Part shown: positions 1 to 32,540 of the stretch, piece by piece
How the letters are laid out: each line of letters opens with the position of its first letter
Numbering within the stretch: the first letter of the stretch is position 1
IMG/VR virus record: IMGVR_UViG_3300017726_000037
Location: 1-32,540 of that record
From: a virus
Strand: one strand, 5' to 3'
Length of the DNA: 32,540 nucleotides
Translations under genes and position numbers: made by a program
Notes under the pieces: generated by a model
Database searches by the model: none
Seen by the model: the letters and a program-made list of their open reading frames with translations, nothing else
Told to the model about the DNA's origin: nothing

Positions 1-89
1 AGGAAGACGTACTAAAACCCTATGACCCCCCACCTTGTCTAAAAAGCCTTTTTGCTATAAAATTTTTACAAAATTCAAAACGTATCGGT

Positions 90-1547
90 ATGCTATTAAA
101 AGAAGATCCAGAAACAGAAATTGTTAGGCTTGAATATAGATTAGCGAGACTGACTGCTTTAGAGGATGCAAAGAAAAACTTCCTATCTTTTGTAAGATTT
201 ATCTGGCCTCAGTTCATTTGTGGATATCATCATAGAGAGATGGCAAAGCAGTTTGAACGGTTAGTAAACAATGAATGTAATCGGATTATAATCAACATAC
301 CGCCTCGTCATGGTAAATCTGAATTAACTTCGTATTTATATTTAGCATGGTTAATGGGTAATAACCCTCAATCTAAAATTATTCAAGCAACCCACACAGG
401 TGAGTTAGCAGTTAGATTTGGTCGTAAGGTTAGAAACCTTATGGATAGTGATGCGTATAAAGAGGTATTCCCCGATGTAAAACTTGCGGCAGACAGCAAA
501 GCTGCAGGTAGATGGGAAACAAATAAGGGAGGGGAATACTTTGCCGCTGGTGTTGGTGGTGCGATGACAGGTCGTGGTGCTGACTTTTTGGTTATTGACG
601 ATCCGCATTCGGAGCAAGATGCTTTATCTGAAACGGCTATGGAAAAAGCGTATGAATGGTATACCTCTGGTCCTAGACAGCGTTTGCAACCAGGAGGAAA
701 AATACTTTTGGTTATGACCAGATGGTCTAAAGTTGACTTAACTGCTCAGGTATTAAATGACCAAGCAAAAGATAGTCGTGCGGATAAATGGGAGGTTATT
801 GAGTTTCCAGCATTGTTGCCTAGTGGCAAACCAACATGGCCTGAGATGTGGAAAGAAAAAGATCTTTTAGCTGTAAAAGCAGCTTTGCCTATATCTAAAT
901 GGAATGCTCAATGGCAACAAAACCCGACAGCAGAAGAAGGAGCGATATTTAAAAGAGAGTGGTGGAATGTATATGATGGTCAAACCATACCTGCGTTAGA
1001 TTATGTAATACAGAGTTATGATACTGCGTATACCAAAAAAGAGACAGCAGACTTTTCTGCAATCACAACGTGGGGAGTTTTTCGCCCAGATGAAGAAACA
1101 GAGGCTTTGATTTTAATTGACTCAAAGAAAGGAAGATGGGATTTTCCTGAGTTGAAAAAGGTCGCATATGAATTATATAAATATTGGAATCCAGATTGTG
1201 TTTTAATAGAGGCTAAGGCATCAGGTTTACCTTTGTCTCAAGAACTTCGCAGAACGGGTATTCCTGTAGTAAACTACTCACCTGGAGGAAGAAACTCTGG
1301 AACAGACAAAATTAGTAGAGCAAACGCAATTGCTCCTGTTTTTGAATCTGGAATGGTGTGGGCTCCAGATGAACCTTGGGCAGAAGAAGTTGTTGAAGAG
1401 ATGGCAGAATTTCCGTATGGTGACCATGATGACTTGGTTGATAGTGCGGTTCAAGCTGTTTTGCGGTTTCGTCAGGGTAACTTTATTGGTTTACCCTCTG
1501 ATTATATTGAGGACGAAATGGGTCCTCCACAATTTTCGTATTACTGA
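90..1547 (+). CDS. terL: Terminase large subunit (DNA-packaging ATPase/nuclease)
   Basis: The motor ATPase and nuclease that cuts concatemeric phage DNA and pumps it through the portal. The 485-residue product has a Walker A-type loop PPRHGKS (residues 71-77), Walker B FLVIDD (166-171), a coupling motif LLVMTRW (206-212), and an RNase H-fold nuclease with acidic residues D311, E374 and the GDHDDLVDS segment near 444-452. Length and domain order are normal for the family. The stop lies 3 bases before the next start. The 5' end is uncertain: there is no clear Shine-Dalgarno before the ATG at 90, and the same frame stays open upstream to base 3 with no stop and no ATG/GTG/TTG, so the true start may lie outside the window. 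No small-subunit terminase is visible in the window. Function is firm, start is not. Confidence 0.96.
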   Translation: MLLKEDPETEIVRLEYRLARLTALEDAKKNFLSFVRFIWPQFICGYHHREMAKQFERLVNNECNRIIINIPPRHGKSELTSYLYLAWLMGNNPQSKIIQATHTGELAVRFGRKVRNLMDSDAYKEVFPDVKLAADSKAAGRWETNKGGEYFAAGVGGAMTGRGADFLVIDDPHSEQDALSETAMEKAYEWYTSGPRQRLQPGGKILLVMTRWSKVDLTAQVLNDQAKDSRADKWEVIEFPALLPSGKPTWPEMWKEKDLLAVKAALPISKWNAQWQQNPTAEEGAIFKREWWNVYDGQTIPALDYVIQSYDTAYTKKETADFSAITTWGVFRPDEETEALILIDSKKGRWDFPELKKVAYELYKYWNPDCVLIEAKASGLPLSQELRRTGIPVVNYSPGGRNSGTDKISRANAIAPVFESGMVWAPDEPWAEEVVEEMAEFPYGDHDDLVDSAVQAVLRFRQGNFIGLPSDYIEDEMGPPQFSYY

Positions 1548-1550
1548 TAA

Positions 1551-3251
1551 ATGGAAAAATTAAACGCAGAAACTTTAGATACTTTATTTGCTAATCCAAA
1601 TGTGCAGAACATGGCAGAACTGATTGGTAAATATGAATCAAACAATACATATGATATAAATGTTGGTGGGGCTAAGATTGATGTAAGCGATGGCTCAGAA
1701 CACCCTCGACAGTTTGATGTAAAAACAAAAGAGGGTAAAAGTTCTGCAGCTGGTAGGTATCAGATTACTTCGACTACTTTTGATGATATTACTAGCCAAA
1801 ACCCTCAAGCAGAAATTACAGATTTTTCTCCTACATCGCAGAACAGAGCTTTTGTTTTGTTATTGCAAAGAAGAAAAGCTTTAGAGCCAGTTTTAAAGGG
1901 AGATTACACTACAGCAGTAGAGTTATTAGCAAATGAGTTTGCTTCTTTGCCTTCAGCTAAAACTAGTCAACCTAGAAAAGGTTATGATGAAGTCGAAAGA
2001 GATTTTGCTTTTTACAAACGTCCTAAAACAGTACCAAGAGAGTTAGCAGGAGATCTTCCTCCTGTTACTCCTGATCAAATAAAAAATGCTAATTTTAGTA
2101 TTTTTGGAGAATTTGTTTCTCCTGACAAAGAAGGTAAAAGTCCTACAGCTGGTAGATATCAACAACCGTCTAGCTATGATATTGCCGCGTCAATTCAATT
2201 TCTTTCGGAAAATCAAACTCAATCAGAGAAAGATTTTTTATCTGCCGTGAGCCTTGGTGCAATGCCCAAGAAAGGTAAGATTGACCCTTTGTCCAAGTTT
2301 CTTAAAGAGTCTGCTCAGGATGAGACTGCTTTAGATGTTATGGTCGAGAAACAAGAACCAAGGAACAAGGTTCCTTCTATAGAGGGAGTTAAGAAGTTTC
2401 AAGATGGGGGTGAGGTAGAATTCAAAATGCCTAGATCTGCTTTAGTTGGTGACGATATTATTGAGATACCTGAGAGTCAGCGTAAGGTTACTTTGACTAT
2501 GAATGATTTAGAAAACCTAGCAGATGCCGCGAGTTTTGTTCCTGTTCCTCAAGTTAAGTTTCCTGCGAAAGCAACTAAGGGAATTATGTCTCTTTTGAAG
2601 TTAGACAAGATAGATCCTTTTTTGAAAAAAGATTATTTAAAAAAGCTTGAAGGTGATTTAATTTCAAAAGAATTTGAAAGAATTGGGGTTGATGTGCCTT
2701 ACGTTCAAAATAAATTAGAAAAAGCAATGAAGGGTTATAAACCTAAGCCTGAGGGTAAATTAAGAATGGAATTATTGTCAGGAGAAATATATGAACCAGG
2801 AAGAACAGGTCCTTTTACTCCTGGTATGGATACTCTTCAAATGCAGGAGAGTCGCTTAAATAGTTTGTTAAAAAAAAGCGAAATTAAAAAAGATCCTTAT
2901 ATTTTGAATCCGATGGAATATTATCAACTTTCTAAAAAAGATAAAGATTTTATAAAAAACGTAGTTAGAAAAAACTATCCTGACTTTGGTGTAAAAAGCG
3001 ATGCATCTACCATGCGATCTCAAGCCATAGAACAATCTTATGATCGACTGCTTGATTTTGTTGGCAATAAATTGAGAAGAAAATCTATGGGAATTGGTAA
3101 ATTTTACAGAAAAAAAGAGATAGACGATCAGTTTACAGATACAGTTTTAAATGAAGCTTTGAAGGAAATTGATTCAATTACTAAGTTTAGAGATCAGAGA
3201 AAAGTAGATTCTGTGTTTTCTGAATTAATGAAAAAACAACAAGGAAGATAA
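1551..3251 (+). CDS. Lambda R-like transglycosylase domain fused to long uncharacterised C-terminus
   Basis: Residues about 8-150 resemble lambda R endolysin (a GH104 lytic transglycosylase). Matching landmarks, in order, are YES with likely catalytic Glu29, YDINVGG (34-40), HPR (51-53), AAGRYQ (66-71), DFSPTSQ (91-97) and ASLPS (131-135). The remaining roughly 415 residues are not an endolysin and I do not recognise them; they are charged and carry an FQDGGEV peptide (283-289) like those in other proteins of this window. An EGKSxxAGRYQ motif occurs twice (61-71 and 194-204). The gene sits between terminase and portal, far from the lysis cassette. This points to a virion-associated lysin that cuts peptidoglycan during entry rather than a lysis endolysin; that role is inferred. 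The start follows the terL stop by 3 bases. Confidence 0.8.
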   Translation: MEKLNAETLDTLFANPNVQNMAELIGKYESNNTYDINVGGAKIDVSDGSEHPRQFDVKTKEGKSSAAGRYQITSTTFDDITSQNPQAEITDFSPTSQNRAFVLLLQRRKALEPVLKGDYTTAVELLANEFASLPSAKTSQPRKGYDEVERDFAFYKRPKTVPRELAGDLPPVTPDQIKNANFSIFGEFVSPDKEGKSPTAGRYQQPSSYDIAASIQFLSENQTQSEKDFLSAVSLGAMPKKGKIDPLSKFLKESAQDETALDVMVEKQEPRNKVPSIEGVKKFQDGGEVEFKMPRSALVGDDIIEIPESQRKVTLTMNDLENLADAASFVPVPQVKFPAKATKGIMSLLKLDKIDPFLKKDYLKKLEGDLISKEFERIGVDVPYVQNKLEKAMKGYKPKPEGKLRMELLSGEIYEPGRTGPFTPGMDTLQMQESRLNSLLKKSEIKKDPYILNPMEYYQLSKKDKDFIKNVVRKNYPDFGVKSDASTMRSQAIEQSYDRLLDFVGNKLRRKSMGIGKFYRKKEIDDQFTDTVLNEALKEIDSITKFRDQRKVDSVFSELMKKQQGR

Positions 3252-5645
3252 ATGGCTAACCCATTTGACAATGTAGAAAAAGCCCTGACCCCTGATTCTT
3301 TACCAGAGGGTTCTGTAACCGTGGAGATAGAACAGACCACAGTTGCTCCAGAAGAAGTTAGTGTAATTCTTGATGATGAGGGTGGTGCAACGATAAACAT
3401 TGGTGAAGATGAGCAAGAAGAAGTTTCTAAGCATGAAGAGAACTTAGCAGAAAAAATTGAAGATTCTGACTTAACAAAAATTTCTTTAGACATTCTTGAT
3501 TTGTATGAGTCAGATATGTCGAGTCGTGATGCTTGGGAGAGGACGTATTCTGAGGGATTAAAGCTTTTAGGTTTCCAATATGAGGAAAAAACACAGCCTT
3601 TCCGTGGTGCATCAGGAGTTCATGTTCCGTTGATGACGGAAGCAATTATTCAATTCTGTGCTCAGGCTATGAAAGAGTTGATGCCATCTGGTGGTCCTGT
3701 AAGAACACAGGTTCTTGGCACTCCGACTAAGAAAAAAGAGCAACAAGCACAAAGAATCAAAGATTTTATGAATTACCAAATTACTACGGTGATGAAGGAG
3801 TACACTCCTGATTTTGACCAAATGTTGTGGTATGTAGGGTATGGTGGTTCAGCATTTAAAAAAGTTTATTACGATCAATCAAAAAAGAGATGCGTATCTC
3901 CATTTATTTTGCCAGATAACTTTGTAATGCCGTATGACGGTTCAAGCAATCCTTGGGAAAATGAGCGTTGTATTCAAATGGTTCAGATGTCTGGCAATGA
4001 GTTGAAAAAACGTCAGATTGATGGAACGTATAGAGATATAGATTTACAAGAAAAAACACCAGAAATTAGTTCAATTCGTGAAGCTGAAGATCGTGTATCT
4101 GGTATAGATAGTAATGAAAGTGATTCAAACTACACTTTATTAGAAGCTCATATTCATTTAGATTTACCTGGTTACGGTAACAAAGATGGATTAAAACTAC
4201 CTTACATTGTAACGATAGATAAAGATTCTGGAGAAGTTTTATCGATTTACAGAAACTATGACGAGGATGATGAAGATTTTACTCCACGACAGTATTTCAT
4301 ACATTATATGTTTTTACCTGGCCCTGGTTGCATGGGTTATGGTTTAGTTCACTTAATTGGAAACCTAACAAGATCGGCTACTGCCGCATTAAGACAATTG
4401 CTTGATGCAGGAACATTAGCTAATTTACCTGCTGGATTTAAGGCTAGAGGTTTACGGATTGCAGATGATGATAAACCGCTACAACCAGGAGAGTTTAGAG
4501 ATGTTGATGCGGGAGGAGGTGATCTACAATCTTCGTTATTACCTTTACCATACAAAGAGCCTAGTCAAACTTTGTTTACGTTGTTAGGGTTTTGTATTGA
4601 TATGGGTAGACGATTATCGAGCATTTCTGATATGCAAATTGGAGATGGTAATCAACAAGCAGCAGTAGGCACAACAATTGCAATGTTAGAAAGAGGTGCA
4701 ATGGTTATGTCTGGCATTCATAAAAGACTACACTACGCACAAAAACTAGAGTTTGAATTAATGGCAAATGCTTTTCATAGGTATTTACCTGATGAATATC
4801 CATATGATGTGCCTGGTGCAGATCGAACTATTTTAAAAGAAGATTTTGATGAAAGAATTGATATTATTCCTAGTGCAGATCCGAATATTTATTCTGCTGC
4901 TCAAAGAATTACAATGGCTCAAACTCAGTTGCAGTTAGCTCAATCAAATCCTCAGATTCATAATATTTATGAAGCGTATAGAAGAATGTATGAAGCTTTA
5001 GGAACAAGAGATATTGACATGATTCTTAAACCTGATGATACTCAAACTCCTGAACCAAAAGATCCCGCAACAGAAAATGCAGAGGCTTTAGATGGTAAAA
5101 ATTTAAAGGCTTTTCCTGGTCAAGACCACGATGCACACATTTTAAGCCATTTATTGCATTTATTAACTCCAATTGTTGCACAGAATCCTTTAGCTGCAAC
5201 TAATTTAACAAAACATATTTTAGAACACGTTAGATTAAAATCAGAAGAGATGACAGAGGCAGAGTTGTTTAAGCAATTTGGTGAAAATTATAAAAATGCA
5301 GTTTCACCAATAGAAAAAGAGTCTAGAGTAGCTAAAATGGTTGTACAGAATATGCAACAATTACGAGAAGCCTCTAATCAGTTGTCTGGTGTAGGGCAAC
5401 CTGACCCAATAGTTCAGCTAAAAGAGAAAGAATTACAACTTAGAGCACAGGATACTCAAAGAAAAGCACAAGAAAGTGCTCAAAAAATTAATTTACAAGC
5501 TCAAGATATGCAAATGGATGCTCAACTTGCTCAAGAAAGGCTTCAAACAACTAGAGATATAGCTGATGAAAAAGCAACTATTGCTAGGGAAAGAGTTGAC
5601 CAAGAAGAAAGAAAGCAAATAAGAGACAATAAAGGAGAAAATTGA
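3252..5645 (+). CDS. Portal protein (head-tail connector)
   Basis: A 797-residue portal of the large podovirus kind, forming the ring at one capsid vertex through which DNA enters and leaves. It has an acidic N-terminus, a core with FRGASGVHVPLMTEA and ELMPSGGPVRTQV (about residues 117-155), the WYVGYGGSAFKKVYYD segment near 195-210, and a long Gln/Glu/Arg/Lys-rich coiled coil from about 715 to the end. Position after terL and before the head-assembly genes is typical. The ATG immediately follows the preceding TAA. The extended C-terminal coiled coil resembles the barrel or helical extension of P22-type portals, but that comparison is by recall only. Confidence 0.92.
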   Translation: MANPFDNVEKALTPDSLPEGSVTVEIEQTTVAPEEVSVILDDEGGATINIGEDEQEEVSKHEENLAEKIEDSDLTKISLDILDLYESDMSSRDAWERTYSEGLKLLGFQYEEKTQPFRGASGVHVPLMTEAIIQFCAQAMKELMPSGGPVRTQVLGTPTKKKEQQAQRIKDFMNYQITTVMKEYTPDFDQMLWYVGYGGSAFKKVYYDQSKKRCVSPFILPDNFVMPYDGSSNPWENERCIQMVQMSGNELKKRQIDGTYRDIDLQEKTPEISSIREAEDRVSGIDSNESDSNYTLLEAHIHLDLPGYGNKDGLKLPYIVTIDKDSGEVLSIYRNYDEDDEDFTPRQYFIHYMFLPGPGCMGYGLVHLIGNLTRSATAALRQLLDAGTLANLPAGFKARGLRIADDDKPLQPGEFRDVDAGGGDLQSSLLPLPYKEPSQTLFTLLGFCIDMGRRLSSISDMQIGDGNQQAAVGTTIAMLERGAMVMSGIHKRLHYAQKLEFELMANAFHRYLPDEYPYDVPGADRTILKEDFDERIDIIPSADPNIYSAAQRITMAQTQLQLAQSNPQIHNIYEAYRRMYEALGTRDIDMILKPDDTQTPEPKDPATENAEALDGKNLKAFPGQDHDAHILSHLLHLLTPIVAQNPLAATNLTKHILEHVRLKSEEMTEAELFKQFGENYKNAVSPIEKESRVAKMVVQNMQQLREASNQLSGVGQPDPIVQLKEKELQLRAQDTQRKAQESAQKINLQAQDMQMDAQLAQERLQTTRDIADEKATIARERVDQEERKQIRDNKGEN

Positions 5646-5815
5646 ACGTAGATCGATTACTAAAGTACATAAAACAAAGAAAAAAGGAAATATCAGAGGT
5701 AATGGTTGGTGGTGGCCTAAAAAATATAGAACATTATCAAAGATTACTAGGCAATTTAGATGAACTTACGTCTATTGAAGAAAAAATTAAACAGACGCTA
5801 GATGAACATGAATAA
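5642..5815 (+). CDS. 57-aa conserved small protein with TTG start
   Basis: A small helical protein of 57 codons reading from a TTG that overlaps the portal stop by 4 bases (TTGA). AAGGAGA lies just upstream at a normal distance, which supports this start. The sequence runs MNVDRLLKYIKQRKKEIS, then a GGGLKNIEHYQRLLG segment and an acidic helical tail. I recall similar roughly 60-residue proteins beside portal genes in marine phages, with no known function. Position suggests a head-assembly or portal accessory role, which is inference. It is easily missed because it is short and lacks an ATG near its start. Confidence 0.75.
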   Translation: MNVDRLLKYIKQRKKEISEVMVGGGLKNIEHYQRLLGNLDELTSIEEKIKQTLDEHE

Positions 5816-5838
5816 AATCATGCAATACAGGAGAAATT

Positions 5839-6285
5839 ATGGCAGAAATGACAGCTTTACAAAAAAAATGGGCAGATGATCGCAAAGAAACTCTTCCCGA
5901 TGTAGAAAAAACTACAAAATTAGACCCTAAAAACTTAGATGAGTCTCTTTTAGAAAGAATACCAAAGCCAACTGGTTGGAGAATGGTTGTTTTGCCGTTT
6001 AGACCACCAAAAAAAACAAAAGGCGGCCTTTATTTAGCGGAAAAAGCAGTAGAAAAACAACAAGTTGCTACTGTGTGCGGATATGTTCTTGAAACAGGTC
6101 CTTTAGCGTACTATGATCAAGAAAAATTTCCACACGGGGCATGGTGTAAAAAGGGAGATTGGGTAGTTTTTGCTCGATATGCGGGTGCTCGTATTAACAT
6201 TGAAGACGGTGAAATACGCATTTTAAATGATGACGAAATTTTGGCTACTATAAAGGATCCAGAAGACGTTATCCACATGGTTTAA
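5839..6285 (+). CDS. GroES-like co-chaperonin (cpn10 family)
   Basis: 148 residues with a GroES fold signature from about residue 45 onward: GWRMVVLPFRPPKKTKGGLYL, where the K-T-K-G-G-L-Y-L stretch matches the mobile-loop region that docks on GroEL; then VCGYVLETGP, KKGDWVVFARYAGARI and a terminal DDEILATI strand. A roughly 45-residue N-terminal extension precedes the domain. AGGAGAA precedes the ATG. No GroEL is encoded here, so it would work with the host chaperonin, as T4 gp31 does for capsid folding. Its place between portal and scaffold candidate supports a role in capsid folding. A phage-type insert (LAYYDQEKFPHGAWC) between the GYVLETGP strand and the KKGDWV strand is visible. Confidence 0.88.
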   Translation: MAEMTALQKKWADDRKETLPDVEKTTKLDPKNLDESLLERIPKPTGWRMVVLPFRPPKKTKGGLYLAEKAVEKQQVATVCGYVLETGPLAYYDQEKFPHGAWCKKGDWVVFARYAGARINIEDGEIRILNDDEILATIKDPEDVIHMV

Positions 6286-6297
6286 AAGGAGATTTCC

Positions 6298-7206
6298 ATG
6301 CAAGAACAAATAGAAGAAACACAAATTGAAGTTCCTTTAACAGAGGAAGATAAAGAAACAGAGGTTCAAATACCTGACAATAAAAAATCTGAGCCAGATG
6401 TTGTAGAAGTAATTGAAGCGGAAGAACCGTTAGAAGAATCAAAAAAAGACTCTTCTGAGGATCAAAATGAAGAACATGAGCAGTATAGTGCGAAAGTAAA
6501 AAAACGCATTGATAAAATGACAGCAAAACTTCGTGAAGCAGAAAGAAGAGAACAAGCTGCTGTAGAATATGCTCAAAATGTTCAAACTCATTTAGATCAA
6601 GAACGAAAAAAGGCATCTGCTCTTGACAATAGCTATTTGACTGAAAGTGAGGGAAGAATAGAGTCTCAATTAGCGATTGTAGAAGCTAATTTACAAAATG
6701 CTGTGAACAATGGGGATGGCAAAGCTGCTGTAGAGGCTCAAAAAGTTTTAGCTCAACTTGTTTATCAAAAAGAAAAACTTGAGAATGATAAGAAACAAAG
6801 AAAAGTTCAACAGGAAGAAAAAATTGAAAAACCTGTTACACAACAACCCCAACAACAAAGAATTGATCCTAAGGCACGAAAATGGGCTGAAGATAACGAA
6901 TGGTTTGGTGAAGATAGAGTTATGACTTCTGGTGCTATGGAAATTCACAGTCAATTAAGCTCAGAGGGGTTTGACTTAACATCTAATGAGTATTATGATG
7001 AATTAAATCGGAGGATTCGTAAAGAATTTCCGCACAAATTTAAAAAACAGGCGGATACTAGCAACGTCCCAAGTGTCGCACCTGCTACGAGAAGTAATAA
7101 AACTGGACGCACGAGATCAATAAAACTCACTCAAAGTGAAGTTAGTATTGCAAGACGATTAGGTGTTCCTTTGGAAGAATATGCAAAATATGTTAGGAGG
7201 TCGTAA
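6298..7206 (+). CDS. Probable capsid scaffold protein
   Basis: 302 residues, strongly acidic in the first 65, then a long predicted coiled coil (about 65-180) with repeated KKRIDKMTAKLREAERREQA-type heptads, a Gln-rich linker near 180-190, and a more basic C-terminal domain ending RRLGVPLEEYAKYVRRS. Acidic/helical body plus basic tail, and position directly upstream of the capsid genes, are the usual signs of a scaffold that binds the coat protein through its C-terminus. No protease motif is seen. AAAGGAG lies upstream of the ATG. Scaffold identity rests on composition and position, not on a recognisable family. Confidence 0.72.
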   Translation: MQEQIEETQIEVPLTEEDKETEVQIPDNKKSEPDVVEVIEAEEPLEESKKDSSEDQNEEHEQYSAKVKKRIDKMTAKLREAERREQAAVEYAQNVQTHLDQERKKASALDNSYLTESEGRIESQLAIVEANLQNAVNNGDGKAAVEAQKVLAQLVYQKEKLENDKKQRKVQQEEKIEKPVTQQPQQQRIDPKARKWAEDNEWFGEDRVMTSGAMEIHSQLSSEGFDLTSNEYYDELNRRIRKEFPHKFKKQADTSNVPSVAPATRSNKTGRTRSIKLTQSEVSIARRLGVPLEEYAKYVRRS

Positions 7207-7676
7207 TGACTGCTTTAAATAAAAAAAGTCGTGGCAGCGAGACACGCTCAAATAAACTTCGTAAAAAAGCATGGGTACGTCCTTCAAGGCTAGATACTCC
7301 ACCCGCTCCTCCAGGGTATAAGCACAGATGGCTTCGTGCTGAATCTGGCGGTAGAGAAGATAGAATGAACGTGGCTGCAAAGTTACGAGAAGGATATGAA
7401 TTGGTTAGAGCAGAAGATAATCCAGAATTTGTCGTTCCTACTATGGACGATGGAAGACACGCGGGAGTTTGTGCCGTGGGAGGACTTGTGTTAGCCAAGA
7501 TTCCTGAAGAGATGGCAGATCAAAGAAATGCATATTATCAACAAAGAACCCAAGACCAAATTTCGGCTGTTGACAATGATTTATTAAAAGCCAATGCACA
7601 TGGTTCAATGGTAATTGATAAACCAAACCGACAGTCTCGTACAACTTTCGGAAGCCCTGAGGCGGAAGAAAATTAA
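7206..7676 (+). CDS. Conserved head-region protein of unknown function
   Basis: 156 residues. The ATG shares its A with the TAA of the scaffold gene (TAATG), so translation is probably coupled. The N-terminal 45 residues are very basic, followed by PPAPPGYKHRWLR, a motif I recall in head-region proteins of marine phages; the middle (about 50-110) is a compact mixed domain and the last 50 are polar. It lies between scaffold and capsid genes. It is probably a minor head or assembly protein, with no enzymatic motif seen. Confidence 0.7.
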   Translation: MTALNKKSRGSETRSNKLRKKAWVRPSRLDTPPAPPGYKHRWLRAESGGREDRMNVAAKLREGYELVRAEDNPEFVVPTMDDGRHAGVCAVGGLVLAKIPEEMADQRNAYYQQRTQDQISAVDNDLLKANAHGSMVIDKPNRQSRTTFGSPEAEEN

Positions 7677-7691
7677 TTAAAAGGATAAATA

Positions 7692-8267
7692 ATGGCTAAT
7701 GTCGATAAAGCCTCTGGTCTTCGTGCTCTAGGCAACCTTTCTGCAACTGGTTCTCAGAAGCAGTTTGGTTATCAGATAGCGGACAACCAAGCAGGGGCTA
7801 TTTTTCAAGGTGACCTTGTTACCTTAAAGGACGGCTTTATTCTCCAATTTGACCCATCATCGCATACTGCGGCTGTTGGAGTTTTTAATGGAGTTTTTTA
7901 CACCGACCCTACAACAGGTAAACCTACTTTCAAAAATTTCTATCCAGGTTCTGTGAATATTACTACAGGTACTATTCAGGCAGATGTTCTTGACGATCCA
8001 AATCAATTGTTTGTTATTCAATCTGATGAGGACATTGTTCAAGCTGACTTTGGTAAAAATGCTGATGTAACAGTTGGTACAGGAAGCACAACTACTGGAG
8101 TTTCTGCTATGGAGCTTGATTCTTCAACAATCGCAACAACCGCAGCACTAAACCTAAAACTGGTTGGTATTTATGATACTCCAGGGAACGCTTTAGGTAA
8201 TTTTTGTGAGGTTGTAGTTAAAATCAATGAACACTTGTACGGTAGTGCTGGTGTTGCAGGTCAATAA
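7692..8267 (+). CDS. Probable head decoration/minor capsid protein
   Basis: 191 residues, beta-rich and low in charge, with Gly/Thr/Asp turns and no enzymatic motif. AAAGGA precedes the ATG by a normal distance. It ends 11 bases before the major capsid gene. Small beta-rich proteins immediately beside the coat gene are often decoration proteins, and this is the best guess. I recall similar proteins in marine podoviruses but no proven function. Confidence 0.65.
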   Translation: MANVDKASGLRALGNLSATGSQKQFGYQIADNQAGAIFQGDLVTLKDGFILQFDPSSHTAAVGVFNGVFYTDPTTGKPTFKNFYPGSVNITTGTIQADVLDDPNQLFVIQSDEDIVQADFGKNADVTVGTGSTTTGVSAMELDSSTIATTAALNLKLVGIYDTPGNALGNFCEVVVKINEHLYGSAGVAGQ

Positions 8268-8278
8268 GGAGTTAGACA

Positions 8279-9184
8279 ATGGCAATTTCTAGATCACAAC
8301 TAGTCAAGGAGCTTGAGCCAGGTCTTAATGCTCTTTTTGGACTAGAATATTCAAACTACGAAAATGAACACGCTGAGATTTATGATACAGAGACATCTGA
8401 CCGTGCTTTTGAAGAAGAGGTAATGCTTTCAGGTTTCGGTGAAGCTCCTGTAAAAACAGAGGGTGCTGGTGTCTCTTTTGATGCTGCACAAGAAGTTTAT
8501 ACAGCTAGATATTCACACGAAACAATTGCTTTAGCATTTTCTTTAACAGAAGAGGCAATTGAAGATAATCTGTATGATAAGCTTTCTGGTCGTTATACTA
8601 AGGCTCTTGCTAGAAGTATGGCAACGACAAAGCAAATTAAAGCAGCTAATGTTCTTAATAACGCTTTCACCACTTCTACTGGTGGCGATGGAGTAGCTCT
8701 TCTTTCTACAGCACACCCAACATTGGGTGGAGCTAACTTAGCGAATAAATTGACTACTGACGCAGATTTAAATGAAACCTCTCTTGAGCAATCTCTTATT
8801 GATATTGCTGCATTTACAGATGAGCGTGGACTTAAAATCGCTGTCAGGGGTTTAAAGTTAATTATTCCTAAGGAACTTCAGTTTACTGCTGATAGAATTT
8901 TAGAGTCTACTTTAAGACCAGGAACGGCTGATAATGACATTAACGCTACTCGTAACATGGGAATGCTCCCACAAGGGTATACGGTAAATCATTATCTTAA
9001 TGATCCTGATGCGTTTTTCATTAAAACCGATTCTCCAAATGGAATGAAGATGTTTCAACGAGTCGGTATTAAAACTGCCTTTGAGGGTGATTTTGATACT
9101 GGTAATGTTCGTTACAAAGCTCGTGAAAGATATTCATTTGGTTTCTCAGATCCTAGAGGAATGTTTGGTAGTCAAGGTGCTTAA
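8279..9184 (+). CDS. Major capsid protein
   Basis: 301 residues, the coat subunit (HK97-like fold expected, gpT-like group). It starts MAISRSQLVKELEPGLNALFG and contains ATTKQIKAANVLNNAF, a LLSTAHPTLGG segment, RGLKLIIPKELQFTADRILES and a C-terminal YKARERYSFGFSDPRGMFG, a standard ending of this coat group. The start has AAGGAG upstream. A strong terminator hairpin follows within 10 bases, consistent with a highly expressed coat gene. No prohead-protease site is obvious. Confidence 0.93.
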   Translation: MAISRSQLVKELEPGLNALFGLEYSNYENEHAEIYDTETSDRAFEEEVMLSGFGEAPVKTEGAGVSFDAAQEVYTARYSHETIALAFSLTEEAIEDNLYDKLSGRYTKALARSMATTKQIKAANVLNNAFTTSTGGDGVALLSTAHPTLGGANLANKLTTDADLNETSLEQSLIDIAAFTDERGLKIAVRGLKLIIPKELQFTADRILESTLRPGTADNDINATRNMGMLPQGYTVNHYLNDPDAFFIKTDSPNGMKMFQRVGIKTAFEGDFDTGNVRYKARERYSFGFSDPRGMFGSQGA

Positions 9185-9191
9185 TTGGGTT

Positions 9192-9219
9192 GGGGGCTTT
9201 TGCCCCCTTTCCTTTTTTT
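9192..9219 (+). terminator. Rho-independent terminator after the capsid gene
   Basis: GGGGGC (9192-9197), loop TTTT, GCCCCC (9202-9207): a perfect 6-bp GC stem followed by TTTCCTTTTTTT. It starts 8 bases after the capsid stop. It likely ends or attenuates transcripts carrying the head genes, and may also protect the 3' end of capsid mRNA. It is the only clear terminator I see in the window. Confidence 0.85.
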
Positions 9220-9229
9220 GGAGATACAA

Positions 9230-9382
9230 ATGGATATAATTTTTAAAGTTTGGGAGTCTTGGGCAAAACAAACTTCTGAAACAACTAAAAATGTTATAGA
9301 CGCTAATGCGGCAATAGCAAAAAGTATGGTTGAATACTCACAAAAGCCTTATACTTGGTTAAAAGAAACTATTAAAAAATAA
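9230..9382 (+). CDS. 50-aa helical small protein
   Basis: 50 residues beginning MDIIFKVWESWAKQTSE, a single amphipathic helical stretch rich in Trp, Lys and Ala. A longer reading from TTG at 9185 would run through the terminator hairpin; the ATG at 9230, with TTTGGAG just upstream, is the better start. It lies between the capsid terminator and an inverted-repeat leader. Function unknown; the helical pattern is loosely phasin-like, but this is too weak to name. Confidence 0.62.
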   Translation: MDIIFKVWESWAKQTSETTKNVIDANAAIAKSMVEYSQKPYTWLKETIKK

Positions 9383-9391
9383 CTAGGGTTA

Positions 9392-9448
9392 ATTAGTCAT
9401 ACATACTGACCTAGCAGACATATTAGAGATTGTATGACGAGTGCTAAT
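9392..9448 (+). repeat. Intergenic inverted repeat / leader stem-loop
   Basis: GTCATACA (9396-9403) pairs with TGTATGAC (9431-9438), an 8-bp perfect stem with a 27-base loop. An outer ATTAG (9392-9396) and CTAAT (9444-9448) could extend it past a bulge, although the two pairings share base 9396. It fills the largest noncoding gap around the capsid region (9383-9462), just upstream of the ribosome site of the next gene. There is no U-tract, so it is not a typical terminator. It could be an RNA-processing site, mRNA stabiliser or operator. Confidence 0.5.
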
Positions 9449-9462
9449 ACACGGAGAAACAA

Positions 9463-9918
9463 ATGGCAACAACAACATTTTCAGGTCCAGTAAAAGCTGG
9501 AACAATTAAAAATACTACAGGAACTACTGTAGGCACTAACATTACCAACGTAGGTTCAGTTGTAATGGCTCAGTCTGTTGTGATAGATATTATCGGAGCA
9601 GATGCTCTTAATCAAAGAGTAGCTATTCTTCCTGCAAATTCACAAGTTGTGGATGTAATTTTAAATGTAACTACAGTCAACAATGATTCTGGTACAGCTA
9701 CTGTTGCAGTAGGAACTTCTGCTGATGCAGATGCTTTTATTCCTGCTACTAACGTAAAAGCTTTAGGAACAACTCGTGGAACTTTGGATACAGAAGCTAC
9801 TGATGTAGGTACTACCGACTTAGAAGTTATGGCCGATTTTGTGGCTGGAACAGAAGACGGTTCAACTGGTGCTGCTACGGTAACTGTTTTATACATTCAA
9901 AATAACAACCTCTCATAA
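9463..9918 (+). CDS. Beta-rich virion protein (decoration-like)
   Basis: 151 residues, rich in Thr, Val, Ala and Gly, starting MATTTFSGPVKAGTIKN. There is no catalytic motif, almost no Lys/Arg, and alternating hydrophobic strands throughout. CGGAGA lies upstream of the ATG. Composition and position after the capsid gene suggest a surface decoration or other structural component. The MATTTFSGPVKAG opening is one I recall in phage structural proteins. Confidence 0.68.
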   Translation: MATTTFSGPVKAGTIKNTTGTTVGTNITNVGSVVMAQSVVIDIIGADALNQRVAILPANSQVVDVILNVTTVNNDSGTATVAVGTSADADAFIPATNVKALGTTRGTLDTEATDVGTTDLEVMADFVAGTEDGSTGAATVTVLYIQNNNLS

Positions 9919-9928
9919 GGAGCAGGTC

Positions 9929-10222
9929 ATGGGTTATCTTTCTGACGCAAGAGCGGTTACTACGATTAGCGGTTCAGCTTCTATATCAGGGAGGGTCAGG
10001 TTAACTGGTTTGTATTTTACAAGCAAAGCTAGTGCTGCCATGACTTTTTTAAATGGGTCTGCGGAAGGTGCAAACCTTCTGACGATTTCATCTTCTGGGG
10101 GAGCTTCAGGTTCTGAGACACTTAACATACCTAACCAGGGTATATTGTTCTCAGACGGCATTTTAGTAACAGCTTCTACAGCTAGTAATATTCCAAGTTT
10201 GACGATTTTTTACGAAGCTTAA
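9929..10222 (+). CDS. Small beta-rich structural protein
   Basis: 97 residues, mostly short beta strands and Ser/Gly turns (MGYLSDARAVTTISGSASIS at the start, PSLTIFYEA at the end). AAGGAG is well placed upstream and the gene follows the previous stop by 10 bases. It resembles the family of roughly 100-residue virion proteins near capsid genes, with no known motif. Structural role by context only. Confidence 0.6.
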   Translation: MGYLSDARAVTTISGSASISGRVRLTGLYFTSKASAAMTFLNGSAEGANLLTISSSGGASGSETLNIPNQGILFSDGILVTASTASNIPSLTIFYEA

Positions 10223-10223
10223 A

Positions 10224-10520
10224 ATGGCTGAGAGAAAAAGCAGAGGCATGGGAATTAAAACTTCTGTGAAATCTGGTAATTTTCGCTCTACGAAGAGTGG
10301 AGCGGGAATGACTAAAAAAGGAGTAGCAGCATATCGTAGAGCCAATCCTGGTTCTAAACTTAAAACCGCAGTAACAGGAAAAGTTAAAAAAGGCTCTAAA
10401 GATGCAAAAAGACGCAAATCTTTTTGTGCGAGATCTGCTGGACAAATGAAAAAATTTCCAAAAGCTGCTAAAAATCCGAATAGCCGTTTACGACAAGCTA
10501 GAAGAAGGTGGAAATGCTAA
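10224..10520 (+). CDS. Basic conserved protein, DUF6321-like
   Basis: 98 residues, about one third Lys/Arg. The conserved core MTKKGVAAYRRANPGSKLKT...KRRKSFCARSAGQMKKFPKAAKNPNSRLRQARRRWKC is, from memory, the DUF6321 type found in marine phages; positions 29-98 carry it. Two invariant-looking Cys occur in SFCARSAG and at the C-terminus (WKC). The charge suggests nucleic-acid contact, for example with packaged DNA, but this is inference. It starts 2 bases after the previous stop without its own Shine-Dalgarno, so translation is likely coupled. It opens the basic small-protein block. Confidence 0.75.
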   Translation: MAERKSRGMGIKTSVKSGNFRSTKSGAGMTKKGVAAYRRANPGSKLKTAVTGKVKKGSKDAKRRKSFCARSAGQMKKFPKAAKNPNSRLRQARRRWKC

Positions 10521-10783
10521 TGGAAAAAGAAGATATACAGAGAGTCTTTGGTAAAGATATAAACAGCAAAGTTGCTGTTCAAGGTAATGAGATAAAACAT
10601 ATGCAACAAGATATGGATGATATGAAAGCTGATATAGAAGAAATTAAAAAGTCTTTAGTTGAAATTCATGCTGTATTATCAGAAGCTAAAGGTGGATGGA
10701 AAACATTGATGTGGGCAGCAGGCGCAGGAAGTGCCATAACTGCTTTTTTAATTATGCTTCAACAATTTTTTTGGGGAAAGTAA
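10520..10783 (+). CDS. XhlA-like coiled-coil membrane protein (possible holin accessory)
   Basis: 87 residues from the ATG that shares a base with the previous TAA (TAATG), with AAGGTGG upstream; in-frame GTG 10508 and ATG 10514 are possible longer starts. Residues about 20-55 form an acidic/basic coiled coil (MQQDMDDMKADIEEIKKSL) and 63-84 a single hydrophobic helix (WAAGAGSAITAFLIMLQQFFW), with a charged C-terminus. This coiled coil plus C-terminal membrane helix layout matches the XhlA hemolysin/holin-partner type. It lies in the structural block rather than beside the lysis genes, so a virion membrane-contact role is an alternative. Confidence 0.65.
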   Translation: MEKEDIQRVFGKDINSKVAVQGNEIKHMQQDMDDMKADIEEIKKSLVEIHAVLSEAKGGWKTLMWAAGAGSAITAFLIMLQQFFWGK

Positions 10784-10784
10784 A

Positions 10785-11186
10785 ATGACTAAAGAAGATA
10801 AAGAGCGAGAGCGTAGAGAACGTGAAAACCGCAAAAGAAGGAGTGAGTTAAAGGGAGGCAGATTGTCAGATACTGTTCGTAAAAGAATGTTGGCTGAAGA
10901 TCCTGATGCACATGAAAGAGATTTTCCTAAAAAATATATGGAAACTAGGAAAAAAATATCTAACCAAAAAGGTAGTGGTCCAAAAGGTAGTGGTCCAAAA
11001 GGTAGTGGTCCAAGAGGTGGTGGTGGTTTAGGTGGCGCAGGTGCTGGAGGTATAGGACCTTTAAAATTAATAAAACCTCCTTATAAAAAAATGAAAAATG
11101 GCGGAGAAGTCGTAGCAAAGAAATCTAAGAAAAAGGGTAGACGAGGTATGGGAGCCGCTACTCGAGGTGGAGGATCGGTAGCGTAA
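10785..11186 (+). CDS. Basic low-complexity protein with C-terminal GRRGMGAATRGGG tag
   Basis: 133 residues: an extremely charged N-terminus (RERRERENRKRRSE), a middle segment, three KGSGP repeats (residues about 62-76), a Gly-rich linker, then PPYKKMKNGGEVV and a terminal GRRGMGAATRGGG. The last 13-residue motif is repeated in the next protein, and the NGGEV peptide resembles those in other genes here. It looks disordered, with no enzymatic motif. It starts 1 base after the previous stop. I cannot name a function; a DNA-binding or head-interior role would fit the charge. Confidence 0.66.
   Translation: MTKEDKERERRERENRKRRSELKGGRLSDTVRKRMLAEDPDAHERDFPKKYMETRKKISNQKGSGPKGSGPKGSGPRGGGGLGGAGAGGIGPLKLIKPPYKKMKNGGEVVAKKSKKKGRRGMGAATRGGGSVA
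10968..11012 (+). repeat. Three tandem 15-bp repeats
   Basis: AAAGGTAGTGGTCCA is repeated exactly three times in frame (10968-10982, 10983-10997, 10998-11012), encoding KGSGP units; a diverged fourth unit (AGAGGTGGTGGTGGT) follows. Exact identity at DNA level suggests recent slippage expansion. Confidence 0.9.
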
Positions 11187-11611
11187 TGGGAGCCCCTAAA
11201 ATTCCTTTAATAGCTCGTAAAGTGTTGGGTGGAGGTAATGTTGCTCAACTTATAAAAGAGGGCAAGTCTGTTAAAGAAATAATGAAACTTGCTAGAGATA
11301 GAATGGGAACAAAGTTTGATTACTCGGAGTTTACTAAAGGAATTAAAAAGAAAAGAAGAGTAGGTGTCAATAAAAAAGTTAGAAAAGAGAAAAAAGAAGA
11401 CGCAATAAACAGAGCAAAAGTAAACGCGGCTAAGAAAAAACAAAGAATGGAAGAACTTTTTCCTGAAATAGATGAGTTTGATCATCCCCTTGGAATTGAT
11501 GATATAACTGATATTGGTTTAAAAGACGGTGGGTTAGTTTGTAAAAAACCCAGAAAGAAAGGCAGACGAGGTATGGGTGCTGCCACTAGAGGCGGAGGAG
11601 CAATTACATAA
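11186..11611 (+). CDS. Basic protein with the same C-terminal GRRGMGAATRGGG tag
   Basis: 141 residues, starting in a TAATG overlap. The N-terminal half (IARKVLGGGNVAQLIKEGKS then VKEIMKLARDRMG) looks like a small helical domain; residues 50-90 are very Lys/Arg-rich; an acidic patch follows (MEELFPEIDEFDHPLGIDD), then GLKDGGLVCKKPRKK and the terminal GRRGMGAATRGGG. The tag is shared with the gene before, but the bodies differ. No function recognised. The modular design suggests the C-terminal tag is a unit that can be joined to different proteins. Confidence 0.66.
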   Translation: MGAPKIPLIARKVLGGGNVAQLIKEGKSVKEIMKLARDRMGTKFDYSEFTKGIKKKRRVGVNKKVRKEKKEDAINRAKVNAAKKKQRMEELFPEIDEFDHPLGIDDITDIGLKDGGLVCKKPRKKGRRGMGAATRGGGAIT

Positions 11612-11787
11612 TGACTGTTAAAAAGAAAAATACTACTAAGAAAAAATCGGGTTCTAAACCTACGAATCCATCTTTATATGCTCGTGTAAAAGCAGAAACA
11701 AAACGCAAATTCGATGTTTATCCATCAGCTTACGCTAATGCTTATTTAGTAAAAACATACAAGAAAAGAGGGGGAGGCTACGCATAA
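11611..11787 (+). CDS. 58-aa conserved basic protein (YPSAYANAYLVKTYKKRGG)
   Basis: 58 codons between two TAATG overlaps, which fix both ends. The first 18 residues are Lys/Thr/Ser-rich; the core is SLYARVKAETKRKFDVYPSA followed by YANAYLVKTYKKRGGGYA. I recall this YPSAYAN-A-VK-YK-RGG core in many small marine phage proteins and some large DNA viruses of algae, without a known role. Conservation and charge suggest a structural or nucleic-acid-contacting peptide. Confidence 0.78.
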   Translation: MTVKKKNTTKKKSGSKPTNPSLYARVKAETKRKFDVYPSAYANAYLVKTYKKRGGGYA

Positions 11788-12059
11788 TGTCCCTTAAAGA
11801 ATGGTTTGGTAAAGGTTCTAAAGGAGATTGGGTAGATATCGGAGCTCCTAAAAAAAAAGGGAAATATCAAGCCTGTGGACGCAAGTCAACCAAGAAAAGC
11901 AAACGTGGTTATCCGAAATGTGTGCCAAGAGCAAAAGCAAAATCAATGACTGCGGCACAAAGAAAGTCAGCAGTACAAAGAAAAAGAGCTGCTGGAAATC
12001 CTGGTGGTAAACCTAGAAATGTAGCAACAATTGTTAAAAATAAAAGGAGAAAAACATGA
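11787..12059 (+). CDS. 90-aa conserved basic protein (MSLKEWFGKGSKGDW type)
   Basis: 90 residues starting MSLKEWFGKGSKGDWVDIGA, with a central CGRKSTKKSKRGYPKCVP segment whose two Cys (about residues 31 and 47) could be a partial metal or disulfide site, and a Lys/Arg-rich tail. I recall close relatives in many marine phages, including cyanophage and pelagiphage contigs; function unknown. It starts in a TAATG overlap and ends in an ATGA overlap with the next gene, so it is tightly coupled to its neighbours. Confidence 0.78.
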   Translation: MSLKEWFGKGSKGDWVDIGAPKKKGKYQACGRKSTKKSKRGYPKCVPRAKAKSMTAAQRKSAVQRKRAAGNPGGKPRNVATIVKNKRRKT

Positions 12060-12235
12060 ACGTAAGTCCAAGAAAAAGAATGGCTATGGGAACAAAAATG
12101 GCTAAAGGAAAAGCTAAGGGTGGTCCTGTGAAGACTAAAATGGCTAAGGGTGGTTCTGTTAAAAAAATGATGGGTGGTGGCATGATGAAAAAAGGTTACG
12201 CTAAAGGTGGTGCAGTAAGAAGAAAGATGGGTTAA
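12056..12235 (+). CDS. 59-aa Lys/Met/Gly peptide with three AKGGxV units
   Basis: 59 codons starting in a 4-base ATGA overlap, with AAAGGAGA upstream. The product is almost wholly Lys, Met, Gly and Arg, with KAKGGPV, MAKGGSV and YAKGGAV units separated by Met/Lys-rich spacers. Low complexity would hide it from many gene finders, but both junctions (ATGA and TAATG) and the ribosome site support it. The unit matches the KGG/DGG peptide found in longer proteins of this window. Function unknown. Confidence 0.72.
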   Translation: MNVSPRKRMAMGTKMAKGKAKGGPVKTKMAKGGSVKKMMGGGMMKKGYAKGGAVRRKMG

Positions 12236-12975
12236 TGGCTTATCTTATAAGCAATATTCCATACACTAAGGTTTGGATTAGAAAAGAATTTACACATGGA
12301 CATCAAAAATACCACGGTGAGTTTGTTCACGGATTGGCGGTGGCTGTTACAACAATGCCAGACCGATGTCTCAGCTTCCAAATTATCTTTACAGGATGTG
12401 AAACGGATGAAACAGAGGAACCTAACATTACTGGAGGGGCAATGTGGGCTAGAATGCCAATCACAGCCCTCTGTGGGGACATCACATTCAATGATTGGCC
12501 TGAAAGAATGGAAACACACCTTGCTCAACCGTGGGATTGTCCATCGCATCACCACACAATTTTGGAACTTCAGAGGTGTAAACCATCTCCCTGGTTATGT
12601 AAGATTGACGGAGATTTCTATAGTGGACGGTATTTATTCACTATCGACTATACCGAAAGTGAAATCGCAGATTGTCCAGCCCAGCACAAGCAGAGTCATG
12701 TTATTGTGTTAACTGAAGGAAAATGGGAAGGCAATATGGTCGCTTTACCGAACAACAGGGTTAGAGTTACTTCCCCTGCATTATGGGCTACTGGAGAAGG
12801 TGCTCCAGACTTTCGCCCTAGTCAACATACGCATTGTGCAGAACAGGATGACAGTTACATGGATCCTGATGTAACATTTAATAATCTCTATAGTGAGGAA
12901 GAAAATGGCAATCTCAAGAAAACAAATGCCAAAACAACTAAAAGGAAACAGAAAGCCAATACCAAAAGGAAATAA
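12235..12975 (+). CDS. Conserved 246-aa marine phage protein of unknown function
   Basis: 246 residues starting MAYLISNIPYTKVWIRKEF in a TAATG overlap. Landmarks are HGEFVHGLAVAV, LSFQIIFTGCETDE, GGAMWARMPITALCGD, HLAQPWDCPSHHH, CKIDGDFYSGRYLFT, EIADCPAQHKQSHV and LPNNRVRVTSPALW. I recall this highly conserved protein from T7-like cyanophages and other marine podoviruses, where no role is established. It is rich in His, Cys and Trp, unlike its basic neighbours. The last about 25 residues (ENGNLKKTNAKTTKRKQKAN and on) overlap the next gene by 71 bases in another frame and look like an overprinted extension. Confidence 0.8.
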   Translation: MAYLISNIPYTKVWIRKEFTHGHQKYHGEFVHGLAVAVTTMPDRCLSFQIIFTGCETDETEEPNITGGAMWARMPITALCGDITFNDWPERMETHLAQPWDCPSHHHTILELQRCKPSPWLCKIDGDFYSGRYLFTIDYTESEIADCPAQHKQSHVIVLTEGKWEGNMVALPNNRVRVTSPALWATGEGAPDFRPSQHTHCAEQDDSYMDPDVTFNNLYSEEENGNLKKTNAKTTKRKQKANTKRK

Positions 12976-13333
12976 AGGTTTGGCTAAATTAAAAAAAGTA
13001 GCTCCTCAAGTTGTTGCTAAAATGGGTTACAAAAAAGGTGGTCTTGCGGCTAGTTTAAAAAAACTTAAAAGATCACAAGGTTCTTCAATTGAGGGAGAGA
13101 TAAGTCCTCGCATGAAAAGAAGAATAGACCAAAAAATAAAAGAAGAAAAAGAAAAAAACAAAAATGTAAGCGGAAAAACAGGAAAGCAAGGCAGGCAAGG
13201 TAAACAACGTACTCCTATTACACCTGATTCGCCCCAACCAAGAGAAGTTCCACCTAGAAAACCTCGTTTTCCAAGAACAACACCTCGTGGAAGAAGAGTA
13301 GGTAGACCAAAAGGAAGGGTGTATAACATCTAA
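12905..13333 (+). CDS. Basic, probably disordered protein with KKGGLA motif
   Basis: 142 residues from the ATG at 12905, with GAGGA upstream; a GTG at 12893 would add four residues and is less likely. It begins inside the preceding gene, a 71-base overlap. The sequence is Lys/Arg/Pro-rich throughout: MAISRKQMPKQLKGNRKPIP, then MGYKKGGLAASLKKLKRS, a charged helix, and a Pro/Arg-rich C-terminus (PREVPPRKPRFPRTTPRGRR). It carries the KGG motif also seen in other genes. It may contact DNA or the capsid interior, but no evidence beyond composition exists. Confidence 0.66.
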   Translation: MAISRKQMPKQLKGNRKPIPKGNKGLAKLKKVAPQVVAKMGYKKGGLAASLKKLKRSQGSSIEGEISPRMKRRIDQKIKEEKEKNKNVSGKTGKQGRQGKQRTPITPDSPQPREVPPRKPRFPRTTPRGRRVGRPKGRVYNI

Positions 13334-13983
13334 TGGCTACTTCAAATACAACTACTTTTAATTTAAATGTTGATGATGCTATAGAAGAAGCATATGAGCG
13401 TTGCGGTATGCGTATGACTGCTGGATATCAATTAAGCTCTGCAAGACGTTCTTTAAATCTTTTATTTTTAGAATGGGCAAACAGAGGATTAAATTTGTGG
13501 ACAATTGAACAAGCAAATTTAAGTTTAGTTGCATCTACAAATAACTACAACTTAGATACTGATGTGGTTAATGTTTTGACAGCGGTAGTTAATGATACAA
13601 ACGATATTGCAATTGATCGAATAAGTAGGGCTGAATATTTAAATTTACCAAATAAGTCTACAACTGGTAGACCTGCACAGTATTATGTTGAGAGAACAAA
13701 TGTTCCTAAGATTTATGTATATCCTACTCCAGACAAAGCATATACATTTAAATACTATAGAATTAGACGTATACAAGACTCTGGAGATTATACAAACACG
13801 TTAGATGTTAATTTTAGGTTTCTCCCTTGCTTATCGGCAGGACTAGCGTATTATTTATCTTTAAAATTTGCTCCAGATAGAACTCAAGTTTTAAAAAGTT
13901 TATATGAAGAGGAGTTTACTCGAGCAGCTGCAGAGGATAGAGATACTGCTAGTGTTAGTTTTGTTCCTCAGGTAGTGTCATAA
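13333..13983 (+). CDS. Head-tail adaptor/connector candidate (gp4-like)
   Basis: 216 residues from a TAATG overlap. N-terminal helices (DDAIEEAYERCGMRMTAGYQ, then ARRSLNLLFLEWANRGLNLW), a beta-rich centre (TGRPAQYYVERTNVPKIYVY), and C-terminal helices with CLSAGLAYYLSLKFAPDRTQ are the pattern I associate with P22 gp4-like head-completion adaptors that dock below the portal. Length is in the expected range. Its position ahead of the neck and tail genes agrees. Assignment is by remembered motifs and context. Confidence 0.75.
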   Translation: MATSNTTTFNLNVDDAIEEAYERCGMRMTAGYQLSSARRSLNLLFLEWANRGLNLWTIEQANLSLVASTNNYNLDTDVVNVLTAVVNDTNDIAIDRISRAEYLNLPNKSTTGRPAQYYVERTNVPKIYVYPTPDKAYTFKYYRIRRIQDSGDYTNTLDVNFRFLPCLSAGLAYYLSLKFAPDRTQVLKSLYEEEFTRAAAEDRDTASVSFVPQVVS

Positions 13984-13984
13984 G

Positions 13985-14317
13985 ATGTCTGGATATGCTT
14001 CAGGAAAATATGCATACGGACTATGTGATGTTTGTGGGCAGAGATATTTTTATCAAGATTTAAAAAAGAACTGGAAAGGTTTTAAAGTTTGCCCTGAAGA
14101 TTATGAACCAAAGGAACCACAACTAGAGCCTTTAAATTTTAGATCAGATGCAATTGCTTTATTTGAGCCAAGACCTGATATAGAAGAAAAATTAGAAGTT
14201 TTTGTGGGGGGAACTGGAGACAGTACTTTTGAATCTGATGGTATGGAGCCTTCTCCTATATCTAAAGATATAGTGGCTTCCGCAACAGTCGGAACAGTAA
14301 CGGTGGTGATAACATGA
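13985..14317 (+). CDS. Neck-region protein with CxxC zinc-ribbon-like N-terminus
   Basis: 110 residues. The opening is MSGYASGKYAYGLCDVCGQR with C14-x2-C17, then a third Cys in KVCPEDYEP (C36); the usual fourth ligand is absent, with Asp39 in the place where a Cys might be, so zinc binding is uncertain. The Pro-rich EPKEPQLEPL linker and an acidic, Ser/Thr-rich C-terminus follow. I recall this ASGKYA-CDVCG type next to adaptor genes in marine phages. It starts 1 base after the previous stop and ends in an ATGA overlap. It may be a small neck or assembly factor. Confidence 0.7.
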   Translation: MSGYASGKYAYGLCDVCGQRYFYQDLKKNWKGFKVCPEDYEPKEPQLEPLNFRSDAIALFEPRPDIEEKLEVFVGGTGDSTFESDGMEPSPISKDIVASATVGTVTVVIT

Positions 14318-14973
14318 ATTATAGTGAACTATTAACAAACGTAAGAAATTATACAGAGGTAGATAGTAACGTATTTACAGATGCTGTTATTGATACTTTT
14401 ATAACATTAGCTGAGAATAAAATTCTTAGAGAAATTGACTTAGATGTATTTAAAAGAGAAGCAACAGCTAATATGACAACTGGAAATAGATTTCTAGCTA
14501 CACCTACAGATATTTTAACTCATCGCTACATTATGATAACAGATGGTAACGGTGATCAAGTTTTTTTAGAGTTTAGAGATCAATCTTTTATGGAAGAGTA
14601 TTGGCCTAATTTTTCTAATACTTCTACTCCTAAATATTGTTCAGTTTTTGATTCTGATACTTTTTATATTGCACCAACTCCAGATCAAGATTATTTAACT
14701 CAACTTGGATATATTGCAAGACCTGCACAGTTGTCTTCTACAAATACAACTACATGGATAAGCACAAATGCTCCAGAGGCGTTGCTTTATGCGGTGCTAA
14801 TTCAAGCTCATAGTTATTTAAAAGGACCTATAGATATGTTGCAATTTTTTCAACAAAGCTATACTCAGGCTTTACAAGGCTTGGGAGTTGAGCAACAAGG
14901 TAGAAGAAGGAGAGATGAATACAGAGATGGAACTTTACGAATTCCATTAAAATCTGTTTCGCCTGGTCCATAA
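14314..14973 (+). CDS. Neck/tail-tubular adaptor candidate
   Basis: 219 residues, ATGA overlap with the previous gene. N-terminal helices (TDAVIDTFITLAENKILREI), a beta-rich middle (RYIMITDGNGDQVFLEFRDQ), a STPKYCSVFDSDTFYIAPTP strand pair, and C-terminal helices (PEALLYAVLIQAHSYLKGPI) end in an Arg-rich stretch (EQQGRRRRDEYRDG). The helix-strand-helix order parallels the adaptor gene two places upstream (13333-13983), so it may be a second ring of the connector. Annotated relatives are usually called neck or tail-tubular proteins, by recall. Confidence 0.68.
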   Translation: MNYSELLTNVRNYTEVDSNVFTDAVIDTFITLAENKILREIDLDVFKREATANMTTGNRFLATPTDILTHRYIMITDGNGDQVFLEFRDQSFMEEYWPNFSNTSTPKYCSVFDSDTFYIAPTPDQDYLTQLGYIARPAQLSSTNTTTWISTNAPEALLYAVLIQAHSYLKGPIDMLQFFQQSYTQALQGLGVEQQGRRRRDEYRDGTLRIPLKSVSPGP

Positions 14974-15005
14974 GTGTTGTAAAATCTAACTTTAAGAGGA
15001 TTTTT

Positions 15006-15293
15006 ATGTTTGAGATTAAAATGGGTACTCTTTTACAACCTATAGTCAAAACCAGTAAAGATGGAGGTCTTTCTATGGAGGATTTGACAGAAGCTTGTGT
15101 TAGTAAAATATTATCTGTATCTGAAACTGCTCCTCCTGAAATACGAGAACAAGCTAAATTTTTTCAAGACAAGTTACAACAAGTTATTTTTAATTATTTA
15201 AACCAAGCAGCACAATCGCAAAAAGATACTTGTGTTCAAGTATGCGTTAAGGCAGGAGAGCAAAAGGCTGCTAACATTTTAAGGAGGCTATAA
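15006..15293 (+). CDS. 95-aa helical conserved protein
   Basis: 95 residues with AGAGGA upstream and a TAATG overlap at its end. All-helical pattern: SMEDLTEACVSKILSVSETA, PPEIREQAKFFQDKLQQVIF, then a Gln/Cys-bearing helix and KAANILRRL. I recall related proteins with the SETAPP-IR-QA-F core in marine phages. Small helical proteins at this place can be assembly chaperones, but no evidence decides this. It follows a 32-base gap that holds only the ribosome site. Confidence 0.68.
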   Translation: MFEIKMGTLLQPIVKTSKDGGLSMEDLTEACVSKILSVSETAPPEIREQAKFFQDKLQQVIFNYLNQAAQSQKDTCVQVCVKAGEQKAANILRRL

Positions 15294-15721
15294 TGGCTAT
15301 TACTCAAGCAATGTGCTCTAGTTTCAAACAAGAGTTATTAGTAGGCACACATAATTTTACAAACAGTTCTGGAAACACTTTTAAACTAGCGTTATTTACA
15401 AGTTCTGCTAGTTTAGGTGCTGCTACTACAGCTTATTCATCATCTAATGAAGCTAGTGGAACTAATTACTCAGCAGGAGGAAATACATTAGTTAATCAGA
15501 CACCTACTTTGGATAGCACGACAGCTATTACTGATTTTTCAGATAGTTCATGGAGTAGTTCTACTATAACAGCCAGAGGAGGTTTAATTTATAACTCTTC
15601 TGCTAGTAATAAAGCAGTAGCTGTTCTTGATTTTGGATCAGATAAATCTTCTTCAAATGGCACATTTAGCGTTATTTTTCCAGCACCAGCGGCTTCTACT
15701 GCAATTATTCGCATAGCGTAA
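15293..15721 (+). CDS. Beta-rich virion/tail protein
   Basis: 142 residues starting MAITQAMCSSFKQELLVG, then beta strands rich in Ser, Thr and Asn. KLALFTSSASLGAATTAYSS, ITARGGLIYNSS and AVAVLDFGSDKSSSNGTFSV are landmarks I recall in a very common structural protein of marine phages that sits with the tail-fibre genes. TAATG overlap at the start. No enzyme motif. Role likely in the tail or adsorption apparatus. Confidence 0.7.
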   Translation: MAITQAMCSSFKQELLVGTHNFTNSSGNTFKLALFTSSASLGAATTAYSSSNEASGTNYSAGGNTLVNQTPTLDSTTAITDFSDSSWSSSTITARGGLIYNSSASNKAVAVLDFGSDKSSSNGTFSVIFPAPAASTAIIRIA

Positions 15722-15733
15722 CGGAGAAAAGTT

Positions 15734-16078
15734 ATGGCTTTAATTCAAGCTGATCGAGTAAAAGAAACTACTACTACGACTAGTACGGGTTCTTACACTT
15801 TAGCAGGGGCTGAAACGGGTTTTCGGTCTTTTAATACTGGTGTAGGGGCAAATAATACTTGTTACTATGTTTGTACAGATGGCACAGATTACGAGATTGG
15901 TTTAGGAACATTGTCGAACTCCACAACTTTAGCTAGAACAACTATCTTTACCTCATCTAACTCTAACAATGCAGTTAGTTGGGGTGCTGGTAGTAAAGAT
16001 ATTTTTGTAACGTATCCTGCTAGTAAAGCTGTGCCTAAAGGAAGAAGTGTGGGTCTAAGTTTAATTTTTGGAGGGTAA
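15734..16078 (+). CDS. Tail-fibre-type small domain protein
   Basis: 114 residues: MALIQADRVKETTTTTSTGS, a YTLAGAETGFRSF strand pair, then DYEIGLGTLSNSTTLARTTI and AGSKDIFVTYPASKAV. The ADRVKETTTTTGTG-type opening and the closing FVTYPA-KAV are those of a domain often found at the start of phage fibre proteins; here it stands alone. CGGAGA precedes the ATG. It probably forms an attachment or collar element of the tail. Confidence 0.7.
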   Translation: MALIQADRVKETTTTTSTGSYTLAGAETGFRSFNTGVGANNTCYYVCTDGTDYEIGLGTLSNSTTLARTTIFTSSNSNNAVSWGAGSKDIFVTYPASKAVPKGRSVGLSLIFGG

Positions 16079-16081
16079 GAA

Positions 16082-16456
16082 ATGACTGCACCGAATATCG
16101 TAGATGTAGGCACAATAACTGGTAAAACTAATTATTTTGCTTTATCTAGTACAAATGCAACAGTTATAGCAACTAATACTGCATCTAGCGGAAAAGTTTT
16201 TAAAGTAAATAGTCTAGTAGTAGCTAACGTAGACGGAGCTACTGCTGCTGATATAACCATTACAGTTAACTCTGCCGATGATGGGGCAGGTACTGCTTAC
16301 GCATTAGCAAAAACTATATCTGTTCCAGCAGATGCCTCTTTAATTGTAATAGACAAGTCTACTGCTGTTTATCTTGAAGAAGACAGATCTATAGTTGCTA
16401 CTGCTGGTTCTGCTAATGATTTAGAAATTGTAATAAGTTATGAAGAGATCAGTTAA
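16082..16456 (+). CDS. Small beta-sandwich-like virion protein
   Basis: 124 residues, alternating strands, poor in charge: NIVDVGTITGKTNYFALSST, SSGKVFKVNSLVVANVDG, ADITITVNSADDG and a closing LEIVISYEEIS. GGAGGG lies upstream. The pattern resembles the protein at 29552-29917 (both have a short N-terminus, a VKS/VNS-(V/A)xV-N strand and a closing (I/V)I(I/S)V strand), and the two could be distant paralogues. Structural role by context. Confidence 0.62.
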   Translation: MTAPNIVDVGTITGKTNYFALSSTNATVIATNTASSGKVFKVNSLVVANVDGATAADITITVNSADDGAGTAYALAKTISVPADASLIVIDKSTAVYLEEDRSIVATAGSANDLEIVISYEEIS

Positions 16457-18015
16457 TGAGCGACAGATATCCAGGAGGAGTTCTTTCAACAGAAGGAGCA
16501 ACAGCTAGTTTAACTTCTGCTACAGGAATGTGGACATTAGCCCAGCAACTGGGCTATAAGGCATTGAATGTTTGGCCTTTATCCTCTGTATTTGTTACTC
16601 AAACCTTTACCGCTACTGGTACATCATCTTTCAAGGCTCCTGTTGGAGTCACCTCGATAGAATATCTCGTTGTCGCTGGAGGTGGATCGGGAGGTGATAA
16701 TGGTGGCGGAGGTGGCGGAGCAGGAGGCTTTAGAACTGGAACTGCGACTGTATCCCCTGGCACAGAATATCAAATAACTATCGGGGGTGGTGGAGCTAGT
16801 GCAACAAATAATGGAAATGATTCTGAAATTGATAACATAGGGAGTGGAACTGTTACCTCTACTGGTGGAGGAGGTGGAGGCAGTTCTGGTCCTGATTCAC
16901 CAAATTATGCTGGATATGATGGAGGTTCTGGTGGCGGAGCACAACAAAGTGCAAGTTCTGGAAGAAATGGGTCTGGCACAGTAGGTCAAGGAAATGATGG
17001 TGGTGATGGAGTAGGAGGTGGCTCTGTTTCTGGTGCAGGAGGTGGTGGTGCAGGAGAGGCTGGCACAAATGCTGGCGGTCCAGGACACGGAGGATCTGGT
17101 TCTATTTCATCATTAATAGGAGTAGCAACTACTTATGCTGGAGGAGGAGGAGGAGGTTTTTCTACAGCAGGAAATGGGGGCTCTGGCGGGGGTGGAGATG
17201 GTGGTGACGGAAATAACAATGGAACATCAGGAAATGCTAATACTGGTGGTGGTGCTGGCGGAGGAGGTGGTTCAAATGGTCGAGGCGGGGCAGGTGGCTC
17301 TGGAATCGTGATCATTCGTTATAATCTTCCGATAGCAAATGCTATTGAATTTACAAAAACACAAAACTGGGTTTGCCCTACTGGTATAACTTCTGTGGAT
17401 TTTTTAGTTGTTGCAGGAGGTGGAGGGGGTGGATCAAATGCCGCTGGAGGAGGTGGAGCGGGCGGCTTTAGAACAGGAACTCAACACTCTGTTATAGAAG
17501 GCAGTACATATACAATTACAATAGGTGCAGGTGGAGCAAAGGGAGCTAGTTCTTCTGGTTCAACAGGCTCTAATGGAGAAGACTCTTCTTTTTCTAGCAT
17601 AGTATCTACTGGAGGTGGAGGTGGTGGGGGAAGCGTTCCAGGTGTAGCTCCAGGTAGTTCAGGAGGTTCAGGAGGAGGCGGTGGAGCATATGCAGGACAA
17701 GGAGGAAGTGGAACTGCCTCACAAGGAAATGATGGTGGTGATGGTGCAGCAAACCCAAATCTAGGTGCAGGGGGAGGTGGAGGTGCAGGTAGTGTGGGTT
17801 CAGATGGTTCTGGAGGAACTGGAGGTGCTGGGGGAACAGGATCAACTTCTTCTCTTTCAGGAAGTGATGTGACATATGCAATTGGGGGAACAGGATCAAC
17901 TACAGCTTCTTCAGGTTTATCTAATAGAGGTAACGGAGGAACTGGTGGAACAGGTGGTAATTTTGGTGCGGCAGGAGGCTCTGGAATCGTGATACTCAAG
18001 TTAAGGACAGATTAA
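16456..18015 (+). CDS. Glycine-rich tail-fibre protein with duplicated domain
   Basis: 519 residues in a TAATG overlap. After an N-terminal segment with GMWTLAQQLGYKALNVWP (about 24-41) come two copies of a Gly-rich fibre domain: residues about 50-290 and 297-519. Each opens with a strand pair (APVGVTSIEYLVVAGGG; CPTGITSVDFLVVAGGG), has GGAGGFRTGT, ITIG-GGA and long poly-Gly loops, and closes with GGSGIVI. This matches Gly-rich adhesin tips of phage fibres such as the polyglycine type of T-even receptor-binding proteins. Likely surface-exposed and receptor-contacting. Reverse-strand open frames across it are artefacts of GGN codons. Confidence 0.78.
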   Translation: MSDRYPGGVLSTEGATASLTSATGMWTLAQQLGYKALNVWPLSSVFVTQTFTATGTSSFKAPVGVTSIEYLVVAGGGSGGDNGGGGGGAGGFRTGTATVSPGTEYQITIGGGGASATNNGNDSEIDNIGSGTVTSTGGGGGGSSGPDSPNYAGYDGGSGGGAQQSASSGRNGSGTVGQGNDGGDGVGGGSVSGAGGGGAGEAGTNAGGPGHGGSGSISSLIGVATTYAGGGGGGFSTAGNGGSGGGGDGGDGNNNGTSGNANTGGGAGGGGGSNGRGGAGGSGIVIIRYNLPIANAIEFTKTQNWVCPTGITSVDFLVVAGGGGGGSNAAGGGGAGGFRTGTQHSVIEGSTYTITIGAGGAKGASSSGSTGSNGEDSSFSSIVSTGGGGGGGSVPGVAPGSSGGSGGGGGAYAGQGGSGTASQGNDGGDGAANPNLGAGGGGGAGSVGSDGSGGTGGAGGTGSTSSLSGSDVTYAIGGTGSTTASSGLSNRGNGGTGGTGGNFGAAGGSGIVILKLRTD

Positions 18016-18260
18016 TGACAAAAATTTACAGATTTACAGGGGTTGATATTGCGGTTCATTTACTTAGGCCAGATGCCAGATGGGAGTTAAGTTCTGAAAA
18101 TGGTGGTTTACATTTTTCAAGGTGGGAAGATGAAAGACCTTGCCCTACAATAAAAGAAATACAAAAGGTTCAACAGCTAATGAAAGAAGTAGAAGATAAA
18201 ATACCTACTGTTTGGAAAAAAGCTCAAGTACAACAAATACACAAAGAACAAGGAGGTTAA
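18015..18260 (+). CDS. 81-aa tail-associated protein of unknown function
   Basis: 81 residues from a TAATG overlap. Core: VHLLRPDARWELSSEN, then FSRWEDERPCPTIKEIQKVQ and a C-terminal helix. The R-P-A-RWELS and W-ERPCPT-EEI pattern is one I recall from small proteins beside fibre genes, resembling the XkdW type of PBSX-like phages. Position between two fibre genes suggests fibre assembly or attachment. Not a firm family call. Confidence 0.6.
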   Translation: MTKIYRFTGVDIAVHLLRPDARWELSSENGGLHFSRWEDERPCPTIKEIQKVQQLMKEVEDKIPTVWKKAQVQQIHKEQGG

Positions 18261-18261
18261 A

Positions 18262-18771
18262 GTGGCTCATTTTGCAGAATTAGATTCTAACAATATTGTT
18301 CTAAGAGTTGTCGTTGTAGGTAACGAAGATACTGCGGATGCAAAAGGCGTTGAAAAAGAATCTATCGGTCAAGCACATTTAGAAAAAGTTTTAGGTGGCA
18401 CATGGAAGCAAACAAGTTATAACGCAAAGATTCGTAAACATTATGCAGGAAAAGGATTTACTTACGATGCTTCTCGTGATGCTTTTATAGCACCTAAACC
18501 ATTTAACTCATGGGTTTTGAATAATGATACTTGTGTGTGGGAAGCACCAAAAGCATATCCTACAGACGGTGGAATTTATCAATGGAATGAAGAAAAGTTA
18601 GATTGGATTCTTCAGGAGGTAGACTTGAATGTTTCTTTAACAGGAGTTCAAGTATCTGCACAAGTTTCTTCTATGTTTACAATTGAGCCTACGGATATTG
18701 AAGTTAGCGTGGAAGGTAGTTCTTTACAAACGCATTTAAGTTTTAGTGCTAGTAATGTGAGCATTACATAA
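18262..18771 (+). CDS. Conserved marine phage tail-region protein with repeat-like C-terminus
   Basis: 169 residues from GTG, with AGGAGG 5 bases upstream. Residues 1-120 (MAHFAELDSNNIVLRVVVVG, LGGTWKQTSYN, RKHYAGKGFTYD, APKPFNSWVLN, CVWEAPKAYP) are a module I recall from very many marine and cyanophage contigs, of unknown function. The last 45 residues (DLNVSLTGVQVSAQVSSMFT and on) are different: degenerate beta repeats like the NVTVTGV-x-A-AVG-VTI units of the protein at 24918. This looks like a module fusion. Ends in a TAATG overlap with the giant LamG gene. Confidence 0.72.
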   Translation: MAHFAELDSNNIVLRVVVVGNEDTADAKGVEKESIGQAHLEKVLGGTWKQTSYNAKIRKHYAGKGFTYDASRDAFIAPKPFNSWVLNNDTCVWEAPKAYPTDGGIYQWNEEKLDWILQEVDLNVSLTGVQVSAQVSSMFTIEPTDIEVSVEGSSLQTHLSFSASNVSIT

Positions 18772-21700
18772 TGAGTATGCGAAAAAAATATTCAGGAAGT
18801 GTTGTTAGGGCAAATCCTGTTGTTCCAACAGAGGATTCAGCATCAGGTATTTGGACGTTAGATCAACAAAACCAAAATCAAAAAAGAGGCACATGGCCTT
18901 TTGTTGGTGATCCGAACTTCAAAGATACCGTTTTACTTTTACATGGTGATACGAGTCAAACACCTTCTAGTGAAAGTCAATCCGCAGATAACCAAGAGGT
19001 TCGTTTAATTGGAGATGCGAAAGCAACTAATTGGAATCCTTTTAATTTGCCAGAAGGGTATTGGAGTGTTGCTTTTGATGGGTCTTCTCATATTGATGGT
19101 ACATTGTCTTCTGCGATTGGCACAGGTGATATGACAGTAGAGTTTTGGTTTAATCCTACAAGTTTTTATAATTACATTGCCATGTTTGCCATAAGTGCAG
19201 GAAGCAATAGAGGTGCTGGATTTAATATAGGAACAGAAAGTACTAATTCTGGACAATTAAAATTTGTTGATACAGGGTTAGGCTCTAATCTTACAGTTAA
19301 TAGTCAACTTGAATTAGGTGTATGGAAGCATATTGCTTGTACTAGATCAGGAACTACGGTTCGACTTTTTGTTAATGGAACTGAAGTGGGTTCTTATACT
19401 GATGGTCAAAACTGGACAGGCACAAGTTTTGCTGTGGGGGGTAGATCTGATGATGGAACAGAAGAGTGTACAGGTTACATAGCTAATTTAAATCTTGTGA
19501 TCGGTACTGCAAAGTATACAACCAGCTTTTCTAAACCAACTTTTCCAATCACGGCTCATGTAAATACAAAGTTACTTACTTGCCAATCAAACAGCTTTGT
19601 AGATAAATCAGTAGATTCAAGAAGTATATCTTTAGATGGCACACCAAGAGTAGAAACATTCTCACCTTTCTCATACACACCAATTGCTGTTGAAAATAAT
19701 TACGGTAGTTATTATTTTGATGGTAGCACTACACAGGTTGCTTATCCCTCAAATGTGAACGAGTTTACCTTTGGAACAGGAGATTTTCATTATGAGTTTT
19801 GGCTATACCCTACTGGTGGTTCTGGAGCTCAAAGAACTTTAATAGGAAGAGATAGCACAGGTGATGCTAACATTAATTATATTTATCTAACCACTGGAAA
19901 TCATTTTAACTGGTATTTAACTGGTTCTATAAATTTAGGTAGTTCGACACTTATACATTTATATTCTTGGTATCACTTAGTGGTTTCTAGAAAAGATGGC
20001 ACATTACGTTTGTTTGTAAACGGAGAGCAAAAAGCTTCTGCTGCAAATACAACAAGTATGATAGATCCTGTTCACACAACTATTGGTTCAGGAGATACTG
20101 ATGGTACACAACATCCTTTTACTGGTTACATTTATAATGTAATTGTAAAGAGTAAAGGTGTAGATAGTGTTACCGTTCCAACAAAACCAACAGAACTAAC
20201 TTTAACCGAAGGTGAGAACTCCGTTTACTTTGATGGTAGTGGGGATTATTTAAAATTAACTAATACTAATTTCACAGACTTTGATTTTGGAACTGGACCA
20301 TTCTTAATTGAAGGTTGGATATATTACACTACTTTAGGAACTACAATACTTGGTCAAACTGGTTGGGGCAATGTTTTTCAAAGGAACATCACTAGCAATG
20401 TGTTTCAATTTTATCAAGCTGCTTCAGCAGGAGATAGTGGAGCTTATTGGATAACAGGAACGACAACTCTTCAGACATATAAATGGTATCATTTTGCTCT
20501 TCAAAGAGATAATTCTGGAAATTTAGATTTATGGGTTAATGGATCAAGAGATGCAACAAATACCACTTATGCTTCAACAGAAATGAAGTTTCATTCGGGT
20601 AAAGGTGATATAACAGTAGCTTATTGGAATGGTGGTGTTTCTGCTGGTGTAAATTACATTTCAAATTTAAGAATAAAAAATTCTGCTGTTTACACATCTG
20701 GAGCAACAATAACTGTTCCAACAGCACCCTCTCCAGCAACAACTGGAGTGTTACTGGCCTGTGCTTCTAGATACATTGAAGATAGATCTCCAGCGAACCA
20801 TGATATAGCAGCGTATGGAAATGCTGTTGTTTCAGGATTTAATCCTTTTAATGAGGGATATTGGAGCGTTCATTTAGATAGCACTTCTGACAAGATTCAA
20901 GTGGCTACCGCATCAGCTTTACCTTCTGGTACAGCAGCTAGAACAATTGAGTTTTGGGCAAAGGTTTCAGGAGCTCCTGATAGCACACAATACTTTTTTG
21001 GTTATGGAAACAATTCTGCGGGCGGTAATTTTAGTTGGGCAAGAAATGGTTCTGGAAAATTCGCATTCTTTGGTTACAACGGATATGATTGGGATACAAC
21101 AGTAGATGTTCCATTAACAAAATGGTTTCATGTAAGTTTAACCTATAATGGCTCGCAAATTAAATTTTATTTAGACGGAAGTTTAAGTCATACGCAGTCG
21201 TATAGTGGATCAACTGCTTCTGTTTCTAATTTATATATAAACCAAGAGGCTAGTGGATCTGGTTTTGCTTTTGCTAATTTAAAAATTAGCAATTTTATTA
21301 TGTATTCTTCAGTAGTAAGAACAGGAGACTTTACAGCACCTACTGTTCCTGAAACAGATACAACAAACGTGGTTCTTTTAGTTGCTCAATCTAGTAGGCC
21401 CATAGATAACTCTTCTAACTCAAATACAGTTACTCTTACAGGGGCTACTATTGATGAAGACATCCCATTCACACTACCATCGAGACAAACAAAACTTCTT
21501 GCTGTACACAATAATCAAGATGTAAATAATAATTCTTTTCAAGATTCTTCTTTGTTAAAAAACTTTATTACTAGAACAGGGAACGTGGCTCAAGGTACGT
21601 TTAGTCCGTTTAGTGCGGAAGAGGGGTATTGGAGTTATTACTCAGATGGCGATGATGCTTTTACTGTTGCAGCATCGTCAGAGCATACATTAGATGCTGA

Positions 21701-23375
21701 TTTTACCGTGGAATTTTTTGTGTATCCAATAGAAACTTTTGGTCATCACATTTATTTGAGTGCAATCAACGGTAGTGCTGATTTGCAAATTGGTTACAAG
21801 TCTGGAGATAGGTATTTACACGTTTGGTTAAGTGGTGGAGGTAACAAAATATTGGGAGCTTCATCAGCAAATTCTTTAATACGAAATCAATGGAATCATG
21901 TGGTATTTTGTAGATCAAGTGGAACCATTGCATTGCTGAGTAATGGTAATAGGCTCGACACCGCATCAGATACTCAAACTATGAATTTCTCAGGATTAAA
22001 TATTGGAAGATATTCAAGTGGTGGCTATGATCAAATTCAATATATGTCTAATGTTCGTATTGTCAAAGGGTCTTGTGAGTATGATATATCTCAAACTACA
22101 TATACTCAACCATCATCCCCACTAACAGCTATTACAAATACAAAATTACTTACTTTACAGAGTAACAGGTTTGTTGACAACTCTACTTCAGGTCATGTTT
22201 TGTCGGTTGTTAACACACCAAAAATAACGTCATTTGCACCCTTTGCACCTCGTAGATCGTACAGTAAAGAAGTGGTAGGGGGTAGTGCGTATTTTGATGG
22301 AACTGATGACAAGCTTACAGTGGCTTATGGGGAGAGTATTGGAGCAGGTGATTTTACTATCTCTGCATGGGTTTACAGAACATCTAGTGGAACATATCCT
22401 GTGATTTTAGATACAAGATCAAGTGATGCAGATACTAAACCAGTAATTTATACAGATGGTTCTAGCTTATATTATTATACTGCTGGAGGTATTCGTATTA
22501 CTGGTTCTAGTGCAATTAACAATAATGAATGGATTTTTGTTAGATTAGTAAAAGAATCAAATGTTACAAAACTTTTTGTAAATGGAACGCAAGTTGGTAG
22601 TGATTATTCAGATAGTAATAACTATACGCCAACAAACGATTGGGAAATAGGTAGTAGGCATACTGATCAGCACTACTGGCCTGGATATATTTCAAACCTT
22701 CAAGTTGTTTTAACTGCTTTAGATGGAACTTCTGTGCCAACAGCACCTTTTACATCTGATGCAAACACAAGATTACTTCTAAACTCTACTGATGGTGCTG
22801 TGATAGACAACACAGGAAAAAATAATCTTGAGACAGTTAATGATGCAAAAGTATTTCCTTATACTAAAAAATTTGGTAACGGATCTATGTACTTTGATGG
22901 TACTGGTGATAAAATGATTCTCCCTCATTCTGAATTACAACAACTTAATACTGGGCAATTCACAGTAGAATTATTTGTATATTTTACTGCTACTGACGCC
23001 AGACAAGGATTTTTTGGGAATGATGGGGGTTGGTATTTTCAAATTTATGACGGTGAATTAGAATTTGCTCTAGGTGTTAGTGCGATTATAGAAAGAACAT
23101 TTTCACATAGTCTTAATCAGTGGTATCACTTAGCTGCTACTAGGGATTCGTCAAATGATGTTCGTTTGTTCATTGATGGCACTCAACAAGGAGCAGTTGT
23201 AAATAGTACTGCTAACTTGCGTCATAATTCTAATGTATTTCATATTGGAAATATCGGTCCAAATACTACTAGACCTTTTAAAGGGGGGTATATGGATGAG
23301 ATTAGAATAACCAAAGGTGTTGCTAGATACATTTCAGACTTTACCGCCCCAACTAGAGCGTTTAAAAATAGGTGA
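18771..23375 (+). CDS. Giant fibre with seven LamG/concanavalin-like domains
   Basis: 1534 residues. After an N-terminal stretch containing ASGIWTLDQQNQNQKRGTWP it is built of seven LamG-like units, whose first strand (YFDG, AFDG, YWSY and variants) starts near residues 97, 313, 483, 696, 952, 1172 and 1372. Each unit has a G(T/A)GDF(T/H)(V/I)E(F/A)W strand, a W(Y/K/F/N)H-type strand and a LFVNG turn, and most are joined by a linker with LLxxxSxxxxDxS and SPF. This jelly-roll array is a glycan-binding design, so it is the best candidate receptor-binding fibre. No enzyme motif seen. The start shares a base with the previous TAA; an ATG at 18777 is also possible. Confidence 0.86.
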   Translation: MSMRKKYSGSVVRANPVVPTEDSASGIWTLDQQNQNQKRGTWPFVGDPNFKDTVLLLHGDTSQTPSSESQSADNQEVRLIGDAKATNWNPFNLPEGYWSVAFDGSSHIDGTLSSAIGTGDMTVEFWFNPTSFYNYIAMFAISAGSNRGAGFNIGTESTNSGQLKFVDTGLGSNLTVNSQLELGVWKHIACTRSGTTVRLFVNGTEVGSYTDGQNWTGTSFAVGGRSDDGTEECTGYIANLNLVIGTAKYTTSFSKPTFPITAHVNTKLLTCQSNSFVDKSVDSRSISLDGTPRVETFSPFSYTPIAVENNYGSYYFDGSTTQVAYPSNVNEFTFGTGDFHYEFWLYPTGGSGAQRTLIGRDSTGDANINYIYLTTGNHFNWYLTGSINLGSSTLIHLYSWYHLVVSRKDGTLRLFVNGEQKASAANTTSMIDPVHTTIGSGDTDGTQHPFTGYIYNVIVKSKGVDSVTVPTKPTELTLTEGENSVYFDGSGDYLKLTNTNFTDFDFGTGPFLIEGWIYYTTLGTTILGQTGWGNVFQRNITSNVFQFYQAASAGDSGAYWITGTTTLQTYKWYHFALQRDNSGNLDLWVNGSRDATNTTYASTEMKFHSGKGDITVAYWNGGVSAGVNYISNLRIKNSAVYTSGATITVPTAPSPATTGVLLACASRYIEDRSPANHDIAAYGNAVVSGFNPFNEGYWSVHLDSTSDKIQVATASALPSGTAARTIEFWAKVSGAPDSTQYFFGYGNNSAGGNFSWARNGSGKFAFFGYNGYDWDTTVDVPLTKWFHVSLTYNGSQIKFYLDGSLSHTQSYSGSTASVSNLYINQEASGSGFAFANLKISNFIMYSSVVRTGDFTAPTVPETDTTNVVLLVAQSSRPIDNSSNSNTVTLTGATIDEDIPFTLPSRQTKLLAVHNNQDVNNNSFQDSSLLKNFITRTGNVAQGTFSPFSAEEGYWSYYSDGDDAFTVAASSEHTLDADFTVEFFVYPIETFGHHIYLSAINGSADLQIGYKSGDRYLHVWLSGGGNKILGASSANSLIRNQWNHVVFCRSSGTIALLSNGNRLDTASDTQTMNFSGLNIGRYSSGGYDQIQYMSNVRIVKGSCEYDISQTTYTQPSSPLTAITNTKLLTLQSNRFVDNSTSGHVLSVVNTPKITSFAPFAPRRSYSKEVVGGSAYFDGTDDKLTVAYGESIGAGDFTISAWVYRTSSGTYPVILDTRSSDADTKPVIYTDGSSLYYYTAGGIRITGSSAINNNEWIFVRLVKESNVTKLFVNGTQVGSDYSDSNNYTPTNDWEIGSRHTDQHYWPGYISNLQVVLTALDGTSVPTAPFTSDANTRLLLNSTDGAVIDNTGKNNLETVNDAKVFPYTKKFGNGSMYFDGTGDKMILPHSELQQLNTGQFTVELFVYFTATDARQGFFGNDGGWYFQIYDGELEFALGVSAIIERTFSHSLNQWYHLAATRDSSNDVRLFIDGTQQGAVVNSTANLRHNSNVFHIGNIGPNTTRPFKGGYMDEIRITKGVARYISDFTAPTRAFKNR

Positions 23376-23385
23376 TGAATGAACA

Positions 23386-23901
23386 ATGGACCCAGTAACG
23401 ATACTTTCAGCGGCCTCTTTGGCCTTCAATGGTGTCAAAAAAGCCATTCAGGTTGGAAGAGATATGGAAGATGTTTTCAAACAATTATCTGTTTGGAGTG
23501 GTCATGTTTCTGATTTACAAGAATGGATGGGTCAGGAAAGAAAGTTTAAAAAACCTACTCTATGGCAAAAACTAACGTGGGACAAAAGCGAAACCGCAGA
23601 GGCATTTGATGAACTTATTGCAAAAAAGAAAATTAAAGAGATGGAAGATGCAATCCGCCATGAATTTACCTGGGGAAAATTGCACCACTTGGGCATGGAT
23701 GGGCCTTATGGCTACAAAGCCCTTATCAAGATCCGTAGAGAGATTAGAGAAAAACGCAAAAAAGAAGTATACAATCAGATGCGAAGAAGGAAGGCTTTCA
23801 TTTATAACACAAAAATGGGAGTGGCAATTGGAACCCTTGTACTAATATTAATATGGATAAGTCATTTTTTATGGACAGCTATTATGGAAGCAAGTAAATG
23901 A
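23386..23901 (+). CDS. 171-aa membrane protein (lysis region)
   Basis: 171 residues: MDPVTILSAASLAFNGVKKA opening, a long helical, charged middle (residues about 30-140, Lys/Glu-rich), and a C-terminal membrane helix (about 146-166, IGTLVLILIWISHFLWTAIM). Related MDP-TI-A-S-AF--VKKAI proteins occur in marine phages near lysis or internal virion genes, by recall. It is the first gene of the lysis cassette and ends in an ATGA overlap. Inner-membrane anchoring with a long cytoplasmic or periplasmic helix could fit a spanin-like or holin-related role, unproven. The Shine-Dalgarno is weak and distant. Confidence 0.65.
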   Translation: MDPVTILSAASLAFNGVKKAIQVGRDMEDVFKQLSVWSGHVSDLQEWMGQERKFKKPTLWQKLTWDKSETAEAFDELIAKKKIKEMEDAIRHEFTWGKLHHLGMDGPYGYKALIKIRREIREKRKKEVYNQMRRRKAFIYNTKMGVAIGTLVLILIWISHFLWTAIMEASK

Positions 23902-24104
23902 TTAGCATAGCTTTTTGGGTAGCTACTTTAGTCCCAAATGTAGGCCAGTACTATTGTAAGTTACAATGGGTAGAAAGAGAGTTGTGTTATTACTGGTGTG
24001 CTAATACTAGAAGAGGATTTAACTGGTTTGAATCAAAAACGGTAAACGGTTGTAAATTAAATAAATTGTTTTATAAAGTAGAAAAGGAAAAATCTAGTGC
24101 TTAA
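23898..24104 (+). CDS. 68-aa Cys-containing small protein (lysis region)
   Basis: 68 residues from an ATGA overlap. The N-terminus MISIAFWVATLVPNVGQYYC is hydrophobic enough to be a short signal or membrane segment; four Cys (20, 30, 34, 52) could make disulfides, pointing to an exported protein. The rest is aromatic-rich then basic. It overlaps the next gene by 8 bases. A small exported Cys protein beside holin and endolysin might be part of a spanin pair, but no lipobox is present, so this stays open. Confidence 0.58.
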   Translation: MISIAFWVATLVPNVGQYYCKLQWVERELCYYWCANTRRGFNWFESKTVNGCKLNKLFYKVEKEKSSA

Positions 24105-24534
24105 TTTAATATCAGGGTTATTACCAATAGGCGAAAAGCTTGTAGACAAGCTGATCCCCGATCCACAGGCAAAACAGAAAGCTCTTCAACAGCTAAAAAA
24201 AATGGAACAAGACGGGAGTCTTAAACGCATGGAAGCTGAGTTTGCTGATAAAGATAGCGCAAGACAACGTGAGATGGCTATCTCTACCAGCGAACATAGT
24301 CCCTGGTTAAATAAAATTATTACCAGTTTACTCGCCCTTGGGATTGTAGGACTTGCTTTTTCTTTATTTGCTGTCATTTTATTTCTTGAGGTGACTCCTG
24401 CAAATAAAGATATTTTAATTTTCTTGTTAGGTAATTTGACCACGTTAGTCGGGTTGGTCTGTTCTTATTATTTTGGGAGTTCGGTAGGTAGTAAAGATAA
24501 AACTGAAGAAATAAAGGGGTTAATGAAAAAATGA
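24097..24534 (+). CDS. Holin, 3TM (gene-transfer-agent-like) type
   Basis: 145 residues from GTG with AAAAGGA upstream, overlapping the previous gene by 8 bases. N-terminus LPIGEKLVDKLIPDPQAKQK, a central DKDSARQREMAISTSE, then two strong membrane helices (about 75-98 and 105-127), ending YYFGSSVGSKDKTEEIKGLM. These match the 3TM holin family (gene-transfer-agent release type), where IPDP, SARQRE and YYFGSS-GS are diagnostic. It forms inner-membrane holes that start lysis. Followed at once by the peptidase gene. Confidence 0.83.
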   Translation: MLNLISGLLPIGEKLVDKLIPDPQAKQKALQQLKKMEQDGSLKRMEAEFADKDSARQREMAISTSEHSPWLNKIITSLLALGIVGLAFSLFAVILFLEVTPANKDILIFLLGNLTTLVGLVCSYYFGSSVGSKDKTEEIKGLMKK

Positions 24535-24914
24535 TGGATTGGAATATGAGCACTTATTTTACTCAATATGAGTTTAAATGTTCGCATACTGGACAATGTG
24601 ACATGAACCCAGATTTTATAAGTAAATTAAACGAGCTCCGTACAGCTTATGGTAAGCCTATGAAGATAACCTCTGGTTACAGAAGTACAAGTCATCCAAT
24701 AGAGCGGAAAAAACAAACTCCTGGAGCACACACTACAGGTCAAGCTGCTGATATAGCAGTATCAAGAGAAGATGCTTTTCACTTGTTATCTCTTGCACTA
24801 TCAAAAGGTTTTACAGGGATAGGAATACAACAAAAGGGCTCAGGCCGCTTTATTCATTTAGACACTTTAGAAAATTCGGAGGGTAGACCCAGACCTACGA
24901 TCTGGTCTTATTAA
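24531..24914 (+). CDS. M15 peptidase endolysin (D-Ala-D-Ala carboxypeptidase-like)
   Basis: 127 residues overlapping the holin stop (ATGATGG; two adjacent ATG starts are possible). Residues 45-56 ITSGYRSTSHPI, GAHTTGQAADIAV (66-78) with zinc ligands H67 and D74 in the HxxxxxxD spacing, GFTGIGIQQKG (93-103), and FIHLD with the third ligand H109. C-terminal PRPTIWSY is the usual ending of the peptidase M15A group. It cuts the peptidoglycan peptide stem; with the holin it makes the lysis pair. No signal peptide, so it needs the holin for access. Confidence 0.9.
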   Translation: MMDWNMSTYFTQYEFKCSHTGQCDMNPDFISKLNELRTAYGKPMKITSGYRSTSHPIERKKQTPGAHTTGQAADIAVSREDAFHLLSLALSKGFTGIGIQQKGSGRFIHLDTLENSEGRPRPTIWSY

Positions 24915-24917
24915 TCA

Positions 24918-26129
24918 ATGTCATATTCTAGTTCTCCTTACTCACAAGCTCCTTACTCCGCAGAGGGTCAACCTGCTGTTGATCCTAATGTATCTGTTGA
25001 TGTTACAGGAGTAAATGCTACAGGAGCAGTAGGGACACTAACTGTAACAGGAGATGCTTCTATAACTCTAACTGGTTTAGCAGGAACAGGAGCAGTAGGA
25101 ACAGTTACAGTTGGAGAAGGTGTTGGTGTAACTCTAACAGGTGTAGAAAATGGTCAGATTCGATATACCGTAACTGCGGTCACAGGAGCCTATGTTGTTG
25201 ACGGTGTAAATAATCCTGCTCTTACTTTAACCAGAGGATTAACTTATTACTTTGATATAAACGCATCAGGACATCCTTTCTTTTTACAAACTGTAGCTGC
25301 TCCTTATAATTCTGGTTATTTATATAACACAGGGGTTACGAATAACGGTACACAGTCAGGCACATTGACATTTACTGTTCCATTTAATGCTCCAGATACT
25401 TTGTATTACGTTTGCCAGTATCACTCCAACATGGGCAATCAGATTAGCATTGTTGACCAAGTTGGTGATGTAACCGTAAACACAAGTTCGCTTCTTAATG
25501 TAACTGGAGTAAGTGGTACAGGTGCAGTTGGCGATGAAACAGTAAACTTTGGTTCATCTATTAACTTAACTGGAGTAAATGGTACAGGAGCGGTCGGAAC
25601 TGTATCTATACCAAATGTAGGTATCTCTCTAACAGGGGTCAACGGAACAGGAGCCATTGGAGATGTAACAGTTGATGCAGGAGGTAATGTCACCGTTACT
25701 GTAACAGGGGTTACTGGAACAGGTGGTGTAGGAAGTGTTACCATTCCTAATGTAGGCTTTACTTTAACGGGAGTGGCAGGAACGGGTGCTGTAGGTACAG
25801 TAACCGCAGGAGAAGAAACAAATGTGGCAAGGCCAAGCGGTGTTCAAGCCACAGGAGCAATAGGTACAGTCACAGTTGGAGAGGGTATTGGTGTAACTCT
25901 AACGGGAGTGGCAGGAACAGGTGGTGTAGGAAGTGTGACAGTAGATATAGTTACACCTGTTAACGTAACAGGTGTAGTAGGAACAGGAGCGGTTGGAAAC
26001 GTAACGATACAGTTTCAACAAGATGTTTTTGTTTCTGGAGTAGGTGCTATAGGGGCAATTGGTAATTTAACTATTTGGGATCCTGTAAACGATGCACAAA
26101 GTGCAACATGGACAAACGTAATTAATTAG
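24918..26129 (+). CDS. Repeat fibre protein with embedded cupredoxin-like domain
   Basis: 403 residues. The body is about eleven complete units of LTGVxGTGAVGTVTV type (about 20 residues each; first two in residues 28-75, the rest from about 190 on). In what should be the third unit the repeat breaks at VENGQ and a roughly 100-residue domain is inserted (about 77-178) that reads like a cupredoxin: GLTYYFDIN, GHPF with H119, a TFTVPFNAPDTLYYVCQYHS strand and turn, and C166-x2-H169-x2-M172. All four usual type 1 copper ligands are present. Repeats resume afterwards. It is probably a tail-fibre shaft with a lateral domain. The start lies 3 bases after the M15 stop with no good Shine-Dalgarno, so coupling is likely. 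Confidence 0.75.
   Translation: MSYSSSPYSQAPYSAEGQPAVDPNVSVDVTGVNATGAVGTLTVTGDASITLTGLAGTGAVGTVTVGEGVGVTLTGVENGQIRYTVTAVTGAYVVDGVNNPALTLTRGLTYYFDINASGHPFFLQTVAAPYNSGYLYNTGVTNNGTQSGTLTFTVPFNAPDTLYYVCQYHSNMGNQISIVDQVGDVTVNTSSLLNVTGVSGTGAVGDETVNFGSSINLTGVNGTGAVGTVSIPNVGISLTGVNGTGAIGDVTVDAGGNVTVTVTGVTGTGGVGSVTIPNVGFTLTGVAGTGAVGTVTAGEETNVARPSGVQATGAIGTVTVGEGIGVTLTGVAGTGGVGSVTVDIVTPVNVTGVVGTGAVGNVTIQFQQDVFVSGVGAIGAIGNLTIWDPVNDAQSATWTNVIN
24999..26080 (+). repeat. Protein-level tandem repeats (LTGVxGTGAVGTVTV), interrupted once
   Basis: About eleven imperfect in-frame repeats of roughly 60 bases (GGAACAGGAGC(A/G)GT(A/T)GG core) encoding GTGAVG-type turns. Spacing is uneven because of short insertions (for example ETNVARPS near 25820) and one roughly 300-base insertion at about 25150-25450 encoding the cupredoxin-like domain. 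Confidence 0.8.
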
Positions 26130-26139
26130 AGGTTGAAAA

Positions 26140-27504
26140 ATGGCTCAGACATATGAAGATGGTTTAAAACTTAGCCTCATCACTCCAGGAACAGAATCTG
26201 GAACGTGGGGAGGTATTACAAACAATAATATAAAACAAATCGTAAAAGGTATGGGAGGATACAAATCAGTTACTGTATCTGGTACTTCTGCTACGATTAG
26301 CACTAGCGATGATGTTTCTCAAGATTTAGATTTTAGACAGTTATATCTAAACATAACAGGATCGTCTTCTGGTGCGTTTACTTTAAATCTTCCTGCAATT
26401 CAAAAAGTATATATCGTTAAAAACGGTATAAACCATGCCATGACTGTAAAACTTACAGGAGAATCTGGTTCGGGAGTAACAATTGCACAAGGAAAAGTTG
26501 GTATTGTGTATCTTACAGGAACTAACGCTGTAGCTGCTTTTGATAGTTTTCCAGCTGCAAATCTTACAGGAACTATTCCTGTAGCTAGTGGCGGAACTGG
26601 TTTAACGTCTGTTACAAGCGGTGCTGTGTTAATTGGTAATGGAACAGGAGCTTTAACTGTAAGAGCAGGTGGATCCACAAATGATGTTCTCACATGGAAT
26701 GGTAGTACTTGGGTTTCACAGGCTCCAGCGGCAGGAAGCGGAACAGTAACTTCTGTTAGTGGTTCTGGAACAGTAGATGGAATTACTTTAAGTGGAAGTT
26801 TTACAACCTCTGGAACTCTTACTTTAGGTGGTGGAATAAGTGGAGTTGTAAAAACTACTGGGTCTAGTACGCAGACTATAGAAAGTCCTTTACTATCTAC
26901 CGCGGGATCTGGACAATATTACATGGGAAGCACTAGTTATGCGATAGGTCAGTCAGGTGGATCTGTTAGTATTTCTGCTAGTGGAATAGGGTATCAATTA
27001 TCTAGTTCGTACAATTTATTTACTAGAACTTTAGTCAGTCAATCTTCTCCTGTTGATTTAGGATTGAATAATTCAAACAATGCTTTCGGAAGTTTGTATT
27101 ACACAGGAAGTTTAACGGCAGTTTCTGATCAACGAGAAAAAAATAATATTGCAGATTCAGATTTAGGTTTAAGTTTTATAAATGCATTAACACCTAGAAA
27201 ATATACAAAAAAATTTGGAGCTTCTGTTTTTCAAAAATTAGATGAAAACAATATTCCTGAGTATTCTATTAAAACAGGATCAAGACCTCACTATGGTCTA
27301 GTTGCTCAAGAAGTAAAACAAGTTATGACCGATCAATCTATTTCTGATTTTGGCGGTTGGAAAATACAAGATACTACGGATGCAAATTCTACACAGTTCT
27401 TAGCTTATGAAGAATTCATATCTCCAATGATAAAAGCAATACAAGAGCTTTCTGCGAAAGTCACTACACTTGAAGCGAAAGTAAAGGAGCTAGAGTCTAA
27501 GTAA
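26140..27504 (+). CDS. Tail fibre with C-terminal S74 self-cleaving chaperone
   Basis: 454 residues with GAGG upstream. The N-terminus MAQTYEDGLKLSLITPGTES, then GTWGGITNNN, is a fibre-base type I recall from marine phages; a Gly/Ser/Thr beta shaft fills the middle. Residues about 329-454 are a peptidase S74 (endosialidase-type intramolecular chaperone): the motif SDQREKNNI gives Ser329 and Lys334 in the Ser-x4-Lys spacing, followed by GLVAQEV, and a C-terminal coiled coil. Family knowledge predicts cleavage just before Ser329 after trimer folding. It is a tail fibre or spike. Confidence 0.84.
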   Translation: MAQTYEDGLKLSLITPGTESGTWGGITNNNIKQIVKGMGGYKSVTVSGTSATISTSDDVSQDLDFRQLYLNITGSSSGAFTLNLPAIQKVYIVKNGINHAMTVKLTGESGSGVTIAQGKVGIVYLTGTNAVAAFDSFPAANLTGTIPVASGGTGLTSVTSGAVLIGNGTGALTVRAGGSTNDVLTWNGSTWVSQAPAAGSGTVTSVSGSGTVDGITLSGSFTTSGTLTLGGGISGVVKTTGSSTQTIESPLLSTAGSGQYYMGSTSYAIGQSGGSVSISASGIGYQLSSSYNLFTRTLVSQSSPVDLGLNNSNNAFGSLYYTGSLTAVSDQREKNNIADSDLGLSFINALTPRKYTKKFGASVFQKLDENNIPEYSIKTGSRPHYGLVAQEVKQVMTDQSISDFGGWKIQDTTDANSTQFLAYEEFISPMIKAIQELSAKVTTLEAKVKELESK

Positions 27505-29378
27505 TGGGTTACTTTAAACTTTCTCTTAAACCAGGTATTGATAAACAGAACACCGAATATGGTGCTGAGGGAGGATGGATTGATTGTGATAATGTTCGCT
27601 TTCGATATGCCTTACCAGAAAAGATAGGAGGTTGGACAGAGTTTCAATCAACTAGTGGCACAGCTACCTACTTAATTGGAATGGCTAGTAATTCTCATAC
27701 ATGGAATGGTTTAGATGGTTCACCTTATTTAGCAATAGGTACAGATAGAAAATTATATGTAAATTATCAAAACGCATACTACGATATTACTCCATTACGA
27801 TCAGAGAATAATTCTTTAAGTAATGCTTTTACAACAACATCTGGAAGCACAACTGTAACTGTAAACGATACTGGTCATGGTGCTGTTCAAGGAGATTTTG
27901 TAACTTTATCTAGCACATCAGGTACTCCTGGTGGTATAGCAAACGCTAGTCTTCAAGGTGAATTTGAAATTCAACAAATTACAAATGTAAACGCATATAT
28001 AATTCTTGCTGCAGCAACAGCTAGTTCTACAGCGACAACAGGAACAACTACTGCGGATTATCAAATTAATGTTGGTTCTTCTGTAAATTACTCTGATTAC
28101 GGTTTTGGAGTAGGAACCTGGAATGAAGACGCATGGGGAACTGCTCGTTCTGGGGGTTCTGGCGGTATTCAATTAAGTTCTAGAATATGGCAGTTTGACA
28201 CTTTTGGAGAAGATTTACTTTGTCAACTACAAGACGGAAAAATATTTAAATGGGATACATCGGTAGGAACAGGGACAAGAGCAACTTTAGTTACAAACGC
28301 TCCAACTAAAAGTGCTTTTTCAATTGTATCTACCCCTGACAGACATTTGGTTATGTTAGGAACAGAAGCAACTATTGGTTCATCAGGAACTCAGGATCCA
28401 ATGTTTGTTAGATTTTCTAATCAAGAAGATATAAATACATTTGTAGAGACTGCTGAAAATACCGCAGGAGGTCAAAGACTAACTGATGGAAATAAAATTG
28501 TTACAGCGGTTCGATCTAGAAATCAAATTTTAATTTTAACGGATACATCTTTACATGGTATGCAGTTTGTAGGAACTCCATTTACTTTTGGATTCACTCA
28601 GTTAGGAGCTAACTGTGGTTGTGTTGGAGCTCATGCGGCAGCGGATGTAAACGGGTTAACTTTTTGGATGGGTACGGAAGCTTTCTTTGCATTTGATGGC
28701 ACGGTGAAAAAACTACCATGTACTGTTCAAGATTATGTTTTTGATGACATTAATTTATTTCAAAAGAATAAATTCTTTGTAGGAATAAACTCTCAGTTTA
28801 ATGAGTTAACTTGGTGGTATTGTTCTGCAAACGCAGAGCAAATTGATAGAGCAGTTACATTTAATTATTTAGAAAATGTTTGGCATATAAATTCATCTAT
28901 ACATAGAACGACATGGGCAGATGTTGGTACTTTTAATAAACCAATAGCTTGTGAGTTTTTCCCAGAAAATAATTCTGCATATACAGTATCAACTATAAAT
29001 GGTTTGACTGCTGGAAGAACTTTGGTGTATGAACACGAAAGTGGTGTAGATGCAAACGGTTCTGCTATGAGTTGTTTTTTACAATCAGGATATTTTGATA
29101 TTGGTGATGGTGATGAAATGATGTTTATGAGAAAATTTATTCCTGACTTTAAAGATCAAGTTGGAGATATAAACGTAAATTTATTTCTACGATCTTACCC
29201 AGAAGCAGATGCAACAAACAGTAGTCTTGACCCATACGTTGTTACAACGACAACAACTAAAATAGATACTCGAGCAAGAGGAAGACAAATATCTTTAAAG
29301 ATTGAAAGTAGTTCTGCATCTTCAACATGGAGATATGGAACATTAAGAGTTGATGTACAACCAGATGGAAAACGATGA
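27504..29378 (+). CDS. Large tail structural protein (gp10-like propeller candidate)
   Basis: 624 residues, TAATG overlap, AAGGAG at 27485-27490. It opens MGYFKLSLKPGIDKQNTEYG, then GGWIDCDNVRFRYALPEKIGGW, a phrase I recall from tail proteins related to P22 gp10-type DNA-stabilisation/tail-hub proteins. Beta-rich repeats with W/D/G turns (SRIWQFDTFGEDLLCQLQDG, FKWDTSVG, GLTFWMGTEAFFAFDG) fit a propeller-like fold. The C-terminus is a YGTLRVDVQPDGKR strand. Position after the fibre genes and before the ejection candidates fits a tail-hub role, but the exact homology needs a search. Confidence 0.72.
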   Translation: MGYFKLSLKPGIDKQNTEYGAEGGWIDCDNVRFRYALPEKIGGWTEFQSTSGTATYLIGMASNSHTWNGLDGSPYLAIGTDRKLYVNYQNAYYDITPLRSENNSLSNAFTTTSGSTTVTVNDTGHGAVQGDFVTLSSTSGTPGGIANASLQGEFEIQQITNVNAYIILAAATASSTATTGTTTADYQINVGSSVNYSDYGFGVGTWNEDAWGTARSGGSGGIQLSSRIWQFDTFGEDLLCQLQDGKIFKWDTSVGTGTRATLVTNAPTKSAFSIVSTPDRHLVMLGTEATIGSSGTQDPMFVRFSNQEDINTFVETAENTAGGQRLTDGNKIVTAVRSRNQILILTDTSLHGMQFVGTPFTFGFTQLGANCGCVGAHAAADVNGLTFWMGTEAFFAFDGTVKKLPCTVQDYVFDDINLFQKNKFFVGINSQFNELTWWYCSANAEQIDRAVTFNYLENVWHINSSIHRTTWADVGTFNKPIACEFFPENNSAYTVSTINGLTAGRTLVYEHESGVDANGSAMSCFLQSGYFDIGDGDEMMFMRKFIPDFKDQVGDINVNLFLRSYPEADATNSSLDPYVVTTTTTKIDTRARGRQISLKIESSSASSTWRYGTLRVDVQPDGKR

Positions 29379-29551
29379 GTAAAATTGTAAATGTTAGATT
29401 ACCAAATGCTGTTGGAGGAGATTATAGCCCTCAACAATTTGATCAGCTTGTTCGTTCTTTAGAACAAATTGTTTTACAACTTAACTCTTCTTACACTCCT
29501 ACTGTCACAGAAAACAGAGATCAAGCACAAACTTGGTTTTTAGGGGGATAA
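29375..29551 (+). CDS. 58-aa small protein (fibre/tail region)
   Basis: 58 codons in a 4-base ATGA overlap, ending right before the next ATG. MSKIVNVRLPNAVGGDYSPQ, then QFDQLVRSLEQIVLQLNSSY, a helical centre, and a polar tail ending QAQTWFLGG. Both tight junctions support the call. I recall similar roughly 60-residue proteins with the Y-P-QFDQLVR-LE-I--QLN core in marine phages. Unknown function; the helix could help trimerise or attach a tail part. Confidence 0.74.
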   Translation: MSKIVNVRLPNAVGGDYSPQQFDQLVRSLEQIVLQLNSSYTPTVTENRDQAQTWFLGG

Positions 29552-29917
29552 ATGGCTAACTCATACAGAAGATTTTTTCACAAAAATGTGGCTACAGGGT
29601 CAACAACTACGGTTATGACTGTTCCTGCTGCAACAACTGCAATTGTTAAATCTGCGATTGTAGAGAACAAAAACTCAAGTAACAACGAATTTAAAATGAT
29701 TGCAGGATTAGATAGTAATGCTTCTGATATTACTTTATCTACTACAACTGTTTCTACTTTGACGGCTGTTGACCTGTTGGTAGGTGGTGCAAGTGCCTTT
29801 GGAGGAAGCGGTGCAAAAGGTCCCGTGATCCTTGAGGCAAATGACACGTTGAAGTTTCAAGCTAGTCAGGCTAGTGGAAATGTAATAATAAGTGTTTTAC
29901 TAGTAGACAGAAACTAA
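29552..29917 (+). CDS. Beta-rich small virion protein
   Basis: 121 residues beginning MANSYRRFFHKNVATGSTTT, then strands ending GNVIISVLLVDRN. Thr/Ser/Ala/Gly-rich with few charges. A TTAGGGGGATAA ribosome site overlaps the stop of the gene before. It may be a paralogue of the small protein at 16082-16456. Structural by context; no enzymatic motif. Confidence 0.65.
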   Translation: MANSYRRFFHKNVATGSTTTVMTVPAATTAIVKSAIVENKNSSNNEFKMIAGLDSNASDITLSTTTVSTLTAVDLLVGGASAFGGSGAKGPVILEANDTLKFQASQASGNVIISVLLVDRN

Positions 29918-29999
29918 TGTTTTATAGGATAATCTATAGGTATGTAATCACGTTCTTTCATAACGTGCAGCCTATTGGACAACAAAAGAGAGGAATGTA
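29918..29999 (+). other. Noncoding gap with short hairpin
   Basis: The largest noncoding gap in the late part of the window. It holds CACGTT (29949-29954), a 7-base loop and AACGTG (29962-29967), with no U-tract, plus two TATAGG copies near 29923 and 29936. A possible minus-10-like GATAAT lies near 29928. It could be a weak promoter or processing site ahead of the ejection genes; neither is certain. AGAGAGG for the next gene lies at its end. Confidence 0.4.
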
Positions 30000-31814
30000 A
30001 TGGAAGAGGGGATTATGGGGCTTAACCCTCAAATGGGAATGCCTCAAACACAGAACATGAACCAAGAACCAAGGCCAGAGGATATTCAAGCCTTTGAGCA
30101 AATGAGACAGCAAGTCTCTCCTAAAGAGTTTTCGGATACAACACTTGATGGTGCTATGGCAGAAGATCCAGAGCTAGTTGGTGCTTTCAAAGAAATCTTG
30201 CAAGGTGCTGAGATGCCTCAGGAATTAGTTATGGCTTTGAAGCAATTAATTCAAGCTGTATTAAGTGATCCTTCTATGTATCCTCAGTTGGTTCAAGCTT
30301 TAATAGAGTTAGGGGCAGATGCGGAGGACATACCACCTCAGTTTGATCCATCTTTCGTATCTACTCTAGCTCTCGCCCTTGAAGAAGTAAATGTTTCTCA
30401 GCCTATGCCAGAAGAAGTTCAAGGTTTTTCTAAAGGTGGGGTGGTTTCTATGAAACCAATTGCTAATTATATGGCATCCTTAGGTAGAGGTGGAGATACC
30501 ATGTTGGCTCACATTAATCCTGACGAGGCTCGTTTATTAAAAGCTCTTGGAGGAGCAGGAACAATTAATCCGCACACAGGTTTGCCTGAGTTTTTAATAA
30601 AGAAATTATTTAAGGGTGTTAAAAATGCGGTAAAGGGTGTGGTTAAGGGAGTGAAAAAATTTGCTAAATCAAAAGTGGGTAGATTAGTTATTGGTGCGGC
30701 TTTAGCTTATTTTGGTGGACCTATGGCTGTTAAAGCTCTAGGAGTTAAAAGTGCGGCTCTTCAAGCTGCAACCGTAGCTTTTGTTGGAAGCGCAGGTTCT
30801 GGATTTGTTGCAGGAGATGGAGTTAAAAATTCCGTAACTAATGGTTTAAAATCAGCCGCTGTAGCTGCTGTGGTAGCTCCTGGAATTAATGCAGCAATGG
30901 GAGATCCCTCGCAAGGTACTTTCTTAGAAAGGTATCAAGCAGGATTTAAACCAGAAAGTGGTTTCTTAGGAGGTAAAGAAAGTCTTTTGAAGCAACAAGA
31001 GGCAGCTCCAATAGAAACAAGAACAATTGGACAAGCTGGGCAAGTTGCTCCAACGACACCAGAAGGTGAACTTTTTTCAGGCATGGGAGAGTTTAGAGAG
31101 AATGTTGCTCAAGTAGGTGATCTAGGTACTAGAAATCTTGCTCAAGACACCAGCACTATGACTGATTTTTCGTATGATATAACTGGTGATGGAATAACTG
31201 GAACTCCTCCTACTGATTTTACTTCTGGATCTAAACAGTTGTCACTTGCACGGCCAAGTCTTGCAGACAAATATCCAAGTTTTGCAGAAAAAGCGATGCC
31301 TGGTTCACAACCTAGCACTAGTTTTGGTGATTATTTAAGAGAAATTGGTAGCGGTATTAGAAAATTAGGACCAGGAGGTCAAGATTTTGGAGAAGGTCTT
31401 AGTCAAATAGGAAGTGCTGTAGCTACTAAACCATATACAACGGCTGCACTAGGCTTAGGTGCTCTTCAAGCTGGAGGATACTTTACTCCTGAAGCACCAT
31501 CTCCGTATGATTTATATGGTATAGATATGAGAAGAGGTTATGACTTATATAATAAAGATCCAAGCAAATATATGATTCCACTCCCAAGACCTGGAATACG
31601 ATATGCAGATGGAGGTATAGCTCAAAACTTTCCTAGAAAAAACGGAGCTATAAATGGACCAGGAACTGGAACATCCGATGACATTCCTGCAATGTTATCT
31701 GACGGAGAGTTTGTATTTACTGCTAAAGCAGTTAGAAATGCTGGAGGCGGTGACCGTAAAGAAGGTGCAAATAAAATGTATTCGATGATGAAATCTTTAG
31801 AGAGGATGAGCTAA
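30000..31814 (+). CDS. Internal virion / ejection protein candidate
   Basis: 604 residues with AGAGAGG upstream; an ATG at 30015 is a possible later start. Acidic helical N-terminal third (MPQELVMALKQLIQAVLSDP and neighbours), then FSKGGVVSMKPIANYMASLG and GRGGDTMLAHINPDEARLLK, a basic amphipathic stretch (LIKKLFKGVKNAVKGVVKGV, about 200-220), a glycine-zipper-like hydrophobic region (about 230-300), a long polar part, and a C-terminal YADGGIAQNF plus GTGTSDDIPAMLSDGEFVFT domain. Amphipathic and zipper segments suit membrane insertion during DNA ejection; the C-terminal GTSD-IPAMLSDGEF unit is recurrent in marine phage virion proteins by recall. No tape-measure features. Confidence 0.7.
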   Translation: MEEGIMGLNPQMGMPQTQNMNQEPRPEDIQAFEQMRQQVSPKEFSDTTLDGAMAEDPELVGAFKEILQGAEMPQELVMALKQLIQAVLSDPSMYPQLVQALIELGADAEDIPPQFDPSFVSTLALALEEVNVSQPMPEEVQGFSKGGVVSMKPIANYMASLGRGGDTMLAHINPDEARLLKALGGAGTINPHTGLPEFLIKKLFKGVKNAVKGVVKGVKKFAKSKVGRLVIGAALAYFGGPMAVKALGVKSAALQAATVAFVGSAGSGFVAGDGVKNSVTNGLKSAAVAAVVAPGINAAMGDPSQGTFLERYQAGFKPESGFLGGKESLLKQQEAAPIETRTIGQAGQVAPTTPEGELFSGMGEFRENVAQVGDLGTRNLAQDTSTMTDFSYDITGDGITGTPPTDFTSGSKQLSLARPSLADKYPSFAEKAMPGSQPSTSFGDYLREIGSGIRKLGPGGQDFGEGLSQIGSAVATKPYTTAALGLGALQAGGYFTPEAPSPYDLYGIDMRRGYDLYNKDPSKYMIPLPRPGIRYADGGIAQNFPRKNGAINGPGTGTSDDIPAMLSDGEFVFTAKAVRNAGGGDRKEGANKMYSMMKSLERMS

Positions 31815-32540
31815 TGGCATCTGATAATAGGATGTTTGGAGGTCAGTCTACTCAACCTGATCCAGAACTACAAGCTAGGAATATTGGTCTATTAGAAAGT
31901 TTTATAGATCAATATTACGGAAGATTCAAAGATGTACCAGACGAAAAGGGAGGAACTACAAGAGAGTTTGTTCCGCCAACGGAGGGCATTCAAGATCTCC
32001 CTGCAATACAAGCCGCACCCGCGGATTATTTTACAAATGAAGCTTCTTTAGGTTTAGGGAGAGAATTAAGAGAAGGTAGAGGTATTGGTGGTTATAAGAA
32101 CTACCTAGATATGGGTATTGATGATGTAGCACAAGCCAGACCTTTATTTAGAGAGGGTATTCAAGCTTTACGAGATTCTAACAAAGCTTATGATCCTTCT
32201 GATGTTCAAAGATATATGGATCCGTATCAACAACAAGTTGTAGATGCGACTATGAAAGAAATGAACCGCCAAGGAAATGTAGCTAGAACTCAAGCCGCGG
32301 CAGGTGCTGTTGGGGCAGGGGCTTTTGGTAGCACGAGAGAAGGAGTTCAGAGAGCAGAGTTGGACAGGGGTTTAGCGGATGTTAAGTCACGAGCTTTAGC
32401 TGATTTATATTCTAAAGGATATTCTCAAGCTTTAGATGCATCAAGACAAGACTTTGCAAACCAACAAGCAAGACAAGCAAACATGGCATCTGGTTTAGGT
32501 CAGTTTGGTCAAGGCTTTCAAGGTCTTGGTCAGTCTTTAC
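31814..32540 (+). CDS. Internal virion protein, truncated by window end
   Basis: Open through the right edge (242 complete codons visible), starting in a TAATG overlap. Landmarks are YMDPYQQQVVDATMKEMNRQ, RTQAAAGAVGAGAFGSTREG and VKSRALADLYSKGYSQALDA, a Gln/Ala-rich helical pattern I recall from ejection or internal core proteins of marine podoviruses, next to genes like the one before. The N-terminal 100 residues are polar. The gene is probably much longer than what is seen. Confidence 0.7.
   Translation, partial: MASDNRMFGGQSTQPDPELQARNIGLLESFIDQYYGRFKDVPDEKGGTTREFVPPTEGIQDLPAIQAAPADYFTNEASLGLGRELREGRGIGGYKNYLDMGIDDVAQARPLFREGIQALRDSNKAYDPSDVQRYMDPYQQQVVDATMKEMNRQGNVARTQAAAGAVGAGAFGSTREGVQRAELDRGLADVKSRALADLYSKGYSQALDASRQDFANQQARQANMASGLGQFGQGFQGLGQSL

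Follow-up and report, generated by a model that had tools for sequence, protein, structure and literature searches.

The window analyzed in this work is a whole stretch of viral DNA of 32,540 nucleotides (IMG/VR record IMGVR_UViG_3300017726_000037, positions 1 to 32,540). Between the genes for the large terminase subunit (TerL) and the portal protein it carries a gene for a protein of 566 amino acids, referred to below as the slot gene, whose coordinates and neighbours are as given in the preliminary description of this DNA (Table 1). Three bases separate the end of TerL from the ATG of the slot gene, the portal gene begins one base past the slot stop codon, and the segment around the putative ribosome binding site of the portal gene is kept in a short relative, L010 (L numbers designate related loci or contigs). 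The lysis genes ascribed earlier to the window, a holin and an M15 peptidase, have been found by profile matches (phrog_3427 and phrog_894) and by synteny with phage DSL-LC04, in which the corresponding pair is annotated as holin and M15A-like peptidase. This pair (24097-24914) is located about 21 kb from the slot gene, which sits in the packaging block; standalone endolysins are short and encoded in a lysis cassette with a holin, and the slot protein is neither. The slot gene is also not encoded in the gp14-gp15-gp16 block of ejection genes, which in the window extends from 30000 onward and in the L011 contig continues with proteins of 346, 767 and 1275 amino acids in a T7-like order (their gp14/gp15/gp16-like names were assigned from order and size). 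Named phages with related portals are DSL-LC04 (55.7% identity), Pelagibacter phages HTVC027P and HTVC023P and phage 023Pt_psg01; in all four, as in the window, GroES follows the portal. Elsewhere in the window a protein of 1534 amino acids (18771-23375) has several stretches matching baseplate or virion structural PHROGs, and a large DSL-LC04 protein placed like it is annotated as concanavalin A-like lectin/glucanase. A protein of 246 amino acids (12235-12975), encoded within the virion gene block, matches phrog_3704 (labelled ferredoxin; E 9e-32).

Table 1 Features of the slot gene and of the window around it
Feature	Position	Strand	Basis or remark
Terminase large subunit TerL	3..1547	+	phrog_38 E 8e-118; Pfam Terminase_6N/6C
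Slot gene, 566 amino acids, ATG to stop	1551..3251	+	between TerL and portal; stop codon abuts portal ATG
Lambda-R-type lysozyme/transglycosylase domain, residues 5-150	1563..2000	+	profile, sequence, model, fold match
Diverged cassette A (enzyme)	1600..2170	+	50-72% nucleotide identity to L003 per 100-base bin, with gaps
Glu29 codon, presumed catalytic acid	1635..1637	+	kept in 36/36 aligned relatives
Linker, residues 204-289, QQPSSYDIAA... to FQDGGEV	2160..2417	+	related to linkers behind SLT and PF06737-like slot enzymes
[FYM]xxGGx[VAI] motif (FQDGGEV, residues 283-289)	2397..2417	+	motif scan
C-terminal module	2418..3251	+	nearly all missing in L009/L010; other sequence after linker in L011
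Diverged cassette B, C-terminal part	2600..2890	+	60-73% nucleotide identity to L003 per bin, with gaps
AAGGA, putative portal ribosome binding site, in last slot codons	3241..3245	+	seen in the sequence
SU10-type portal protein	3252..5645	+	PF23899 E 9e-10; phrog_1216 E 1e-42
Holin candidate	24097..24534	+	phrog_3427 E 2.8e-8
Endolysin/peptidase, M15-type by synteny with DSL-LC04	24531..24914	+	phrog_894 E 1.7e-31
First ejection-block protein, tape-measure-like	30000..31814	+	~50-residue GRGGDTxLA domain in common with other phages' slot proteins; GG motif twice
gp14/gp7-like ejection protein, runs off the window	31814..32540	+	phrog_4287 DNA ejection protein E 1.1e-3; homologue in L098

The N-terminus of the slot protein matches phrog_17230 (E 8e-23, residues 5-150), phrog_90, labelled endolysin (E 4e-22, residues 12-163), and the lambda lysozyme sequences of 1am7/3d3d (phmmer E 8e-12); Pfam-A gave no accepted match anywhere in the 566 residues. 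An AlphaFold2 model of the domain, built from an alignment of 36 relatives (pLDDT 88.6), has lambda lysozyme 3d3d as its best PDB match (E 8e-7, TM 0.75/0.80, rmsd 2.0) and "Internal protein D" of Bordetella phage BB8 as its best match among predicted viral structures. By sequence and predicted fold, residues ~5-150 are a lambda-R-type lysozyme domain. Glu29, which we take to be the equivalent of lambda R Glu19 and hence the presumed catalytic residue, is present in 36/36 aligned relatives, so that the observation named in the preliminary description as fatal to its proposal, a Glu29 not conserved in relatives, is excluded; Tyr34, His51, Pro52, Gly68, Tyr70, Gln71, Gln97, Ser132 and Pro134 are equally invariant. 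By analogy with lambda R the chemistry would be that of a transglycosylase. The remaining ~415 residues, described earlier as a tail of no recognised kind, indeed have no accepted family match, the hits to DUF669, UvsY, phrog_19596 and phrog_7823 (E 0.02-0.15) having been rejected as below the cut-off. A model of the full-length protein was set aside (pLDDT 40, alignment too shallow), and functions of the linker and tail are therefore proposed here by inference.

Relatives of the domain were collected from 80 loci, of which 11 apparent near-copies were removed (L141, L142, L151, L152, L153, L156, L157, L189, L195, L199 and L201); L003, L010, L011, L094 and L095 were added to the domain set before the count of ORF sizes and the construction of a tree of 74 rows. 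The preliminary description had started from the premise that lambda-R-like enzymes are normally standalone and had proposed a search for homologues with the same fusion. The domain lies in ORFs of at least 260 amino acids at 58/74 loci and in closed ORFs below this size at 14/74, which overturns the premise: its fusion to a large protein is common, and what is unusual here is the location and the modularity. A search with the whole slot protein found four related loci only. In the tree the domain of the window (row L001, 100% identical over the domain) groups with those of other slot proteins (support 97/97), and this group is nested in a clade of 17 rows (99/93), all from ORFs of 276-1604 amino acids; short lambda-R-like endolysins form a separate group, and support for the deeper forks around the slot group is weak (83/21, 91/88). 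At three loci of the 17-row clade (L143, L146 and L148) the gene bearing the domain follows gp14-like and gp15-like genes and precedes a fibre-like gene, which is the position of T7 gp16; we assigned these gp14-, gp15-, gp16-like and fibre roles from order, size and sequence features. The nearest relatives of the domain thus appear mostly to head large podoviral ejection proteins in a T7 gp16-like position.

In the 83 contigs with both genes the interval between TerL and portal ranges from nothing to 6.1 kb (<100 bases in 10 contigs, 100-500 in 16, 500-1000 in 5, 1-2 kb in 7, 2-4 kb in 20 and >4 kb in 25). More distant isolates (SU10, CRP-902, Pag-Yong1 and QDWS535) have no gene there and GB2A has a tRNA only. 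The scan for enzymes covered 113 slot ORFs, with duplicates and cut ORFs counted in, while the slot ORFs of 21 further contigs entered the interval census alone. In 12 distinct contigs the slot protein was found to begin with a peptidoglycan enzyme. The enzyme is of lambda-R type in seven of them (window, L001, L003, L007, L009, L010 and L011), PF06737-like in three (L017, L018 and L222) and of SLT type in two (L013 and L226). For L017 and L018 the PF06737 match falls short of the Pfam cut-off (E 2e-4 and 8e-4, respectively), and both proteins are touched by phrog_90 as well (E 3e-7 and 4e-7). No peptidoglycan enzyme was found in the remaining scanned slot ORFs; since these are the majority, entry lysis cannot be the general role of the slot, and a position for cargo describes it better than the place of an entry-lysin gene.

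Other domains and sequence features have been noticed in the slot. The DSL-LC04 slot protein contains a PcfJ domain (PF14284, E 2.7e-10, over the cut-off); run on 16 records, the Pfam PcfJ model matched that of DSL-LC04 alone and nothing in the record of the window or of L011. The word PcfJ does not occur in the main text of the DSL-LC04 paper (PMC10611076). The SLT-type slot protein of L013 (L013:1775-5980) matches phrog_342, internal virion protein with endolysin domain (E 1e-30, residues 3-332); its DarB-like phrog match was rejected as a sign of anti-restriction, as it covers the SLT domain only (residues 4-148). The middle of this protein may correspond to an ADP-ribosyltransferase, and at its end stands an ELQSD motif of a kind present in polyvalent proteins. 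The slot proteins of L013, L017 and L018 have near-identical last ~15 residues, GG(L/M/I)VDKPLYDRA(M), on otherwise different bodies, which look like a C-terminal tag. In 14 contigs (L112-L115, L118-L122, L124-L126, L135 and L137) the slot is filled by a protein of 157-158 amino acids starting with MEK(Q/G)TVIHITI, whose gene abuts or slightly overlaps the portal gene. The slot of HTVC027P is occupied by gp41 and gp42. In the L081 record (G013), in which the slot gene is absent, a free-standing SLT protein is encoded on the minus strand (11825-12157; open frame of 227 amino acids, E 1.6e-26), upstream of TerL as judged by coordinates. In the portions of the literature available to us (PMC11288001 included) we met with no account of the slot between TerL and portal, of its linker or of the GG motif, and nothing on the slot gene was found in those of the HTVC027P (PMC12753301) and HTVC023P-type (PMC9599517) papers.

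Comparison of slot genes points to the linker, and not the tail, as the part found behind every one of the three enzyme types. When a profile of the linkers from the SLT and PF06737-type proteins was run against all ORFs of the loci then gathered, its first non-self matches were the lambda-R-type proteins of L011 and L003 (E 8e-4 and 1e-3), the linker of the window itself giving E 0.19 only. Comparison of profile with profile gave a probability of 93.9% (E 1.5e-7, a single comparison). The reverse, lambda-type profile found the others weakly (L017 E 0.021, L018 E 1.6), and a joint profile including the copy from the window matched L222 with E 7e-26 and L226 with E 0.37, where the resemblance was judged by eye. 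At the nucleotide level two cassettes of the slot gene have diverged from L003 (Table 1) in surroundings that have not: bins of TerL at 1000-1500 are 91-98% identical, those at 2200-2590 90-97% and those at 2900-3300 95-98%, with the flanks of cassette A at 85-98%.

The C-terminal module was proposed earlier as a possible anchor of the enzyme inside the head. In L009 and L010, however, the slot protein stops at the linker (276 amino acids), and in L011, which is 96% identical to the window in TerL and 93% in the portal, the linker is followed by a different body of ~1,100 amino acids (1400 in all); the anchor is for this reason not supported and the tail seems to be an exchangeable module. The last bases before the portal gene in L009/L010, ACAAGGAAGATAAATGG, are identical to those of the window, as would be left by an in-frame deletion that kept the putative ribosome binding site of the portal. 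A search for relatives of the module of the window gave only its near-copies and L003, and among slot ORFs no match was significant (best non-self E 0.027). The C-terminus of L011 is related to the C-termini of L016 (E 4e-7), L020 and L017, and these three match the DSL-LC04 segment that holds the PcfJ domain.

Several observations connect the slot with the ejection apparatus. None of 10 ejection-block proteins from L011, DSL-LC04, HTVC027P, HTVC023P and psg01 matched a hydrolase PHROG or family, the 1275- and 767-amino-acid proteins of L011 among them. A stretch of ~50 amino acids of the first ejection-block protein of the window recurs, with E values between 6e-16 and 2e-8, in 12/113 slot ORFs. 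Nothing in these 113 ORFs was matched by capsid, TerL, stabilisation, lectin-like, gp14-like or gp16-like queries, and the gp15-like ejection protein gave one weak match (E 0.008). The slot protein of the window is not among the 12, and the GG motif, [FYM]xxGGx[VAI], is all that it has in common with the ejection-block proteins. In 37 slot proteins this motif occurs 54 times against 3.6 in shuffles, a partly circular enrichment since the motif was defined by eye on slot proteins; it is also raised in the portals (26 vs 5.8), terminases (12 vs 1.1) and downstream proteins (41 vs 5.7 shuffled) of the same set. In five genomes there are nine motifs in 4,563 residues of slot proteins (shuffles 0.4; three of the five proteins, L010 and L011 having none), 14 in 10,898 residues of ejection proteins (2.5) and seven in 46,420 residues of 201 other proteins (7.8). 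The ejection-block count is the more independent part, yet ejection proteins are related by descent, and the tests ignore relatedness (binomial p 4e-9, Fisher p 7e-9); they leave out the portal (five proteins, five motifs, one each) and TerL (five proteins, no motif). As to position, 13/65 complete slot ORFs without an enzyme have the motif among their first 30 residues (4.0 expected) and 20/75 have it among their last 30 (3.8 expected), relatedness again being ignored; L001, L002, L005 and L008 as copies, cut ORFs and ORFs of <200 amino acids were dropped from this count. The motif is placed at protein ends, at module borders and in ejection proteins. A different sequence, GSPPEGE, occurs at residue 267 of the L011 slot protein (L011:1784-5986), near the place expected for the GG motif, and at residue 97 of the gp15-like ejection protein of the same phage (L098:2901-5204), and in none of the other pieces examined.

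We consider it probable that the slot gene is a modular cargo gene and that its product is an enzyme borne by the virion and used at entry. Its lysozyme-type domain (residues ~5-150) would be packaged in the head with the ejection proteins, exit on infection by way of the portal and short tail, and cleave peptidoglycan, which would let the DNA channel cross the wall. In this lineage a hydrolase of the T7 gp16/SU10 gp20 type appears to have left the ejection block for the slot between TerL and portal. Such a relocation has a precedent in the gp16 hydrolase domain, which is reported to be swappable to the gp15 homologue (PMC8954989). The linker occurs behind enzymes of three families and is on that account the strongest candidate for a part that docks to the ejection apparatus. 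The C-terminal ~280 residues would be an exchangeable module that probably serves as a passenger for injection or to fill the head, and not as a required anchor. The core of the earlier interpretation, a virion enzyme used at entry, is thereby retained by inference from the ejection-type clade, BB8 internal protein D, the ejection-block proteins devoid of hydrolase and the domain and motif that slot proteins have in common with the ejection block; its premise of a standalone enzyme and its head anchor are not. Position alone proves little, as many virion structural genes lie near portal genes.

That the protein is instead a second endolysin, acting late with the holin and M15-type peptidase of the window and only incidentally fused, we regard as unlikely. 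Lambda R, the closest solved structure, is an endolysin, and the second-best family, phrog_90, bears that label; against this, the gene lies in the packaging block, far from the lysis pair, the tree places the domain with large proteins and apart from the short lambda-R-like endolysins, and other slots hold no enzyme that was found. Still harder to accept is the idea that the protein has a structural part in head assembly or at the portal and keeps its lysozyme fold as a relic without enzymatic role, although the portal gene is directly adjacent and its likely ribosome binding site is embedded in the slot gene: Glu29 and eight further residues (Tyr34, His51, Gly68, Tyr70, Gln71, Gln97, Ser132 and Pro134) are kept in 36/36 relatives, and two other enzyme families have taken the same place, which suits selection for activity.

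A stronger contender, to which we give somewhat less than even chances, overlaps the entry-enzyme reading and differs in what the main job is: the protein would be mainly an injected multi-domain effector, a polyvalent protein, with the lysozyme part as its pass through the wall and the C-terminal module acting in the cytoplasm. The slot proteins of relatives are large and varied, DSL-LC04 has PcfJ (PF14284 E 2.7e-10), the C-terminus of L011 is related to C-termini matching the PcfJ segment, and polyvalent proteins with lysozyme domains, encoded near virion genes of portal-terminase phages, have been published (PMC5512222, as far as its available text goes). The C-terminal module of the window has no recognised domain, however, L009/L010 do without it, and the Pfam PcfJ model matches neither the record of the window nor that of L011.

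Going beyond the entry enzyme itself, we tentatively suggest, with rather low confidence, that the slot of HTVC027P/DSL-LC04-type podoviruses is a dedicated cargo locus, whose hypervariable product is loaded into the head via [FYM]xxGGx[VAI], acting as a short recurring signal, and injected, and in which wall-cutting enzymes of three families and various effectors are swapped at the motif. If so, the GG motif would serve either to target the product to the head or as a cleavage site between enzyme and passenger. Ejected wall enzymes and injected multi-domain proteins are already known; the slot bears on the way in which phages select, load and exchange such cargo. Phages 92-96% identical in TerL/portal with slot proteins of 276, 561, 566 and 1400 amino acids constitute a natural series of deletions and swaps, and the repeated motif in common with ejection proteins can be tested directly, in this aquatic phage group, as a putative cargo tag or processing site.

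Among known systems, lambda R endolysin has the same fold (TM 0.75/0.80) and the conserved Glu and Tyr/Gly pattern seen in the aligned relatives, but it is a standalone lysis enzyme, and short proteins like it stand apart in the tree. BB8 internal protein D, a model entry of 775 residues likened to the slot protein by its domain alone, has a lambda-R-type domain that is 36-39% identical. T7 gp16, in the part of the literature at hand (PMC8954989), is likewise a larger protein that begins with a peptidoglycan enzyme and is ejected from the head of a podovirus, and in L143, L146 and L148 a lambda-R-type domain heads the protein in the gp16-like position; the enzyme of the window, in contrast, is encoded by a separate gene between TerL and portal, and no gp16-type C-terminal part was recognised in the slot protein. 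The Kuravirus SU10, which has a portal of the same family, encodes gp20, described in the accessible text of PMC9509320 as an ejection protein with transglycosylase activity released with the ejection proteins; unlike the slot protein, gp20 is a 260-amino-acid protein of SLT type (E 1.5e-25) located in the ejection block, and the SU10 TerL gene adjoins the portal gene with no gene between them. Polyvalent proteins (Iyer et al. 2017) are large, mosaic and composed of several domains, which in some of them include a lysozyme; they occur in portal-terminase phages and have been proposed to be injected (PMC5512222, available portions, in which the TerL-portal slot, the common linker and the GG motif were not found). 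The slot as a cargo position fits this concept; the slot protein of the window differs in having one recognised domain, the lysozyme, and no metallopeptidase domain was found in it, while by the measure of several unrelated domains DSL-LC04 (PcfJ) and L011 (PcfJ-related C-terminus) fit better. With ejection proteins the slot protein has in common an enzyme domain related to theirs, as seen from the 17-row clade (99/93) and from BB8 internal protein D.
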